This document shows positions 1-64,000 of a stretch of 64,000 nucleotides of DNA, in pieces. Under the pieces are notes generated by a model, which searched no databases, was not told where the DNA came from, and worked only from the letters and a program-made list of their open reading frames with translations. The stretch is from Streptomyces vietnamensis (GTDB lineage: Bacteria > Actinomycetota > Actinomycetes > Streptomycetales > Streptomycetaceae), in assembly GCF_000830005.1 (NCBI RefSeq), contig NZ_CP010407.1, forward strand, positions 6,770,001-6,834,000. The letters run 5' to 3'. The position numbers and the translations under genes are program-made. Position 1 is the stretch's first letter. Each line of letters opens with the position of its first letter.

Positions 1-951
1 GGCGCCGACCCCCTGGTCCATCTGGCCCTGTTCCACAAGCCCCCGCTGCGCTCGGGGCTGATGACCCTGCTGAGCCAGAACCTCATCCTGCTGGGGCTGT
101 TCTTCACCATCCCGCTCTATCTGCAGGTGGTGCAGGGGCTCGACGCCTTCGAGACGGGACTGCGGCTGCTGCCGGTCTCCGTCACCATGCTCGCGGCCTC
201 CCTTGGCGCGGCGAAGCTCGGACGCAGGCTGGGACCGAAGCGGATCGTACGGATGGCCCTGGTGCTGCTCCTCGCCGCCATCGCCTGGCTCCTCGGCACC
301 ATCGACCCGGTCATCGACGACAGCCAGTTCTTCGCGGCCATGGCGCTCCTCGGCCTGGGCATGGGGCTGCTCGCCTCGCAGCTCGGCAACGTCGTCCAGT
401 CCAGCGTCGGGGAGCGGGAGCGCAGCGAGGTCGGCGGTCTGCAGTTCACCGCCCAGAACCTGGGGTCCGCGCTGGGCACGGCCCTCATCGGGTCCCTGCT
501 GATCGGGGCCCTGGCCCAGGCCTTCACCACCCGGGTGGAGGACGACCCGAGGCTTTCGGACGAGGCGCGCCTGCAGACGAGCGTCGCACTGGAGGCCGGG
601 ATCAGCTTCGTCCCCACCGACCAGGTCCGTGCGGCGGCGGAGGACGCGGGACTTCCGCCCCAGGAGGTGGACGCCGTCACCGACTCGTACGCCTCGGCCC
701 AGCTGGCCGGCCTCAAGGCGGCCATCCTCGCGACCGGGGGCATCACCCTGGCGAGCTTCCTGGTGACGCGCGGCCTCCCCGGTGCGGGCGGGGCCACCGG
801 TGCGGAAGGGGCCACGGGCGCAAATGGGGTCGCTGGTACGGGTGGGGACACCGGTACGGGCGGGGCCGCGGCGGACGGCCCCGCGGGTGCGGGCCGCCGC
901 CGCGACACCGAAGGTCCCGCGCCGTCGGAGCCCGGTTCCGAGGGCCCCTGA
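1..951 (+). CDS. MFS drug exporter, C-terminal part (5' end outside window)
   Basis: The reading frame is open from the first base, so this is the last 316 residues of a longer transporter. About six hydrophobic helices are visible (for example LILLGLFFTIPLYL and AMALLGLGMGLLAS), spaced like the second half of a DHA2-type 14-helix exporter of the major facilitator superfamily, which expels drugs using the proton gradient. After the last helix, from about base 780, comes a roughly 55-residue tail made almost only of Gly, Ala, Thr and Val, ending in an Arg-rich patch. The tail is low-complexity and atypical for the family. The family call rests on helix pattern and composition; the substrate cannot be inferred. 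Confidence 0.8.
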   Translation, partial: GADPLVHLALFHKPPLRSGLMTLLSQNLILLGLFFTIPLYLQVVQGLDAFETGLRLLPVSVTMLAASLGAAKLGRRLGPKRIVRMALVLLLAAIAWLLGTIDPVIDDSQFFAAMALLGLGMGLLASQLGNVVQSSVGERERSEVGGLQFTAQNLGSALGTALIGSLLIGALAQAFTTRVEDDPRLSDEARLQTSVALEAGISFVPTDQVRAAAEDAGLPPQEVDAVTDSYASAQLAGLKAAILATGGITLASFLVTRGLPGAGGATGAEGATGANGVAGTGGDTGTGGAAADGPAGAGRRRDTEGPAPSEPGSEGP

Positions 952-1002
952 GTCACCCGCGCAGGGTGAGGCAGCCGGAGACGCGCAGACGGACCATCGC
1001 AT

Positions 1003-1021
1003 CAGGGCCCGACCGGCCCTG
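1003..1021. terminator. weak hairpin after MFS gene
   Basis: A 7-bp stem (CAGGGCC/GGCCCTG) with a 5-nt loop lies 52 nt after the MFS stop codon and ahead of the next small gene. There is no T-run, as is usual in Streptomyces, so terminator function is only suggested. Confidence 0.3.
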
Positions 1022-1054
1022 TGACAGCCACCCCCACCACGGGAAGGGCAGATC

Positions 1055-1252
1055 ATGCAGTACGAGATCCGGATCGACGGGCTCATGTCGGAGACGCTGA
1101 TCGGATCCTTCCCCGAGCTGGAGCACGTGATGATCTCCGGCCAGACGGTGCTGTACGGCCCTCTCGTGGACGAGGCCCACCTCTACGGCCTGCTGGCCCG
1201 CTTCCAGTCCCTCGGACTGCACGTGGTGGAACTGCGGCGGCTGCCGGAATGA
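1055..1252 (+). CDS. small conserved-type hypothetical protein, 65 aa
   Basis: A 65-residue soluble protein with the ribosome-binding site GGAAGGG about 8 nt before the ATG. It reads like a compact alpha/beta domain: an opening strand (YEIRIDGLM), acidic linkers and a final amphipathic segment (ARFQSLGLHVVELRRLP). I do not recognise a named family. It is followed 58 nt later by a SHOCT-domain gene on the same strand, so it may belong to the same small-protein cluster. The presence of a good RBS and coding-type third-position GC makes it a real gene rather than a chance frame. Confidence 0.7.
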   Translation: MQYEIRIDGLMSETLIGSFPELEHVMISGQTVLYGPLVDEAHLYGLLARFQSLGLHVVELRRLPE

Positions 1253-1310
1253 CCGAGACGGACCCCGGCGGAAGCCCGGCGGGAGAAGGAACCGGAAACG
1301 GAGCCGAGAC

Positions 1311-1772
1311 ATGGACGCACAGATGTACCTCGCCTACGACTATCCGCTGCTGAGCATGTTCTGGACCATGCTGTGGTTCTTCCTGTGGATCCTGTGGTTC
1401 ATCCTGCTCTTCCGGATCATCGGTGACATCTTCCGCGACGACGCCCTGGGCGGCTGGGGCAAGGCCGGCTGGATGGCGTTCGTCATCCTGCTGCCGTTCC
1501 TCGGCGTGCTCGTCTACGTGATCGCCCGCGGCAAGAGCATGGGCCGCCGCGAGATCGACCACGCCCGCGAGAAGCAGCAGGCCTTCGACGCCTACGTCCG
1601 CGAGACCGCCGGCGGCGGCAGCAGGCCCAGCCGGGCCGAGGAACTCCACCGGCTCGCCGACCTCCGCACCCGGGGCGACATCAGCGAGGAGGAGTTCCAG
1701 CGGGCCAAGGCCCTCGTCCTGAACGACGACCGTCCGTCCACCCCCGCCGGCACCACCACGGCCCCTCAGTGA
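1311..1772 (+). CDS. SHOCT-domain membrane protein (PLDc_N type)
   Basis: The 153-residue protein has two transmembrane helices near residues 13-33 and 50-70, in the pattern of the phospholipase-D nuclease N-terminal (PLDc_N) membrane hairpin, then a charged helix and a C-terminal SHOCT motif around residues 107-137 (EELHRLADLRTRGDISEEEF). SHOCT is a short oligomerisation or tethering motif at protein termini; the molecular function of this combination is not known. GGAG precedes the ATG. It is followed 28 nt later by a DUF7144 membrane protein and then an amphi-Trp protein, a likely co-transcribed group. Confidence 0.85.
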   Translation: MDAQMYLAYDYPLLSMFWTMLWFFLWILWFILLFRIIGDIFRDDALGGWGKAGWMAFVILLPFLGVLVYVIARGKSMGRREIDHAREKQQAFDAYVRETAGGGSRPSRAEELHRLADLRTRGDISEEEFQRAKALVLNDDRPSTPAGTTTAPQ

Positions 1773-1800
1773 GACGGGCCGGGGAGAAGGAGAGACCGAG

Positions 1801-2244
1801 ATGAACGCCACGCACACCGCTCCCGCGTCATCGGCGAAGTACGCCTGGGCCGGAGGCCTGCGGATGTTCGCCGCCGTCATGCTCTTCCTCGCGGGACTGC
1901 TCGGCATCTTCCGCGGGATCATGGCCATCGCCGAGGACGAGGTCTTCGTCACCACGCGCAACTACGTCTTCCAGTTCGACCTCACCGGTTGGGGCTGGGT
2001 CCATCTGGGCCTGGGCATCGTCGCCGTGCTGGTCAGCTTCGGACTCTTCGCGGCGGCAGCCTGGGCGCGGTACACCGGCATCGGCATCGCCGCGCTCGTG
2101 ATCATCGCCAACTTCCTGTCGCTGCCGTACTACCCGTGGTGGTCCGTCATCGTGATCGTGATGTCCGGGTTCATCATCTGGGCCCTGTGCGTCGACCGGG
2201 GCGAGGACGTCGTCGGTCGTCCCACCGACGGGAGGCTGCCGTGA
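1801..2244 (+). CDS. DUF7144-family membrane protein
   Basis: The 147-residue protein has four transmembrane helices (about residues 20-40, 63-83, 88-108 and 115-135). The run TGWGWVHLGLGIVAVLVSFG, followed by an alanine-rich helix and WARYTGIG, resembles the DUF7144 family of small actinobacterial membrane proteins, whose function is unknown. A strong RBS (AAGGAGAGA) precedes the ATG. Its stop codon overlaps the GTG of the following amphi-Trp gene by GTGA, which indicates translational coupling. Confidence 0.8.
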   Translation: MNATHTAPASSAKYAWAGGLRMFAAVMLFLAGLLGIFRGIMAIAEDEVFVTTRNYVFQFDLTGWGWVHLGLGIVAVLVSFGLFAAAAWARYTGIGIAALVIIANFLSLPYYPWWSVIVIVMSGFIIWALCVDRGEDVVGRPTDGRLP

Positions 2245-2711
2245 AGGACCTCAAGTTCGAGCAGAAGAGCTCCCTGACCCGTACCGAGGCCGCCGACCAG
2301 CTGGAGGCGCTCGCCGACGCGCTCAGGGCGGGTGAGGAGGCCGAGGTTCCGCTGGGCACCGGCGTACTGAGCCTGCGGGTCCCGGAAGAACTCCGCAGCG
2401 AGGTGGAGTTCGAGGTCGACGACGGCGAGATCGAGCTGGAGATCGAGCTGAAGTGGCGGACGGGCTCCGGCTCGCGCGACACGGCCGCCCCCGAGGGGAA
2501 GGCCGACGAGGCGGAGGCGCCCGAACCGGAGCCCGAGCAGAAGATCAGACCCGAGCCGAAGACCAGGCCCGGGACGAAGAGGGCCGAGGCGAAGAAGACC
2601 GAGGCGGGGAAGAAGGCCGAGGCCGGGAGCGCGTCGCCCGCACCCGCCGCCCGGAGACGGAAGGCCACGTCACCGGCCAAGTCCAGGCGCACCGCCGCGA
2701 AGGCCGCGTGA
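2241..2711 (+). CDS. amphi-Trp domain-containing protein
   Basis: A GTG start overlapping the upstream stop gives a 156-residue protein. Residues 1-75 match the amphi-Trp domain: an N-terminal strand (KDLKFEQKSSLTRTEAADQL), a helix, then an alternating acidic beta hairpin ending in the typical ELKWR. The second half is a disordered Lys/Ala/Glu/Pro tail ending in a basic SPAKSRR-type region, resembling histone-like tails and possibly nucleic-acid or polyanion binding (inference). In haloarchaea and actinobacteria this domain often sits beside small membrane proteins, as here. The upstream in-frame extension to 1989 is rejected because it runs through the DUF7144 gene. Confidence 0.8.
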   Translation: MKDLKFEQKSSLTRTEAADQLEALADALRAGEEAEVPLGTGVLSLRVPEELRSEVEFEVDDGEIELEIELKWRTGSGSRDTAAPEGKADEAEAPEPEPEQKIRPEPKTRPGTKRAEAKKTEAGKKAEAGSASPAPAARRRKATSPAKSRRTAAKAA

Positions 2712-2826
2712 GCCGGTCCCCGCTCGGGGTCGGGGTTCTCGTTTCACCCGCTTGACCTGGCTGCCGTGCCGGTGCGGCCGGGCACGAGTTGGGTGGGAAC
2801 CCCGACCCCCGAGAAGGGTGACCGCC

Positions 2827-3051
2827 ATGTACGAGATGCACATCGCGCCCGACGACTCCAGCGGACTCCTGGTCTGGCACGTGATCGCCAAACAGGCGGA
2901 CAACAGCCTCTGCGGTCAGGCCGTCGACCGTGGCGCGGACGGGATGCGGACGGACCGGCACTGTCTGTCGTGCATGCGGTCCTTCCAGGAGCTGATGGCC
3001 GCGCGGGCCGACTCGTCGGCCGGGGGCCGGCCCGACGGCCTCACCGTCTGA
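2827..3051 (+). CDS. small Cys/His protein, possible zinc-binding
   Basis: The 74-residue protein starts at ATG 2827, preceded by GAGAAGGG. It contains one isolated cysteine (SLCGQ) and a later HCLSCM motif, giving a C...HCxxC pattern that could bind a metal or be redox active. No family is recognised with certainty; similar small proteins are common in Streptomyces. The last 11 bases overlap the 3' end of the convergent response-regulator gene. A longer start at GTG-type codons upstream (2752) lacks a good RBS. Confidence 0.6.
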   Translation: MYEMHIAPDDSSGLLVWHVIAKQADNSLCGQAVDRGADGMRTDRHCLSCMRSFQELMAARADSSAGGRPDGLTV

Positions 3052-3667
3052 TCAGCCGGCGCGCCGTCGCCGCCGCCACCGCCGCCGTGCGCGAGTCCAC
3101 GCCCAGCTTCGCGAAGATGTGCACCAGGTGGGACTTCACGGTCGCCTGGCTCAGGAAAAGGGCCTTGCTGATCTGCTGGTTCGACAGGCCCTCGCCCACC
3201 AGCTGGAGGACCTCCAGCTCCCGCTTGGTCAGGGCCTCCGCCGGGGTCCGCATCCGGTCCATCAGCCGGTGCGCCACCGCCGGTGCGAGGGCCGACTGCC
3301 CGGCCGCCGCCGTCCGGACCGCCGCCGCCAGCTCCTCCGGCGGCGCGTCCTTCAGGAGGTAGCCGGAGGCGCCCGCCTCCACCGCCGCCAGGATGTCCGC
3401 GTCCGTGTCGTACGTCGTCAGGACCAGCACCTTCGGCCCGCCCGGGACCGCCGTGATCGCCGCCGTCGCCTCCGAGCCGTGCATCCCGGCACCGAACTGC
3501 AGGTCCATCAGGACCACGTCCACATCGCCGGCGGCGGCCAGCTCCACCGCGCGCTCGGCCGTGGCCGCCTCCGCGACCACCGCGAAGTCCGGCTCGGTGT
3601 CGAGGACCGCGCGCAGGCCCGCCCGTACCACCGGGTGGTCGTCGGCGAGGAGGAGTCGGATGGTCAT
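3041..3667 (-). CDS. NarL/LuxR-family response regulator
   Basis: The 208-residue DNA-binding regulator pairs with the histidine kinase encoded just upstream (3-nt gap). The receiver domain (about 1-120) shows the acidic pocket LLADDHP, the phospho-acceptor Asp in VVLMDLQFG, the Thr of VLTTYD and the Lys of LLKDAP. The C-terminal LuxR-type helix-turn-helix covers about residues 145-205 (LTKRELEVLQLVGEGLSNQQ, then TVKSHLVHIFAKLGV). Because the kinase and regulator are divergent from an FtsX-type ABC exporter, this pair probably controls that exporter, as in many Streptomyces loci sensing antibiotics or peptides (inference). Confidence 0.92.
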   Translation of the reverse strand: MTIRLLLADDHPVVRAGLRAVLDTEPDFAVVAEAATAERAVELAAAGDVDVVLMDLQFGAGMHGSEATAAITAVPGGPKVLVLTTYDTDADILAAVEAGASGYLLKDAPPEELAAAVRTAAAGQSALAPAVAHRLMDRMRTPAEALTKRELEVLQLVGEGLSNQQISKALFLSQATVKSHLVHIFAKLGVDSRTAAVAAATARRLIRR

Positions 3668-3670
3668 GCT

Positions 3671-4831
3671 TCAGGCTCCAGCGGGGAGGGGAAGGGAGAC
3701 GGCGACGGCGGTGCCCTGGCCGGGCGCCGCCTCGACGGTGAACGTGCCGCCCAGCGACTCCGCCCGCGAGCGCATCGCCGGAAGCCCGAAACCGCCGTCG
3801 GACGAGGGGCGTACGGAAGCGGGGTCGAAGCCCAGGCCGTCGTCGACCACGTCCAGGGTCACCGACGCGTCCATGAAGGAGAGGGTGATCTCGGCCCGCG
3901 AGGCCGCCGCGTGCCGCACCGTGTTCGCGAGCGCCGACTGCGCGATCCGCAGCAGCGCCACCTCGTACGGGGTCGGCAGCTCCACCGGCGTGCCGCTCAC
4001 CGAGAAGCGGACCCGGGGCCCCGGCGCTCCGCCCGGCTCGCACAGGCGCTCCAGGGCCCCCGCGAGGGAGCCGTGCTCCAGGTCCGGCGGCGTGAGCGCC
4101 CGGACGAAGCGCCGGGCCTCCGCCAGGTTGTCCTGCGCCGCCTCGCGCGCCCGGCCGATGTGGCCCGCGGCGGGGGAGTCCGGCGGAAGCTGCCGCTCGG
4201 CCGCCCGCAGCAGCAGCTGGATCGACGACAGGCCCTGCGCGAGCGTGTCGTGGATCTCCCGCGCGAGCCGCTCCCGCTCGGCGAGCGTCCCCGCGTGCCG
4301 CTCCGCCGCCGCCAGCTCCGCCCGCGTCTCGATCAGCTCCTCGATGAGCCGGCGCCGCCGCTCGCTCTCCCGGTACAGGGCCTCGTAGCCGAGGACCGTC
4401 GCCACCGCGACCGCCGCACCGAGCAGCGGCCCGATGAAGACCCCCGGATTGAGCGGGGCGCCGTGCCCCACGTACGAGAGGATCGCCGCGCCCGCCGTCA
4501 GCACCACGGTCGGCAGCGACCAGCGCACCGGCAGCAGGTGCAGCTGGAGGAAGTACAGCGGGAAGGCAAGCCAGAGCGCCTCCGGCGTGAGCCAGAGCAG
4601 CACGAGCCAGGACGCTCCGAGGACCGCCAGCCACACCGCGGCGGCCCGCTGCGAGCCCCGCACGGACGGCAGGTACGAGCCCGCCGCGTAGACCGCGCCC
4701 ATGGCCACCGCCATCACCGTCCCGGCGGTCGAGTCCGCCCGTACCGCCGCCAGGACGAGCAGGCCCGCCATGAGGAGGTGCAGGCAGAGGCGCAGGGCGC
4801 GGAGAACGGGGGTGAGGGAGCGGGGATCCAT
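3671..4831 (-). CDS. two-component sensor histidine kinase (HisKA_3)
   Basis: The 386-residue kinase starts at ATG 4831 behind a strong GGAGG. The N-terminal half holds five or six short transmembrane helices, forming a compact intramembrane sensor. The HisKA_3 dimerisation segment contains the phospho-accepting His in REIHDTLAQGLSSIQ, and the C-terminal HATPase domain ends with the G-box region DDGLGFDPAS and GGFGLPAMRSRAESLGG. It phosphorylates the response regulator encoded 3 nt downstream. The short extracellular loops suggest sensing within the membrane, for instance of membrane-active compounds or of the state of the adjacent exporter (inference). Confidence 0.92.
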   Translation of the reverse strand: MDPRSLTPVLRALRLCLHLLMAGLLVLAAVRADSTAGTVMAVAMGAVYAAGSYLPSVRGSQRAAAVWLAVLGASWLVLLWLTPEALWLAFPLYFLQLHLLPVRWSLPTVVLTAGAAILSYVGHGAPLNPGVFIGPLLGAAVAVATVLGYEALYRESERRRRLIEELIETRAELAAAERHAGTLAERERLAREIHDTLAQGLSSIQLLLRAAERQLPPDSPAAGHIGRAREAAQDNLAEARRFVRALTPPDLEHGSLAGALERLCEPGGAPGPRVRFSVSGTPVELPTPYEVALLRIAQSALANTVRHAAASRAEITLSFMDASVTLDVVDDGLGFDPASVRPSSDGGFGLPAMRSRAESLGGTFTVEAAPGQGTAVAVSLPLPAGA

Positions 4832-4942
4832 GATTCCTCCAGCGTAGACAGCGGGAGACAATCCGGACTCAACCGAAAGTTTGATTGCGGAGCCATCCGT
4901 GGCGCGATGCCCGCGGGGCCCTCGCCGACCACTCTGGTCAGC

Positions 4943-6022
4943 ATGTTCGTGGCATGGAGAGACCTGAGATTCGCCAAGGGGCGTTTCACCCTCATGGGCA
5001 CCGTGATCGTGCTGATCACCCTGCTCGTGGGACTGCTGTCCGGGCTGACCGCCGGACTCGCGCGAGAGAACATCTCCGCGATCACCGGCCTGCCCGCCGA
5101 CCGGCTGGCCTTCGCGGCGCCGCCGTCCGGGCAGTCGGCCTCCTTCACCAACTCGACGGTGACGGAGGAGCAGTGGCGCGGGTGGGCGGAGCGGCCCGGC
5201 GTGACGGAGGCCGACCCGCTCGGCATCCGTACCCTCAACGCCGCCGCCGGGGACCGCACCGCCGCCGTCTCCGCCTTCGGCACGGAACCGGACGCGGGCC
5301 TCGCCCCCGCAACCGTCGGCGCGGGCAAGGCCGTCCTGTCCGAGTCGGCGGCGGAGGAGCTGGCAGTGAAGGCCGGCGACACCGTCCGCCTCGGCCCGCT
5401 CGAGGTTACCGTCGCCGCGGTCTCCGGCGACGCCTCGTACAGCCACACCCCCGTGGTGTGGACCTCCCTCGACGACTGGCAGAAGCTCGGCCACAGCGGC
5501 CCCGCCTCGCGGGAGGAAGCCACCGTCATCGCGCTCAGCGGCGGCGACGACGTCGACTGGGCGGCCGGCGACAAGGCCGCCGGCACCGAGGCCCGCACCC
5601 TCGACGGGGCGCTCACCGCCATAGGGTCCTACCAGTCCGAGAACGGCTCGCTGCAGCTGATGCGCGGCTTCCTCTTCGCCATCTCCGCGCTCGTCATAGG
5701 AGCCTTCTTCACCGTCTGGACCATCCAGCGCAGCGGTGACGTCGCCGTCCTCAAGGCGCTCGGCGCCTCCACCCCGTACCTCCTCAAGGACGCCCTCGGG
5801 CAGGCCGTCCTCATGCTCACCGCCGGCACCGGGCTCGGCACCGCCCTCGCGGTCGGCATCGGCGCCCTCGTCAGCGGCGGGAACGTGCCCTTCGTCCTCG
5901 AACCGCTCACCGTCCTCGGCCCGGCCGCCGTGATCGTCGTCCTCGGTGTCCTCGGCGCCGCCCTGTCCATCCGGCGGATCACCGCCGTCGACCCCCTCAC
6001 CGCCCTCGGGAGCGCCCGATGA
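4943..6022 (+). CDS. FtsX-family ABC exporter permease
   Basis: The 359-residue permease begins MFVAWRDLRFAKGRF, with a first helix at about residues 17-38, a large extracytoplasmic domain to about 235, and three further helices near 245-265, 290-315 and 325-345, the layout of MacB/FtsX-type permeases. It ends at a TGA that overlaps the ATG of the ATPase gene (ATGA). It is divergent from the two-component pair, the arrangement seen for antimicrobial-peptide sensing and export systems. No strong RBS precedes ATG 4943; an upstream ATG at 4909 is an alternative, but homologous permeases usually begin near MFVAW. Confidence 0.88.
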   Translation: MFVAWRDLRFAKGRFTLMGTVIVLITLLVGLLSGLTAGLARENISAITGLPADRLAFAAPPSGQSASFTNSTVTEEQWRGWAERPGVTEADPLGIRTLNAAAGDRTAAVSAFGTEPDAGLAPATVGAGKAVLSESAAEELAVKAGDTVRLGPLEVTVAAVSGDASYSHTPVVWTSLDDWQKLGHSGPASREEATVIALSGGDDVDWAAGDKAAGTEARTLDGALTAIGSYQSENGSLQLMRGFLFAISALVIGAFFTVWTIQRSGDVAVLKALGASTPYLLKDALGQAVLMLTAGTGLGTALAVGIGALVSGGNVPFVLEPLTVLGPAAVIVVLGVLGAALSIRRITAVDPLTALGSAR

Positions 6023-6699
6023 GCCTCGTCCTCGACGCCGTCACCCTCACCTACCCCGACGGCGACGGCCGGCTCACCGCCCTCGACGCCGTCTCCCTCA
6101 CCGTCCCCGCCGGTACGCTCACGGCCGTCGTCGGCCCGTCCGGCTCCGGCAAGTCCAGCCTCCTCGCGGTCGCCGCCACCCTGGTGACCCCGGACTCGGG
6201 GCGGGTCGTCGTCGCCGGTACGGAGACGGGGAAGCTCACCGCCGCCGCCAAGGCGGAGCTGCGGCGCGAGCACATCGGGATCGTCTTCCAGCAGCCGAAC
6301 CTGCTGCCCTCGCTGAGCGCGGTGGAGCAGCTCCAGGTGATGGCCCATCTGTCGGGGCGGCCGCCGAAGTCCGTACGCGACCGGGCGCGGGACCTCCTCG
6401 ACGCGGTGGGCCTCGCGGACCAGGCGCACCGGCGGCCGCACCAGCTGTCGGGCGGCCAGCGGCAGCGCGTGAACATCGCGCGGGCGCTGATGAACGAGCC
6501 GTCCGTGCTCCTGGTCGACGAGCCGACGAGCGCCCTGGACCACGAGCGGGGGGCGGCGGTCATGGACCTCCTGGCCACGCTGACGGCCGAGCGGGGGACG
6601 GCGACGGTCCTCGTCACCCACGACCGCACGCACCTGGCCCGCACCGACCACACCGTGACGGTGCAGGACGGGCGGCTGGCGGAGTCGGTCGACGCCTGA
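6019..6699 (+). CDS. ABC transporter ATP-binding protein (LolD/MacB type)
   Basis: The 226-residue ATPase carries Walker A (GPSGSGKSS), Q-loop (VFQQPNLLPSLS), signature (LSGGQRQRVNIARAL), Walker B (VLLVDEPTSALD) and the switch histidine (LVTHD). It is the energy subunit for the permease whose stop codon it overlaps. The short length and signature context place it with the LolD/MacB/LptB-like exporter group. One ATPase plus one permease would form a 2+2 transporter. Two long perfect hairpins lie immediately downstream. Confidence 0.93.
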   Translation: MSLVLDAVTLTYPDGDGRLTALDAVSLTVPAGTLTAVVGPSGSGKSSLLAVAATLVTPDSGRVVVAGTETGKLTAAAKAELRREHIGIVFQQPNLLPSLSAVEQLQVMAHLSGRPPKSVRDRARDLLDAVGLADQAHRRPHQLSGGQRQRVNIARALMNEPSVLLVDEPTSALDHERGAAVMDLLATLTAERGTATVLVTHDRTHLARTDHTVTVQDGRLAESVDA

Positions 6700-6703
6700 A
6701 CCG

Positions 6704-6744
6704 CCCGGTGCGCCCGGTCCGTCCGACGGACCGGGCGCACCGGG
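6704..6744. terminator. 20-bp perfect hairpin between convergent genes
   Basis: Arms at 6704-6723 and 6725-6744 are perfectly complementary over 20 bp around a single central base, 4 nt after the ATPase stop. With no T-run on either side, this is the Streptomyces style of strong bidirectional terminator. Confidence 0.75.
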
Positions 6745-6753
6745 AGCGGGTCC

Positions 6754-6795
6754 GCGGGGTCGGGCCTCGACCGCATGGTCGAGGCCCGACCCCGC
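6754..6795. terminator. 19-bp perfect hairpin between convergent genes
   Basis: Arms at 6754-6772 and 6777-6795 pair perfectly over 19 bp with a GCAT loop, 9 nt after the first hairpin and 7 nt before the stop of the IclR gene on the other strand. The two hairpins are unrelated in sequence and together insulate the exporter operon from the allantoin regulator. Confidence 0.75.
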
Positions 6796-6802
6796 GTCGG
6801 TC

Positions 6803-7609
6803 TCAGCCCTGGTGGTTGCCCGCGGTGTTCGCCAGGGCCGCCGACAGCTCGCGGGCCACTTCCTGGAGGATCGGGACGATCTTCTCCGTGGCCGCCTCGG
6901 TGACCCGGCCCGCCGGGCCCGAGATGGAGATGGCCGCCGCGGTGGGGGAGTCCGGTACGGAGACCGCGAGGCAGCGGACTCCTATCTCCTGCTCGTTGTC
7001 GTCGACCGCGTACCCCGTCTCGCGGACCGCGACGAGCGCGTCGAGGAAGCCTTCCGGGGTGGTGATGGTCTTCTCGGTCGCGGCCGGCATGCCGGTGCGG
7101 GCGAGCAGCGCGCGCACCTCCTCCGCCGGGGTGTACGCGAGGAGCGCCTTGCCGACGCCGGTCGAGTGCGGCAGGACCCGGCGGCCGACCTCGGTGAACA
7201 TGCGCATCGAGTGCTTGGACGGCACCTGCGCCACGTACACGATCTCGTCGCCGTCGAGCAGCGCCATGTTCGCGGTCTCGCCGGTCTCCTCGACGAGCCG
7301 CGCCAGGTAGGGGCGGGCCCAGGTGCCGAGGAGGCGGGAGGCGGACTCGCCGAGCCGGATGAGCCGGGGGCCGAGCGCGTACCGGCGGTTGGGCTGCTGG
7401 CGCACGTAGCCGCAGGCGACGAGGGTGCGCATCAGGCGGTGGATGGTGGGGAGCGGGAGTCCGCTGCTGGCGGAGAGCTCGCTCAGCCCGACCTCGCCCC
7501 CGGCGTCGGCCATCCGCTCCAGGAGGTCGAAGGCGCGCTCAAGGGACTGGACGCCCCCGCTCGCGGCGGGCTTGGCGGCGTCGGTGGTGCTGGCGCTGGA
7601 CGTCGGCAC
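6803..7609 (-). CDS. allR: IclR-family repressor, probable allantoin regulator AllR
   Basis: The 268-residue regulator starts at GTG 7609, preceded by GAAAGGA at about 9 nt; an ATG 30 nt further upstream is possible but lacks an RBS. The N-terminal winged helix ([20 protein letters not shown], then [15 protein letters not shown]) is followed by the IclR effector domain with the signatures [11 protein letters not shown] and [18 protein letters not shown]. It is divergent from allantoinase and allantoicase genes. In Streptomyces coelicolor an IclR protein named AllR represses allantoin use; orthology here is inferred from context. Likely effectors are allantoate or glyoxylate. Confidence 0.88.
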
Positions 7610-7793
7610 GTCAACGGTCCTTTCGGGGCAGGCGGGCAAGGCAGCAGCCTACCGGGCCGCCGGCCGGGGCACACGGTCCCGGTACCGGCGTCAGCGCCGG
7701 TCAGGGGGTGTTTGTCCGGTGTCGATGACGGCCCGGAGCGATCCGGGTCTGGCCCGCATGTGCGGAGCTACGTTCTACTGTACGGAATTTCCA

Positions 7794-7808
7794 TTCCACT
7801 TTGTGGAA
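7794..7808. promoter_or_regulatory. operator-like palindrome, candidate AllR box
   Basis: TTCCAC-TTT-GTGGAA is a perfect inverted repeat (6+3+6). It is preceded at 7784-7792 by the related half-palindrome GGAATTTCC. IclR-family repressors bind AT-centred palindromes of this kind (TGGAA...TTCCA), so this is the best candidate site for the adjacent regulator. Confidence 0.55.
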
Positions 7809-7886
7809 ACATCCAAGTCGGGTTCGCCGACGGCCGATGCTGGAAGTGTGCCCTTGACGACCCGTCGCCCGGAAGTGAAGACTCCT

Positions 7887-7905
7887 TTTCAACAGTTCGT
7901 TGAAA
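7887..7905. promoter_or_regulatory. second operator-like palindrome upstream of allantoinase
   Basis: TTTCAAC-AGTTC-GTTGAAA is a perfect inverted repeat (7+5+7), centred about 42 bp before the allantoinase start and 95 bp from the first palindrome. Its half-site differs from the first (GTTGAAA rather than GTGGAA), so it could be a weaker site for the same repressor or the target of another regulator such as a nitrogen-control protein. Confidence 0.5.
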
Positions 7906-7937
7906 TTCCCGTTGAAGTGCATGAAGAAGGGGTACGG

Positions 7938-9272
7938 GTGGACGTCAACCTGGTCCTGCGTTCGACACGCGTCATCACCCCCGAGGGGACGCGACCGGCG
8001 TCGATCGCCGTCTCCGGCGGGACGATCGCGGCCGTGCTGCCGTACGACGCCGAGGTGCCCGCCGGCGCCCGCCTCGAGGACGTCGGCGACGACGTCGTCC
8101 TGCCCGGACTCGTCGACACCCACGTGCACGTGAACGACCCCGGTCGCACCGAGTGGGAGGGCTTCTGGACCGCCACCCGCGCCGCCGCGGCCGGCGGCAT
8201 CACCACCCTGCTCGACATGCCGCTCAACTCGCTGCCCCCGACCACCACCGTGCAGCACCTGCGCGTCAAGCAGGAGGTCGCCCGCAGCAAGGCCCACATC
8301 GACGTCGGCTTCTGGGGCGGCGCCCTGCCCGACAACGTCAAGGACCTGCGCCCCCTCCACGACGCCGGCGTCTTCGGCTTCAAGTGCTTCCTGTCCCCCT
8401 CCGGGGTGGAGGAGTTCCCCGAGCTCGACCAGGAGCAGCTGGCCACCTCGCTGGCGGAGATCGCCGGCTTCGACGGCCTGATGATCGTGCACGCCGAGGA
8501 CCCCCACCACCTGGCGGCCGCCCCGCAGCGCTCCGGCGGCGCGTACGCCGACTTCCTGGCCTCCCGCCCCCGGGACGCCGAGAACACGGCCATCGAGAAC
8601 CTGATCAACCAGGCCCGCCGGCTCAACGCCCGCGTCCACGTCCTGCACCTGTCCTCCTCCGACGCGCTGCCGGCCATCGCCGCCGCCAAGGCCGAGGGCG
8701 TGAAGGTCACCGTGGAGTCCTGTCCGCACTTCCTCACGCTCACCGCCGAGGAGATCCCGGACGGGGCCACCGAGTTCAAGTGCTGCCCGCCCATCCGCGA
8801 GGCCTCGAACCAGGACGCCCTGTGGCAGGGGCTCGCGGACGGCACGATCGACTGCATCGTCTCCGACCACTCCCCGTCCACCGCCGACCTGAAGACCCCG
8901 GACTTCGCCTCCGCCTGGGGCGGCATCTCCTCCCTCCAGCTGGGCCTGCCCGCCATCTGGACCGAGGCCCGCCGCCGCGGCCACTCCCTGGAGGACGTCG
9001 TCCGCTGGATGTCCGAGGGCCCGGCCCGGCTCGCCGGACTGACCCGCAAGGGCGCCATCGAGGCCGGCCGCGACGCCGACTTCGCCGTCCTCGCCCCGGA
9101 CGCCACCTTCACCGTCGACCCGGCCGACCTCCAGCACCGCAACCGGATCACCGCCTACGCGGGCAAGACCCTCGACGGCGTCGTCACCTCCACCTGGCTG
9201 CGCGGCGAGAAGATCGCCGACCACGGCACCCTCACCGAGCCCACCGGCCGCCTCCTCGAAAGGAACAACTGA
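7938..9272 (+). CDS. allB: allantoinase
   Basis: The 444-residue cyclic amidohydrolase opens the hydantoin ring of allantoin to give allantoate, the second-last step of ureide breakdown. The metal-binding HVHVND motif follows the N-terminal beta sandwich; the bridging lysine, carboxylated in the family, lies in FGFKCF; further ligands are in [14 protein letters not shown] and SDHSPS. The GTG at 7938 has AAGAAGGGG 5 nt upstream; the longer frame to 7425 has no RBS and crosses the operator region. The allantoicase gene begins one base after its stop, so the two are co-transcribed. The named reaction follows from family and operon partner. Confidence 0.93.
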
Positions 9273-9273
9273 C

Positions 9274-10386
9274 GTGTCCATACCGAGCTTCACCGGTGAC
9301 GCGAGCCCTTACGGCGGCGGCGACCCGTACGCCGACTACCGCACGGCCGACTTCCCCTTCACCCAGTACGCGGACCTCGCGGACCGGCGTCTGGGCGCGG
9401 GCGTCATCGCGGCCAACGACGAGTTCTTCGCCGAGCGCGAGAACCTGCTGAAGCCCGAGGCCGCCGAGTTCGACCCCGAGCACTTCGGCCACAAGGGCAA
9501 GATCATGGACGGCTGGGAGACCCGCCGCCGCCGTGGCGTCTCCGCCCAGCAGCCGCACCCCACCGAGGACGACCACGACTGGGCCCTCGTACGCCTCGGC
9601 GCCCCCGGCGTCGTCCGCGGCATCGTCGTCGACACCGCCCACTTCCGCGGCAACTACCCGCAGGCCGTCTCCGTCGAGGCCGCCTCCGTGCCCGGCTCGC
9701 CCTCGCCCGAGGAGCTCCTCGCCGACGACGTGAAGTGGACGACGCTCGTCCCGCGCACCGCGGTCGGCGGCCACGCCGCCAACGGCTTCGCCGTCGACGT
9801 CGAGCAGCGCTTCACGCACCTGCGCGTCAACCAGCACCCGGACGGCGGCATCGCCCGCCTCCGCGTCTACGGCGAGGTCGCCCCCGACCCGGCGTGGCTG
9901 GGCGTCCTCGGCACCTTCGACCTCGCCGCCCTGGAGAACGGCGGCCAGGTCGAGGACGCCTCGGACCGCTTCTACTCCCCGGCCACCAACACCATCCAGC
10001 CGGGCCGCTCCCGCAAGATGGACGACGGCTGGGAGACCCGCCGCCGCCGCGACAAGGGCAACGACTGGATCCGCTACGGCCTGGTCGCCGAGTCCGAGAT
10101 CCGCGCCGTCGAGATCGACACCGCCTACCTCAAGGGCAACAGCGCCGGCTGGGCCGCCCTCTCCGTCGCCGCCGAGGGCTCGGAGGAGTGGACCGAGATC
10201 CTGCCCCGGACCCGCCTCCAGCCCGACACCAACCACCGGTTCGTGCTCGACACCCCGGCGGTCGGCTCCCGCGTCCGGATCGACATCTACCCGGACGGCG
10301 GCATCTCCCGCCTCCGTCTCTTCGGCTCCCTCACGGAGGCCGGTACGGCGCGGCTGACCGCCCGCCACCAGGAGCTCGGCGGCTAG
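9274..10386 (+). CDS. alc: allantoicase
   Basis: The 370-residue enzyme hydrolyses allantoate to ureidoglycolate and urea. It consists of two homologous jelly-roll domains, recognisable by a repeated motif: MDGWETRRRR near residue 78 and DDGWETRRRR near residue 249, each followed by a related segment (AHFRGN, AYLKGN). GTG 9274 follows GAAAGGAAC. With allantoinase and the divergent IclR repressor it forms a complete allantoin-to-urea unit for nitrogen scavenging. A ureidoglycolate-processing gene and a dedicated permease are not adjacent; an NCS1 permease lies at 60541 in this window. Confidence 0.93.
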   Translation: MSIPSFTGDASPYGGGDPYADYRTADFPFTQYADLADRRLGAGVIAANDEFFAERENLLKPEAAEFDPEHFGHKGKIMDGWETRRRRGVSAQQPHPTEDDHDWALVRLGAPGVVRGIVVDTAHFRGNYPQAVSVEAASVPGSPSPEELLADDVKWTTLVPRTAVGGHAANGFAVDVEQRFTHLRVNQHPDGGIARLRVYGEVAPDPAWLGVLGTFDLAALENGGQVEDASDRFYSPATNTIQPGRSRKMDDGWETRRRRDKGNDWIRYGLVAESEIRAVEIDTAYLKGNSAGWAALSVAAEGSEEWTEILPRTRLQPDTNHRFVLDTPAVGSRVRIDIYPDGGISRLRLFGSLTEAGTARLTARHQELGG

Positions 10387-10430
10387 CCGACTCCCCCTGA
10401 ACTGGGCGGGTACGACACCCCGCCCGGCCC

Positions 10431-10470
10431 GCGAGGGCGCACCGGCCCGACAGCACCGGTGCGCCCTCGC
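10431..10470. terminator. 15-bp hairpin between convergent allantoicase and SDR genes
   Basis: Arms at 10431-10445 and 10456-10470 pair perfectly over 15 bp with a 10-nt loop. The position between convergent stop codons indicates a bidirectional terminator. Just after it, TTTCTACGGGG occurs twice in tandem (10480-10504). Confidence 0.7.
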
Positions 10471-10504
10471 GCCTCCTCTTTCTACGGGGCACGTTTCTAC
10501 GGGG

Positions 10505-11245
10505 TCACGCGGCGTGCCCGCCGTCCACCGAGAACTCGGCGCCCGTCACGTACCGCCCGCCGGGCCCCGCCAGGAAGGCGACCATCGCCGCCACCTCGTC
10601 CGGGGTGCCGAAGCGGCCGAGCGCCGTCATGGCCGCCTGCCCCTCCGCGTACGGCCCGTCCGCCGGGTTCATGTCGGTGTCGACGGGGCCGGGGTGGACG
10701 ATGTTCGCCGTGATGCCGCGCCCGCCCAGCTCCCGCGCGAGCGCCTTCGTCAGGCCGATCAGCGCGGCCTTGCTCATCGTGTAGAGGCTCCCGCCGGGGC
10801 CCGGCACCCGCTGGGTCATGCAGGTGCCGATCGTGACGATCCGCCCGCCCTCGGAGAAGCGCGCGGCGGCCGCCTGCGAGGCGAGGAAGGCCGCCCGGAC
10901 GTTCACCGCGAGGACCCGGTCCACGTCCGCGAGGGAGAGCGACTCCAGCGGCCCGAGGACGCCCGCGCCGACGTTGTTCACCAGCACGTCGAGGCGGCCG
11001 AGGGCGTCCGCCGCCCACTCCACCGCACCCGCCGCGTCCCCGGCGTCGGCCGCGTCGGCCCGCAGGGGCAGCGCCCTGCGGCCGGCCGCCTCGATCCGCG
11101 CGGCGACCTCCTTGGCCCGCGCCTCGCCCTGGACGTAGGTGAAGGCCACGTCGGCGCCCTCCTGGGCCAGCCGCACCGCCGTCGCCGCACCGATCCCCCG
11201 GCTGCCACCCGTCACCAGGACCGCCGTGCCGTTCATCGTGGACAT
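10505..11245 (-). CDS. short-chain dehydrogenase/reductase (FabG-like)
   Basis: The 246-residue classical SDR begins at ATG 11245, 7 nt after GGAGG. The cofactor motif GGSRGIG near residue 15 and the NNVGAG motif (N-N-A-G equivalent) are present, as is the catalytic pair in YTMSK. The position 13 residues before the Tyr, normally Ser, is Cys (TIGTCMTQ), so the active site may be altered. The C-terminal FLAGPGGRYVTGAEFSVDGG is typical of 3-oxoacyl-reductase-like SDRs. The substrate is unknown. It is divergent from a reductase-like gene at 11417 with a 171-bp shared promoter region. Confidence 0.85.
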   Translation of the reverse strand: MSTMNGTAVLVTGGSRGIGAATAVRLAQEGADVAFTYVQGEARAKEVAARIEAAGRRALPLRADAADAGDAAGAVEWAADALGRLDVLVNNVGAGVLGPLESLSLADVDRVLAVNVRAAFLASQAAAARFSEGGRIVTIGTCMTQRVPGPGGSLYTMSKAALIGLTKALARELGGRGITANIVHPGPVDTDMNPADGPYAEGQAAMTALGRFGTPDEVAAMVAFLAGPGGRYVTGAEFSVDGGHAA

Positions 11246-11416
11246 CCCGAAACCTCCGTGAGAGATACCGATTGGTTGCGGGTTCAATGAAAGTCGGCGG
11301 GGCGCCCCGACGCTGGCGGGAAACGGACACCGACCCGATCACCGATGACTTCTGCGGGGCGGTGGAGTCGGAAGGGGTGAGACACGATGGTCCGGAGAAC
11401 AGAAAGGGCATCCGCC

Positions 11417-12025
11417 ATGGCCACCCTCAGCCTCACCCAGTTCCTCACCCTCGACGGCGTCATCCAGGCCCCCGGAGGCCCCGAGGAGGACCCCAGCGGC
11501 GGCTTCGAGCACGGCGGCTGGTCCGTGCCGTTCGGCGACGAGGACTTCGGGCAGCGCATCACCGAGATCTTCGCCCGGCCGACCGCCTTCCTCCTCGGCC
11601 GCCGCACCTACGACATCTTCTCGGGCTACTGGCCCAAGCACGACGACCCCGCCGACCCCGTCGCCTCCAAGCTCAACCACCTCCCCAAGTACGTCGCCAC
11701 GACCACCCTCACCTCCGCCGACTGGGAGAACACCACCCTGCTCCGCGGCGACGTCGTCAAGGAGGTCGCCGCCCTCAAGGACCGCCTCGACGGCGAGATC
11801 CAGATGCACGGCAGCGCCGGCCTCGCCCGCACGCTCCTCGACCACGATCTGATCGACACCCTTCACCTGCACGTCTTCCCCGTGGTGCTGGGCACCGGCC
11901 GCCGCCTCTTCACCGACGGGGTCCGCCCCAGCACCTTCCGCCTCGCCGACGCGCGCACCACCGCCGCGGGCGTCGCCCTCCACACGTACGAGCTGGCCGG
12001 TCGCCCCATCTACGGCAGCTACTGA
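11417..12025 (+). CDS. dihydrofolate-reductase-like protein (RibD C-terminal fold)
   Basis: The 202-residue protein has the RibD_C/DHFR-like fold: an opening strand (LSLTQFLTLDGVIQ), a glycine-rich loop (LLGRRTYDIFSGYWP), a nucleotide-binding region (DVVKEVAALKD, HGSAGLARTL) and a LHVFPVVLGTGRRLF strand pair. Members bind NADPH, but most, like this one, are not assigned a substrate and are not true folate enzymes. ATG 11417 is preceded by AAAGGG. It is divergent from the SDR at 10505-11245, so the two oxidoreductases may be co-regulated. Confidence 0.85.
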   Translation: MATLSLTQFLTLDGVIQAPGGPEEDPSGGFEHGGWSVPFGDEDFGQRITEIFARPTAFLLGRRTYDIFSGYWPKHDDPADPVASKLNHLPKYVATTTLTSADWENTTLLRGDVVKEVAALKDRLDGEIQMHGSAGLARTLLDHDLIDTLHLHVFPVVLGTGRRLFTDGVRPSTFRLADARTTAAGVALHTYELAGRPIYGSY

Positions 12026-12140
12026 TCCGTACCGCAGGAATGGTGTAGCCACCACGGGTCCGCCCCGGTTACGGTGATCGCTCCGAGTGCGAGCCGTCGA
12101 AGTCTCCACCCCACCTCAAGAGTTGGAGAACCGGCCCGCG

Positions 12141-13073
12141 ATGTCCGCTTCGTCGATCGCCGCACCCGTACCCCTCGGCGCCCCGCGCCGCGCCTGGCTC
12201 ACCGACCTGCCCGTCCTGCTCGTCGCCGTCGTCTGGGGCGCCAGCTACCTCGCGGCCAAGGGCATCACCACCGGCCACACCGTCATCGCGGTCCTCGTGC
12301 TGCGGTTCGCCGTGGTGCTGCCCGTCCTCGCCGCCGCCGGGTGGAACAGGCTCCGGGCCCTGAGCGCGGCCCAGTGGCGCGGCGCCGCCACCCTCGGTCT
12401 GATCCTCAGCGGGATCTTCCTCCTGGAGACGTACGGCGTCGTCCACACCTCCGCCACCAACGCGGGCCTGATCATCAGCCTCACCATGATCTTCACCCCG
12501 CTCGCCGAGGCCGCCGTCACACGAGTCGCGCCGCCCCGCGCCTTCCTCGCCGCCGCCGCGCTCTCCGTCGCCGGCGTCGTCCTGCTGACCCAGGGAGGGG
12601 GTTTCACCACCCCCTCCCTGGGCGATCTCCTCATGCTGCTCGCCGCCCTCGCCCGTACCGTCCACGTCCTGGCCATGTCCCGGATCAAGGCGGTCCGGTC
12701 GGCCGACTCGCTCTCCCTCACCACCGTCCAGCTCGGCTCCGCCGTCGCCGTGTTCGCCGTCATCGCCGCCCTCCCCGGCACCGGCGCCTCGCCCTGGGCG
12801 GTGGCCCTCGACTTCGGCCCGCGCGAGTGGGCCGGGCTCCTCTTCCTCTCCGTCTTCTGCACGCTCTTCGCCTTCTTCGTCCAGATGTGGGCCGTCCGCC
12901 GCACCTCCCCGTCCCGGGTCAGCCTCCTCCTCGGCACGGAGCCGCTCTGGGCCGCCGCCGCGGGCATCGCCCTCGCCGGCGACCGCCCCGGCGCCCTCGG
13001 CCTCGCGGGCGCGATCCTCGTTCTCGCGGGCACCAGTTGGGGCCGTCGCACGGCCGGTCAGGACGCGGGGTAG
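12141..13073 (+). CDS. EamA/DMT-family metabolite exporter
   Basis: The 310-residue membrane protein has ten hydrophobic segments arranged as two EamA repeats (first about residues 20-150, second about 165-300). Typical EamA features include VWGASYLAAKG at the start of repeat one and RTSPSRVSLLLGTEPLWAA in repeat two. Such proteins export amino acids, nucleosides or drugs; the substrate cannot be inferred. The start is taken at ATG 12141 after TGGAGA; an earlier ATG at 12087 gives 18 extra residues without an RBS. It is followed by a small membrane-protein gene 11 nt downstream. Confidence 0.85.
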   Translation: MSASSIAAPVPLGAPRRAWLTDLPVLLVAVVWGASYLAAKGITTGHTVIAVLVLRFAVVLPVLAAAGWNRLRALSAAQWRGAATLGLILSGIFLLETYGVVHTSATNAGLIISLTMIFTPLAEAAVTRVAPPRAFLAAAALSVAGVVLLTQGGGFTTPSLGDLLMLLAALARTVHVLAMSRIKAVRSADSLSLTTVQLGSAVAVFAVIAALPGTGASPWAVALDFGPREWAGLLFLSVFCTLFAFFVQMWAVRRTSPSRVSLLLGTEPLWAAAAGIALAGDRPGALGLAGAILVLAGTSWGRRTAGQDAG

Positions 13074-13084
13074 GTTCTTCGGCC

Positions 13085-13444
13085 ATGCGCTCACTGCCGT
13101 ACGACATCGACTTCCGCGCCCGGGCCCGCCGCACCCGGGCATGGGGACTCGGACTCCTCGCCGTGGCCGTGCTCTTGTGGATCTGGCTCGCGGCACTCCT
13201 CTTCACGCCCTACCAGAGCGGCGAGTACGGCCGGGAGTGCACCTCCCGGTTCACCAGCGAGTACCTCCACGACAACGACAGCCGCTGCGTCGAGGAGCGC
13301 GACTGGCCCGAACTCCTCGCCGTCCTCGGCGCGTCCGTGCCCGTGGCCGTCATCGGCGCCGTCCTCTACACCAGCGGCTCCGTGTCCCACCGCATGGCCG
13401 AGCACCTCGCCGAGGTCACCCGCCTCAACGAGGCGAGCGCCTGA
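13085..13444 (+). CDS. small two-helix membrane protein, 119 aa
   Basis: The sequence starts MRSLPYDIDF, has a helix at about residues 20-40, an extracellular loop of about 40 residues with two cysteines (YGRECTSRF and DSRCVEE) likely to form a disulfide, then a second helix near 78-98 and a charged C-terminus. I recognise no family. It follows the DMT exporter by 11 nt and is probably transcribed with it. It faces a convergent small gene 17 nt away. Confidence 0.7.
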   Translation: MRSLPYDIDFRARARRTRAWGLGLLAVAVLLWIWLAALLFTPYQSGEYGRECTSRFTSEYLHDNDSRCVEERDWPELLAVLGASVPVAVIGAVLYTSGSVSHRMAEHLAEVTRLNEASA

Positions 13445-13461
13445 CCGCCGGGAAGCACGCA

Positions 13462-13683
13462 TCACGCCTTCGCTATTCGGCCCCCCGCGATCGCGAGGAC
13501 GAGCCCGAGGACCGCGACGACGATGTTCGCGAACAGCTCCCGGCCCTCCAGGAACCCCACGTTCTCCGTGAGGAACCGGGTCAGCCCCATGAAGTGGAAC
13601 CAGCCGCCCGTCAGCTCGCGGATCACCCCGGCGACCCCGGCCACGAGCAGCAGTCCACCGAGACCCTCAAGAAACCTCTTCAT
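13462..13683 (-). CDS. small membrane protein, 73 aa
   Basis: A 73-residue protein with two hydrophobic helices (LEGLGGLLLVAGVAGVIREL and FANIVVAVLGLVLAIAGG) separated by an amphipathic loop containing GWFHFMGLTRFLTENVGFLE. The start is taken at ATG 13683, where the protein-like composition begins; an upstream extension to 13821 is Arg-rich and crosses a palindromic operator-like site. The RBS is weak. Function unknown. It is divergent from a histidine kinase gene. Confidence 0.65.
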   Translation of the reverse strand: MKRFLEGLGGLLLVAGVAGVIRELTGGWFHFMGLTRFLTENVGFLEGRELFANIVVAVLGLVLAIAGGRIAKA

Positions 13684-13740
13684 GAGCCGATCATGGCGAG
13701 GACGGCCGACCGGCCGCGTCCGCCGTTCGTCCACGGCGGC

Positions 13741-13756
13741 CGATACCAAAGTATCG
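13741..13756. promoter_or_regulatory. operator-like inverted repeat upstream of kinase gene
   Basis: CGATAC-CAAA-GTATCG is a perfect inverted repeat (6+4+6) in the 146-bp gap between the leftward 73-aa gene and the rightward kinase gene. It could be a repressor or response-regulator site controlling either direction; no promoter boxes were assigned. Confidence 0.45.
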
Positions 13757-13829
13757 ACCTGCGCGACTCCCGTAGCAGGACGGCCCGCACGGCCGGTGGA
13801 CCGCGCCTGACCTGCGTACATTTACGGAC

Positions 13830-15041
13830 ATGACTCGTACGGACCGGCAGCACCGGCTGCTCCCCTCCCACCTGGTCGAACCGGGCGGGAGCGGAGCGTC
13901 CCGGCCCCGCCGTACCGCCCGCGACTGGGTCGTGGACACCACGCTCTTCCTGCTCGCCGCGCTCGTCGGCCTCCTCGCCGCCGACGCGAGCGCGCAGTAC
14001 ACCAGCGCGACCGTCACCCTCCTCGACCAGCTCGCCGGCGCCGCCGCCTGCTGCGCCCTCTGGCTGCGCCGACGGTGGCCCGTGGGACTCGCCGTCGGCC
14101 TCTGCCTGGTGAGCGCCGTCGCCCCGGTCGCCGCGGGCGCCGTCCTCGCGAGCCTGTTCAGCGTCGCGGTACGCCGCCCCTTCCGCGAGGTCGCCTGGAT
14201 CGGGGCGCTCGCCCTCGCCGCCTCCGTCACCCAGGTCTTCGTCCGCCCCGACCCCACCATCAACGTCGGCCTCGCCCTCGCCATCGGCTTCGTCTTCATC
14301 CTCCTCGTCACCGCCTGGGGCATGCTCGTCCGCTCCCGCCGCCAGCTCTTCGAAGCCCTCAGGGAACGGGCCCGCCGCGCCGAGTCCGAGGCCGAGCTGC
14401 GCGCCGCCCAGGCCCAGCGGCTCGCCCGCGAGGCCATCGCCCGCGAGATGCACGACGTCCTCGCCCACCGGCTGACGCTGCTCAGCGTGCACGCCGGAGC
14501 CCTGGAGTTCCGGCCGGACGCCCCGCCCGAGCAGATCGCCCGCGCCGCCGGAGTCATCCGCGACAGCGCCCACGAAGCCCTCCAGGACCTCCGCGAGATC
14601 ATCGGCGTCCTGCGCGCTCCCGGCGAGAACGGCGACGGCGACCGGCCCCAGCCCACCCTCGCCACCCTCGACGCGCTGGTCGACGAGTCCCGCGAGGCCG
14701 GTGCCGACGTCGTCCTCGACACCACCGTCGACGACCCGGCCGCGGTGCCCGCCGCCACCGGCCGCACCGTCTACCGCATCGCGCAGGAGGCCCTCACCAA
14801 CGCCCGCAAGCACGCCCCCGGCACCACGGTCACCGTCACCGTCCGCGGCCAGCCCGGCGAAGGCCTCACCGTCGACATCCACAACCCGGCCCCCGCGGGC
14901 CCCGTGCCCCACGTCCCCGGCTCCGGCCAGGGCCTCATCGGCCTCACCGAACGCGCCGCCCTCGCCGGCGGCCGGATGGAGCACGGCCCCGCTCCCGACG
15001 GCGGATTCGCCCTGCACGCCTGGCTACCGTGGCCCCCATGA
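13830..15041 (+). CDS. sensor histidine kinase (HisKA_3)
   Basis: The 403-residue kinase has an N-terminal membrane domain of five or six helices (about residues 30-165), a coiled linker, the phospho-accepting His in AREMHDVLAHRLTLLSVHAG, and a HATPase domain with the N-box ALTNARKHAPGT and G-box GSGQGLIGLTERAALAGG. It is the partner of the NarL-type regulator whose ATG overlaps its stop (ATGA). In Streptomyces such pairs often respond to cell-envelope stress, but nothing here identifies the signal. A P450 gene follows the regulator and may be part of the same transcript. Confidence 0.92.
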   Translation: MTRTDRQHRLLPSHLVEPGGSGASRPRRTARDWVVDTTLFLLAALVGLLAADASAQYTSATVTLLDQLAGAAACCALWLRRRWPVGLAVGLCLVSAVAPVAAGAVLASLFSVAVRRPFREVAWIGALALAASVTQVFVRPDPTINVGLALAIGFVFILLVTAWGMLVRSRRQLFEALRERARRAESEAELRAAQAQRLAREAIAREMHDVLAHRLTLLSVHAGALEFRPDAPPEQIARAAGVIRDSAHEALQDLREIIGVLRAPGENGDGDRPQPTLATLDALVDESREAGADVVLDTTVDDPAAVPAATGRTVYRIAQEALTNARKHAPGTTVTVTVRGQPGEGLTVDIHNPAPAGPVPHVPGSGQGLIGLTERAALAGGRMEHGPAPDGGFALHAWLPWPP

Positions 15042-15712
15042 CCATCCGGCTGCTGATCGTCGACGACGACCCCCTGGTCCGCGCGGGCCTCACCCTCATG
15101 CTCGGCGGCGCCGACGACCTCGAGATCGTCGGCGAGGGCGCCGACGGCCGCGAGGTCCCCGAACTCGTCGCCCGGCACGCCCCGGACGTCGTCCTCATGG
15201 ACATCCGCATGCCCCACGTGGACGGCCTCACCGCCACCGAACGCCTCCGCGCCCTCCCCGGCGCCCCCGAGGTCGTCGTCCTCACCACCTTCCACGCCGA
15301 CGAGCAGGTGCTGCGCGCCCTGCGGGCCGGTGCCGCCGGCTTCGTGCTGAAGGACACCCCGCCCGCCGAGATCGTCGCCGCGGTCCGCCGGGTCGCCGCG
15401 GGCGACCCCGTCCTCTCCCCGGCCGTCACCCGCCAGCTCATGACCCACGTCGTGGAGCGGCAGCCGGAACGGCCGCGGCGCGCCACGGCCGCCGCCCGCC
15501 TCGCCGAACTCGCCGACCGCGAGCGGGAGGTGGCCGTCTCCGTCGGGCACGGCCGGTCCAACGCCGAGATCGCCGCCGAGCTGTACATGGGCGTCCCCAC
15601 GGTCAAGGCCCACGTCTCCCGGATCCTCGCCAAGCTCGGCCTCAACAACCGTGTCCAGATCGCACTCCTCGTCCATGACGCGGGCCTCGTCGACACGGAG
15701 GAAAGCGACTAG
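15038..15712 (+). CDS. NarL/LuxR-family response regulator
   Basis: The 224-residue regulator has a receiver domain (1-120) with acidic residues in LLIVDDDP, phospho-acceptor Asp in VVLMDIRMP, VLTTFH and the Lys of VLKDTP, then a C-terminal helix-turn-helix (LADREREVAVSVGHGRSN, TVKAHVSRILAKLGL). The start overlaps the kinase stop (ATGA), so the two are translationally coupled. The partner is the HisKA_3 kinase immediately upstream. A cytochrome P450 gene begins 17 nt downstream on the same strand, a plausible target or operon member. Confidence 0.93.
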   Translation: MTIRLLIVDDDPLVRAGLTLMLGGADDLEIVGEGADGREVPELVARHAPDVVLMDIRMPHVDGLTATERLRALPGAPEVVVLTTFHADEQVLRALRAGAAGFVLKDTPPAEIVAAVRRVAAGDPVLSPAVTRQLMTHVVERQPERPRRATAAARLAELADREREVAVSVGHGRSNAEIAAELYMGVPTVKAHVSRILAKLGLNNRVQIALLVHDAGLVDTEESD

Positions 15713-15729
15713 TCGGATAGTCTTCTTCG

Positions 15730-16908
15730 ATGTCCGTCATCGAACTGGGGGAGTACGGCGCGGACTTCACCGCGAACCCGTACCCCTACTACGCCAAGCT
15801 CCGTGAAGCAGGTCCCGTCCACGAGGTACGGATGCCCGACGGCTACCAGTTCTGGCTGGTCGTCGGTCACGAGGAAGGGCGCGCGGCGCTCACCGATCCC
15901 CGGCTCGCCAAGTCCCCGTCCGTCATCGGCGTCCGGCCGCCGGAGGAGGACATCATCGGCGTCCACCTCCTCGCCGCGGACGCCCCCGACCACACCCGGC
16001 TGCGCCGCCTGGTCACGGCGGAGTTCACCGGCCGCCGGGTCGAGAGCCTGCGCCCCCGCATCGAGCGGCTCACCCACGAACTCGCCGACGCCATGGAACC
16101 GGCCGGCCGTGCCGACCTCGTCGACGCCTACGCGTTCCCGCTGCCGATCACCGTCATCTGCGAGCTGCTCGGCGTCCCCGCCGAGGACCGCGAGACCTTC
16201 CGCGGCTGGTCGAACGAGCTCGTCACCCCGACCGGCGAGCGCGGCATCCTCGACGCCCTGGAGGGCTTCGGCGGCTACCTCGACGGGCTCATCGAGGACA
16301 AGCGGGCCGCAGGACCCGCCGACGACCTGCTCTCCGGCCTGATCGCCGCCCGCGCCGAGGACGGCGACCGGCTCTCCGGACCCGAACTCCGCGCCATGGC
16401 CTACCTGCTGCTCATCGCGGGCCACGAGACCACCGTCAACCTGATCTCCAACACCGTGCGCAACCTGCTCACCCACCCCGAGCAGCTCGCCGCCCTGCGC
16501 GCCGACCCGAGCCTCCTCGACGGGGCGATCGAGGAGTCCCTGCGGTACGACGGGCCGGTGGAGACCGGCACCTTCCGCTTCACCGCGGAGCCCGTCACCA
16601 TCGGCGACACCGTCATCCCGGCGGGGCAGAGCGTCCTGGTGGCGATCGGCGCGCTCGACCGGGACCCGGCCCGCTTCCCCGAGCCCGACCGCTTCGACAT
16701 CCGCCGCGACACCAGGGGCCACCTCGCCTTCGGCCACGGCATCCACTACTGCCTGGGCGCCCCGCTCGCCCGCCTGGAGGGCAGGATCGCCCTCCGGACG
16801 CTCCTGGACCGCTTCCCCCGGCTCGAACTCGACCCCGAGGCCGAGCCCTGGGAGTGGCTGCAGGGCCTCCTCATGCGAGGCGTCCGACGCCTCCCGGTCC
16901 GGTGGTGA
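15730..16908 (+). CDS. cytochrome P450
   Basis: The 392-residue soluble bacterial P450 shows the I-helix oxygen-activation motif LLIAGHETTVN (about residues 230-240), the K-helix ExxR in EESLRYDG, and the haem-binding loop FGHGIHYCLGAPLAR with the axial Cys near residue 340. Length and motifs fit CYP105/CYP107-like Streptomyces monooxygenases, which hydroxylate secondary metabolites or xenobiotics using ferredoxin. No ferredoxin gene is adjacent, so electrons must come from proteins encoded elsewhere. It closely follows a two-component pair. A perfect 21-bp inverted repeat lies just after its stop. Confidence 0.93.
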   Translation: MSVIELGEYGADFTANPYPYYAKLREAGPVHEVRMPDGYQFWLVVGHEEGRAALTDPRLAKSPSVIGVRPPEEDIIGVHLLAADAPDHTRLRRLVTAEFTGRRVESLRPRIERLTHELADAMEPAGRADLVDAYAFPLPITVICELLGVPAEDRETFRGWSNELVTPTGERGILDALEGFGGYLDGLIEDKRAAGPADDLLSGLIAARAEDGDRLSGPELRAMAYLLLIAGHETTVNLISNTVRNLLTHPEQLAALRADPSLLDGAIEESLRYDGPVETGTFRFTAEPVTIGDTVIPAGQSVLVAIGALDRDPARFPEPDRFDIRRDTRGHLAFGHGIHYCLGAPLARLEGRIALRTLLDRFPRLELDPEAEPWEWLQGLLMRGVRRLPVRW

Positions 16909-16915
16909 CCCGGGT

Positions 16916-16992
16916 CTAGGGCCTGTCCGACCATTCCCGTGGGATCAGGCCGGGCGGGCCGGACCCGACGCGAATGGTCGGACAGGCCCTAG
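16916..16992. repeat. 77-bp element with perfect 21-bp inverted ends
   Basis: Arms at 16916-16936 and 16972-16992 are perfectly complementary over 21 bp and enclose a 35-nt GC-rich loop. The ends are CTAG. The right arm covers the stop codon of the leftward dehydrogenase gene, so that protein's end is encoded by the element's tip. It lies between convergent genes and would terminate both, but the long loop and precise ends also fit a miniature inverted-repeat element. Confidence 0.7.
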
Positions 16993-17975
16993 AGGGCCAC
17001 CGGCCGCCGCTCCCGCCGCGAGCGCTCGCACGCCTCGGCGATCCGGAGCGCCGCCAGGGCCTCCCGGCCGTCACAGGGGTTGGGCGCCTCGCCGCGCACC
17101 AGGCGCACGAAGGCGTCCAGCTCCGCCTCGTACGCGGGGGCGAACCGCTCGAGGAAGCCGGGCCAGGGCTTCTCGGGTGCGGGCGGGCCCTGCGGTTCCA
17201 CCGAGGCGAGCGGGGACCGGTCGTCCAGGCCCACCACGATCTGGTCCCGCTCGCCCGCCAGTTCCATGCGGACGTCGTACCCGGCGCCGTTGCACCGGGT
17301 CGCGGTCGCCGTCACCAGCGTGCCGTCGTCCAGGGTGAGCACGGCCGCGGCCGTGTCCACGTCGCCCGCCTCCCGGAACATGGCCGGGCCCGCGTCGGAG
17401 CCCGTCGCGTACACCTCGACGACCTCCCGCCCGGTCACCCAGCGGACGATGTCGAAGTCGTGCACGAGACAGTCGCGGAAGAGACCGCCGGAGAGCGGCA
17501 GGTACGTGGCGGGCGGCGGCTCCGGGTCGGAGGTGACCGCCCGTACGGTGTGCAGCCGGCCGAGCCGCCCCGACCGCACGGCCTCCCGCGCGGCCAGGTA
17601 CCCCGCGTCGAAGCGGCGCATGAACCCCAGTTGGAGCACCGTGCCGGCCTCCGCCACCGCGTCGAGCGCGGCGAGGGTCCCCGGCACGTCCAGGGCGATC
17701 GGCTTCTCGCAGAAGGCCGGCAGGCCCGCCCCGGCGGCGCGGGCGATCAGCTCCGCGTGCGCGGCCGTCGCCGAGGCGATCACCACGGCGTCCAGGGCGT
17801 GCCCGAGCAGCGCGTCCACGTCCGGCGCCACCTCCGCCCCGAGCGCCCCCGCCACGCCGGCCGCCCGGACGGCGTCCACGTCCGCCACCACCAGCGACTC
17901 GATCTCCGGGTGCCGGGCCAGCACCCCCGCGTGGAAGCTCCCGATCCGTCCCGTACCGATGAGTCCGATGCGCAT
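16989..17975 (-). CDS. Gfo/Idh/MocA oxidoreductase, inositol 2-dehydrogenase-like
   Basis: The 328-residue NAD(P)-dependent dehydrogenase begins MRIGLIGTGRIGSFHAG, the Rossmann nucleotide motif, followed by the family signature FCEKPIALD with the catalytic-region EKP Lys near residue 90, and the C-terminal beta-sheet domain with DCLVHDFDIVRW, containing the conserved Asp and His that bind the sugar hydroxyl. These features resemble IolG-type myo-inositol dehydrogenases, but substrate preference within the family varies (inositols, glucose, sugar acids). It is divergent from a GntR regulator and a complete sugar importer, suggesting it oxidises the imported polyol. Its stop lies inside a 21-bp inverted repeat. 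Confidence 0.88.
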   Translation of the reverse strand: MRIGLIGTGRIGSFHAGVLARHPEIESLVVADVDAVRAAGVAGALGAEVAPDVDALLGHALDAVVIASATAAHAELIARAAGAGLPAFCEKPIALDVPGTLAALDAVAEAGTVLQLGFMRRFDAGYLAAREAVRSGRLGRLHTVRAVTSDPEPPPATYLPLSGGLFRDCLVHDFDIVRWVTGREVVEVYATGSDAGPAMFREAGDVDTAAAVLTLDDGTLVTATATRCNGAGYDVRMELAGERDQIVVGLDDRSPLASVEPQGPPAPEKPWPGFLERFAPAYEAELDAFVRLVRGEAPNPCDGREALAALRIAEACERSRRERRPVAL

Positions 17976-18014
17976 GGCCCCACCGTGGAGTCCGGTGCCC
18001 CGAGTGTCAAGGAT

Positions 18015-18026
18015 TTGTCAGGACAA
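18015..18026. promoter_or_regulatory. operator-like palindrome, candidate GntR site
   Basis: TTGTC-AG-GACAA lies in the 114-bp gap between the leftward dehydrogenase and the rightward GntR gene. A short palindrome with TTGTC/GACAA half-sites at this place is a natural target for the adjacent regulator and would control both directions. Confidence 0.5.
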
Positions 18027-18089
18027 CCGGACGTCACGACTTCCCGTCATCAGCTTCCTGTCCTCAGCGCCCCGGGCTACGCTCCCCCC

Positions 18090-18848
18090 GTGTCCAAGCA
18101 GTCCGGATCCCCCCTGCCCCCGCTCTCCGTGGACCGCACCAGTCCGGTTCCGCTCTACTTCCAGCTCGCCCGGCAGCTGGAGAGCGCCGTGGAGAACGGG
18201 ACGCTGACCCCGGGCACGCTCCTCGGCAACGAGATCGACCTCGCCACCCGTCTGGGCCTCTCCCGGCCCACCGTCCGCCAGGCCATCCAGACCCTCGTCG
18301 ACAAGGGCCTCCTGGTCCGCCGCCGGGGCGTCGGCACCCAGGTCGTGCACAGCAGGGTCCGCCGCCCGATGGAGCTCAGCAGCCTGTACGACGACCTCGC
18401 CGCCGCCGGGCAGCGCCCCGCCACCCGGGTCCTGGTCAACCGTCTCGAATCCGCCGCGGGACCGGTCGCGGCCGCCCTCGGCGTACCGGAGGGCACCGAG
18501 GTCCGCTACCTCGAACGGCTCCGTACCGCGCACGGCGAGCCCATGGCGTACCTCTGCAACCACCTCCCCGCCGGGATCGTCGAGCCCGACACCGAACAGC
18601 TGGAGACCACCGGCCTCTACCGCATGCTCCGCTCCGCCGCGCTCACCCTGCACAGCGCCCGGCAGGCCGTCGGCGCCCGCGCCGCGACCGCCGAGGAGGC
18701 CGCGCTCCTCGACGAACCGGAGGGCGCGCCGCTGCTCACCATGGAGCGCGTCACCTTCGACGACACCGGACGCGCCGTCGAGTACGGCTCCCACCTCTAC
18801 CGGGCGACCCGCTACTCCTTCGAGTTCCAGCTGATGGTCCGTCCGTAG
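18090..18848 (+). CDS. GntR-family regulator (HutC subfamily)
   Basis: The 252-residue repressor starts at GTG 18090. The N-terminal winged helix spans about residues 15-85 (PLYFQLARQLESAVENGTL, then LGLSRPTVRQAIQTLVDKGL and RRRGVGTQVV), and the C-terminal UTRA effector domain of the HutC subfamily follows (VRYLERLRTAHGEPMAYLCN). HutC-type GntR proteins sense sugars, sugar phosphates or amino-acid catabolites. It heads a run of importer subunits and is divergent from a polyol dehydrogenase, so it is likely the local repressor, released by an imported sugar or its product (inference). Confidence 0.9.
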   Translation: MSKQSGSPLPPLSVDRTSPVPLYFQLARQLESAVENGTLTPGTLLGNEIDLATRLGLSRPTVRQAIQTLVDKGLLVRRRGVGTQVVHSRVRRPMELSSLYDDLAAAGQRPATRVLVNRLESAAGPVAAALGVPEGTEVRYLERLRTAHGEPMAYLCNHLPAGIVEPDTEQLETTGLYRMLRSAALTLHSARQAVGARAATAEEAALLDEPEGAPLLTMERVTFDDTGRAVEYGSHLYRATRYSFEFQLMVRP

Positions 18849-18936
18849 CCACTCGAGGGGGCCCCTGACCAGTGCCAAGACCCGCATGACCGATACTGCA
18901 ATGCACGCAGAAGGACACAAAGGAGGGCACGGTCCC

Positions 18937-19956
18937 GTGACCAGGCTTCGGACAGGAGGGGTACGCGCCGCAGTCGGCGCCGTCCTCGCCCTCGCACTCA
19001 CCGCGGCGCTCGCCGGGTGCAGCAGCACCGGCGGCAAGCGGGCGGAGGACGCCCGGAAGGCCGCCGAGGCCCAGGGCAGGGCGGCCGTCGACACCCCCCG
19101 GTGGACCTTCGCCATGGTGACCCACTCGGGCGACGGCGACACCTTCTGGGACATCGTCCAGAAGGGCGCCAAGCAGGCCGCCGCGAAGGACAACATCAAC
19201 TTCCTGTACGCCCACAACGACGAGGCCCAGCAGCAGGCGCAGCTGATCGACTCGTACGTCGCCAAGGGCGTCGACGGACTGATCGTCACCCTCGCCAAGC
19301 CCGACGCCATGAAGGCCGCCGTCGAGAAGGCCGTCAAGGCCGGCATCCCGGTGATCACCGTGAACTCGGGCGCCGAGCAGTCCAAGGCCTACGGGGCGCT
19401 CACCCACATCGGCCAGGACGAGACCGTCGCCGGCGAGGCCGTCGGCGAGGAGCTCGACAAGCGCGGCAAGAAGAAGGCCCTCTGCGTCCTGCACGAGCAG
19501 GGCAACGTCGGCCACGAGCAGCGCTGCGCCGGCGTGAAGAAGACCTTCGACGGAGAGCTCGTGAACCTGTACGTCGACGGCACCAACATGCCCGACGTCA
19601 AGGCCTCCATCGAGGCCAAGCTCCAGTCCGACAAGGCGGTCGACGCCGTCGTCACCCTCGGCGCCCCCTTCGCCGACACCGCCGTCCAGGCCGCGAAGAG
19701 CGCCGGCAGCAAGGCCGAGGTCGACACCTTCGACCTCAACGCCAAGGTCGCGAGCGCCCTGGAGGCCGGCACCCTCGGCTTCGCCGTCGACCAGCAGCCC
19801 TACCTCCAGGGCTACGAGGCCGTCGACCTGCTCTGGCTCTACCGCTACAACGCCGACGTCCTCGGCGGCGGCAAGCCGGTCCTGACCGGCCCCCAGATCA
19901 TCACCAAGGACCAGGCCGCCGCGCTGAAGCAGTACGCGGATCGGGGCACCCGATGA
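18937..19956 (+). CDS. sugar ABC transporter substrate-binding lipoprotein
   Basis: The 339-residue periplasmic-binding-type protein (Peripla_BP_4) is exported as a lipoprotein: a basic N-terminus, a hydrophobic stretch and the lipobox LAGC near residue 26. The GTG start at 18937 is preceded by AAAGGAGGG at 9 nt; ATG codons at 18886 and 18901 lack such an RBS. The body has the alternating folds of ribose/inositol-binding proteins ([48 protein letters not shown]). It captures a sugar or cyclitol outside the cell and delivers it to the permease encoded next with a 4-nt overlap. Confidence 0.92.
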
Positions 19957-21008
19957 GCTCCACCGCCCCGCCCTCGGACGGCGTCGACCACGTCGACGAA
20001 CGGCTCCTCCGCACCACCCCGCTGAAGAAGCTGCTCGCCCGCCCCGAGCTCGGCTCGGTCGTCGGCGCGATCGCCGTCTTCGCCTTCTTCGCGGTGGTCG
20101 CCGACAGCTTCCTCAAGCCCTCCAGCCTCGGCACCGTCCTCTACGCGGCCTCCACCATCGGCATCATGGCCGTCCCGGTCGCCCTGCTGATGATCGGCGG
20201 CGAGTTCGACCTCTCCGCCGGTGTCCTGGTCACCAGCTCCGCGCTCGTGTCCTCGATGTTCAGCTACCAGATGACGGCGAACGTCTGGGTCGGCGTCGGC
20301 GTCTCGCTGCTCGTCACCCTCGCGATCGGCGCCTTCAACGGCTTCATGCTGACCCGCACCAAGCTGCCCAGCTTCATCATCACGCTCGGCACCTTCCTCA
20401 TGCTGACCGGCCTGAACCTGGGCCTCACCAAGCTGATCAGCGGCACCGTCTCCACCAAGAGCATCGCCGACATGGAGGGCTTCCCCTCCGCCAAGAAGCT
20501 CTTCGCCTCGGAGTGGACGATCGGCGGCGTCGAGTTCAAGGTCACCATCCTGTGGTGGCTCGCCCTCGTCGCGCTCGCCACCTGGATCCTGCTCCGCACC
20601 CGCTTCGGCAACTGGATCTTCGCCGTCGGCGGCGGCGCCGACGCGGCCCGCGCGGTCGGCGTCCCCGTCTACCGCACGAAGATCGGCCTCTACATGGGCG
20701 TGGCCTTCTGCGCCTGGATCTCCGGCCAGCACCTGCTCTTCTCCTTCGACGTCGTCCAGTCGGGCGAAGGCGTCGGCAACGAGCTGATCTACATCATCGC
20801 GGCCGTCATCGGCGGCTGCCTGATCACCGGCGGATACGGCTCGGCCATCGGCTCGGCGGTCGGCGCCCTCATCTTCGGCATGACCAGCAAGGGCATCGTG
20901 TACGCCGAGTGGAACCCGGACTGGTTCAAGTTCTTCCTGGGCGCGATGCTGCTCCTCGCGACCCTTCTGAACGCCTGGATCCGCAAGCGCGTGGAGGCCA
21001 CGAAATGA
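19953..21008 (+). CDS. sugar ABC transporter permease (BPD_transp_2)
   Basis: The 351-residue inner-membrane permease has about nine to ten helices and the conserved segments [13 protein letters not shown] and [17 protein letters not shown] typical of ribose/xylose/inositol-type (CUT2) permeases. It starts within the stop of the binding-protein gene (ATGA) and its own stop overlaps the ATPase start. A single permease gene is expected to form a homodimer in this family. Together with its neighbours it makes a full importer of the CUT2 class, which usually handles monosaccharides or cyclitols. Confidence 0.93.
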
Positions 21009-21790
21009 CCACTCCGCTGGTGGAGCTGGCCGACGTCAGCAAGTACTACGGCAACATCCGCGCCCTCGAAGGGGTCTCCCTGGAGGTCCGCGCGGGCGAG
21101 ATCTCCTGCGTCCTCGGCGACAACGGCGCCGGCAAGTCCACCCTCATCAAGATCGTCGCCGGCCTCCACCGGCACGACGCCGGAACCTTCCGCATCGAGG
21201 GCGAGGAGGTCGCCCTGGCCAACCCGCGCGACGCCCTCGACCGGGGCATCGCCACCGTCTACCAGGACCTCGCCGTCGTCCCCCTCATGCCGGTCTGGCG
21301 GAACTTCTTCCTCGGCTCCGAGCCCACGAAGGGCAAGGGCCCCTTCAAGCGCCTCGACGTCGAGCAGATGCGGACGACGACCCGCGAGGCGCTGCTCCGC
21401 ATGGGCATCGACCTGCGTGACGTCGACCAGCCCATCGGCACCCTCTCCGGCGGCGAGCGCCAGTGCGTGGCCATCGCCCGCGCCGTCCACTTCGGCGCCA
21501 AGGTCCTCGTCCTCGACGAGCCGACCGCCGCGCTCGGCGTCAAGCAGTCCGGCGTCGTCCTGAAGTACGTCGCCGCCGCCCGTGACCAGGGTCTCGGCGT
21601 GGTCCTCATCACGCACAACCCGCACCACGCCTACCTCGTCGGCGACCGGTTCGTCCTCCTCAAGCGGGGCGTCATGGCGGCGAGCCACACCAAGGAATCC
21701 GTCACCCTCGACGAGTTGACCCGGCAGATGGCGGGCGGCAGCGAGCTGGAGGACCTGCGCCACGAGCTGGAGCGGCCGACCGGCACGTAA
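21005..21790 (+). CDS. sugar ABC transporter ATP-binding protein (single-domain)
   Basis: The 261-residue ATPase contains Walker A ([12 protein letters not shown]), Q-loop ([11 protein letters not shown]), signature ([15 protein letters not shown]), Walker B ([12 protein letters not shown]) and switch His (LITHN). CUT2 importers usually have a duplicated ATPase of about 500 residues; this one carries a single domain, so it must dimerise. The Ala in DEPTAAL follows CUT2 proteins. It overlaps the permease stop and precedes a ROK kinase gene by 37 nt. Confidence 0.92.
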
Positions 21791-21827
21791 CGGCCCCTTG
21801 ACACCCCACCTGGCAGAATCGGAGCCG

Positions 21828-23003
21828 ATGAGTACCTACCGTGACCTCGCACACCGGGGATCCGCCCGCGGGACCGTGCTGCGCACCGTCGGGACCCGGG
21901 AGCGGCGCTCCCACCTGACGGCGCCCCGGGTGCCGACCGTCGGCATCGACATCGGCGGTACGAAGGTGATGGCCGGCGTCGTCGACGCCGACGGCAACAT
22001 CCTGGAGAAGCTCCGCACGGAGACCCCGGACAAGTCCAAGAGCCCCAAGGTCGTCGAGGACACCATCGTCGAACTCGTCCTGGACCTCTCCGACCGGCAC
22101 GACGTGCACGCCGTCGGCATCGGCGCGGCCGGCTGGGTCGACGCCGACCGGGCCCGGGTCCTCTTCGCCCCGCACCTCGCCTGGCGCAACGAACCCCTCC
22201 GCGACGCCCTCCAGGGCCGCCTCGCCGTCCCCGTCATGGTCGACAACGACGCCAACACCGCCGCCTGGGCCGAGTGGCGCTTCGGCGCCGGACGCGGCGA
22301 GGACCACCTCGTCATGATCACCCTCGGCACCGGCATCGGCGGTGCCATCCTGGAGGACGGCCAGGTCAAGCGGGGCAAGTTCGGGGTCGCCGGAGAGTTC
22401 GGCCACATGCAGGTCGTCCCCGGCGGCCACCGCTGCCCCTGCGGCAACCGCGGCTGCTGGGAGCAGTACAGCTCGGGGAACGCGCTGGTCCGCGAGGCCC
22501 GCGAGCTGGCCGCCGCCGACTCCCCGGTCGCGTACGAGATCATCGAGCGGGTCAAGGGGAACGTCTCCGACATCACCGGCCCCCTCATCACCGAGCTCGC
22601 CCGCGAGGGCGACGCCATGTGCGTCGAGCTGTTCCAGGACATCGGCCAGTGGCTCGGCGTCGGCATCGCCAACCTCGCCGCCGCCCTCGACCCCTCCTGC
22701 TTCGTCATCGGCGGCGGCGTCTCCGCCGCCGACGACCTGCTCATCGGCCCCGCCAGGGACGCCTTCCGCCGCCACCTCACCGGCCGCGGCTACCGTCCCG
22801 AGGCCCGCATCACCCGCGCCCAGCTCGGCCCCGAGGCCGGGATGGTCGGCGCCGCCGACCTCGCCCGGCTCGTCGCCCGCCGCTTCCGCCGCGCCAACCG
22901 GCGCCGCGTCGAGCGGTACGAACGGTACGAGCGCTACGCCCAGGCCCTGCGCAACGGGACCTCGGGCCGGGCCGCACGCACCCCCGAGGACCCCCCTTCA
23001 TGA
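21828..23003 (+). CDS. ROK-family sugar kinase (glucokinase-like)
   Basis: The 391-residue protein has the ROK ATP-binding start (GIDIGGTKVMAGVVD), the catalytic DNDANTAAWAE and the zinc-binding ROK signature with GEFGHMQVVPGGHRCPCGNRG (G-H-x-x-C-x-C-G-x-x-G-C). The phosphotransfer Asp lies in DNDAN. An N-terminal 35-residue extension and a basic C-terminus with repeated RYE units are unusual. It phosphorylates glucose or another hexose; being directly downstream of a CUT2 importer, the imported sugar is a plausible substrate. A strong similarity to glucose kinases involved in carbon catabolite repression leaves a regulatory role open. Confidence 0.9.
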   Translation: MSTYRDLAHRGSARGTVLRTVGTRERRSHLTAPRVPTVGIDIGGTKVMAGVVDADGNILEKLRTETPDKSKSPKVVEDTIVELVLDLSDRHDVHAVGIGAAGWVDADRARVLFAPHLAWRNEPLRDALQGRLAVPVMVDNDANTAAWAEWRFGAGRGEDHLVMITLGTGIGGAILEDGQVKRGKFGVAGEFGHMQVVPGGHRCPCGNRGCWEQYSSGNALVREARELAAADSPVAYEIIERVKGNVSDITGPLITELAREGDAMCVELFQDIGQWLGVGIANLAAALDPSCFVIGGGVSAADDLLIGPARDAFRRHLTGRGYRPEARITRAQLGPEAGMVGAADLARLVARRFRRANRRRVERYERYERYAQALRNGTSGRAARTPEDPPS

Positions 23004-23578
23004 CCCTGCCCCACCAGTCCACCCCGCCCCGCATACCGCAGGACAAGCTGCCCGAGGACCACCGGCACATGATCCGCCGCCGCTGGCTGACGGCCGTCAT
23101 CATCGTGCTCCTCGTCGGCATCCCCGCCGGCTACCTCGTCATCTCCGCGGGCCAGAGCCGGGACAGCGGCCGCGACAAGGAGCGCGAGTCCTCGGCGGCC
23201 GGCCTCCAGGACAACTGGCCCTCGCTGATGAAGCGCAGCGTCTTCGAGATCCCGATCCCCTCCGGGGCCTGGGGCGTCGCCTACTACGAGACCAGCAACT
23301 GGAAGACCAGCCGGCTGTACGTCCAGTTCACGACGACCGCCGGCGGCCTCGACGCCTTCCTCGCCGAGTCCGGCACCGCGCGCTCCGCGCTCACCCCGGG
23401 CCGGATCACCGTCGGCGAGCGCGACGCCGACATCGCCGGCTGGACCTTCGCCGCCGACACGACCTGGGCGGGCACCGTCGTCACCCGCGAGGACCCGCGC
23501 CCGCGCACCGACATCACCGTCGACCTCACCGAACCCGCTTTTCCCCGCGTGTACGCGGTCTCCACCACCAGCCCCTGA
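23000..23578 (+). CDS. membrane-anchored protein of unknown function, 192 aa
   Basis: The gene starts inside the ROK stop (ATGA overlap). The protein has a short basic cytoplasmic tail, one transmembrane helix near residues 30-50 (WLTAVIIVLLVGIPAGYLVI), then an extracytoplasmic domain of about 140 residues with beta-rich character (WGVAYYETSNWKTSRLYVQF, WTFAADTTWAGTVVTRED). I recognise no family. It is the last gene of the sugar-module run; the next gene unit starts with its own promoter at 23612. Confidence 0.75.
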   Translation: MTLPHQSTPPRIPQDKLPEDHRHMIRRRWLTAVIIVLLVGIPAGYLVISAGQSRDSGRDKERESSAAGLQDNWPSLMKRSVFEIPIPSGAWGVAYYETSNWKTSRLYVQFTTTAGGLDAFLAESGTARSALTPGRITVGERDADIAGWTFAADTTWAGTVVTREDPRPRTDITVDLTEPAFPRVYAVSTTSP

Positions 23579-23611
23579 GCCGACCCGGGTGTTCACTCCG
23601 TGGACAGGTGG

Positions 23612-23639
23612 TTGCGGTGCTTCCGGTTGGTGCTAGGGT
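23612..23639 (+). promoter_or_regulatory. promoter of the methionine-leader operon
   Basis: TTGCGG (23612-23617) and TAGGGT (23634-23639) are separated by 16 nt and match the Streptomyces vegetative pattern TTGACR-TAGRRT well in the -10 box. The expected transcription start, about 7 nt after the -10 box, falls on or within a base or two of the leader ATG at 23647, so the leader peptide would be translated from a leaderless mRNA. Confidence 0.65.
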
Positions 23640-23646
23640 CCCGTCC

Positions 23647-23712
23647 ATGCAGCGCACCACCACCCTCGCCATGATGCGAATGATGCCCCGAACTTCGGAG
23701 GCGCTTCGCTAG
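23647..23712 (+). CDS. methionine-rich leader peptide (attenuator control peptide)
   Basis: A 21-codon frame reads MQRTTTLAMMRMMPRTSEAL plus R and ends TAG. Codons 9, 10, 12 and 13 are AUG, so five successive codons hold four methionines, a density far above chance in this high-GC sequence. No Shine-Dalgarno precedes it, consistent with leaderless initiation at the predicted transcription start. It is followed 26 nt later by a strong intrinsic terminator and then by a SAM/methionine-related operon. Ribosome stalling at the AUG run when charged Met-tRNA is scarce would switch the downstream RNA fold. Being short, it rests on composition and context rather than homology. Confidence 0.75.
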   Translation: MQRTTTLAMMRMMPRTSEALR

Positions 23713-23750
23713 CGAAGCCGTGCGCGCACAGGATTGCGACGGACCCTCCG
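23696..23750 (+). promoter_or_regulatory. candidate antiterminator pairing of the attenuator
   Basis: CGGAGG at 23696-23701, within leader codons 17-19, is complementary to CCTCCG at 23745-23750, the top of the terminator's left arm. A ribosome halted on the AUG run (23671-23685) would leave 23696-23701 free to pair and block the terminator; a ribosome reaching the stop codon at 23710 would cover it and allow termination. A palindrome at 23703-23718 (GCTTCGCTAGCGAAGC) overlapping the stop could act as a pause hairpin. Confidence 0.6.
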
Positions 23751-23771
23751 GAAACGGAGGGTCCGTTTTTT
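23739..23771 (+). terminator. intrinsic terminator of the methionine attenuator
   Basis: Arms at 23739-23750 and 23755-23766 pair perfectly over 12 bp around a GAAA tetraloop, followed by six T residues (23766-23771) and a further TTT. A canonical factor-independent terminator with a T-run is rare in Streptomyces and here precedes, rather than follows, a gene cluster by 50 nt, which marks it as an attenuator. Confidence 0.85.
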
Positions 23772-23821
23772 GTTTCCCCCGACTTCTTTTCCCCAGCTCG
23801 ACAGAAGGCGAAGAACCCGCC

Positions 23822-24658
23822 ATGACCCGTCTACCGGTCGTCTCCCTCACCGACTGCGCCGATGCCAACGCACTGGCCCGGCAGTCCACCCGTATCGCCA
23901 CCCTCTTCGGCGCCACGCCGACCGTTCTGCCGCTGACGGGACCGGACCCGGAGGGCGCCGCCGCCCTCACCCTGCTCGACCTGCTGCGCTCCACGGACCT
24001 GATCGGCGGGCCGACGCAGCCGGTGGTGGTCCTGGTCAACATCGCCCCGAGGGACGGGCACTGGCCCAACGGCGTGCCGTTCTGCTGGTTCCGGCACGGG
24101 GAGCACCTGGTCATCAGCACGCTGAACCACCGGGTCCTCGCCCCGCTGGCGGCCTACCTGGGCGTCACCGAGGTCCACGTCACCGACGTCCGCGAGGTGC
24201 TGGAGGCCGCTGCCGCCGGATGGGCCGAGCTGGCGCCGGCCGAGATCGAGGAGATGGTGCGGACCCAGTTCCGCAGCCTGTGGTACGTGCCCCTGCTCGC
24301 CCGCTGGCTCGCGGACGGCCACGAGGTGCCCGCGCGGCCGCAGGCGGTCCAGCCGCCCGTCGCACGCGAGGTGCGGGTCGCGGTCGTGGACAACTTCGGC
24401 AACTGCAAGCTGGACCTGCCGGCCGTCGAACTGCCCGGCTACGACGGCGAGAAGGGGCTGCTCGTGCACAACCGGCACGAGGGCCGCGACGTCGAGGTGC
24501 GATGTTACGACCGGCTCCCCGACGTCCCTTACGGCGAGCCCGGAATCACCGTCGGAAGCTCCGGTGTCGGCTTCGCCGAACTGGTGATCCGCGGCGGTTC
24601 CGCGGCCGACGTGTTCGGTCTGCACCAGGGCGACCAGGTGTTCGATCTCACCAGCTGA
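23822..24658 (+). CDS. SAM hydroxide adenosyltransferase-like protein (DUF62 family)
   Basis: The 278-residue protein has the two-domain outline of DUF62 enzymes, which use a water-derived hydroxide (or halide) to split S-adenosylmethionine into adenosine and methionine. The C-terminal beta domain opens with VAVVDNFGNCKLDLP, matching the family's D-x-FGN motif; the N-terminal part starts VVSLTDCADANA (family TDFG/TD region) and has VVVLVNIAPRDGHWPNGVPFC in place of the usual VVDPGVG segment, so it is a divergent member. Start ATG 23822 follows GAAGGCGAAG. It lies directly under the methionine attenuator and ahead of an amino-acid importer, which supports a methionine-releasing role (inference). 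Confidence 0.65.
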   Translation: MTRLPVVSLTDCADANALARQSTRIATLFGATPTVLPLTGPDPEGAAALTLLDLLRSTDLIGGPTQPVVVLVNIAPRDGHWPNGVPFCWFRHGEHLVISTLNHRVLAPLAAYLGVTEVHVTDVREVLEAAAAGWAELAPAEIEEMVRTQFRSLWYVPLLARWLADGHEVPARPQAVQPPVAREVRVAVVDNFGNCKLDLPAVELPGYDGEKGLLVHNRHEGRDVEVRCYDRLPDVPYGEPGITVGSSGVGFAELVIRGGSAADVFGLHQGDQVFDLTS

Positions 24659-24707
24659 TATCTCTATCCCACCTCCCTTTCCCGGACCTCTCCCGAAGGA
24701 CCCCCCG

Positions 24708-25589
24708 ATGTCCCGTACCCGGATAGCCGTCGCGGCCTCCGCCGCCGCCACCGCCGTCGTCCTGGCCGCGGCCGGCTGCGCGCCCCAGCCCCAGAGCACC
24801 ACCCCCGGCGCGGCCGGTTCCGCCAAGGCCGCCGACTGCACGACCGGCAGCCCGAGCCTCCACAAGCCCGGCCAGCTGACCGTCGCGACGGATTCCCCCG
24901 CCTACGAGCCGTGGTTCGACAGCAACACCCCGTCCAACGGCAAGGGCTTCGAGAGCGCGGTGGCCTACGCGGTGGCCGGCAAGCTGGGCTTCGCGAAGGA
25001 CCAGGTGAAGTGGGTCGTCGAGCCCTTCGCGCACTCCTACGCCCCCGGCGCGAAGTCCTACGACTTCGACATCAACCAGATCTCCATCACCCCGCAGCGC
25101 GCCAAGGCCGTCGATTTCTCCGGCAGCTACTACACGGCCAGCCAGGCCGTCCTGACGCTGAAGGACTCGAAGTTCGCCGACGCCACGTCCCTGAGCGCCT
25201 TCAAGGGCGCCAAGATCGGCGTGCAGGTCGCCACGACCAGCTACCAGGCCGTGCTCGACCAGCTCAAGCCCGCGCAGAAGCCGAGCGTCTTCAACACCAC
25301 CAAGGACGAGGTCACCGCGCTGACGAACGGTCAGATCGACGCGATCGTCACCGATCTGCCCACCGTGTTCTACCTGGCCGGCGCGGAGCTCGACAACGGC
25401 AAGATCGTCGGCCAGTTCGGCTACGCGGGCGGCACCCCCGAGGAGTTCGGCCTGCTGCTGCCGAAGAACAGCGGCTACACCTCCTGCGTGGACAAGGCCC
25501 TGAGCGCCCTCAAGGCCGACGGAACCATCGCCAGGCTGACCAAGCAGTGGCTGTCCGCGTCGGCGAACGTCCCCGAGCTGAAGCAGTAA
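24708..25589 (+). CDS. amino-acid ABC transporter substrate-binding lipoprotein (family 3)
   Basis: The 293-residue binding protein has a lipoprotein signal peptide with cleavage before Cys in AAAGCAP (about residue 24) and a family-3 (PAAT) fold: LTVATDSPAYEPWFD at the first lobe, DFDINQISITPQRAKAVDFS, and SAFKGAKIGVQVATTSYQAV in the second lobe. In this class the ligand is a polar amino acid, an opine or a related compound. The Met attenuator upstream suggests methionine or a methionine derivative as the ligand; this is inference. RBS GAAGGA precedes the ATG. Confidence 0.88.
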   Translation: MSRTRIAVAASAAATAVVLAAAGCAPQPQSTTPGAAGSAKAADCTTGSPSLHKPGQLTVATDSPAYEPWFDSNTPSNGKGFESAVAYAVAGKLGFAKDQVKWVVEPFAHSYAPGAKSYDFDINQISITPQRAKAVDFSGSYYTASQAVLTLKDSKFADATSLSAFKGAKIGVQVATTSYQAVLDQLKPAQKPSVFNTTKDEVTALTNGQIDAIVTDLPTVFYLAGAELDNGKIVGQFGYAGGTPEEFGLLLPKNSGYTSCVDKALSALKADGTIARLTKQWLSASANVPELKQ

Positions 25590-25600
25590 CGGGCCCGACC

Positions 25601-26491
25601 GTGGAACTCACGAAAACCGCCGTGTCGCCGGCACCGGACGACGACACCCACCGGCCCAGCGAGCACGAGCTGGAGCGGCGGCGCTTCCGCCGCTCCCGCC
25701 GGCGCCGCCACACCTGGATCTCCGCCCTGTGCACCGTCCTGGCCCTGGTGGCACTGGGCGCGGGGGCGGTCGCCTCGCCGGGCTGGGAGCGGGTCCACAG
25801 CCTGTTCCTTGACGGCGCCGAGCTGCGGGCCGCGTTCCCCGAACTCCTCAAGGGCTTCTGGCTCAACATCCAGATGTTCCTCGTCGCCGAGGTGCTGATC
25901 CTCGTCCTGGGGCTGCTGATCGCCCTGGTGCGGGTGACCCGCGCGCCGGGCCTGCAGCCGCTGCGGCTCGCCGCGACCGTCTACGTGGACGTCTTCCGCG
26001 GGGTGCCGACCCTGCTGCTCGTCTTCCTCGTCGGCTTCGGCCTGCCGGCCCTGCAGCTGCAGGGCACCCCCTCCCAGCCCTGGGTGCTCGGCGTGATCGC
26101 CCTGGTCCTCTCCTACGCCGCCTACGTCGGCGAGGTGTTCCGGGCGGGACTGAACTCGGTGCACCCCGCGCAGCGCAACGCCGCCCGGGCCCTCGGGCTC
26201 AACCAGCGCCAGACGCTGCGGCACGTGGTGCTGCCGCAGGCGGTGCGCAACGTCGTCCCGCCCCTGCTCAACGACTTCATCGCGCTGCAGAAGGACACCG
26301 CGCTGGTCGCCGTCCTCGGCCCGCTGGAGGCGCTGCGCGCCGCGCAGATCAAGGCCGACTACGACTTCAACTACACCCCCTACCTGGGAGCGGCTCTCTT
26401 GTTCATCGCGGTGACCATTCCGCTGACCCGCTTCGCCGACCGGCTCCAGCGGCGGGCCGCGGAGCGCACCTGGGCGGGGGCGGTCCGATGA
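25601..26491 (+). CDS. amino-acid ABC transporter permease
   Basis: The 296-residue permease begins at GTG 25601, 11 nt after the binding-protein stop; GTG 25622 is a close alternative. After an Arg-rich cytoplasmic N-terminus come about five helices, with the HEQRGVP-type region VFRGVPTLLLVF and the EAA coupling loop (NAARALGLNQRQTLRHVVLPQA). These place it in the HisM/GlnP-type polar amino-acid group. A single permease gene implies a homodimer. The ATPase gene follows with an ATGA overlap. Confidence 0.9.
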   Translation: MELTKTAVSPAPDDDTHRPSEHELERRRFRRSRRRRHTWISALCTVLALVALGAGAVASPGWERVHSLFLDGAELRAAFPELLKGFWLNIQMFLVAEVLILVLGLLIALVRVTRAPGLQPLRLAATVYVDVFRGVPTLLLVFLVGFGLPALQLQGTPSQPWVLGVIALVLSYAAYVGEVFRAGLNSVHPAQRNAARALGLNQRQTLRHVVLPQAVRNVVPPLLNDFIALQKDTALVAVLGPLEALRAAQIKADYDFNYTPYLGAALLFIAVTIPLTRFADRLQRRAAERTWAGAVR

Positions 26492-27231
26492 GCCGGCCGC
26501 TGCTGCGCATCCGCGGACTCCGCAAGCAGTACGGCTCGCGCCCGGTGCTGCGCTCGATCGACCTGGACGTCGCCGAGCACCAGGTCGTCTGCCTCATCGG
26601 CGGCTCCGGCTCGGGCAAGTCCACCCTGCTGCGGTGCGTGGACCTGCTGGAGGTCGTCGACGACGGCACCGTGCACCTGGGCGACAGCGAACTGACCGAC
26701 CCCCGCCTGGACCCCGACGTGGCCCGCAGGCGGATCGGCATCGTCTTCCAGGCCTACAACCTGTTCCCGCACCTGAGCGTGCTGGACAACATCACGCTCG
26801 CGCCCCGCCAGGTCCACGGCGTGCCCCGCAAGCAGGCCGAGGCACGGGCCCTGGAGCTGCTGGACCGGCTCGGCCTGGCCGACAAGGCGCGCGAGCACCC
26901 CGACCGGCTCTCGGGCGGGCAGCAGCAGCGCGCCGCGATCGCCCGCGCCCTGGCCACCGAACCGGAGCTGCTGCTCTTCGACGAGATCACCTCGGCCCTC
27001 GACCCCGAGCTGGTCGGCGAGGTCCTGGACGTCGTCGCGGACCTCAAGCAGCGCGGCCTGACCATCCTGATGGCCACACACGAGATGGACTTCGCCCGGC
27101 ATGTCGCGGACCGGGTCTGTTTCCTGGAGGACGGCGTGATCGTGGAGCAGGGCACCGCGGAGCAGGTGCTGACGGCCCCGCGGGAGGCGGCCACCCGGCG
27201 CTTCCTCGCCCGCGCCCTCGACCGCTCCTAG
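26488..27231 (+). CDS. amino-acid ABC transporter ATP-binding protein
   Basis: The 247-residue ATPase has Walker A (GGSGSGKSTLLR), Q-loop (VFQAYNLFPHLS), signature (LSGGQQQRAAIARAL), Walker B (LLLFDEITSALD) and switch His (MATHEMDFA). The Walker B region carries EIT where EPT is usual. It completes a binding protein-permease-ATPase importer transcribed from the attenuator-controlled promoter at 23612. No clear terminator follows; a weak GGTTCC/GGAACC pair lies in the 91-bp gap before the next gene. Confidence 0.92.
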   Translation: MSRPLLRIRGLRKQYGSRPVLRSIDLDVAEHQVVCLIGGSGSGKSTLLRCVDLLEVVDDGTVHLGDSELTDPRLDPDVARRRIGIVFQAYNLFPHLSVLDNITLAPRQVHGVPRKQAEARALELLDRLGLADKAREHPDRLSGGQQQRAAIARALATEPELLLFDEITSALDPELVGEVLDVVADLKQRGLTILMATHEMDFARHVADRVCFLEDGVIVEQGTAEQVLTAPREAATRRFLARALDRS

Positions 27232-27322
27232 GGCCGGTTCCTCCGGATCGCCACGAGGGGCGGAACCCTCCAGACTCGACCCGGCGCTGTGCGGGACGGC
27301 GGGAGATGAGAGGGTCTTGCGG

Positions 27323-28582
27323 GTGAGCGAGACACCGACGAACACCCTGCAATACCGTGTCGACGGGCGCGAGGACGCCCCGGTCCTGGTCCTGGGACCG
27401 TCCCTCGGTACGACCTTCCACATGTGGGACCGGCAGATACCGGAGCTCACCCGTGACCGGAGGGTCGTCCGCTTCGACCTCCCGGGGCACGGGGGCGCGC
27501 CCGCGGAGCCCTTCAGCTCCGTGGCCGAGCTCGGCGACCGGCTCCTCGCCACGCTCGACGCGCTCGGCGTCCAGCGCTTCGGCTACGCCGGCTGCTCCCT
27601 CGGCGGAGCCGTCGGCCTCGACCTCGTCCTCCGCGCGCCGCACCGGGTCGCCTCCCTCGCCCTGGTCGCCACCTCGCCCCGGTTCGGCACCGCCGACGAG
27701 TTCCGCCAGCGGGGCGTCATCGTCCGCACCAACGGCCTGGAGCCGATGGCCCGCACCGCCCCCGAGCAGTGGTTCACGCCGCTCTTCGCCGGCGCGCAGC
27801 CCGCCATCGTCGACTGGGCCGTCCAGATGGTCCGTACGACCGACCCCGCCTGCTACATCGCCGCCTGCGAGGCCCTCGCCGTCTTCGACGTCCGCGAGGC
27901 CCTCGGCAGCATCGGCATCCCCGCCCTCGTCCTCGTCGGCTCCGAGGACCGGGTCACCGGCCCCGCCGAGGCCCGCACCCTGGTCGCCGGCATCGCCGAC
28001 GCCCGGCTCGCCGTCGTCCCCGGCGCCTCGCACCTCGCCCCCGTCGAGCAGCCCGCCGCCGTCACCGACCTGCTCACCGAGCACTTCTCCGGCATCGCCC
28101 CGGAGGCGAGCGGCACCCTGGCCGTGCCGCCGCCGCCCGTGCCGCCCGTTCCCGCCGCCGAGCCCGCCCCGGCCGCCCCGGAGGCCGAGCCCGCCGAGAC
28201 CGGCCGGCCCGACCCGTACGAGAAGGGGCTCGGGCTGCGCCGCGAGGTCCTCGGCGACGCCCATGTCGACCAGGCCCTCGCCGACGACCCCGACGGGGCC
28301 TTCCAGGAGCTCGTCACCCGCTACGCCTGGGGCGAGGTCTGGAGCCGCGAGGGCCTCGACCGGCGCACCCGCAGCGTCGTCACCCTCACCGCCCTCATCT
28401 CCGGCGGCCACCGGGAGGCCCTCGCCGACCACACCCGCGCCGCCCTCCGCAACGGCCTGTCGCCCGAGGAGCTCCGCGAGATCGTCCTCCACGCGGGCGT
28501 GTACTGCGGCCTCCCGGCCGCCGAGACGGCGCTGCGGGTGATCACCCGCGTCGTCACGGAGGAGACGACGCCCCCGGCGTAG
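27323..28582 (+). CDS. pcaL: PcaL: fused 3-oxoadipate enol-lactonase / carboxymuconolactone decarboxylase
   Basis: The 419-residue bifunctional enzyme joins PcaD and PcaC of the protocatechuate branch of the beta-ketoadipate pathway. Residues 1-255 are an alpha/beta hydrolase with nucleophile Ser in AGCSLGGAVG, Asp in GSEDRVTGP and His in ASHLAPVEQP. A Pro/Ala linker (about 265-295) leads to the carboxymuconolactone decarboxylase domain (about 297-415) with RSVVTLTALISGGHREAL and LREIVLHAGVYCGLPAA. GTG 27323 is chosen because GAGAGGG lies 8 nt before it; the TTG at 27317 is too close. Other pca genes, usually linked, are absent here, so the gene stands alone. Confidence 0.92.
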   Translation: MSETPTNTLQYRVDGREDAPVLVLGPSLGTTFHMWDRQIPELTRDRRVVRFDLPGHGGAPAEPFSSVAELGDRLLATLDALGVQRFGYAGCSLGGAVGLDLVLRAPHRVASLALVATSPRFGTADEFRQRGVIVRTNGLEPMARTAPEQWFTPLFAGAQPAIVDWAVQMVRTTDPACYIAACEALAVFDVREALGSIGIPALVLVGSEDRVTGPAEARTLVAGIADARLAVVPGASHLAPVEQPAAVTDLLTEHFSGIAPEASGTLAVPPPPVPPVPAAEPAPAAPEAEPAETGRPDPYEKGLGLRREVLGDAHVDQALADDPDGAFQELVTRYAWGEVWSREGLDRRTRSVVTLTALISGGHREALADHTRAALRNGLSPEELREIVLHAGVYCGLPAAETALRVITRVVTEETTPPA

Positions 28583-28591
28583 CCTGGGCCC

Positions 28592-29224
28592 GTGAAGCTG
28601 ACGAAGAAGTCCCATGCCTGCGTGCGGCTCGAGAAGGACGGCCGCACGCTCGTCCTCGACCCCGGCATGTTCACCGAGGAGGACGCCGTCCTCGGAGCCG
28701 ACGCGCTGCTCGTCACCCACGAGCACGCCGACCACTTCGACGAGACCAGGCTGCGGGCCGCCCTGGACGCCAACCCGGCCGCCGAGATCTGGACGCTGCG
28801 CAGCGTCGCCGACCGGCTCTCGGCGGCCTTCCCGGGGCGGGTGCACACCGTCGGGCACGGCGACGCCTTCACGGCGGCCGGCTTCGACGTCCAGGTCCAC
28901 GGCGAGCTGCACGCGGTGATCCACCCGGACATCCCGCGCATCACCAACGTGGGCTACCTCGTCGACGGCGCCGTCTTCCACCCCGGCGACGCGCTCACCG
29001 TGCCCGACCACCCCGTCGACACGCTGCTGCTGCCCGTCATGGCCCCCTGGAACAAGATCTCCGAGGTCATCGACTACGTGCGCGAGATCAAGCCGCGCCG
29101 GGCGTACGACATTCACGACGCCCTGCTCACCGACCTCGCCCGGCCCATCTACGACCGCCAGATCGGCGAGCTCGGCGGCACCGACCACCGGCGGCTGTCC
29201 TCCGGCACCTCCGCCGAGGTGTGA
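28592..29224 (+). CDS. metallo-beta-lactamase-fold hydrolase (UlaG-like)
   Basis: The 210-residue protein shows the metal-binding motif VTHEHADHFDE near residue 47, a second histidine region (GELHAVIHPD) and HPGDALTVPD with conserved His/Asp. The short form without helical insertion matches UlaG/L-ascorbate-6-phosphate lactonase-like MBL proteins of unknown substrate common in Streptomyces. The GTG start is 10 nt after the pcaL stop, implying co-transcription, but the metabolic link is not evident. Confidence 0.87.
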   Translation: MKLTKKSHACVRLEKDGRTLVLDPGMFTEEDAVLGADALLVTHEHADHFDETRLRAALDANPAAEIWTLRSVADRLSAAFPGRVHTVGHGDAFTAAGFDVQVHGELHAVIHPDIPRITNVGYLVDGAVFHPGDALTVPDHPVDTLLLPVMAPWNKISEVIDYVREIKPRRAYDIHDALLTDLARPIYDRQIGELGGTDHRRLSSGTSAEV

Positions 29225-29263
29225 TCGCGCCGACTGTCACACCCCGCCAGTAGGCTTGCGCAC

Positions 29264-30043
29264 ATGCGCATCGCCACCTGGAACGTCAATTCGATCACCG
29301 CCCGGCTGCCCCGGCTCCTGGCCTGGCTGGAGAGCAGCGGCACCGACGTGCTGTGCATCCAGGAGACCAAGTGCGCCGCCGAGCAGTTCCCCGTCGAGGA
29401 GCTGCGCGCCCTGGGCTACGAGTCGGCGGTCAACGCCACCGGGCGGTGGAACGGCGTGGCGCTGATCTCCCGCGTCGGCCTCGCCGACGTGGTCACCGGC
29501 CTGCCCGGCGGCCCGGAGTACGACGGGGCGGAGGAGCCCCGGGCGGTCTCCGCGACCTGCGGCCCGGTCCGCGTCTGGTCGGTGTACGTGCCGAACGGCC
29601 GCGAGGTGGCCCACGAGCACTACGCGTACAAGCTGCGCTGGCTCGAGGCGCTCAAGGCGGCCGTCGCCCAGGACGCGGCGGGGGAGCGCCCCTTCGCGGT
29701 CCTCGGCGACTACAACATCGCCCCGACCGACGCGGACGTCTGGGACATCGCCGTGTTCGAGGGCGCCACGCACGTGACGGAGCCGGAGCGGGCCGCGCTC
29801 GCCGGGCTCCGCGAGGCCGGCCTCGCGGACGTGGTCCCGCGCCCCCTCAAGTACGACCACCCGTTCACGTACTGGGACTACCGCGCGCTCGGCTTCCCGA
29901 AGAACAAGGGCATGCGCATCGACCTCGTCTACGGCAACAAGCCCTTCGCCGAGGCGGTCTCCGACAGCTATGTGGACCGCGAGGAGCGCAAGGGCAAGGG
30001 CGCCTCGGACCACGCGCCCGTCGTCGTCGACCTCGACCTCTGA
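29264..30043 (+). CDS. xth: exodeoxyribonuclease III
   Basis: The 259-residue enzyme of the AP endonuclease/exonuclease III family acts in base-excision repair on abasic sites and 3' blocked ends. Conserved motifs are ATWNVNSITARLPRL at the start, the metal-binding Glu in CIQETK, the catalytic YVPNGREV and DYNIAPTDADVWD, the GMRIDLVYG loop and the terminal SDHAPVVVDLDL with the catalytic Asp-His. The product is close to the usual family length. Confidence 0.95.
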   Translation: MRIATWNVNSITARLPRLLAWLESSGTDVLCIQETKCAAEQFPVEELRALGYESAVNATGRWNGVALISRVGLADVVTGLPGGPEYDGAEEPRAVSATCGPVRVWSVYVPNGREVAHEHYAYKLRWLEALKAAVAQDAAGERPFAVLGDYNIAPTDADVWDIAVFEGATHVTEPERAALAGLREAGLADVVPRPLKYDHPFTYWDYRALGFPKNKGMRIDLVYGNKPFAEAVSDSYVDREERKGKGASDHAPVVVDLDL

Positions 30044-30110
30044 CGCCGGGTCACGAAGATCACCGCGCGCCGGGTGGTCGACCGCCAGGTGTCGGTGCGA
30101 CGCTGTTCGG

Positions 30111-30554
30111 ATGAACATTCCCTTTCTGGACAGCTGGCGCAAGCGGCATGAGTCCGAGCCCGCGGACTCCCCCCTGGCCGCGGCCTTCGACCGCGACCCG
30201 GAGGGGGTGGCCGAGCTCCTCTCCGAGTGCGAGCTGCTGCGTTCCCGTGTCGAGGAGGCCGGGGTGGCCCTGGACGACACCCCGCGCTCCCTCCAGGAGC
30301 TCGACCAGCTGTCGCCCCGCTGGCGAAACGATCCGGAAGAGCTGCCCTGGTTCGGCAACGACGCCGGGCTCTACCTCGGCACCGTGATCGTCCGGAACGT
30401 GCCGGGCGCCCGGTGGCAGGTGTGGCCCGGCGGCGGACCCGTGGTGCGGCTCGCCTCCGGCCGGGAGATCCAGGTCGTCGAGGCCGGTCTCGACTGGGCG
30501 ATGACGGGCGCGCCGCAGCTCTCCCAGGTGTACGCGGAGGCCTCCGAGCACTGA
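30111..30554 (+). CDS. DUF6278-like conserved Streptomyces protein
   Basis: The 147-residue acidic cytoplasmic protein begins MNIPFLDSWRKRHESE and contains a central EELPWFGNDAGLYLGTVI and a strand-rich end (ARWQVWPGGGPVVRLASGRE). I believe it belongs to DUF6278, a function-unknown family of the genus, but this is from memory of the N-terminus only. No transmembrane or catalytic motif is visible. It lies between exonuclease III and the degraded glutamate-importer operon. Confidence 0.7.
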   Translation: MNIPFLDSWRKRHESEPADSPLAAAFDRDPEGVAELLSECELLRSRVEEAGVALDDTPRSLQELDQLSPRWRNDPEELPWFGNDAGLYLGTVIVRNVPGARWQVWPGGGPVVRLASGREIQVVEAGLDWAMTGAPQLSQVYAEASEH

Positions 30555-30703
30555 GACCGCGCCCGCCCCACAGCGCACCCGCGCCACCCTCTCGCAGTAA
30601 ATACGGCTTATTCCCGTTTCATGCGTGTCGGGCGTGAAGTCCTTTTTCTCCTGGATAGTTTGCGCTGACCGCGACACCGCTGAGAAATGGGGCAGGGCAG
30701 CGC

Positions 30704-31213
30704 ATGGCCGTCGTCGATCCGCTGATCGAACTGCGTGGCGTCAACAAGCACTACGGCACGCTGCACGTCCTCCAGTCCATCGACCTCACCGTCGGACGCG
30801 GGGAGGTGGTCGTGGTCATCGGCCCCTCCGGGTCCGGCAAGTCCACCCTCTGCCGCGCGATGAACCGGCTGGAGGGCGTCGAGTCGGGCGAGACCGTCAT
30901 CGACGGCCGGCCCCTGCCCGAGGAGGGCAAGGCGCTCGCCCGGCTGCGCGCCGACGTCGGCATGGTCTTCCAGTCCTTCAACCTCTTCGCGCACAAGACC
31001 GTCCTCGCGAACGTCTCCCTCGCACAGATCAAGGTCCGCAAGCGCAAGAAGGAGGAGGCCGACCGGCGTTCGCGCGAACTCCTCGAACGGGTCGGACTCG
31101 CCGCACACGCCGACAAGTACCCGGCCCAGCTCTCCGGCGGCCAGCAACAGCGCGTGGCCATCGCCCGCGCCCTCGCCATGGACCCCAAGGCCCTCCTCCA
31201 CCCGGCCAACTGA
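30704..31213 (+). pseudogene. gluA: truncated glutamate ABC transporter ATPase (gluA remnant)
   Basis: The 169-residue product has an intact start (MAVVDPLIELRGVNKHYGTL), Walker A (GPSGSGKSTLC), Q-loop (VFQSFNLFAHK) and signature (LSGGQQQRVAIARAL), then breaks off right after AMDPKALL, where Walker B (LFDEPTSALD) should begin, and ends HPAN-stop. About 75-80 residues, including Walker B, D-loop and switch His, are missing, so ATP hydrolysis is impossible. The next gene in intact operons, the binding protein gluB, is absent; the stop probably derives from its last codons (inference). The neighbouring permease is also incomplete. Confidence 0.85.
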
Positions 31214-31230
31214 GGACTCCCACCGCTGAC

Positions 31231-31761
31231 ATGGACGTACTGACAGACAACTTCTCCCTCTACTGGGAGGGGTTCCTCGGCACCGTCGAACTCACCGTCT
31301 ACGCCTCGGCCCTCGCCCTCGGCTGCTACACCTCCGCCTTCATCTGCGAGGCACTGCGCTCCGGCATCAACACCGTCCCGCGCGGCCAGGGCGAGGCCGC
31401 CTACGCGCTCGGCATGCGCAAGACCCAGGTGATGACGTACGTCCTGGTGCCGCAGGCCGTCCGCGCGATGCTGCCCGCCATCATCAGCCAGCTCGTGGTC
31501 GCCCTCAAGGACACCTCGCTCGGCTTCCTCATCACCTACGAGGAGTTCCTGCACGCCGGCAAGCTGATCGCGTCCAACCTCGACTACGACCTGCCGTTCA
31601 TCCCCGTCGTACTCGTCATCTCACCCGTCTACATCGGAATGTGCATGCTGCTCTCCTGGTTCGCCACCTGGGTGGCCCGCAAGGAGCGCCGCAGCCCGAA
31701 GACGAAAGCCGTGGAGGTCGCCCCTGCCGAACCGCAGACGCTGCTGCCGGGACAGCAGTAG
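31231..31761 (+). pseudogene. shortened, apparently chimeric glutamate permease (gluC/gluD remnant)
   Basis: The 176-residue frame begins like GluC (MDVLTDNFSLYWEGFLGTVE), but after TVYASALAL it jumps to the middle of a permease (GCYTSAFICEALRSGIN), losing about 60-80 residues of helices and periplasmic loop. Its C-terminal part (AYALGMRKTQVMTYVLVPQA through GMCMLLSWFATWVARKE) resembles GluD rather than GluC. It therefore looks like gluC and gluD fused by deletion, with the EAA loop kept but too few helices to form a channel. An assembly collapse over repeated sequence cannot be excluded. A hairpin at 31761-31777 follows. Confidence 0.75.
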
Positions 31762-31777
31762 GAGGCGTCACGCCTCC
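31761..31777. terminator. hairpin between convergent permease remnant and hydrolase
   Basis: GGAGGCG-TCA-CGCCTCC is a 7-bp perfect stem that begins at the last base of the permease stop and lies 32 bp before the stop of the convergent hydrolase. Likely a terminator for both. Confidence 0.55.
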
Positions 31778-31808
31778 CCGGCCACACCCGCCCGGCAGCA
31801 GCCGGTGA

Positions 31809-33356
31809 TCACTCCGCCCGCAGCGGGACCGACACGTACGAGGGGTCGGCCGTGGGGGAGGAGAAGGTCAGCTGCGCGCCGGTCGGGTTGTGCTCGATGT
31901 AGAGCGGGTCGACGGTGTCGACGACCAGCGCGAGCCGGTGCCCGGCCGGGACGTCGTACGCCGTCGAGAAGAGCTCCAGATCGACGCCGAACGGCTGTCC
32001 CGGAGTCCGGTCGTGGAAGGTGTACGGGGCGTTGCTCACGAGCTTCCCGAGACCGAGCGGGCCCACGTCGTAGAGGTACGCGACGAGGGTGCCGCTCTCC
32101 TCGGTGGAGCTGACCGTGGTGTGCACCTTCACCGTGCCGCGCACCCGCTGCGGGGCGTCGTACCGCTCCGACTGCCAGACGCCGGCGAAGGCGCGGGGGA
32201 GGAGGGGGATCGAGGCGACGGGCGGGGCCTGGAAGAACTGGTCCAGGAGGTTGGAGAGCATGACGACCCCGCCGTTCGCGCCGGAGTCGACGTTCGCCCA
32301 GATCCGCTGCGTACCGCCGAGGTCGAACTTCAGCCGGTTCGCGTCGAGGGACTTCCAGTCGGGGTAGCCCTCGTAGCCGGCGTCGGACCGCGGCTTGAGC
32401 CGGACGGGCTGCTCGCGGTCGATGCCGTTGTCGGCGCCCTTGAGGTAGTGGTCGAACCAGCGGTGGGCGCTGGTCCAGGTGTCGTTGGGCAGACCGAGGA
32501 GGCCGGTGGCCTCGGCGGTGGCGTGGTCGCCCGGACGGAACTCCAGGCGCTTGGGGCCGGTGAGCTTCTCGTAGAAGCTCGCGTACTGGTTGGGCGGGAA
32601 GATGGTGTCGCCCCAGGCGTTGCCGAGCATGATCGCGGCGCCGTTGGCGTTGATCCGGTCGAGCTGCTCGACGGCGGAGCGCTTGCGGCCCCAGGCGATC
32701 ATGTCCTCCTCCTTGGCCAGGTTGGAGGAGAGGAAGTCGCCCAGGATCTGCTTGAGTTCGGGCCCCGGGCGGCCGGTGAGGTAGCCGGCGCCGCCGAGCA
32801 GGGCGGCGGCCTGGAGGTGCTGGGTGCGGCCGCTGTAGATGGACTCGATGAGGTCGGCCCAGCCGCTGAGCGCCGCGACGGCCTTGATCCGGGGGTCGTT
32901 CGCGGCGGCGAGCAGGCTGATCCCGGCGCCGTACGAGACGCCCGCCATGCCCACGTGGTCGGGGTCGGACGGGGTGTTGGCCAGGGCCCAGTCGATCACC
33001 TTGGAGGCGTCGGCGATGTCCTTCGGGCCCGCGGTCTCGATCTCGCCGCCGGACTGCCAGAAGCCGCGCGAGTTGTAACTCACCACGACGTAACCGGAGT
33101 CGGCCAGCTTCTGGGCCTGGGCGAGGTACTCGACCTGGGGCACGGCCCAGCTGGTGGGCAGCACGATGACGGGGTAGCGGGCGGCGGAGTCGCCTCCGGC
33201 GGGGGTGACGACGTTCGCCTTGAGGACGGTGCCGCCGTCCCCGGCGATGTCGACGAAGCGGATGGAGGTGTCGGCGGCCTGGGCGGTGGGCGCGAGCCCG
33301 AGGGCCGTCCCGGCCACGAGAGCGGCCGAGACGGCGAGGGCCAGGGATGTGCGCAC
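31809..33356 (-). CDS. secreted CocE/NonD (S15 X-Pro dipeptidyl-peptidase-like) hydrolase
   Basis: The 515-residue protein has a signal peptide (about residues 1-27, ending APTAQAAD) and an alpha/beta hydrolase domain with the oxyanion region LPTSWAVPQVEYL, nucleophile Ser in GVSYGAG near residue 146 and acid/His further on (NAWGDTIFPP, FRPGDHATAEATG). The C-terminal jelly-roll (about 370-515) is the X-Pro dipeptidyl-peptidase C-terminal domain. Family members cleave peptides or esters, including cocaine-esterase-like activities; the substrate is unknown. GTG 33356 follows GAGGAG. A cluster of GGTAAC repeats sits in its promoter region. Confidence 0.88.
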   Translation of the reverse strand: MRTSLALAVSAALVAGTALGLAPTAQAADTSIRFVDIAGDGGTVLKANVVTPAGGDSAARYPVIVLPTSWAVPQVEYLAQAQKLADSGYVVVSYNSRGFWQSGGEIETAGPKDIADASKVIDWALANTPSDPDHVGMAGVSYGAGISLLAAANDPRIKAVAALSGWADLIESIYSGRTQHLQAAALLGGAGYLTGRPGPELKQILGDFLSSNLAKEEDMIAWGRKRSAVEQLDRINANGAAIMLGNAWGDTIFPPNQYASFYEKLTGPKRLEFRPGDHATAEATGLLGLPNDTWTSAHRWFDHYLKGADNGIDREQPVRLKPRSDAGYEGYPDWKSLDANRLKFDLGGTQRIWANVDSGANGGVVMLSNLLDQFFQAPPVASIPLLPRAFAGVWQSERYDAPQRVRGTVKVHTTVSSTEESGTLVAYLYDVGPLGLGKLVSNAPYTFHDRTPGQPFGVDLELFSTAYDVPAGHRLALVVDTVDPLYIEHNPTGAQLTFSSPTADPSYVSVPLRAE

Positions 33357-33412
33357 GGGGCACTCCTCACTGGGGGCACTGTTGGGGGGCAGTGAAGTGA
33401 AAGTGACCCGAC

Positions 33413-33467
33413 GGTAACCGGGGTGCTTTACCCATGGTAACTGGTCGGTAAGTTACGTGCGGGTAAC
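33413..33467. promoter_or_regulatory. cluster of GGTAAC repeats upstream of S15 hydrolase
   Basis: GGTAAC occurs at 33413, 33436 and 33462, with GGTAAG at 33447. TTACC-CAT-GGTAA (33428-33440) is a perfect inverted repeat and GTAAC/GTTAC pairs at 33437-33441 and 33452-33456. These spaced, partly inverted hexamers look like a multi-site operator controlling the leftward hydrolase gene. The last repeats overlap the end of the neighbouring leftward gene. Confidence 0.5.
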
Positions 33468-34661
33468 GATTGGTGCGTCGCCCTGGAGGGCGGTGGCCTC
33501 CGCGAAGTCCGCGTGCGCCTCCTCGTACCGCTTGACGGCGAGGAGGAACATGGACCGGTCGGTGAGGGCGCGGGCGAGGGCGGCCGGGTCGGTGGTCAGG
33601 CGGCGGGCGAGGGCCACGCCCTCGTCGAAGGACGGGCGGAGCGACTCCTCGGTCCGGCGGCCGGACGCCTCCCAGAGGAGAGCCCGGCGGACGGTCAGAC
33701 GACGCTGGGCGACGATCAGTCCGGGGAGATCGCCCGACTCGCGCAGGGCGTCGGTCTGCCGTTCGAGGGCGGGGATCGAGGCGAAGTGCTCCTCCCGTAT
33801 GTCGGGAGACCACCCGTGGACCAGGTGGACCCCGAACGCCGGCAACGGGGCCTCGGGAGTCGCGGCCGGTTCCGCCGACCGGCCCGAGAGGGAGAGGAGG
33901 GTGACCCACCAGGCCTGGATGTTGCTCCAGCTCACCGGCTCCCCGCCCTCTGCGAGACGGGCGAGCAGGGCCAGCGCCTCGCGCCGCGCGGCGGCCTCCT
34001 CGGCCCGGCGCCCGGCGGCTCGGAGCATCCGGGCGTACTGCTCCAGCTTCCACACCAGGGAGGCCAGTGGGCCGCGGTCCTCCGCCGCCCTGTGCCGGTG
34101 GTCGTCCACGACGCGTGCGAACACCTCCAGGGCCTCCTCGTGCCGTCCGGCCGCGTCGAGTTCGGCCGCCCACTCGATCAGCGTCCACTCGGACACGTCG
34201 TCCCCCGCCCCGGGCACGATGTGCCGGCCGTACAGCTCGGCCGCCTCCCCGTGCCGCCCCTCCTCGGCCAGGACGACCGCGAGACGGCTGTACCGGCCGG
34301 CCTCCGCCAACTCCTCGCAGACCGCCAGCCCTTCGGCCCGTCGTCCGACGGCGAACAGCGCGTGCTGGTAGCCGTGCAGGGCGCGGTTCAGGCGCTCCTC
34401 CCCGTCCGGCACGTCCGCGCCGAACCGCCGTGCCGCGTCCACCGCCTCGCCGTACAGGACCACGTCGAGATCGGGATCCCTGAGCTCATTGGCCCGCTCG
34501 ACCAGTGCGTCGAACAGCTTCGGCAGATACGCCCGCGGGCTCGCCGTCGCGAGCACCCGGTATGCGTCCAGCCGCTCCCGGAGGCTCGGCTGCTCCGACC
34601 CCAGCAGCAGTACCCGCGCCCGCAGCACCGCGTCCTGGCTGAACTTCTCTGCGTTCCCCAT
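33453..34661 (-). CDS. TPR-like helical repeat protein, 402 aa
   Basis: The protein is almost entirely helical, with repeated units of about 34-38 residues carrying TPR-like patterns (for example GRRAEGLAVCEELAEAGRYS, GRHGEAAELYGRHIVPGAGD, GRHEEALEVFARVVDDHRHR and KRYEEAHADFAEATAL). TPR arrays bind partner proteins; no catalytic domain or membrane segment is seen. ATG 34661 lacks a strong RBS. It is divergent from a P450 gene across 163 bp. The function is unknown. Confidence 0.75.
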   Translation of the reverse strand: MGNAEKFSQDAVLRARVLLLGSEQPSLRERLDAYRVLATASPRAYLPKLFDALVERANELRDPDLDVVLYGEAVDAARRFGADVPDGEERLNRALHGYQHALFAVGRRAEGLAVCEELAEAGRYSRLAVVLAEEGRHGEAAELYGRHIVPGAGDDVSEWTLIEWAAELDAAGRHEEALEVFARVVDDHRHRAAEDRGPLASLVWKLEQYARMLRAAGRRAEEAAARREALALLARLAEGGEPVSWSNIQAWWVTLLSLSGRSAEPAATPEAPLPAFGVHLVHGWSPDIREEHFASIPALERQTDALRESGDLPGLIVAQRRLTVRRALLWEASGRRTEESLRPSFDEGVALARRLTTDPAALARALTDRSMFLLAVKRYEEAHADFAEATALQGDAPIVTRT

Positions 34662-34824
34662 GTGCCCCCTGTTCTCCGTGTGATGCGACGACGGAGATTC
34701 TGGGAGTCGGGGGACACCCCGGACAAGGCTCCCGAACTGTGCGTTCCGTCCTACGAAAAACGGCTCTGACCTGTCATGATGGTGACGTCTTCACCCCTGG
34801 ATCACCCCGGACGGGAGGCGCACG

Positions 34825-36090
34825 GTGGGGGACCCGAGCGACGTGCCCGACGTACCCGACGTCTTCGACCCGCGGATCTACGCCGCAGGCATCCCGCACG
34901 ACCGCTTCCGCGCCCTGCGCGACCTGGCCCCCGTCGCCCGGCAGGAGGAGCCCGAGATCCTCGGCTGGCCCGCCGGATCGGGGTTCTGGGCCGTCACCCG
35001 GCACGCCGACGTCGTCCGGGTGCTCAAGGACTCGGGGACGTACTCCTCGCACCTCGGCGCCACCCAGATCCGCGATCCCGACCCCGCCGACCTGCCCTTC
35101 ATCCGGCGCATGATGCTCAATCAGGACCCGCCGGGCCACGGGAGGTTGAGGCGTCTCGTGAGTCGCGCCTTCACCCCTGGCCGTATCGAGCGCTTCGCCG
35201 CGACCGCACGCGACCGGGCCCGCGAGCTGCTCGGTGCCGCGTTCGCGGGCGGCGGCGAGGTGGACCTCGTGCGGGCCGTCACCGACGACTACGCCCTGCT
35301 CAACCTCACCGACCTGCTCGGGATCCCCGCGAGCGACCGGGGGCTCCTGCACACCTGGACCGAGCGGGTCATCGCCTACCAGGACCCCGACGAGCCCCCG
35401 GTCCTCGACGGCGAGGGGCGGCCGGTCAACCCCCGTTCGCCCGCCATGCTCGCCGAGATGTTCGACTACGCCCAGGAGCTCGCCGCGTACAAGCGCGCGC
35501 ACCCCGCCGACGACGTCATGAGCACCCTCGCCGCCTCCGAACTCGCCGACGCCGAGCTGGAGATGTTCTTCTTCCTGCTGACCGTCGCCGGGAACGACAC
35601 CGTCCGCAGCGCCGCCCCCGGCGGGATCCTCGCCCTCGCCGAACACCCGTCGGAGCAGCGGAGGTTGTGGGGAGGAGAGGTCTCCATGGACACGGCCGTC
35701 GACGAACTCCTCCGCGTGCACCCGCCCGTGCTCTCCTTCCGGCGCACCGCCGCCCACGGCACCGAACTCGCCGGGCAGAAGATCCGGGCGGGCGACAAGG
35801 TCGTCGTCTTCCACGCCTCCGCCAACCACGACGAGCGCGTCTTCGCCGACCCGCACCGCCTGGACCTCGGCCGGACCCCGAACCCGCACGTCTCCTTCGG
35901 CGACGGCCCGCACGTCTGCCTCGGCGCCCACTTCGCCCGGCTCCAGCTCCGCGTGTTCTACGAGGAGGTGCGCGCGGCCTGCGGCGGGCTCGAACCCGCC
36001 GGACCGCCCCGGCGTCTCGTCTCCAACTTCATCAACGGCATCAAGTCGCTGCCGGTGCGGCCGTCGGCGCCGTCCGCGCCGCGCTCGTGA
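34825..36090 (+). CDS. cytochrome P450
   Basis: The 421-residue P450 starts at GTG 34825 behind GGGAGG. I-helix motif LLTVAGNDTVRSA (with Asn in the alcohol pair region), ExxR in DELLRVHP, a FHASANHDERVF segment and haem-binding FGDGPHVCLGAHFAR are present. The motifs resemble actinobacterial CYP124/125/142-like enzymes, which oxidise sterol side chains or branched lipids, more than CYP105; this is a recollection of motif style. No redox partner is adjacent. Its last 50 bases overlap the convergent membrane-protein gene. Confidence 0.92.
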   Translation: MGDPSDVPDVPDVFDPRIYAAGIPHDRFRALRDLAPVARQEEPEILGWPAGSGFWAVTRHADVVRVLKDSGTYSSHLGATQIRDPDPADLPFIRRMMLNQDPPGHGRLRRLVSRAFTPGRIERFAATARDRARELLGAAFAGGGEVDLVRAVTDDYALLNLTDLLGIPASDRGLLHTWTERVIAYQDPDEPPVLDGEGRPVNPRSPAMLAEMFDYAQELAAYKRAHPADDVMSTLAASELADAELEMFFFLLTVAGNDTVRSAAPGGILALAEHPSEQRRLWGGEVSMDTAVDELLRVHPPVLSFRRTAAHGTELAGQKIRAGDKVVVFHASANHDERVFADPHRLDLGRTPNPHVSFGDGPHVCLGAHFARLQLRVFYEEVRAACGGLEPAGPPRRLVSNFINGIKSLPVRPSAPSAPRS

Positions 36091-36775
36091 CGTCGGCCAC
36101 CAGCTCCACCACATCGGGGCCGTACGCCTGCGAGTTGACCACCCGGAGGAGCAGGACGAAGGAGCCGTTCGGGCCGTACTTGCCCGTCAGCGCCTTGTGG
36201 TGGCGGGCCAGGTACCGCGCCGCGGCCTGATTGGTGACCGCGGCCTGGCCGCAGAGCAGGAACACAGGCCGGCTGCCCTCACCGCGGGTGAGGCGCGCGA
36301 GGACGACGTACTCGTCGACCCCCCACTGCGGGCGGTAGGTCTCACCCGCCACGGTCAGCATCCCGCGGTCCTCGCGCGGCTCCTGTTCGACGTTCATCGT
36401 GAGGCCGGGCAGCAGGTTCGGCAGATGGGCTGCCATGCGCCGGTTGGAGTAGGGTCCGCCGATGCAGAACTCGGCTATCTCCCCGAGGCCCTGACGTGCC
36501 GTGTCGTGCTGCACCACACGGGGCCGCGCCCCGCAGTCCTTGATCAGCGCCGACAGTTCGAGCAGCGCCGACACGTCGGTGGCGTGCACCCCCCGCTCGC
36601 TGCCGGACAGACGGTTCACCACCAGCAGACACTCCGCACCGGAGGGCAGCCCGAAGAAGGCCTGCTTGCGGCGCAGACGCCGCTGCCAGACATAGGTGCG
36701 GGTCAGCCACCCGAGGGAGCCGCTGACGCCGGTGGCCAGGACCCCGAGCACCACGTTGCGCAGGTCTTCATTCAT
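36041..36775 (-). CDS. membrane-anchored protein of unknown function, 244 aa
   Basis: An N-terminal transmembrane helix (VVLGVLATGVSGSLGWL, residues 8-24) is followed by a basic patch (WQRRLRRKQAFFG) and a cytoplasmic domain with alternating strands and helices (ECLLVVNRLSGSERGVHATD, ALIKDCGARPRVVQHDTARQ, VFLLCGQAAVTNQAAARYLA). I recognise no family with confidence. The C-terminus is encoded within the last 50 bp of the convergent P450 gene. The start ATG 36775 is 103 bp from the divergent gamma-glutamyltransferase. Confidence 0.65.
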   Translation of the reverse strand: MNEDLRNVVLGVLATGVSGSLGWLTRTYVWQRRLRRKQAFFGLPSGAECLLVVNRLSGSERGVHATDVSALLELSALIKDCGARPRVVQHDTARQGLGEIAEFCIGGPYSNRRMAAHLPNLLPGLTMNVEQEPREDRGMLTVAGETYRPQWGVDEYVVLARLTRGEGSRPVFLLCGQAAVTNQAAARYLARHHKALTGKYGPNGSFVLLLRVVNSQAYGPDVVELVADVTSAARTAPTAAPAAT

Positions 36776-36878
36776 AGGCGCGCATGCTAGCGGCGATCCG
36801 GCCTTCAGTTCGAGGCGTTCTTACGGGAGGCGGCGCGGGAAGTTACGCTGCGCGGACGGTCGTTGACTGGAGGTAGGA

Positions 36879-38675
36879 ATGCGTCGCTCCGCCGCTGGCA
36901 AGGTCTCCCTTCTCGCCGTCGCGGCGACGGTGCTCTCGATGGGTGCCGCCGCGCCACCGAGCACCGCCCCGCCGTCGGTGAAGGAACCCGTCGCCGTCGG
37001 GTACGGCGGCGCCGTCGCCAGTGTCGACGCCGACGCCTCGGCCGCCGGCATCGAGGTGCTCCGCAAGGGCGGCAACGCGGTCGACGCCGCCGTCGCCGTC
37101 GCGGCCGCCCTCGGCGTCACCGAGCCGTACTCGGCGGGCATCGGGGGCGGCGGCTACTTCGTGTACTACGACGCGAAGAGCCGTACCGTACGGACCATCG
37201 ACGGACGCGAGACCGCACCCCGCACCGCCGACGCCGGGCTCTTCACGGAGAACGGCAAGCCCATCCCCTTCGAGGAGGGTCAGACCAGCGGCCTCGGCGT
37301 CGGCACCCCCGGCACTCCCGCCACCTGGAAGACCGCCCTGGACGCCTGGGGCAGCAAGCGGCTCGGCGCCCTGCTCGAACCCGCCGAGCGGCTCGCCCGG
37401 GACGGCTTCACCGTCGACCCCACCTTCCGCTCCCAGACCGCCGCCAACGAGGCCCGGTTCCGCGACTTCCCGGCCACCTCCGAACTGTTCCTGCCCGGCG
37501 GCCGGTTGCCCGTGGTCGGCAGCGTCTTCAAGAACCCCGACCTGGCCCGTACGTACGAGACGCTCGGCCGCGAAGGCGTCGGCGCCCTCTACAAGGGGCC
37601 GCTCGCCCGGGACATCGTGAACACCGTCCGTACGCCCCCGCTCCGTGAGGGCGCCACCCGGACCGTACGCCCCGGCGATCTGACGGAGGCCGACCTCGCC
37701 GCGTACCGCACCGAGTCCCGCAGGCCCACGAAGGTCTCGTACCGGGGGCTCGACGTCTACAGCATGGCCCCGTCCTCCTCCGGCGGTACGAGCGTCGGCG
37801 AGGCCCTCAACATCCTGGAGGGCACCGACCTCTCGGCGGCCTCCCAGGCCCAGTACCTGCACCGTTACATCGAGGCCAGCCGCATCGCCTTCGCCGACCG
37901 GGGCCGCTGGGTCGGCGACCCGGCCTTCGAGTCCGTGCCGACGAGCGGCCTGCTCTCCCAGCGGTTCGCCGACTCCCGGGCCTGCCTGATCCGCGACGAC
38001 GCCGCCCTCACCAGCCCGCTCGCCCCGGGCGACCCGAGCAGCCCGGTGCCGTGCGCGAGCGGCGGGACCGCCGCCCCGACCACGTACGAGGGCGAGAACA
38101 CCACCCATCTGACGGTGGCCGACAAGTGGGGCAACATCGTCGCCTACACCCTCACCATCGAGTCCACCGGCGGCAGCGGCATCACCGTGCCCGGCCGGGG
38201 CTTCCTGCTCAACAACGAGCTGACCGACTTCTCCTTCGCCCCGGCGAACCCGGCCGTCCACGACCCGAACCTGCCCGGCCCCGGCAAGCGGCCGCGCTCC
38301 TCGATCTCCCCGACGATCGTCCTCGACCCGCACGGCCGGCCGGTCCTCGCGCTCGGTTCGCCGGGCGGCGCGACCATCATCACCACGGTCCTCCAGACCC
38401 TCACCGGAGTCCTCGACCGGGGCCTGCCGCTCGTCGACGCGATCGCCGCGCCGCGCGCCAGCCAGCGCAACCAGGCCACGACCGAACTCGAGCCCGCCCT
38501 GTGGAACAGCCCGTTGAGGACGGAGCTCGAGGCCATCGGGCACGGCTTCCGGCAGAACCCGGAGATCGGCGCGGCGACCGGCGTGGAACGGCTCCCCGAC
38601 GGCCGCTGGGTGGCGGCGGCGGAGACCGTGCGCAGGGGCGGCGGCTCGGCGATGGTGGTGAGGCCCGCGTCCTGA
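36879..38675 (+). CDS. ggt: gamma-glutamyltransferase (secreted)
   Basis: The 598-residue precursor has a signal peptide (about 1-27, then PSTAPPSVKEP). Large-subunit motifs are GYGGAVASVDADASAAG, GGNAVDAAVAVAAALGVTEP, GIGGGGYFVYYD and DGRETAPRTA. Autoprocessing is expected at the conserved Thr in ENTTHLTVADKWGNIVAYTL, giving a small subunit with the catalytic Thr, and SGITVPGRGFLLNNELTDFS follows. The enzyme cleaves glutathione or transfers gamma-glutamyl groups outside the cell. A very strong RBS (GGAGGTAGG) precedes the ATG. Its stop is 4 bp from that of the convergent methionine aminopeptidase. Confidence 0.95.
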   Translation: MRRSAAGKVSLLAVAATVLSMGAAAPPSTAPPSVKEPVAVGYGGAVASVDADASAAGIEVLRKGGNAVDAAVAVAAALGVTEPYSAGIGGGGYFVYYDAKSRTVRTIDGRETAPRTADAGLFTENGKPIPFEEGQTSGLGVGTPGTPATWKTALDAWGSKRLGALLEPAERLARDGFTVDPTFRSQTAANEARFRDFPATSELFLPGGRLPVVGSVFKNPDLARTYETLGREGVGALYKGPLARDIVNTVRTPPLREGATRTVRPGDLTEADLAAYRTESRRPTKVSYRGLDVYSMAPSSSGGTSVGEALNILEGTDLSAASQAQYLHRYIEASRIAFADRGRWVGDPAFESVPTSGLLSQRFADSRACLIRDDAALTSPLAPGDPSSPVPCASGGTAAPTTYEGENTTHLTVADKWGNIVAYTLTIESTGGSGITVPGRGFLLNNELTDFSFAPANPAVHDPNLPGPGKRPRSSISPTIVLDPHGRPVLALGSPGGATIITTVLQTLTGVLDRGLPLVDAIAAPRASQRNQATTELEPALWNSPLRTELEAIGHGFRQNPEIGAATGVERLPDGRWVAAAETVRRGGGSAMVVRPAS

Positions 38676-38679
38676 CCGG

Positions 38680-39447
38680 CTACGGGGCGGTGAGGACGCG
38701 CGGGCCGTCGTCCGTGATCGCCACCGTGTGCTCGGCGTGGGACGCGCGCGAGCCGTCGGACGTACGGATCGTCCAGCCGTCCCGCGCCGTGTAGTGCTCG
38801 TCCGTGCCGCCGCCGATGAGCATCGGCTCGATCGCGAGCACCATCCCGTGGCGCAGCTTCATGCCCCGGCCCGGGCGTCCCTCGTTGGGGACGCCCGGGT
38901 CCTCGTGCATGGCGCGGCCGATGCCGTGGCCGCCGAAGCCGTCGGGGATGCCGTACCCGGCGGCCCGGCAGACCCGGCCGATCGCGTGGGCGATGTCGCC
39001 GATGCGGTTGCCGACGACGGCCGCCGCGATGCCGGCCTCCAGGGCCTCCTCCGCCGCCGCGATCAGCCGGGTGTCCTCCGGGCGGGCCGGGCCGACCGTG
39101 AAGCTGACCGCCGAGTCGCCCGCCCAGCCGCCCAGCGTCGCCCCGCAGTCCACGGAGACCAGGTCGCCCGGGGCGAGCCGGGTCCCGTCCGGGATGCCGT
39201 GCACGATGGCGTCGTTCACGGAGACGCACACGACCGCGGGGAACGGCACCGGGGCCCACTCCGGGTGGTAGTCGAGGAAGGGCGAGCCGGCACCCGCCTC
39301 CGTGAGCACCTCGCGCGCGGCGCGGTCGAGCTCGGTGAGCGCGACGCCGGGCGCCGCCTTCTCTCGTACGGCCGCCAGGGCACGGGCCACCACCCGGCCC
39401 GATTCACGCATGGCCGCCAGGGATTCGTTCGTCTTGATCTCCACCAT
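38680..39447 (-). CDS. map: type I methionine aminopeptidase
   Basis: The 255-residue enzyme removes N-terminal methionine from new proteins. Metal ligands are recognisable in SVDCGATLGGWAGDSAVSF (two Asp), GHGIGRAMHEDPGVPN (His), LAIEPMLIGGG (Glu) and EHTVAIT region (second Glu upstream), and HGIPDGTRL carries the substrate-binding His. The start is ATG 39447, about 9 nt after a TATAGT -10-like box, so the mRNA may be leaderless; the TTG two codons earlier is unlikely. It is divergent from a small XRE regulator over tandem repeats, unlike housekeeping map genes, which usually sit near secY-adk. It is likely a second, specially regulated copy. Confidence 0.92.
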   Translation of the reverse strand: MVEIKTNESLAAMRESGRVVARALAAVREKAAPGVALTELDRAAREVLTEAGAGSPFLDYHPEWAPVPFPAVVCVSVNDAIVHGIPDGTRLAPGDLVSVDCGATLGGWAGDSAVSFTVGPARPEDTRLIAAAEEALEAGIAAAVVGNRIGDIAHAIGRVCRAAGYGIPDGFGGHGIGRAMHEDPGVPNEGRPGRGMKLRHGMVLAIEPMLIGGGTDEHYTARDGWTIRTSDGSRASHAEHTVAITDDGPRVLTAP

Positions 39448-39457
39448 AGCCAATTAC

Positions 39458-39469
39458 TATACCGGTATA
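39458..39469. promoter_or_regulatory. 12-bp palindrome in map / XRE promoter
   Basis: TATACCGGTATA is a perfect 12-bp palindrome. On the leftward strand it abuts the TATAGT box (complement of 39456-39461) expected to drive map; on the rightward strand it contains the first half of the tandem repeats. A repressor bound here would block both genes. Confidence 0.55.
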
Positions 39470-39499
39470 AGTATGGGGGGCCGGTATTAGCATGGGGGC
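39462..39499 (+). promoter_or_regulatory. tandem 19-bp direct repeats before the XRE gene
   Basis: Units at 39462-39480 and 39481-39499 are adjacent and agree at 16 of 19 positions (both begin CCGGTAT and end ATGGGGG). The second ends at the base before the XRE start codon. Exact 19-bp spacing (about two helical turns) suggests side-by-side binding of a regulator, most simply the XRE protein repressing itself and map. Confidence 0.6.
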
Positions 39500-39754
39500 A
39501 TGGTGCGCACACCCCTGACCCCCGAAGAGCGCGAGCGCGGCGAGCGCCTGGGCCTGCTCCTGCGCGAGGCGCGCGGCGGGCGGTCCATGGTGGAGATCGC
39601 CGCGGCCGCCGGTCTCTCCGCCGAGACCCTCCGCAAGATCGAGACCGGCCGGGCCCCGACCCCGGCCTTCTTCACCGTCGCGGCCCTGGCCGGGGTCCTC
39701 GGCCTCTCCATGGACGAGCTCGTGGTGCACTGCACCCTCGTCGGCGCCTCCTAG
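39500..39754 (+). CDS. XRE-family helix-turn-helix regulator, 84 aa
   Basis: The small protein is little more than a HTH_3 domain: RLGLLLREARGGRSMVEIAA, then AGLSAETLRKIETGRAPTPAF (recognition helix) and LAGVLGLSMDELV. Start ATG 39500 directly follows two tandem repeats and lacks a normal RBS; a TATTAG box 9 nt upstream would give a leaderless transcript. It is divergent from the methionine aminopeptidase gene and shares 4 bp at its 3' end with the convergent oxidoreductase gene. Probable autoregulator of this locus. Confidence 0.88.
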   Translation: MVRTPLTPEERERGERLGLLLREARGGRSMVEIAAAAGLSAETLRKIETGRAPTPAFFTVAALAGVLGLSMDELVVHCTLVGAS

Positions 39755-40407
39755 GACGACACCGCCAGCTGCACCCGGCTGTGGCGCGGGCGCTCGATCT
39801 CGTCCAGGAGCGCGAGCGCCAGATCGGCGTGGGCGATGCGGCCCGGGCCGTCGAGCACCGTGCCCACCGCCGTCCGGTAGCCGCCCGTCCGCTCCGCCTC
39901 CGCGTTCAGATCCATCGGCGGGATCACCATCAGCCAGTCGAGCTCGGGCCCGGCCTCCGCCGTGAGCAGCTCGAACTCGGCCACGTGCCCCTGGGAGAAC
40001 GTCCGGTACTGCTCGGGGAAGTCGGGCGCGTCCATGATCCGCACCCCGGGGGCGGTCTCCAGGGTCGTGGCGATGCCCAGGGTGAGCAGCCGCCCGACCC
40101 CGGCCTCCGTGAGCCCGGCGACCATCGCCTTCGCCGCGGCCGTGAAGAAGTCGACCGAGGGCACGTCGAGCCGGACCGCCGCGTTCACCGCCGCGTCGTG
40201 GCCCGCGGCGAGCGCCGCCACCGAGGCCGCGTCCGTCGCGTCCCCCCGTACGAGGGTGACGCCCGCCCCCTCCAGATCGCGGTACGCGTCCGGGGCGCGG
40301 ACCACCGCGGTCACCCGGTGGCCCCGGGCCACCGCCTCCGCCACGGCCGCCCGGCCGACCCGCCCGCCGGCACCGAAAATGACCACACGCTTGCTGTCGT
40401 TGTCCAT
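39751..40407 (-). CDS. NAD(P)-binding oxidoreductase (NmrA/atypical SDR)
   Basis: The 218-residue protein starts with the Rossmann motif VVIFGAGGRVGRAAVAEAVARG (GxxGxxG), has TLVRGDATDAASVAALAAGH typical of NmrA-like and atypical SDR proteins, and lacks a YxxxK catalytic pair. Such proteins bind NADP and act as reductases or redox sensors. It is divergent from a HxlR regulator (61 bp apart), a classic regulator-target arrangement: HxlR family members often sense reactive electrophiles and induce a neighbouring reductase. Confidence 0.87.
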   Translation of the reverse strand: MDNDSKRVVIFGAGGRVGRAAVAEAVARGHRVTAVVRAPDAYRDLEGAGVTLVRGDATDAASVAALAAGHDAAVNAAVRLDVPSVDFFTAAAKAMVAGLTEAGVGRLLTLGIATTLETAPGVRIMDAPDFPEQYRTFSQGHVAEFELLTAEAGPELDWLMVIPPMDLNAEAERTGGYRTAVGTVLDGPGRIAHADLALALLDEIERPRHSRVQLAVSS

Positions 40408-40468
40408 GGCGGGACCGTAGAACGGGCACCCCTGGTTACTTCAACGGTACTGGGCTAGCGTCGACCGC

Positions 40469-40864
40469 ATGACCGAGCAGCCGTCCCCGCAGCCGCTGAG
40501 CCCCTCCCTCTTCCACGACCCCGACTGCGGCGGACGCTCCGCCCAGCCCATCCGCGTCGGCGGCAAGTGGACGGCGATGGTGCTCCGTTGCCTGGAGGAC
40601 GGGACGCCCCGCCGCTTCTCCGAACTCCGCGTCCCCCTGCACTGGATCACCCCCAAGGTCCTCACCGAGACCCTCCGCGCCATGGAGCGCGACGGCTTCC
40701 TCAGGCGTACCGTCCACGACGAGAACCCGCCCCGCGTCGAGTACGCCCTCACCGACCTCGGCCGCTCCCTCATCACCCCGCTCGACGCGGCCTGCGCCTG
40801 GGCGCGCACCCACGCCCCCGAGATCACCGAGGCCCGCACCGCGTACGAACGGGCCGCGTCCTAA
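40469..40864 (+). CDS. HxlR-family winged-helix regulator
   Basis: The 131-residue regulator has the HxlR hallmark DCGGRSAQPIRVGGKWTAMVL with a Cys near the N-terminus, RRFSELRVPLHWITPKVLTE for the DNA-reading helices and the wing PPRVEYALTDLGRSL. The Cys resembles the redox- or electrophile-sensing Cys of HypR/YodB. It is divergent from the NmrA-like gene; the direct repeat GGTTACT/GGTACT at 40435-40451 in the gap may be its site. The PPOX gene follows 10 nt downstream. Confidence 0.9.
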   Translation: MTEQPSPQPLSPSLFHDPDCGGRSAQPIRVGGKWTAMVLRCLEDGTPRRFSELRVPLHWITPKVLTETLRAMERDGFLRRTVHDENPPRVEYALTDLGRSLITPLDAACAWARTHAPEITEARTAYERAAS

Positions 40865-40874
40865 GCTCCCGGGC

Positions 40875-41255
40875 ATGATGCCCGAAGAGCTGCGGCGCGG
40901 CCGCTACGTCAGCCTGACCACCTTCCGGAAGAACGGCACGGGGGTCGCGACGCCCGTCTGGTACGCGGTGGAGGGCTCCGAGCTGTACGTGTGGACCCGC
41001 TCCGACTCCTGGAAGGTCAAGCGCCTGCGCAATGACCCCCGGGTCGAGGTCGCCGTCTGCGACCTGCGCGGCAACATCGCCGAGGGCGCCGAGCGGCACG
41101 CCGGTACGGGGCGGCTCGTGGAGGGGGAGGAGCTGCGCCGGATCCGGCGCCTGCTCTCGCGCAAGTACACCTGGCAGTACTGGCTGACCGACGTGCCCGC
41201 CATGATCGTCCGGCTCGGCAAGCGCCCGCACACCGGGATCGTCGTGACGTTCTGA
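40875..41255 (+). CDS. PPOX-class F420/FMN-type oxidoreductase
   Basis: The 126-residue split-barrel protein begins RRGRYVSLTTFRKNGTGVAT and has PVWYAVEGSELYVWTRSDSW and KVKRLRNDPRVEVAVCDLRG, the pattern of PPOX-class F420-dependent family proteins in actinobacteria, which reduce or bind small molecules such as biliverdin or F420. The start is one of two adjacent ATGs (40875 or 40878). It follows the HxlR gene by 10 nt. A 13-bp hairpin lies just downstream. Confidence 0.85.
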   Translation: MMPEELRRGRYVSLTTFRKNGTGVATPVWYAVEGSELYVWTRSDSWKVKRLRNDPRVEVAVCDLRGNIAEGAERHAGTGRLVEGEELRRIRRLLSRKYTWQYWLTDVPAMIVRLGKRPHTGIVVTF

Positions 41256-41259
41256 AAAC

Positions 41260-41293
41260 GGACCGTAGTCGTCCCGTAACACGACTGCGGTCC
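41260..41293 (+). terminator. 13-bp hairpin after PPOX gene
   Basis: Arms at 41260-41272 and 41281-41293 pair over 13 bp with one wobble, with an 8-nt loop. It begins 4 nt after the PPOX stop and precedes a new gene, so it likely ends the HxlR-PPOX transcript. Confidence 0.7.
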
Positions 41294-41345
41294 AATACCC
41301 GCGGACCGGAAGGTTCCAGTCGACGGCGGGGCAGGTGCGGAGCGC

Positions 41346-42674
41346 ATGACGGTGTATCAACTCCCGGTGGAAGTCGCCACGTTCAGGGGCTGGCTGACGG
41401 AGCTCGTCGGCCGCCTCCGGCCGGACGGCGGCTGGTACGGGGTCTTCGCCGCACGCGATCCGGAGGGCCTGCGCGCCTGCCTCGACGGGGCCGACATCCT
41501 GCCCTGGGACGTCGTCGAGTCCCTCCTCCAGGACGCCCGGGAGGCCCTCGACGGCCCGTTCGCCGCCCGCGGCCGGATCCTGTACGCGGCGGCCGCGGGC
41601 GCCCACGACGGGCGGCCCGGCGGAGCGGAGGCCCTCGCCGAACGCCGGGACCTCATGGAGGACGAACGCCGGTACGCCGAGACCCGGAGCCGTGAACTCG
41701 CCGAGCGGCTGCGCACGACCCCGGACCCGGCGGAGGCGTCCCGCCTGGAACACGACCTCGCGTGGACCCGCGACGACCACGCGAGGGCGACGGCCCGCGT
41801 CAGGGAGCTGACGGGGAGGCTGGCCCGACTGGGGGCGACGACGCCACGGGCGGCGGGCCGCATCGAGGCGCCCGGAACCCGGACCGGAGCCGCCGGCCGG
41901 GCGGCGGGCGCGCAGCCGATCCCCGCCGCCGCGCCGCCCGCAGCCGCCGCGCGGCCCGGCAAGGCCAAGCGGCGGCCCCGGGGGGCCCGGTACGCCTGGC
42001 TGGAGGAGAGTGCCGAGGAGGTGGCGGAGGTGGTGGCGCCGCCGCCGGGCCTCCCGGCCAGGGGCGCGGCTCCCCGTGGGGCCCGGTTCGGCGGCGTCGC
42101 CGAACCCGTCGCCGCACCCGAGGTCCCCGCCCCGGACCCCGCCGAAGCCCTCCGCGCCGCGGCCAACGCGGTCTACGCCCTCCGGCGCCTCCGGTCGCAG
42201 GGCCGCAGCGGCGAGGCCCACGTGCTGCTCTGCGAGGCGCTCGAAGGACCCCCGGGCCGGTTGCCGGCCCTCGCGGCGGAGCTGCACCGGGCCGGTCTCG
42301 GCGCCGACTGGGCCACCCTGCTCTGGGAGGCGGCCTCGCTGCCGCCCGCCCGGCTCGCCGCCGTCGCGGGCGTGCTCGCCGACGCGGGCCGGGCGGCCGA
42401 CTGCGAGCAGCTGCTCCGGCAGGGCGTGGCCCGCCCGGTCGAGGAGCTGGCCGGGGCGTGCGCCGCGCTGCACGCCGAGGACCACCACCGCGAGGCGCAC
42501 GCCCTGCTCACCGCGTTCGTCCGCGCCCGCACCCCCGAGGACGGCGCCCGGCTCGCGGCCGCGGACCCGCACGGCCTCGTCCCGCAGCTCCTCGCCGCGG
42601 CCCGTGCGGTGTCCGCGTCCCGGGAGCGCGACCTGCTCCACGCCCTGCGGGTGGCGGGCCTGGCCGGGGCGTGA
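41346..42674 (+). CDS. helical-repeat protein of unknown function, 442 aa
   Basis: The N-terminal 90 residues form a compact domain (FRGWLTELVGRLRPDGGWYG, DGADILPWDVVESLLQDARE). A coiled-coil segment (about 100-160, rich in RDLMEDERRYAETRSRELAE) and an Ala/Pro/Arg-rich disordered stretch (about 165-260) lead to a C-terminal array of Ala/Leu-rich helices (about 265-440) in paired repeats (AAVAGVLADAGRAADCEQLL, ELAGACAALHAEDHHREAHA). The arrangement resembles Streptomyces-specific scaffold proteins; no enzyme motif is present. Function unknown. Confidence 0.7.
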   Translation: MTVYQLPVEVATFRGWLTELVGRLRPDGGWYGVFAARDPEGLRACLDGADILPWDVVESLLQDAREALDGPFAARGRILYAAAAGAHDGRPGGAEALAERRDLMEDERRYAETRSRELAERLRTTPDPAEASRLEHDLAWTRDDHARATARVRELTGRLARLGATTPRAAGRIEAPGTRTGAAGRAAGAQPIPAAAPPAAAARPGKAKRRPRGARYAWLEESAEEVAEVVAPPPGLPARGAAPRGARFGGVAEPVAAPEVPAPDPAEALRAAANAVYALRRLRSQGRSGEAHVLLCEALEGPPGRLPALAAELHRAGLGADWATLLWEAASLPPARLAAVAGVLADAGRAADCEQLLRQGVARPVEELAGACAALHAEDHHREAHALLTAFVRARTPEDGARLAAADPHGLVPQLLAAARAVSASRERDLLHALRVAGLAGA

Positions 42675-42694
42675 CCCGGGGCGGGACCTTATCC

Positions 42695-42708
42695 GTACTG
42701 GTCAGTAC
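42695..42708. promoter_or_regulatory. GTACTG-GT-CAGTAC inverted repeat
   Basis: Perfect inverted repeat (6+2+6), followed by two copies of GTACGTGTC (from 42705 and 42715). It lies about 170 bp upstream of the pyrimidine-catabolism operon and 21 bp after the preceding gene. A candidate operator; no promoter assignable. Confidence 0.4.
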
Positions 42709-42816
42709 GTGTCGGTACGTGTCCGACGTGGACCACTCGGGTATGAAACATGATCGACCCGACCGCTTCGCGGCGGCGGTCTTGCTCCGGGGTGTGACGG
42801 GGCTTACGTTCTCCTC

Positions 42817-42841
42817 CTACGCATCGCGTCTACGTGCGTAG
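42817..42841. promoter_or_regulatory. CTACGCA/TGCGTAG inverted repeat before pyrimidine operon
   Basis: CTACGCA (42817-42823) and TGCGTAG (42835-42841) pair perfectly across an 11-nt spacer, 33 bp before the first start codon of the operon. Spacing of half-sites (18 bp centre to centre) suits a dimeric regulator such as a LysR, TetR or PucR-type protein. Confidence 0.5.
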
Positions 42842-42874
42842 AGGCTCTCTGACGCCGTGCCGAAGGAGCAGCTC

Positions 42875-43717
42875 ATGACCGACGTCGTACGCGCCGCGCT
42901 CGTCCAGGCGACCTGGACCGGCGACACCGAATCCATGATCGCCAAACACGAGGAGCACGCCCGGGAGGCCGCCCGGCAGGGTGCCCAGGTGATCGGCTTC
43001 CAGGAGGTGTTCAACGCCCCCTACTTCTGCCAGGTCCAGGAGCCCGAGCACTACCGCTGGGCCGAGCCCGTCCCCAACGGGCCGACCGTCCGTCGGATGC
43101 AGGACCTCGCCCGCGAGACCGGCATGGTGATCGTCGTCCCCGTCTTCGAGATCGAGGACGCCGGCTTCTACTACAACACCGCGGCCGTCATCGACGCCGA
43201 CGGCTCCTACCTCGGCAAGTACCGCAAGCACCACATCCCCCAGGTCAAGGGCTTCTGGGAGAAGTACTACTTCCGCCCGGGGAACGCCGGCTGGCCGGTC
43301 TTCGACACCGCCGTCGGACGGGTCGGCGTCTACATCTGCTACGACCGCCACTTCCCGGAGGGATGGCGCCAACTCGGACTCAACGGAGCCCAGTTGGTCT
43401 ACAACCCCTCGGCCACCCACCGCGGCCTCTCCTCCTACCTGTGGCAGCTGGAGCAGCCCGCCGCCGCCGTCGCCAACGAGTACTTCGTCGCCGCCATCAA
43501 CCGCGTCGGCATCGAGGAGTACGGAGACAACGACTTCTACGGCACCAGCTACTTCGTCGACCCGCGCGGCCAGTTCGTCGGCGAGGTCGCCTCCGACAAG
43601 GCCGAGGAACTCGTCGTCCGCGACCTCGACTTCGGCCTCATCGAGCAGGTCCGCCAGCAGTGGGCCTTCTACCGGGACCGCCGCCCCGACGCGTACGACG
43701 GGCTGGTGCAGCCGTGA
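42875..43717 (+). CDS. beta-ureidopropionase-like nitrilase-family amidohydrolase
   Basis: The 280-residue carbon-nitrogen hydrolase has the catalytic triad in FQEVFNAPYF (Glu), KYRKHHIPQV (Lys) and YICYDRHFPEG (Cys). It most resembles beta-ureidopropionase and N-carbamoylputrescine amidase. The downstream dihydropyrimidinase supports N-carbamoyl-beta-alanine (or its methyl derivative) as substrate, giving beta-alanine, CO2 and ammonia. ATG 42875 follows AAGGAG 6 nt upstream; an in-frame GTG at 42857 is less likely. The aminotransferase gene overlaps its stop by GTGA. Confidence 0.9.
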   Translation: MTDVVRAALVQATWTGDTESMIAKHEEHAREAARQGAQVIGFQEVFNAPYFCQVQEPEHYRWAEPVPNGPTVRRMQDLARETGMVIVVPVFEIEDAGFYYNTAAVIDADGSYLGKYRKHHIPQVKGFWEKYYFRPGNAGWPVFDTAVGRVGVYICYDRHFPEGWRQLGLNGAQLVYNPSATHRGLSSYLWQLEQPAAAVANEYFVAAINRVGIEEYGDNDFYGTSYFVDPRGQFVGEVASDKAEELVVRDLDFGLIEQVRQQWAFYRDRRPDAYDGLVQP

Positions 43718-44997
43718 CCAGCCTGTACGCCCGGCACAAGGCCGTCATCCCCGACTGGGTCGCCCTCTACTACCGCGACCCCCTGGAGATCACCCACGGC
43801 GAGGGCCGCCACGTCTGGGACGCCGAGGGCCGCAAGTACCTCGACTTCTTCGGCGGCATCCTCACCACCATGACCGCCCACGCCCTGCCCGAGGTCACCA
43901 AGGCCGTCTCCGAGCAGGCCGGGCGGATCATCCACTCCTCGACGCTCTACCTCAACCGCCCCATGGTGGAGCTCGCCGAGCGCGTCGCCGGCCTCTCCGG
44001 CATCCCCGACGCCCGGGTCTTCTTCACCACCTCCGGCACCGAGGCCAACGACACGGCCCTCCTCCTCGCCACCGCGTACCGCCGCTCCAACCAGATCCTG
44101 GCGATGCGCAACAGCTACCACGGCCGCTCCTTCTCCACCGTCGGCATCACCGGCAACCGCACCTGGTCGACCACCGGCCTCTCCCCGCTGCAGACGCTGT
44201 ACGTGCACGGCGGCGTCCGCGGCCGCGGCCCGTACGCCGGGCTCACCGACGAGCGGTTCATCGAGGCCTGCGTCGCCGACCTGGAGGACGTGCTCGGCCA
44301 GACCCGCGCGGGCGTCGCCGCCCTCATCGCCGAACCGATCCAGGGCGTCGGCGGCTTCACCTCCCCGCCCGACGGCCTCTACGCCGCCTTCCGCCGCGTC
44401 CTCGACCGGCACGGCATCCTCTGGATCTCCGACGAGGTGCAGACCGGCTGGGGCCGCACCGGCGACCACTTCTGGGGCTGGCAGGCCCACGGCCAGGCCG
44501 GACCGCCCGACATCCTCACCTTCGCCAAGGGCATCGGCAACGGCATGTCCGTCGGCGGGGTCGTCGCCCGCGCCGAGATCATGAACTGCCTCGACGCCAG
44601 CTCGATCTCCACCTTCGGCGGTTCGCCGATCACCATGGCCGCCGGCCTCGCCAACCTCTCGTACCTCCTGGAGCACGACCTCCAGGGCAACGCCCGACGC
44701 GTCGGCGGCCTCCTCATCGAACGCGTCCGCGCGGCGGCGGCCGGGGTCGCGGAGGTACGGGAGGTACGCGGCCGCGGCCTCATGATCGGCATCGAGCTCA
44801 CCGAACCCGGCACCGACCGGGCGAACCCGGACGCGGCCGGCGCCGTCCTGGAGGCCGCCCGCGAGAACGGCCTGCTCATCGGCAAGGGCGGCGCCCACAA
44901 CACCAGCACCCTGCGCATCGCCCCACCGCTCTCGCTCACCGTCTCCGAGGCCGAGGAGGGCGCAGCGATCCTCGAACAGGCCCTCAGGTCGCTCTAG
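43714..44997 (+). CDS. class III aminotransferase, probable beta-alanine/beta-aminoisobutyrate transaminase
   Basis: The 427-residue PLP enzyme shows GTEANDTALLLATAYRR, ISDEVQTGWGRTGDHFWGWQ and the PLP-lysine in LTFAKGIGNGMSVGG. Class III (omega) transaminases of this sort include AGXT2 and beta-alanine:pyruvate aminotransferase. Its place directly after the ureidopropionase-like gene (GTGA overlap) and before dihydropyrimidinase suggests it converts the released beta-amino acid to malonate semialdehyde or its methyl analogue. The GTG at 43714 is the coupled start. Confidence 0.9.
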   Translation: MTSLYARHKAVIPDWVALYYRDPLEITHGEGRHVWDAEGRKYLDFFGGILTTMTAHALPEVTKAVSEQAGRIIHSSTLYLNRPMVELAERVAGLSGIPDARVFFTTSGTEANDTALLLATAYRRSNQILAMRNSYHGRSFSTVGITGNRTWSTTGLSPLQTLYVHGGVRGRGPYAGLTDERFIEACVADLEDVLGQTRAGVAALIAEPIQGVGGFTSPPDGLYAAFRRVLDRHGILWISDEVQTGWGRTGDHFWGWQAHGQAGPPDILTFAKGIGNGMSVGGVVARAEIMNCLDASSISTFGGSPITMAAGLANLSYLLEHDLQGNARRVGGLLIERVRAAAAGVAEVREVRGRGLMIGIELTEPGTDRANPDAAGAVLEAARENGLLIGKGGAHNTSTLRIAPPLSLTVSEAEEGAAILEQALRSL

Positions 44998-45016
44998 TTG
45001 GCAGGGGAGTAGTCCC

Positions 45017-46420
45017 GTGAGCACCCGTACCCTCATCCGCGGCGGTCTCGTCGTCACCGCCGCCGACGAAGTCCACGCCGACGTACTGATCGAGGACGGC
45101 CGCGTCGTCGCCCTCGCCGCCCACGGCTCGGACGTCGCGGCCGGCTGGACCGCCGCCCGGACCATCGACGCCACCGACCGCTACGTGCTGCCCGGCGGCG
45201 TCGACGCCCACACCCACATGGAACTGCCCTTCGGCGGCACCTTCGCCTCCGACACCTTCGAGACCGGCACCCGCGCCGCCGCCTGGGGCGGCACCACCAC
45301 CATCGTCGACTTCGCCGTCCAGAGCGTCGGCCACAGCCTCCGCGAAGGACTCGACACCTGGTACGCCAAGGCCGACGGCAACTGCGCCGTCGACTACGCC
45401 TTCCACATGATCCTCTCCGACGTCAACGAGCAGACGCTCAAGGAGATGGACAAGCTCGTCCAGGAGGGCATCACCTCCTTCAAGCTCTTCATGGCCTACC
45501 CCGGCGTCTTCTACAGCGACGACGGGCAGATCCTGCGCGCCATGCAGCGCTCCGCCGACAACGGCGGGCTGATCATGATGCACGCCGAGAACGGCATCGC
45601 GATCGACGTCCTCGTCGAGCAGGCCCTCGCCCGCGGCGAGACCGACCCCCGCTACCACGGCGAGGTCCGCAAGGCCCTGCTTGAGGCGGAGGCCACCCAC
45701 CGCGCGATCCAGCTCGCCCGGGTCGCGGGCGCCCCGCTGTACGTCGTGCACGTGTCGGCCCAGGAGGCCGTGGCGGAGCTGGCGGCGGCCCGCGACAAGG
45801 GGCTGCCGGTCTTCGGCGAGACCTGCCCGCAGTACCTGTTCCTCTCCACCGACAACCTCGCGGAACCGGACTTCGAAGGCGCCAAGTACGTCTGCTCGAC
45901 CCCGCTCCGCCCCAAGGAGCACCAGGCGGCGCTGTGGCGGGGCCTGCGGACGAACGACCTCCAGGTGGTCTCCACCGACCACTGCCCGTTCTGCTTCGTC
46001 GGCCAGAAGGAGCTGGGGCGGGGCGACTTCTCCAAGATCCCCAACGGTCTGCCGGGCGTGGAGAACCGCATGGACCTGCTCCACCAGGCCGTCGTGGACG
46101 GGCACATCTCCCGGCGCCGCTGGATCGAGATCGCCTGCGCGACCCCGGCGCGGATGTTCGGGCTCTACCCGCAGAAGGGCACCATCGCGCCCGGCGCCGA
46201 CGCGGACATCGTCATCTACGACCCGCACGCCGTCCAGACCCTGTCGGTCGAGACCCACCACATGAACGTCGACTACTCCGCGTACGAGGGGAAGACGATC
46301 ACCGGCCAGGTCGAGACCGTCCTGTCCCGGGGCGAGGTCGTCATCGACCAGCGGAAGTTCACCGGTCGCGCCGGACACGGCGTCTTCACCCCCCGCTCCA
46401 CCTGCCAGTACCTGAACTAG
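45017..46420 (+). CDS. hydA: dihydropyrimidinase (D-hydantoinase)
   Basis: The 467-residue cyclic amidohydrolase opens dihydrouracil or dihydrothymine to the N-carbamoyl beta-amino acid. The metal motif DAHTHMELPFGG, carboxylated Lys in SFKLFMAYPGVF, HAENGIAID, HVSAQEAV and STDHCPFC are all present, matching dihydropyrimidinases (a true allantoinase is encoded separately at 7938). GTG 45017 is preceded by GGGGAG. It lies 19 nt after the aminotransferase and 10 nt before an F420-type gene. Confidence 0.93.
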   Translation: MSTRTLIRGGLVVTAADEVHADVLIEDGRVVALAAHGSDVAAGWTAARTIDATDRYVLPGGVDAHTHMELPFGGTFASDTFETGTRAAAWGGTTTIVDFAVQSVGHSLREGLDTWYAKADGNCAVDYAFHMILSDVNEQTLKEMDKLVQEGITSFKLFMAYPGVFYSDDGQILRAMQRSADNGGLIMMHAENGIAIDVLVEQALARGETDPRYHGEVRKALLEAEATHRAIQLARVAGAPLYVVHVSAQEAVAELAAARDKGLPVFGETCPQYLFLSTDNLAEPDFEGAKYVCSTPLRPKEHQAALWRGLRTNDLQVVSTDHCPFCFVGQKELGRGDFSKIPNGLPGVENRMDLLHQAVVDGHISRRRWIEIACATPARMFGLYPQKGTIAPGADADIVIYDPHAVQTLSVETHHMNVDYSAYEGKTITGQVETVLSRGEVVIDQRKFTGRAGHGVFTPRSTCQYLN

Positions 46421-46430
46421 GAGAACGACG

Positions 46431-47447
46431 TTGGACTTCGGACTCGTCCTGCAGACCGACCCGCCCGTCTCGCAGGTCGTCGGCCTGATGCGCCGGGCGG
46501 AGCGCAACGGCTTCCGGTACGGCTGGACCTTCGACTCCGCCGTGCTGTGGCAGGAGCCCTTCGTCATCTACAGCCAGATCCTCGCCAACACCACCAAGCT
46601 GCACGTGGGCACGATGGTGACCAACCCCGGGACGCGGACGTGGGAGGTGACCGCCTCCACCTTCGCCACCCTCAACGACATGTACGGCAACCGGACCGTC
46701 TGCGGCATCGGCCGCGGCGACTCCGCCATGCGCGTCGCCGGCCGCAAGCCCAACACCCTGGCCCGGCTCGGCGAGGCCATCGAGGTCATCCGCGACCTCG
46801 CCGAGGGGCGGGAGGCGGAGGTGGACGGCAACCCGATCCGCATCCCGTGGATCAAGAACGGGAAGCTGCCGGTGTGGATGGCGGCGTACGGCCCGAAGGC
46901 GCTCGCCCTGGCCGGGCAGAAGGCGGACGGCTTCATCCTCCAGCTCGCCGACCCCTTCCTCACCGAGTGGATGGTCAAGGCCGTCCGGGAGGCCGCGCGG
47001 GAGGCCGGCCGCGACCCCGACGCGCTCACGATCTGCGTCGCCGCCCCCGCGTACGTGACGGCCGACGACTCCCCGGCGGCGCTGGCCCACGCCCGCGACC
47101 AGTGCCGCTGGTTCGGCGGGATGGTCGGCAACCACGTCGCCGACCTCGTCGCCAAGTACGGGGAGCACTCCTCCATGGTCCCGGAGGAGCTCACCGCGTA
47201 CATCAAGGACCGGCAGGGCTACGACTACAGCCACCACGGCCGCGCCGACAACCCCGACACCGCCTTCGTCCCCGACGAGATCGTCGACCGCTTCTGCCTC
47301 ATCGGCCCCGCCGAGGCCCACATCGAGAAACTGCGGCACCTCAAGGAGCTGGGCGTCGACCAGTTCGCCGTCTACGACATGCACGACAACCGGGAGGGCA
47401 CCATCGACGCGTACGGCTCCGAGATCATCCCCGTACTCACCGCCTGA
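46431..47447 (+). CDS. LLM-class F420-dependent oxidoreductase (TIGR03842-type)
   Basis: The 338-residue TIM-barrel enzyme begins MDFGLVLQTDPPVSQVVGLM and has GTMVTNPGTRTWEV, CGIGRGDSAMRVAGR and VWMAAYGPKALALAGQKADG, typical of luciferase-like F420 enzymes related to methylenetetrahydromethanopterin reductase. TTG 46431 is supported by AGGAGA at 6 nt. It is the last gene of the pyrimidine catabolism run, which has no NAD(P)-dependent dihydropyrimidine dehydrogenase gene; the F420 enzyme may perform the first reduction (uracil to dihydrouracil) or act on a related ring (inference). Confidence 0.85.
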   Translation: MDFGLVLQTDPPVSQVVGLMRRAERNGFRYGWTFDSAVLWQEPFVIYSQILANTTKLHVGTMVTNPGTRTWEVTASTFATLNDMYGNRTVCGIGRGDSAMRVAGRKPNTLARLGEAIEVIRDLAEGREAEVDGNPIRIPWIKNGKLPVWMAAYGPKALALAGQKADGFILQLADPFLTEWMVKAVREAAREAGRDPDALTICVAAPAYVTADDSPAALAHARDQCRWFGGMVGNHVADLVAKYGEHSSMVPEELTAYIKDRQGYDYSHHGRADNPDTAFVPDEIVDRFCLIGPAEAHIEKLRHLKELGVDQFAVYDMHDNREGTIDAYGSEIIPVLTA

Positions 47448-47572
47448 CCCGTACCCCCCGGGGCTCCTCCCACCCCGCACGGCCGTTCCGGCCCCCGCAC
47501 CATCGCCGTCGCACCGAGCGTGTCGGAACCGGACCGGCGGGGTAGTCGCGGGGGCGGTAGAGGAGGAACGGC

Positions 47573-48502
47573 ATGACCACCGCCGACATCCGCGTGAGCG
47601 GCCGGACCGTCGAGATCAAACGGGCCGAGAAGGAACTCTTCCCCGACGACGGCATCACCAAGGCCGACCTCGCCGACTACTACCGCCGGGTCGGCCCGCG
47701 CATCCTGCCGCACCTGCGCGGACGTCCGCTGATGCTGGAGCGCCATCCCGACGGCATCGAGGACGGCCGCTTCATGCAGAAGGACACCCCCGACTACTTC
47801 CCGGACTGGATCCACCGCAAGGAGCTGCCCAAGGAGGACGGCACCGTCACCTACCCGGTCTGCGACGACGCGGCCACCCTGCTCTACCTGGTCGGCCAGG
47901 CGTGCATCACCCCGCACCGCTGGCTGTCCAAGGCCGACCGGCCCGACCACCCCGACCGGCTGGTCTTCGACCTCGATCCTCCCCCAGCCTCCGGCCGGGG
48001 GCGCCCCCTTGGCGAGGACTTCGAAGCGGTCAGACGGGCCGCCACCCTGCTGCGCGAGCTGCTCGACGAGCTCGAACTGCCCGCGGCCCTGATGACCACC
48101 GGCTCCCGCGGCCTGCACGTCCTGGTCCCGCTCGACCGCCACGCCGCGTTCGACGCCGTTCGCGCGTTCGCCCGCGACGTGGCCGAGCTGCTCGCCGACC
48201 GGCACCCGGAGCAGCTCACCACCGCGCCGCGCAAGCAGGCCCGCAAGGGACGGCTCTACCTCGACATCCAGCGCAACGGCTACGGCCAGACCGCCGTCAC
48301 CCCCTACGCCGTCCGCGCCCTGCCCGGCGCCCCGGTCGCCACCCCGCTGAGCTGGGACGAACTGGACGACGCCGACCTCACCCCGCGGCGTTGGACGCTC
48401 GGCACCATCGACGAGCGCCTGGAGACCGACGACCCCTGGGGACGGGAGCTGCGCCGCGGCCGCTCCGTGGAAGCGGCCCGTGGACGGCTGGAGAAGCTCT
48501 GA
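47573..48502 (+). CDS. LigD-type polymerase/primase domain protein (NHEJ)
   Basis: The 309-residue stand-alone archaeo-eukaryotic primase domain is the polymerase module of LigD, which fills or extends ends during bacterial non-homologous end joining with Ku. Conserved features are EIKRAEKELFPDDGITKADL, FMQKDTPDYFPDWIHR, the catalytic Asp pair in LVFDLDPPP, the Lys/Arg-rich TAPRKQARKGRLYLDIQRN and TAVTPYAVRALPGAPVATPL. No ligase or phosphoesterase domain is attached, as usual in Streptomyces where the parts are split. Ku is not encoded in the window. AGGAGG precedes the ATG. Confidence 0.93.
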   Translation: MTTADIRVSGRTVEIKRAEKELFPDDGITKADLADYYRRVGPRILPHLRGRPLMLERHPDGIEDGRFMQKDTPDYFPDWIHRKELPKEDGTVTYPVCDDAATLLYLVGQACITPHRWLSKADRPDHPDRLVFDLDPPPASGRGRPLGEDFEAVRRAATLLRELLDELELPAALMTTGSRGLHVLVPLDRHAAFDAVRAFARDVAELLADRHPEQLTTAPRKQARKGRLYLDIQRNGYGQTAVTPYAVRALPGAPVATPLSWDELDDADLTPRRWTLGTIDERLETDDPWGRELRRGRSVEAARGRLEKL

Positions 48503-48526
48503 GGCATCCGCGTGCGGCACCCGGAG

Positions 48527-49423
48527 TCAGGTCCAGTGCTGCGCCGTGCGCAACAGCTCGCTGTGGATCCGGGAGAGCCGGTAGTCCTGGAGAGCCCCGT
48601 TGCGCACCGCCAGGTACAGGGTGTTGATGGGCGGGACCTCCGGCCGGAGCAGGGGGACGACCGCACCCTCCGCGAGGGCCTCCTCGCACAGGCAGCGAGG
48701 CAGTACGGAGATCCCGGCGCCGGCCGCGACCGCCGCCAGGATGGCCCGGAGGTCGGGGACGACCGCCCCGATGTGGATGTCGGGTTCGCGGTCGAAGACG
48801 ACGCGCCAGTACTCCCGTACCAGCGGCAGCGTCTCCGCGTACGTGATCAGCACGGCCTTGGACGGTTCCCGGCCGGTCCCCGTCCCGGGCCCGTCGGGGA
48901 ACATCTCCTCGGCCAGCCGCGGGGAGGCGACGAGCACCAGCTCCTCGTCGCACAACGGCGTCGCCTCGATCCCGCGCCGCCGGGGGCGCGTGGTGGAGAT
49001 GACCATGTCCAGGAAGCCCTCGCCGAGCCGGGACAGCAGCTCGTGACTCACCCCGGTCAGCACCCGTACGTCCGTCCCGTCCGCCACCAGCCGCGCGAGC
49101 GGCGGCACCACCCTGCTCGCGGCGAGCTCCGCGGTCGTCCCGAGCCGCAGCGGGCGGTTCTGGTCGATGGGCGTGAAGTGCCGGTCGATCGCCGCGTTGA
49201 GCGAGATCATCGACTCCCGCACGTCCTGGGCGAGGATCGTCGCGCGGGGGGTGGGGACCGTTCCCCGCGTGGTGCGTTCGAAGAGCCGGTGCCCGATCTC
49301 CAGCTCCATGCTTCTGATCTGCTGGGTCACCGTCGGCTGGGTCACGCCGAGCTCGCGCGCCGCCTTGGTGAAGGACCCCGTGTGGTAGACCGCCATGAAG
49401 GTCTGCAGCCATGCCAGTTGCAT
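48527..49423 (-). CDS. LysR-family transcriptional regulator
   Basis: The 298-residue regulator starts MQLAWLQTFMAVYHTGSFTK with the LysR helix-turn-helix (ARELGVTQPTVTQQIRSMEL, then GHRLFERTTRG) and has the LysR substrate-binding fold from about residue 90 (PLRLGTTAELAASRVVPPLA, AAVAAGAGISVLPRCLCEEA). The usual divergent target is not present; the gene upstream on the same strand is an HD-domain hydrolase, which may be regulated from the shared region at 49424-49559. The effector is unknown. Confidence 0.9.
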   Translation of the reverse strand: MQLAWLQTFMAVYHTGSFTKAARELGVTQPTVTQQIRSMELEIGHRLFERTTRGTVPTPRATILAQDVRESMISLNAAIDRHFTPIDQNRPLRLGTTAELAASRVVPPLARLVADGTDVRVLTGVSHELLSRLGEGFLDMVISTTRPRRRGIEATPLCDEELVLVASPRLAEEMFPDGPGTGTGREPSKAVLITYAETLPLVREYWRVVFDREPDIHIGAVVPDLRAILAAVAAGAGISVLPRCLCEEALAEGAVVPLLRPEVPPINTLYLAVRNGALQDYRLSRIHSELLRTAQHWT

Positions 49424-49559
49424 CACGTCGCCGGCCCCCTGTCTCCGGCTCCTCGCATGGCGCGCCGTTCGGCGTGGTCCATGCCTGCCCCGACGGCCCG
49501 GGGACGGCCGGGACCGCCGAGAAGTGTACGAGGATCGGCGACGCCTGCGCGGCCCTCTC

Positions 49560-50198
49560 CTACGCGGCCCAGTCGGAGTTCTCGATGACCTCGACGAAGT
49601 CCGGCCGTACGTAGCCCTCGGTGAACCTCGCCAGGACGTCGGCCTTGACGTTTCCGAAGGTCGTGGCCGGACGGCGGGTGATGCCGTCGTTGAAGGCCTG
49701 GAGGATCCGCCGCTTGAAGTCGGGCCGCGGGTGGGCGGCCACCACGGCGGCGCGGACCTCGTCGGACACGTCGTGGTAGCCGATGCCGAGGACGTCGAGC
49801 TCAACGCCGGCGGTCACCAGGGCGATCTCGGGGGCCATCCGGGAGGGGATCTCCGGGGTGGTGTGCAGGGCGACGGCCTCCCAGGCGATACGGGCCCGGT
49901 CCTCGTCGACGCCGTGGCCGATCAGGAACGCGCGCGCCTCGTCCGCGCCGTCGATCTCGAACCGCTGGTCGTTGTCCCGGTACGGCTCGGTCAGCCCGAG
50001 GTCGTGGAACATGGCCGAGACGTACAGCAGTTCCTCGTCGAAGGCGAGGCCGCGGTTCCGCCCCTGGAGCGCGCCCCACACGTAGACGCGGCGCGAATGG
50101 TGGTAGATCAGGTCGTCGGTGGCCTCACGGATGAGGTCGGTGGCCTCCTTGGCGATCCGACTGTCCGGGATCCTGACGCCTGCGATGTCCGAGCTCAT
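49560..50198 (-). CDS. HD-domain hydrolase, cyanamide hydratase-like
   Basis: The 212-residue protein shows the HD metal-binding set: His in YHHSRRVYVWG (residues 33-34), the HD pair in VSAMFHDLGLTEPY (residues 65-66), further His in ALHTTPEIPSRM and an Asp in GVELDVLGIGY. Length and motifs resemble HD-type cyanamide hydratases, which add water to cyanamide to make urea, but other small HD phosphohydrolases are possible. ATG 50198 is chosen because AAGGAA lies 6 nt before it; the ATG at 50204 has none. It lies 136 bp upstream of the LysR gene. Confidence 0.8.
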   Translation of the reverse strand: MSSDIAGVRIPDSRIAKEATDLIREATDDLIYHHSRRVYVWGALQGRNRGLAFDEELLYVSAMFHDLGLTEPYRDNDQRFEIDGADEARAFLIGHGVDEDRARIAWEAVALHTTPEIPSRMAPEIALVTAGVELDVLGIGYHDVSDEVRAAVVAAHPRPDFKRRILQAFNDGITRRPATTFGNVKADVLARFTEGYVRPDFVEVIENSDWAA

Positions 50199-50389
50199 TT
50201 CCATTTCCTTACGGTGAGGGCCGTGCGGTGATGACGGAAAGCTATGCGATCGCCTGACGCGGATTCCAATAGTCAGTGTCGAGGGGGGACATAGGCGGAG
50301 CCGTTCCCGAAGGATCCCTATGCCCGGGCATTGCCGGTCGATGGCCGGCGAGTGGCACTCCCCGACCTGCGGCCGGACCGGGAACGACA

Positions 50390-50418
50390 GGAGCCCCGCC
50401 ACTGGGTGGCGGGGCTCC
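50390..50418. terminator. 12-bp hairpin after the immunity gene
   Basis: GGAGCCCCGCCA (50390-50401) and TGGCGGGGCTCC (50407-50418) pair perfectly with a CTGGG loop. It lies just beyond the stop of the SMI1/KNR4 gene and ends the long leftward RHS transcript. The remainder of the 237-bp gap to the HD gene start shows no gene. Confidence 0.75.
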
Positions 50419-50435
50419 GTCGATCCCGTGCGGGA

Positions 50436-50957
50436 TCAGGGAAGGAACTCGTAGGACGGCCCGTCAGGCGCACGGTCGCGGGCGCACAACGTCACGTCCC
50501 TCCCCTTGAGATAGGCGAGCAGCCACTCGCCGAACGTCATCTCGTAGAGGGTCCATGACGGACTGTCCATCTCCTGGACCAGGACGCGCCAGGGCGAAGA
50601 GGGCTCGTCGGGGACGCGGAGGAAGACCATCTCCCCCGTCGTGGCCGTCGCCACCGGCAGCAGTTCACCGGGGCCCGTCCCTGCCCGACTCGGCAGGAAC
50701 TCGGCCATGTCCTCCTCGCGCCAGAACTCGAGGTCCTGCTTGATCATCGTTCCCAGATCGTGCAGAAGATGACTGGCGGGGTGCTTCAGATACAGCTGCC
50801 CGTTGATCGAGATCGAACCGTAGGCGTCCACGATCTCGTGGAAGTCCGCGGGGAATTCGACGCCGAGCTCCTGCTCGAGCGCCGTCCACGGCGCCGGGTC
50901 CGACCAGTTGAACCGGGGTTCGCCCAACAGGGCCCGTATGTCCGAAAGCGTTGCCAC
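50436..50957 (-). CDS. SMI1/KNR4-family immunity protein
   Basis: The 173-residue acidic protein has the SMI1/KNR4 (SUKH) fold: WTALEQELGVEFPADFHEIV, YGSISINGQLYLKHPASH, and the helix-strand end TLYEMTFGEWLLAYL. SUKH proteins are the commonest immunity proteins of bacterial polymorphic toxins, especially those with nuclease domains. It starts at GTG 50957, 13 nt after the stop of the RHS nuclease gene, the canonical toxin-immunity order. It should bind and block the C-terminal nuclease of that protein in the producer and its kin. Confidence 0.85.
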   Translation of the reverse strand: MATLSDIRALLGEPRFNWSDPAPWTALEQELGVEFPADFHEIVDAYGSISINGQLYLKHPASHLLHDLGTMIKQDLEFWREEDMAEFLPSRAGTGPGELLPVATATTGEMVFLRVPDEPSSPWRVLVQEMDSPSWTLYEMTFGEWLLAYLKGRDVTLCARDRAPDGPSYEFLP

Positions 50958-50970
50958 CTCTAAGCCCCTT

Positions 50971-53900
50971 CTAGCAGGTCGAGCCGATGCCGGTGCTGGA
51001 GTTGATCGCCGTGCAGGAGTACTGCTCCACGATGTCCCCCTGCGGCCCGTACGCGGTCATGCCCACCTGGACGAGCGTGGGAACGGCCGAGTGCGGGTCA
51101 CCGTAGATGGGCACGACCGACATGAACAGTTTGTTGTCACCGGTCAGGTGCTTCCAGCCGAAGGCTTCCACCTTGCTGGCCATCCTGGCGTTCGCCCTGC
51201 CGTGCAGTGCGACCAGGTTCCGGATGTCCCCTCCGGTGCCCTTGCCCCAGTAACCTATCAGGTGCCCTGCCTGCGGGTTTCCGCCGCCGGCCGCGATCTC
51301 ACCCATGCCGTCCGGCTGGACGGAGGGCTCGCACTCGGGGCACTTGGGCAGACCGCCGGCACCGGTGCGCGACCTGCGGTCGGCCTTGGTGAGGAACGCC
51401 CAGGCACCGGTCGCCCGGCAGCCCTTGTTGCCCTGGTGGTCGGTGTACTCCTCCAGGCCGCCGTAGACCCGTCCGCCGTCGATCAGCGGCATCGGGTCGC
51501 ACGTCGGGTTGTTGGTGTCCGTGGTCCGCGGCGCGGGCCGGGGCTGGGGGCCCGGCGACGGCTGCGGGGTGGGACTCGGTCGCGGTTCGTTGCTGGACGA
51601 GTCGTCGTCGTCGGAGTCGACGTCCGGGGACGGCATCAGCATGCTGCCCAGGGCCGTCCCCGCGTCCCGAAGGTTCTGCTGGCCCTGCGGCGTCGCCGCG
51701 TACAGGGCGGTGACGAGTGCCGCCCCCGCCCAGTAGATGGCCGGGATCGCGAAGAGGAAGTGGCCGTCCAGCTCGACGAGGCTGGTGGGGTTGCCGCCGC
51801 CGAAGGCGTACCGGTTGTTGGTGTACGGGTCGGCGCCGAGCTTCATGTCGGCGAGGGCGCCGTTGTACATGTCCCGGGTGGTGAAGCGGTTGAGGCCCGG
51901 GTTGTAGTCGCGGAAGCCCATGTCGTACGTGCCGGACTGGGCGTCCCAGCGCTTGGCGTTGTACCGGTAGGGGTTGTACTCCTCCTTGGTGGGGTCGGCC
52001 GCGTCGGGCTTGTCGATGCCGGTGAACTCGGTGGCGTCGTTGTTGCCGTAGGCGGTGTAGCCGTAGGTGGCCTTGGTGTCGCCGTTCTTGTCGGTCAGCG
52101 TCTCGACGTCGGTGTGGCTGTTGTAGCCGTAGTAGCCGTCCTCGGTCGTGCCGTCCGCGTTGTGCTTGGTCTGCGAGAGGCGCTCGCCCCACGGGCTGTA
52201 CTGGAACGACTTCGTCAGCGCGCCGGCGACCTTCTCGTCGAGGACCTCACCGGACAGGCCGAGGTACTCGAAGTCGGTGGTCTTGCCGTCCGCCGTCTTC
52301 GACGCGGTGCGGTCCAGCGGGTCGAAGGTGTACGTCGTCGACTTCATCGCGCCGCCGGCGTCCAGCTTCTGGGACTCCACGACGTGGTCGAAGCCGTCGT
52401 ACACGCTCCGCTCGATGACCTTGCCGCCCGAGCTGACCGACTGCTGACGGCCGAACGGGTCGTAGGCGTAGCTCGCGCCGACGCCCGCCGTCGAGGTGCT
52501 CAGCAGCCTGTTCCGGTCGTACTGGAACGTGGTGGTCGCGCCCTTGACGGTCTGGCTGACGACGTTGGCGTTGTTGTCGTGGACGTACGTCTCCGTCGCG
52601 GCGCCGTTGCCCGTCTTCACGGACTTGGCGAGCCGGTCGGCCGGGTCGTAGGTGAGGTCGGTCGTGGAGTCGAGGTACGCCGCACGGTTGTCGGCGTTCA
52701 TCTTCTTCGCGACGTCCTGCGACTTGTTGCCGTTGGCGTCGTAGGAGTACGTGTGGGAGGCGACGAGCGTGGTGCCGTCCGCCTTCTTCTCCGTCGTCGA
52801 CTTCAGCGCCGCGTCGAGGTAGTAGGTGTAGTCGACGGTGTTGCCGTTGTCCTTGGTCTCCTTCAGCTTCTGACCGCGGTCGGTGTACGTGTACGAGGTG
52901 ACCTTGGGGTCGCTGTCCGTCGCGGACTTGCCGACGGACACCGACTTGACCTTCTCGCGCAGGTCGTAGGTGTACTTGGAGAACTGGCTCGGGTGGCTGA
53001 CCGTCTCCGACTGGCCGTTGGCGTCGTACGTGTACGACGTCGCCTTCTTCTCCACGCCCGCCAGCGACTCCGTCACCTTCTGGACCTGGTTGAGGCCCGT
53101 GTAGGTGATGGCGTACGCGTCGACCTTCGTCCCCGGCGAGCTGTCGCCGATGGTCGTCAGGTTGCCGTTGACGTCGTAGGAGTAGGTGAAGGTCCGCTTC
53201 TCGTTGTCGGTCTCCGCGGAGTTGTCACGGACCAGCTTGACCCCGTCGGCGACGACGGTGCCGCCGCTGTTCTGGTCCAGCTTCAGCCTGGTGTTCTCGC
53301 CCTGCTTGAGGGCGTAGCTGCCGAGGCTGACCCAGGTGCCGGTGCCGGCGTTCTGGTCCTTGGTGACCGCCGGTTCGGTGGTCGTGCCGTGGGTGAGCGT
53401 GTACTTGGCGGTCGTGGCGGCCCCGGTCACCTTCGGGTACATCACGTACGCGGTGTACGTGCCGTCCTTCGGGATGTCGAGGGACCACGTGAAGGCGTCC
53501 GTGCCCGCGCCGGCGGCGTGGGTGCGGTGGTCGTAGCCCTGCTGCCCGGTGATGTCGCCGGTGGCCCAGGTGCCCGTGGCGGTGATCGCCTGGGTGTCGG
53601 AGTTGTCCACCAGGACGACGGACCTGCCGACCGGAACACCGTCGTCGGAACGGGACTTGACCTTGCCGTCCGGGTAGAACGACCACGTCATCGTGCGGTT
53701 GGACGAGCCGCCCGCCGACGTCAGCGTCCTGGCCGTCTGCTGGCCCAGGGCGTTGTAGTCGTAGGTGGTCGAGATGGACCACGGGTCCGTGGAGCTCTTC
53801 GTCCAGCCGTTGTCGAAGTAGTCGACCTTGGTGACGTTGCGGACCGTCTGCCCCTCCGAGGGCGGCATCGAGGTCTTCGCGACCCGGCCCACGGCGTCGT

Positions 53901-56900
53901 ACTCGGTCTCGGTGTAGACGTTCGGGTCGTTGTAGCGGGCGTCGGCCGGGTCGTACGGCTGGTACCGGCGCTTCGGCCGGTTCAGCGCGTCGTACTCGGT
54001 GCGGGAGGTGAACGCCGTGGTCGTGCCCGCCTCGACGGCGCGCGGGGTGATCACCTTGGTGGTGTTGCCGACCTGGTCGTACTCGTACCGGGTCGTGCGG
54101 TAGACGATCGGCGAGGTGCCGCTGCGCGGGACCTTGACCTCCGTCTGCTTGCCGCGCTCGTCGTAGCTGACGAGCGTGGTGTTGTTCTCGGCGTCCGTCG
54201 TGGAGACGACCAGGTTGTCCTTGTCGTAGGCCTTCCTGGTGGTCTTGCCGGCGGCGTCCGTGACCGAGGTGGCCCGGTGGTTCAGGTCGTACGCCGACAG
54301 ACTGGTGTAGTCGGTCGTGTCGGGGGTGTTGTTCTTCTTCGGGTCGACGACCTTGATCGTGTTGCCGACGTTGTCGTACTCGTAGCTGACCTTGTCGCCG
54401 TTCGCGTTGACGACGGAGGTGAGCTGGTAGATCTCGTTGTAGTAGTTGGTCGTGACGAAGTCCGACGCGTCCGCGGTGGTCAGCGTGCCCTTCGGCTCGG
54501 TCGTCGTCAGGAGGTTGCCGACCTTGTCGTAGGTGTACGTCGTCTTCCGCTCGTCCGACGTCGGCGTGTACTTCGGCTCGGTCGCCGAGGTCATCTGGTC
54601 GGCCGCGTCGTAGACGGCGGTCGACACCGCGCCGTTGGGCGCCGTCGAGGTGGTGACGTTGTCGTTGGCGTCGTACACCGGGGCCGGAGCGGTGATCAGA
54701 TCACCGGCGGCCTGGTCCTTCGGCTCGGTCTTGACCAGCGGACGGCCGTAGACGTCGTACGTCTGCGTGGTCTTCTTGCCGAGCGCGTCGGTGACCTGCG
54801 TGACCTGACCGCGCTCGTCGTAGACGAACGTCGACGAGTTGTTCAGCGCGTCCTTCATCGTCGTCGGGAAGCCCGTGGGCCCGAAGCCGCTGTTGGTGTC
54901 CGCGTTGCCGTTGGCGTCGACGGCCCGGATCAGCTGGCCGTACGCGTCGTACTCGTACGACGTGGTGTAGTCACCCGCCGTCGCGGTGGCGACGCCCTTG
55001 GGGTCGGTGACCGTCTTCAGGTTGCCGAAGGTGTCGTAGCCGAACTGCCACTTCCGGCCCTCCGGAGAGGTCTTGGTGAAGAGGTCGGCCGAGTAGCCGT
55101 CGGCACGCGTCTGGTACGCGTACTGCGAGGAGTTCGCCGGGTAGACACCCGGGGCGCACTCGCTCTGGGCCGGCACGCCCGCCTTGTTGTTCTCCGCGTC
55201 GCGCTTCCAGAGCGGGAAGCCCGTCTTCTGGTCGTAGCAGTAAGCGGTCTTGGCGCCGTTGGCCTCCTCCGTGTACGTGACGTTGTTGTCCGCGTCCCAC
55301 GACAGCTTCATCGACTGCGACTTGGCGTTCGTCGACTGGACGGCACGGCCGAAGTCGTCGGTGACGTAGTCGGAGGAGCGGGACTCGGCGTCGGTCACCT
55401 TGGTGGCCGTGAACTTGGGATTGCCCGCGTCCACGGCGTACGTGAAGCCCGTGGTGCCCTGGAGACGGTCGGTGATCGTCTTGGTCCACCAGTGGTACTT
55501 CGGGTCGTCGCCGGTCTGCGGGTAGTTGTACGCCAGCGAGGTGGCGTTGCCGCGCGGGTCGGTCGTCTTGACGAGCTTGACGTTCTTGTTGCCCTGGGTG
55601 GCGTCGTACTCGAAGGCGAAGACCTTCGGCTGGGTGGAACCCGCACCGTCGGTGATCTTGGTGAGCAGGCCCTTGTCGGAGTACTCGAAGGTGACCTTGC
55701 GGCCCGAGATGTCGGTCATCGACTTGATGTGGTCGATGATCTTCGGGTTGTTGCTGTCGGCCTTGGAGTAGTACTCGACCGTCAGCGACTGGCGGCCGGC
55801 CGGGTCGGTGACGTACTTCAGGAACTTCGTCGGCTTGTTGTTCGACTTCCGTTCCTCGTAGGTGTACGTCTGCGTGTTGCCGTTCTTCTCGACCGCCGAC
55901 GTCATGTAGCCGTCGCAGCCGAACACGAACCGCGTGCCGTCCGGACGGGTCATCGTCCAGGCGTCCGGGACCGGGTCCTTCAGCGGGGTGCAGTCCAGAC
56001 CGGGCTTGGCGGACAGCTTGTAGTGAACGCCGGCCGGGGCCTTCCAGGAGCTCGTGGCCGAGTCCCAGCGGAAGACGTGCGTGGTGCCGTCACCGTCGGG
56101 AAGACGGATCTCGATCGGGTTCGGCTTGGGGTGGAACTCCAGCGGCGCGCCGAGCCGGATCGGGCCGGAGGCCTGGAAGGACCAGCCGTAGCCCGAGACG
56201 GTGTCGGAGGTGTCCTGGCTGTTGTACGCGAACCGGGCGAAGGTGGTGATTCCGCGGCCGGGGTTGGTGAACGCGTTGTACTGCCAGACGGTGTTGCCCG
56301 ACGCCAGGTTGTTCATCAGGGTCGAGCCGGCACCGGTGTTCTTGCCCGTGTAGACGTAGAACTTCTCCATGCCGAGCTGGTTGGAGGTCGGGTCCTCCAC
56401 GGCCACGTTCTGGGCCAGGCCCGGGATGCCGGAGGTGCCCGAGGTCCAGGTGCCGGTCGTCTTGTTGTAGACGTCCCAGGTCAGGACGTAGTCGGTGCGC
56501 TTGTTGCCGTTGTCCGAGTTGATCGGGGTCTTCAGCTGCGCCTGCAGGCTGACCGAGCCGCCCGGGGCGACGTTCGACGGCAGCGCCGTCTGCACCTGGT
56601 TGCCACCGTTGGTCACGTCCGTGCCGTCGGGCAGAGCCCACTTGTACGTCAGGACGTTGTCGGCCGAGGTCCAGGTGGAGGCGGTGGTGTTGGTGAGGGT
56701 GAAGTCGACCGTGTAGTCGCTGTTCGGCGTCATACGGGCCGGGGTCTGCGGCGCGTAGTACGTCGACTCCGTGGTCGAGTCGACGTACGTGACCACGAGC
56801 CTCGGCGCGAGCCTGGGCTCGGTGCCCTCGGACGACAGGAACAGGGTGCGCTCCTGCGAGGCGGCCTCGTCGGCCATCTTCAGGACGACGCCCTTCTGGG

Positions 56901-59613
56901 ACGCGGGGGTGGTCACCCAGGACTGCGCCAGCGAGGTGACGTTCCAGTCGTGACGGGCCGGGTCGTTGGTCATCGCGCCGGTGTCGGCCGTCACGGCGCC
57001 GAAGTCGCCGCCCTGAGTGGTCCAGTTCGTGGCGCTGTCGGCCTTGACCCAGGTGGCGGACTCGTCGAAGTCACGCGTCAGCGGCCGCAGTTCGTACAGG
57101 GCGCCGGTGGTGTCCTGAGCGGTCTGGGTGGACCACAGGCGCACGTTGGCGTCCAGGACCCGGGCCGTGGCGGGGATGCCGAGGGCCGGGAACTTCAGCA
57201 GGGCGCGGGTGTCGCCGTAGGTGGCGGAGTTGTTTCCCACCGACAGCCAGTTCTTCGGACCGGCGTCGTCGATGGTGTCGTGCGCGAGGGTGGTCTGCGC
57301 CGAGGACAGGGTGGTGTCCTGCGTCGCGTTCAGCACCTTGGTCGTGCGGCCGGCCTTGGGCAGGCGTACGAGCTGGGTGGGGGCGGCGACGACCTGCCCG
57401 TCCTTCGTCTTGACCGCGACCATGTAGTAGTACGCGCGGCCGAACGGGTCGGGGTCGTCGGCCTTCGTCGGCGTCGCGGAGGTGTCCGTGAACGACGTCG
57501 TGCCCGGCGCGACGGGGGCCACGAGGGTGGCGGCCGAGGGGGTGAAGGTCTGGCTGACGGACCGGTGGACCTGGTACTCGACGATGTCGTCGCCGGTGCC
57601 GATCGGGTCCTTGTCCTGGTAGGCGGACCAGCTCAGCTCGGCGCCGGTGTCGTGGATCGTGGTCGGGGCGGAAAGGTCGACGCCCTGACGGCCGAACGTG
57701 AGGACCAGGCGCGGGTAGTTGGCGGTCTCGCCGCCGTACCCGAACTCCGAGCCCTCGTAGCGCGGGCCGCCCTTGGGGCCGTTCGCGGACTCGTCACCGG
57801 CCTTGATCACGAAGCCGTTGTTGACGTTCGTGCCGTCGATCCAGGACTGGACGGTCTTCGTCACCGGGAAGGAGTGCCAGGTGTTCAGCTCACCGGCCTG
57901 CTTGGTGACGACACCGCCCTTGGTGAAGCGGACGGCGTCGGCGATGACGGACGTGGTCGTCGAGACCGGGCCGTCGCCGAGGACGATCTTGCCGAGGGTT
58001 CCGGCCTTGAACGGATGCGAGCCCAGCGTCTTCCACACGCCGGCGGTGCCGGCCTGCTGGTTGACGGTGTAGGCCTTCGTCCCGCCGTCGTAGGTGACGG
58101 TGAACGGCGCATTCGTCGCACGGTCGGAGGCCGGGATGTAGTGCGTCTCGACCTGGTAGGTGCCGTCCTCGGGAAGACTCGGCTGCCAGGTGTAGGTGTC
58201 ACCCGCGACCGAATCCTTGTTGTACATGTACGTCTGGTTCACCGCGTACTGCGTGTACGCCGTGTTCCCCGACGCCGGCCAGGCGCCGACGGCTGCCGTA
58301 CGACCGGCCTCGCCGTTGTCGACGACGACGGCGGTGCCGGACAGCTCGCCGGTGATCGCGTTGGCGTTGTTCCAGGTCGCCCCGGACTCGGTCCACGCCT
58401 GCGTGGCGCGGTGCGCCTCCAGCTGGACCTCGGTGTCACCGGTGGTGTGGGTCTGGTCGAAGTACAGCCGCAGATCGGCCGAGTCGAGCTTGGTGCCGGC
58501 CGGGATGCTGGAGACCGGGAACCGGATCAGCGCACGCGAGGTGCCGGTGGAGGTGTTGCCGACCGACAGGCGCCAGTTGTCGTCGTAGTTCGTCGTCGCA
58601 CCGTCCGACGAGATCATCACGTCCTGCGCCGTGGTCGGCGTCGGCGCGATCGAGAGCGTCGGGTCGATGGTGACCGGGTAGCGGCGCTCGGGCGCGGCCA
58701 GCCACGTCGCGTCCGGCGTGACCGTCAGCTTCCAGTCCTTGCCGGCCCTGGTGAGCTTCTGGGTGACGTTCCCGCTGTAGCCGGAGCCGTACGGCGCCTT
58801 CGCGTCCTTCCGTGCGTCCGTCATGAACGCGGCGGGGATGACGAGGACCGGGTCCGCGCCCTCGCCGTAGAAGGAGATCGAGCCGTCCTTGTTCTGCTTC
58901 GGCGTCAGCCCGCCGGAGTTCAGGGTGAAGGTGAAGGACACCGGACCGGACGGCTTGGCGTCCAGGACGATGTTCTCCTTCACCCGGCCCGGACCCACCT
59001 GGTACGACAGGTCCGCACCGGACACCGCGTCCTTGTAGGTGACCGTGTCCCCGGCCGCGACCGGCGCGAGCTTCCCCGCGCCCTCAAGGCCCAGGGTCAC
59101 CGCACGCCCGCCGGCGGTCTCGAACCGGACCAGCTTTCCGGCGTCCGAGCCGAACCAGCTGGACGCGGCGTTCGTCGTGTTGGCGAAGGCGAAGCCCTTG
59201 TCCCGGGTCGGGACGACGGTGGGGTCGATGTCCTTCCAGGACTTCCCCGCCCGGTAGCCGGTCGGCACCGCCGACACCTCGGCCTGCACCCGGCCGTCGG
59301 ACAGCTGCCAGTAGCGGGCGTTCGCCGTCCGCCTCCCGGTCAGCTCCGCGACCCGCTTCGGCTTCGGCGCCGCCTTGCCCTTCGGCAATTTCTCCCGGCT
59401 CGGCAGGACGGGAGTCCCACCGGTCGAGGGCTCGACCGGCTTCGCCGGCTCGGCATTGTCGTCGTCGTCCGAGAACCAGCCCGAGAAGGCGTCGACGATA
59501 CCCTCGTCGCCTTCGCCCGAAACCGGTGCCGCGTAAGCGACTTGTGGCAGCATGGTACCGGCGATCGCCGATACCACGAGGCAGGCTATCGCCCGCCCGT
59601 ATTTCATTCTCAC
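50971..59613 (-). CDS. secreted RHS/YD-repeat polymorphic toxin with C-terminal nuclease
   Basis: The 2,880-residue protein has a signal peptide (1-29); a DNRLRE domain (about 325-640) interrupted by a golvesin-like sandwich (428-566); a fibronectin-type region (645-750); a second DNRLRE domain (758-945); many YD/RHS repeats (about 1210-2500), interrupted by another golvesin-like domain (1997-2130); the RHS core (2440-2618); a hydrophobic helix (2619-2640); and a Pro/Asp linker. The last 170 residues carry GHLIG (2783-2787), RNLV (2798-2801) and a downstream Asn as in DNA/RNA non-specific endonucleases. The usual DPxGH end of the RHS core reads ELDGH. GTG 59613 follows AGGG; ATG 59607 is also possible. 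Confidence 0.93.
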   Translation of the reverse strand: MRMKYGRAIACLVVSAIAGTMLPQVAYAAPVSGEGDEGIVDAFSGWFSDDDDNAEPAKPVEPSTGGTPVLPSREKLPKGKAAPKPKRVAELTGRRTANARYWQLSDGRVQAEVSAVPTGYRAGKSWKDIDPTVVPTRDKGFAFANTTNAASSWFGSDAGKLVRFETAGGRAVTLGLEGAGKLAPVAAGDTVTYKDAVSGADLSYQVGPGRVKENIVLDAKPSGPVSFTFTLNSGGLTPKQNKDGSISFYGEGADPVLVIPAAFMTDARKDAKAPYGSGYSGNVTQKLTRAGKDWKLTVTPDATWLAAPERRYPVTIDPTLSIAPTPTTAQDVMISSDGATTNYDDNWRLSVGNTSTGTSRALIRFPVSSIPAGTKLDSADLRLYFDQTHTTGDTEVQLEAHRATQAWTESGATWNNANAITGELSGTAVVVDNGEAGRTAAVGAWPASGNTAYTQYAVNQTYMYNKDSVAGDTYTWQPSLPEDGTYQVETHYIPASDRATNAPFTVTYDGGTKAYTVNQQAGTAGVWKTLGSHPFKAGTLGKIVLGDGPVSTTTSVIADAVRFTKGGVVTKQAGELNTWHSFPVTKTVQSWIDGTNVNNGFVIKAGDESANGPKGGPRYEGSEFGYGGETANYPRLVLTFGRQGVDLSAPTTIHDTGAELSWSAYQDKDPIGTGDDIVEYQVHRSVSQTFTPSAATLVAPVAPGTTSFTDTSATPTKADDPDPFGRAYYYMVAVKTKDGQVVAAPTQLVRLPKAGRTTKVLNATQDTTLSSAQTTLAHDTIDDAGPKNWLSVGNNSATYGDTRALLKFPALGIPATARVLDANVRLWSTQTAQDTTGALYELRPLTRDFDESATWVKADSATNWTTQGGDFGAVTADTGAMTNDPARHDWNVTSLAQSWVTTPASQKGVVLKMADEAASQERTLFLSSEGTEPRLAPRLVVTYVDSTTESTYYAPQTPARMTPNSDYTVDFTLTNTTASTWTSADNVLTYKWALPDGTDVTNGGNQVQTALPSNVAPGGSVSLQAQLKTPINSDNGNKRTDYVLTWDVYNKTTGTWTSGTSGIPGLAQNVAVEDPTSNQLGMEKFYVYTGKNTGAGSTLMNNLASGNTVWQYNAFTNPGRGITTFARFAYNSQDTSDTVSGYGWSFQASGPIRLGAPLEFHPKPNPIEIRLPDGDGTTHVFRWDSATSSWKAPAGVHYKLSAKPGLDCTPLKDPVPDAWTMTRPDGTRFVFGCDGYMTSAVEKNGNTQTYTYEERKSNNKPTKFLKYVTDPAGRQSLTVEYYSKADSNNPKIIDHIKSMTDISGRKVTFEYSDKGLLTKITDGAGSTQPKVFAFEYDATQGNKNVKLVKTTDPRGNATSLAYNYPQTGDDPKYHWWTKTITDRLQGTTGFTYAVDAGNPKFTATKVTDAESRSSDYVTDDFGRAVQSTNAKSQSMKLSWDADNNVTYTEEANGAKTAYCYDQKTGFPLWKRDAENNKAGVPAQSECAPGVYPANSSQYAYQTRADGYSADLFTKTSPEGRKWQFGYDTFGNLKTVTDPKGVATATAGDYTTSYEYDAYGQLIRAVDANGNADTNSGFGPTGFPTTMKDALNNSSTFVYDERGQVTQVTDALGKKTTQTYDVYGRPLVKTEPKDQAAGDLITAPAPVYDANDNVTTSTAPNGAVSTAVYDAADQMTSATEPKYTPTSDERKTTYTYDKVGNLLTTTEPKGTLTTADASDFVTTNYYNEIYQLTSVVNANGDKVSYEYDNVGNTIKVVDPKKNNTPDTTDYTSLSAYDLNHRATSVTDAAGKTTRKAYDKDNLVVSTTDAENNTTLVSYDERGKQTEVKVPRSGTSPIVYRTTRYEYDQVGNTTKVITPRAVEAGTTTAFTSRTEYDALNRPKRRYQPYDPADARYNDPNVYTETEYDAVGRVAKTSMPPSEGQTVRNVTKVDYFDNGWTKSSTDPWSISTTYDYNALGQQTARTLTSAGGSSNRTMTWSFYPDGKVKSRSDDGVPVGRSVVLVDNSDTQAITATGTWATGDITGQQGYDHRTHAAGAGTDAFTWSLDIPKDGTYTAYVMYPKVTGAATTAKYTLTHGTTTEPAVTKDQNAGTGTWVSLGSYALKQGENTRLKLDQNSGGTVVADGVKLVRDNSAETDNEKRTFTYSYDVNGNLTTIGDSSPGTKVDAYAITYTGLNQVQKVTESLAGVEKKATSYTYDANGQSETVSHPSQFSKYTYDLREKVKSVSVGKSATDSDPKVTSYTYTDRGQKLKETKDNGNTVDYTYYLDAALKSTTEKKADGTTLVASHTYSYDANGNKSQDVAKKMNADNRAAYLDSTTDLTYDPADRLAKSVKTGNGAATETYVHDNNANVVSQTVKGATTTFQYDRNRLLSTSTAGVGASYAYDPFGRQQSVSSGGKVIERSVYDGFDHVVESQKLDAGGAMKSTTYTFDPLDRTASKTADGKTTDFEYLGLSGEVLDEKVAGALTKSFQYSPWGERLSQTKHNADGTTEDGYYGYNSHTDVETLTDKNGDTKATYGYTAYGNNDATEFTGIDKPDAADPTKEEYNPYRYNAKRWDAQSGTYDMGFRDYNPGLNRFTTRDMYNGALADMKLGADPYTNNRYAFGGGNPTSLVELDGHFLFAIPAIYWAGAALVTALYAATPQGQQNLRDAGTALGSMLMPSPDVDSDDDDSSSNEPRPSPTPQPSPGPQPRPAPRTTDTNNPTCDPMPLIDGGRVYGGLEEYTDHQGNKGCRATGAWAFLTKADRRSRTGAGGLPKCPECEPSVQPDGMGEIAAGGGNPQAGHLIGYWGKGTGGDIRNLVALHGRANARMASKVEAFGWKHLTGDNKLFMSVVPIYGDPHSAVPTLVQVGMTAYGPQGDIVEQYSCTAINSSTGIGSTC

Positions 59614-59654
59614 GCAAATCCCTATCTTGAGATGGTGGACCTGACCTCGAACGA

Positions 59655-59670
59655 CATGCCTCAGGGCATG
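59655..59670. promoter_or_regulatory. CATGCC-TCAG-GGCATG palindrome upstream of RHS gene
   Basis: Perfect inverted repeat (6+4+6) about 42 bp upstream of the RHS start. A second site, GTGATCAGGTCAC at 59716-59728, is a partial inverted repeat (GTGA...TCAC). Both lie in the 295-bp divergent gap 59614-59908 between the RHS and MmpS-like genes, in which I see no gene; either could be an operator. Confidence 0.45.
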
Positions 59671-59908
59671 CCAAAGCAGGCCACCTCCCGTGCGTGGGAA
59701 GCGACCTCGCCGGACGTGATCAGGTCACAGCGGGGGGATTGTTCATCACAGAGACGACGCCCCGTCAAGCGCTCACGCAATTGGGGCATTTCAAGGGTCG
59801 GGTTGCGGAGTTTCAGCGCGCCATGCCGGACTTGTCGGCCGCCTGGCATTCACGTATTCGGATGGTGTATAACCCAGGCCGAATTTCAAGTCGACCGAAA
59901 GCGCGGCC

Positions 59909-60406
59909 ATGTCCACGACGGAAGAACTGGCAGAACCGGCGGAGCAGGTGCCCGATGTGCCACGGCGTCGCCGTGGCATCGCCGCAGCGGCGGTACTGCT
60001 CCTCGCCATCGGCGGGTTCGGCACGTACCGGCTGCTCGGCTCCGAGGACCCGGCCGCGCCCGGGCACGGTGCACCCGCGCGGACCGTGGCCGCCGCCGAC
60101 GTGACGTACGAGGTGCTCGGTGAAGGAATCGCCGACATCTCCTACCGGGGGCCCGACGACGACAAGGCCACCGTGGTCACGAACGCCACGCTTCCGTGGA
60201 AGAAGACCGTGAGCGTCCCCGTCGGCGCCGCTCCGATCGTCCAGGTCACCCTCGGCGAGAAGGGCGGCACGGCGAGCTGCACCCTCGCCGTGCACGGCCG
60301 GCACGTCCAACGCGCCACCGCCACCGGCTCCTTCGGCCGTACGACATGCGGCGGGGAGACCCCCGCGGCCCCCGAGGCCCCCGCGGCCGCCGAGGGAGCC
60401 CACTGA
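59909..60406 (+). CDS. MmpS-like membrane-anchored secreted protein
   Basis: The 165-residue protein has a basic patch (PRRRRGIAAA), one helix (residues 24-40) and an extracytoplasmic beta domain (VTYEVLGEGIADISYRGPDD, ATLPWKKTVSVPVGAAPIVQ), with C-terminal Ala/Pro-rich tail and a Cys pair (ASCTLAV, RTTCGGE). The pattern YEVxG....ADISY and PW.K.V matches MmpS family transport accessory proteins of mycobacteria and Streptomyces. No MmpL-type transporter is adjacent. ATG 59909 is read divergently from the RHS gene. Confidence 0.75.
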   Translation: MSTTEELAEPAEQVPDVPRRRRGIAAAAVLLLAIGGFGTYRLLGSEDPAAPGHGAPARTVAAADVTYEVLGEGIADISYRGPDDDKATVVTNATLPWKKTVSVPVGAAPIVQVTLGEKGGTASCTLAVHGRHVQRATATGSFGRTTCGGETPAAPEAPAAAEGAH

Positions 60407-60540
60407 ACAGGTGAACGGGCGTCAACGGGCCCGTTCCGCTTCCCTTGACGCCCCTGCCCCCGTAGGACAAGACTCCGCACGGTCAAGAACCCCACGCCCC
60501 GCACGGCCTCGTTTGCGTCCCCGAACGAAGGGTTCCGTCC

Positions 60541-62082
<1,542 letters not shown>

Positions 62083-63017
62083 GGTAGGACCAGACCCGGG
62101 TGTTCACGGCGGGGGTGTCGGTCGCGCACCCCTTCCCGTACGAGACGAGGCCGACCACGTACGGCGTCCCCGCGACCGTGTGCACCAGGGGGCCGCCGGA
62201 GTCGTACTGGCAGGTGTCACGGCCCGGCGCGTACGTGCAGAGCTGGGCGGCGGTGACCTGGGACATGCCCCGGGCCCCGCACGTCGGGTTGCTCATGGTG
62301 CCGAGGAGCACGGTCCGCAGGACGTCGGAGGTACGGCCCCCGAACGAGGTGGTGCCCCAGCCGGGGGCCTCGACCTGCGTGTGGTCGAAGGTGCCGTGGG
62401 CGTACCGGGCGGGCAGGGCGACCGGCCGCACGTCACGGTTGAACACCACGGGCTCGGCCAGCCGGACGAGCGCGATGTCGTCGCGCTGGGTGGCGGGGTC
62501 GTAGCCGGGGTGCGGGAGGAAGGCGTCCGGGGTCGCGAGCACCGCGTGCGGACTGTCGTCCGTACGCGTCAGGTCGTGGTCGCCGAGGAGCACGCCCACG
62601 CGCGCGGTGCTGCTGTACGAGCCGGTCAGACAGTGCGCGGCGGTGAGCACGTACCGCTCGCCGACGAGCGCCCCACCGCACATCACCCGCCGCTCCTCCA
62701 GATCCACGAGCCCCACCATGAACGGGTACTGATGGGGCCGCGCCTCCTGGCCGCCGACGACCGCGTACGCGGGCGGCGCGACGACGAGGGGGCACACCGC
62801 CATCACCGCGCCCGCGACCGCCGCCATGAACTTCCTCGCCCGTCCCACCTGACCTCCGCACCGTCGACGCCGTGTCCCGGGGGCCGGCGGCTGTGCGGAG
62901 ACGTTTCCGCACAGCCGCCCCGGCCCGCGTGGGCATCAACGAGAAGAACACGACGGGGTCACGATGCCCCCGCCGCGGGCCCGCGCTCGGGGCGGTGCCC
63001 ACCCGCCCGTACGGCGC

Positions 63018-63283
63018 CCGCCCCGTTGTGGGCCCGCGTCCCCCCTCGTTGTGGGCAATCGTTCCGCTGGGGCGGAACGGGTGGGCACAACGGACCCGCG
63101 CCCGCCGGCGCCAGAGGCTTCCGCGCCCGAACCCGCACCCCGTGTGCGCCGCGGCGGTGGTGCGGGTTCAGGCGCAGGGGGCGGGGGCGCGGCCAGGCGC
63201 GCCGTCCCGTGTGCCCACCCGTCCCGCCCAGCGGGACGATTGCCCACACGGCAGCGGGTGCGGGCCCACGCGGCAGCGGGGCG
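63018..63283. repeat. ~265-bp nested palindrome with inverted copies of a ~46-bp repeat
   Basis: Units at 63047-63093 and 63206-63251 are inverted copies of the same ~46-bp sequence with only a few differences (both read GTGGGCAATCGT...GGGTGGGCACA). Inside, an 11-bp stem (63129-63139/63159-63169) and outside a TGGGCCCGC region (about 63028-63037/63259-63268) share the same centre near 63149. It fills most of the 495-bp gene-free gap 62849-63343, which otherwise contains only GC-rich low-complexity sequence. The 46-bp unit resembles a dispersed Streptomyces intergenic repeat (from memory). Confidence 0.75.
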
Positions 63284-63343
63284 ACGTCCCCCACGGGCGC
63301 GGGGCGCGGGCCCATCGGGCGCGGGCCCCACGCGGGTGCGGGG

Positions 63344-64000
63344 TTACGGAACTCGGGCCGTCCACTCCCGCGTACCGAACTTCGACTCCGCCAGTTCCTT
63401 CGCGCGGGTCAGTTCGTCCTCCGTGAGGCCGCCCTCCGCGAGCCCGTACCGGCTCCGGAAAGAGGCGATCATCCGGTCGATCACCGTCTCGCGCGGCAGG
63501 CCCGTCTGCCGCCGCAGCGGGTCCACGCGCTTCTTCGCGCTCTTCGTGCCCTTGTCGGAGAGCTTCTCCCGGCCGATCCGCAGCACCTCGGTCATCTTGT
63601 CCGCGTCGATGTCGTACGCCATCGTCACGTGGTGCAGGACCGCCCCCTCGCCGCCCACGAGCCGCTTCTGCGCCGCGCCCGCGATCTTGCCGGCGTCCGT
63701 CGCGATGTCGTTGAGCGGCTGGTACCAGGCCCGGATGCCCATGTCGCCGAGCGCGCCGAGGACCCAGTCGTCGAGGTAGGCGTAGCTGTCGGTGAAGGAC
63801 AGGCCCTGCACGAGGGCGTCGGGGACGGAGAGCGAGTACGTGATCGTGTTGCCCGGCTCGATGAACATCGCCCCGCCGCCGCTGATCCGGCGCACCACCT
63901 GGATGCCGTGCCGCTCGGCCGCCTCCGGGTCGACCTCGTTGCGCAGGGACTGGAAGCTGCCGATCACCACGGCCGGGGCGCCCCACTCCCAGACCCGCAG
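63344..64000 (-). CDS. lipoate-protein ligase A family (N-terminus outside window)
   Basis: The frame is open to the last base (LRVWEWGAPAVVIGSFQSLR reads into the window edge), so at least 218 residues are present of a protein that starts beyond the edge. The biotin/lipoate-transferase fold shows VVRRISGGGAMFIEPGNTIT with the RRxxGGGxxFxxxxN signature, GLSFTDSYAYLDDWVLGALG, and IAGAAQKRLVGGEGAVLHHV containing the catalytic Lys-region. It attaches lipoic (or a related) acid to dehydrogenase E2 or H-protein lysines. The 3' half (AKKRVDPLRRQTGLPRETVI) is typical of actinobacterial LplA relatives. Confidence 0.88.
   Translation of the reverse strand: MRVWEWGAPAVVIGSFQSLRNEVDPEAAERHGIQVVRRISGGGAMFIEPGNTITYSLSVPDALVQGLSFTDSYAYLDDWVLGALGDMGIRAWYQPLNDIATDAGKIAGAAQKRLVGGEGAVLHHVTMAYDIDADKMTEVLRIGREKLSDKGTKSAKKRVDPLRRQTGLPRETVIDRMIASFRSRYGLAEGGLTEDELTRAKELAESKFGTREWTARVP

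Follow-up and report, generated by a model that had tools for sequence, protein, structure and literature searches.

The window, by which we mean the whole 64,000-nt stretch of Streptomyces vietnamensis DNA that was analyzed, carries on its forward strand an operon of four genes, which encode a protein of the DUF62 fold (23822..24658), a solute-binding protein of family 3 (24708..25589), an ABC permease (25601..26491), and an ABC ATPase (26488..27231). The DUF62 product has the SAM hydroxide adenosyltransferase/fluorinase fold, with a Pfam match that is confined to its C-terminal domain. A search of this protein against PDB sequences returned nothing at 1e-3; when the search was relaxed, it returned DUF62-family entries (best E=0.0036), with the alignment lying in the C-terminal part of the protein. 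By its family and fold, the protein is a candidate SAM hydrolase. The next gene downstream (27317-28582) matched the bifunctional PcaDC model NF051488 above its cut-off, and this PcaDC-like gene is probably a separate unit.

The region ahead of the DUF62 gene contains, on the same strand, a compact leader whose parts can be read directly. A putative promoter (23612..23639) combines TTGCGG (23612-23617) with the -10 box TAGGGT (23634-23639), the two being separated by 16 nt; a sigma-70 consensus scan called no promoter at the leader. An ATG at 23647, exactly 7 nt past the -10 box, opens a leaderless-type leader ORF, MQRTTTLAMMRMMPRTSEALR (23647..23712), which comprises 21 codons followed by TAG and whose frame is maintained in relatives. 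Codons 9-13 of this ORF read ATG ATG CGA ATG ATG and include the sensor core ATG-CGA-ATG-ATG (23674..23685). The antiterminator strand CGGAGG (23696..23701) starts 21 nt past the first base of the core, and an intrinsic terminator (23738..23767), which has a GAAA loop followed by a T tract, carries the complementary CCTCCG (23745-23750) in its 5' arm. The terminator lies 25 nt from the ORF stop with the 13 pairs that our scan assigned to it, or 26 nt if 12 pairs are counted. In the predicted fold, GCGCAC (23652..23657) and GTGCGC (23720..23725) form the 5' and 3' strands of a 1:2 stem. The folding energy of 23648-23772 is -62.7 kcal/mol, as compared with -41.2 +/- 3.7 kcal/mol for 200 shuffles, none of which equaled it, and the leader thus folds beyond chance. 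A sequence-only reading of this DNA had described the leader as an amino-acid attenuator, and the elements and pairings on which it built (the -10 box, the ATG, codons 9-13, CGGAGG, CCTCCG, and the terminator) all read as it had reported them.

DUF62 genes are rare: among 392 genomes from the genus, 12 have one. A first scan of genome contigs yielded 66 loci, 44 of them actinobacterial and 22 from other sources (mainly candidate-phylum MAGs). Of the 44 actinobacterial loci, 43 carry the core, TGCGAATG, within a short ORF ahead of DUF62, the sole core-less one (L058) having a partial DUF62 match; the core was absent within 500 nt upstream in all 22 non-actinobacterial loci. Another 12 full-length loci came from a profile search over the class, and the core was present in 12/12; five of their leaders duplicate sequences of the first scan, and the two scans partly overlap. 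This count covers the full-length loci and leaves aside 23 genomes whose matches in the profile search were weak only (E 5e-11 or worse). The sequence-only reading had named a lack of conservation in relatives as evidence against itself, and the relatives show the opposite. The leaders occur, with their frame maintained, in Streptomycetaceae, Actinospica, Kribbella, Jiangella, and Catellatospora. In all, 57 leaders collapsed to 50 distinct ones once seven identical sequences were merged (L009 and L086 carry the leader and lie outside the 50). The start codon, leaderless spacing, and frame are conserved in 50/50 distinct leaders, that of L037 having no in-frame stop before the terminator or the gene. 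The distance from the -10 box to the start is 7 nt in 55 of the 57 leaders (6 nt in L017 and 8 nt in L041), a figure of which only the narrowness is informative, and not the box itself, since start codons were chosen by a TANNNT box 5-9 nt away. Moreover, a terminator of 10-14 pairs is present in 50/50 leaders, and at least six T among the first eight tail bases in 46/50. Because the leaders share ancestry, the 50 are not independent, and the weight lies in the agreement between families whose leaders have otherwise diverged.

A covariance model built from the Streptomycetaceae and Actinospica leaders matched, over the 392 genomes and at E below 1e-30, the same 12 genomes that have DUF62; nearly all 12 matched leaders sat in the model, and the informative part is the absence of such matches from the remaining genomes. 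One extra match, at E=0.003 over 53 nt, is taken as chance. The S. vietnamensis genome has a single match to the core pattern TGCGAATGMTG, at this site, and a single match to its backward control. It is scarcely credible that the arrangement arose by chance or represents the ordinary terminator of an upstream gene: intrinsic terminators are common, and the pairing strength is unexceptional (see below), but the core, the frame, the spacing, and the antiterminator position are conserved over several families. The leader element is real, on evidence that is comparative and computed and in no part experimental.

The genes that accompany DUF62 are less constant. A homologue of the solute-binding protein was found in 22/43 loci, and DUF62 stands without an adjoining transporter in the two Kribbella loci examined (L036 and L038) and in Streptacidiphilus (L034). 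Operon make-up thus varies by lineage, and since the transporter is absent or replaced in some lineages while the leader stays, the leader is tied to DUF62, and tracks it rather than the transporter. In Catellatospora L041 (6003-7178), the gene behind DUF62 reads by eye as a SAM synthetase (metK). The L037 and L043 assemblies each have a split DUF62 frame, through either assembly error or decay.

Within the leader ORF, the strictest conservation falls on two codons. Codon 0 is CGA and codon +1 is ATG in all 50 distinct leaders (CGA-ATG, 23677-23682 in the window), whereas the codons on either side are ATG or CTG (48 and 2 leaders, respectively, at codon -1; 28 and 22 at codon +2); the core consensus is [A/C]TG-CGA-ATG-[A/C]TG, corresponding to the peptide [M/L]RM[M/L]. 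The run of AUG codons, which the sequence-only reading had put forward as the telling feature, varies: Kribbella has MRML, with LRML in one species, Catellatospora has LRMM, and one Jiangella leader has MMMMRML. It is CGA followed by ATG that is invariant instead. In the DUF62 genes themselves, counted over 43 loci, CGA is used for 40 of 922 arginines (4.3%). The core can pair with downstream sequence in the predicted folds, and because its predicted partners differ from family to family, pairing would not readily explain its invariance. This variability of partners also bears on a metabolite riboswitch, in which the aptamer would include UGCGAAUG and the ORF would be incidental. Such a riboswitch would account for the invariance of UGCGAAUG at the nucleotide level and for the strong folding, and it is nevertheless very improbable, given the conserved start codon, leaderless spacing, and frame, and the lack of any matching Rfam family. 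Our attempt to identify a riboswitch through Rfam 15 gave nothing relevant: there were no matches in the window at the gathering score, and at E<=5 the leader matched only a flavivirus element (E=1.9).

To evaluate the switch computationally, we folded the RNA up to the end of the terminator 5' arm, masked through 16 nt past the first P-site base; kinetics lie outside this model. For Streptomyces, the mean capture of the terminator arm was 0.07 without a ribosome and 0.04 with a ribosome at the stop, whereas it was 0.73-0.79 with the P-site at codons -2 to +1, as compared with 0.14 at codon -3 and 0.13 at codon +2. The permissive A-site codons in this model, -1 to +2, are those of the conserved core. 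Kitasatospora and Streptacidiphilus showed the same behavior, and Actinospica agreed with Streptomyces, yet its capture was already 0.59-0.64 at earlier stalls. In Kribbella, Jiangella, and Catellatospora, capture peaked at the same codons with less sharp switching. CGA in the P-site was permissive in all groups for assumed edges of 13-18 nt, and at 12 nt it fails for Catellatospora. Two outcomes of the model tell against a clean switch, namely, (i) a capture of only 0.14, and hence no antitermination, when the first AUG of the Streptomyces run occupies the A-site and (ii) an appreciable capture without a ribosome in Jiangella (0.44) and Catellatospora (0.33), as well as with a ribosome at the stop in Jiangella (0.42).

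The antiterminator starts at core+20..23 nt in 49/50 leaders, close to the expected front edge of a ribosome held at the core. When 1000 linkers were shuffled by mononucleotide, 10.9% placed an antiterminator start at core+19..23. The strength of the CGGAGG:CCTCCG-type pairing did not exceed that of mononucleotide shuffles (fraction as good, 0.12-0.74). Since such strength is not unusual for GC-rich RNA, we dropped it as proof and rely on the antiterminator position. A strand swap between five family representatives, tried as a covariation test, did not consistently rank each leader's own pairing as best, and no claim is drawn from it. Covariation is modest: among 27 sequences, the 1:2 stem closes with A-U in 21 and with G-C in 4, and the window has the G-C version. 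The attenuator logic of the sequence-only reading is nonetheless well supported: several families share the frame, the terminator, and the antiterminator, and a modeled ribosome on the core frees the antiterminator, sharply in Streptomycetaceae and less so elsewhere. The leader has three parts of an amino-acid-type attenuator: regulatory codons at the stall site, an intrinsic terminator, and a competing antiterminator just beyond the stalled ribosome.

The sequence-only reading knew of no precedent for such a leader, but a methionine leader is on record: in the available part of its description, metL of S. lividans TK24, ahead of metNIQ, is presented as a leaderless methionine leader (PMC8079986). 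S. vietnamensis has one too. Upstream of its metN-like gene (L112; G000:C1:1655060-1656052, minus strand) lies a leader ORF, MTTTSNRTLATEANTTPGARCMCRMCAI, that contains CGA ATG, and an in-frame CGA-ATG is present in the metL-type leader of 12/12 Streptomyces metN loci (this genome and 11 others), even where the rest of the leader has diverged. A scan for a TANNNT box 6-8 nt before the starts of the metN leaders found none. Outside the genus, an Arg-Met leader was recognized by eye in 4/12 metN loci (L132, L133, L136, and L139), a count that covers L131-L142 and leaves out seven further loci (L143-L148 and unlisted ones); one of these four leaders has CGA, and the others have CGC or CGT. By eye, L132 and L133, from another actinobacterial family, carry a long Met-rich leader ORF upstream of metN in which CGC ATG replaces CGA ATG, and a second short ORF, of the type ...LRRLSHLPFHPGTR (...LRRITHLPFPPGTR in L135), stands close ahead of metN in L132, L133, L135, and L136. 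No such Met leader was found in the 450 nt ahead of the metG match or of the three metF matches in this genome, two of the metF matches sitting inside longer frames.

The products of the DUF62 operons are themselves poor in methionine. DUF62 homologues contain 22 Met in 11,362 residues (0.19%), as compared with 68 in 4,715 residues (1.44%) for 18 DUF62 homologues from outside Actinobacteria (four of the 22 loci being excluded) and with 1.24% for 350 other ORFs of the same loci. Further, we counted 6 Met in 6,200 residues of the solute-binding protein homologues, 25 in 5,836 residues of the permeases, and 42 in 4,631 residues of the ATPases; six ATPase paralogues of this genome have 3-12 Met in about 240 residues. 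In the window itself, the products of the four operon genes total 1,110 residues, of which 4 are internal Met, against the window rate of 1.2% (Poisson P 0.003). The DUF62 figure is weakened by the choice of start codon, as ORF starts that were chosen mechanically, and that run upstream of the likely start, give 0.52% Met in 40 DUF62 ORFs. A low content is also not rare, as 20.6% of 253 other ORFs longer than 200 aa have no more than 0.4% Met, and we treat the scarcity of methionine as support and not as proof.

Three lines, namely, the sensor codons, the metN parallel, and the Met-poor products, suggest that methionine shortage is the signal; a methionine response is what we infer from the codon content of the leader, from metL, and from the proteins of the operon. 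Internal Met accounts for 176/952 residues in 49 leaders (L037 excluded). Several observations weigh against a shortage signal. Some leaders have only one or two regulatory Met codons, and L045 has a single internal Met; as far as the accessible part of the theoretical treatment goes, few regulatory codons lower sensitivity (PMC1183508). The metK-like gene behind DUF62 in Catellatospora is odd for a starvation operon. Methionine shortage also starves initiation, a cost that we count against this signal.

The opposite signal is conceivable, as the tryptophan-dependent stalling of the ribosome by TnaC illustrates. Here, a nascent chain ending in Arg-Met would stall the ribosome at high methionine or SAM, so that a SAM-consuming enzyme would be induced under excess. 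Induction by excess would suit a SAM-degrading enzyme, the peptide [M/L]RM[M/L] is conserved, Catellatospora couples DUF62 with the metK-like gene, and the folding switch is identical whatever causes the stall. We consider such a ligand-sensing arrest peptide unlikely: arrest peptides usually require several tunnel contacts, whereas the residues ahead of the core differ in kind and number between leaders, and the peptide sequence does not account for the invariant CGA. The Met-poor products, moreover, suggest shortage, and metN belongs to an importer.

The strict retention of CGA, the most strictly kept codon beside ATG, raises a further alternative, namely, that the attenuator senses slow translation in general (through arginine supply, the rare CGA, translation stress, or ribosome drugs) and not methionine. 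In the accessible part of work on the Salmonella his leader, CGA stalls ribosomes strongly, is decoded less well than CGU or CGC, and is sufficient alone for de-attenuation (PMC4046918). A general sensor of this kind would give no reason for the tie to DUF62. The ATG after CGA is just as invariant, the leaders are Met-rich in Streptomyces and Jiangella, and the metN leaders offer a methionine-related parallel, and we regard the general sensor as quite improbable.

The reading that we favor, with a probability of roughly 0.7, is a ribosome-mediated transcription attenuator of the trp/his kind, with a leaderless leader peptide, that is most likely relieved by a shortage of charged elongator Met-tRNA. 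The anatomy, frame, core codons, and spacing of this attenuator are conserved, and its switch is computed. Transcription would start at or next to the AUG. When methionine is abundant, the ribosome would reach the stop and cover CGGAGG, allowing the terminator to form. With methionine short, the ribosome would wait on the core, with CGA in the P-site and AUG in the A-site, or at a neighboring codon; its front edge would then lie just ahead of CGGAGG, which would be free to pair with the terminator 5' arm, and formation of this antiterminator would let DUF62 and the importer be transcribed. Were there no translation, the 1:2 structure would sequester CGGAGG and transcription would terminate. 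Slow decoding around CGA would sharpen the response.

CGA is decoded by an inosine-bearing tRNA in Streptomyces, and a slow CGA in the P-site could make the next AUG the most sensitive step. We tentatively propose, at distinctly less than even odds, that CGA-AUG is a purpose-built methionine-sensing pair, in which the slow, inosine-decoded Arg codon in the P-site would sensitize the next AUG to the level of charged elongator Met-tRNA and so permit a response before initiation stops. The pair recurs in the DUF62 and metN leaders, and it would mark a methionine-sparing operon, in which the DUF62 enzyme returns methionine from SAM. The placement of CGA before a sensor codon is not general to all leaders here; in the leuS leader of this genome, CGC and not CGA stands ahead of the Leu codons.

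These findings would link a DUF62 subfamily to methionine supply; for at least some DUF62 enzymes, according to the accessible part of a 2025 paper, no physiological role is known (PMC12120602). They would also provide an example from nature of a regulatory stall that is tuned by codon context, since a CGA-AUG that is invariant in two kinds of methionine leader is not predicted by ordinary amino-acid attenuation.

A search of five leader peptides against NCBIfam gave no match to a named leader-peptide family at E<=10. Among the matches listed, open-licence papers yielded no description of a DUF62 leader and, as a methionine leader in Actinobacteria, only S. lividans metL. As regards its product, the window's operon encodes the fold of the SAM hydroxide adenosyltransferases described in the accessible part of PMC12120602, but its match is to the C-terminal Pfam domain only, and its activity is predicted. 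SAM riboswitches serve methionine/SAM genes; unlike them, the DUF62 leader has no relevant Rfam match. The metL leader, which belongs to a transporter operon, resembles the DUF62 leader in being a leaderless leader peptide assigned to methionine, and its counterparts in this genome and in 11 relatives carry CGA-ATG; it differs in its peptide, MSTTSDRTPATEATTTPGARCMCRRMCAF, and in the gene it precedes, and at S. lividans metL no typical terminator is described in the accessible part of the source (PMC8079986). What the two have in common is limited to the CGA-ATG Arg-Met pair and the layout of a short upstream ORF, and we do not class the DUF62 leader as a metL leader. Mycobacterial polycysteine attenuators, as far as the available text goes, likewise use a leaderless short ORF and a sulfur amino acid, but that amino acid is cysteine, and they act by translation attenuation of cysteine genes (PMC13236596). 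An actinobacterial survey from 2005, in its accessible part, reports that no RNA structure was seen to be conserved ahead of methionine operons (PMC1262725). The classical actinobacterial attenuators, as partly seen in that survey and, for ilvB1 of M. tuberculosis, in PMC13236596, share with the DUF62 leader an ORF with regulatory codons, an antiterminator, and a terminator, whereas the invariant sensor of the DUF62 leader is an Arg-Met codon pair. The class of mechanism is therefore known, and the invariant Arg-Met codon pair and the DUF62 target are, as far as could be seen, new.
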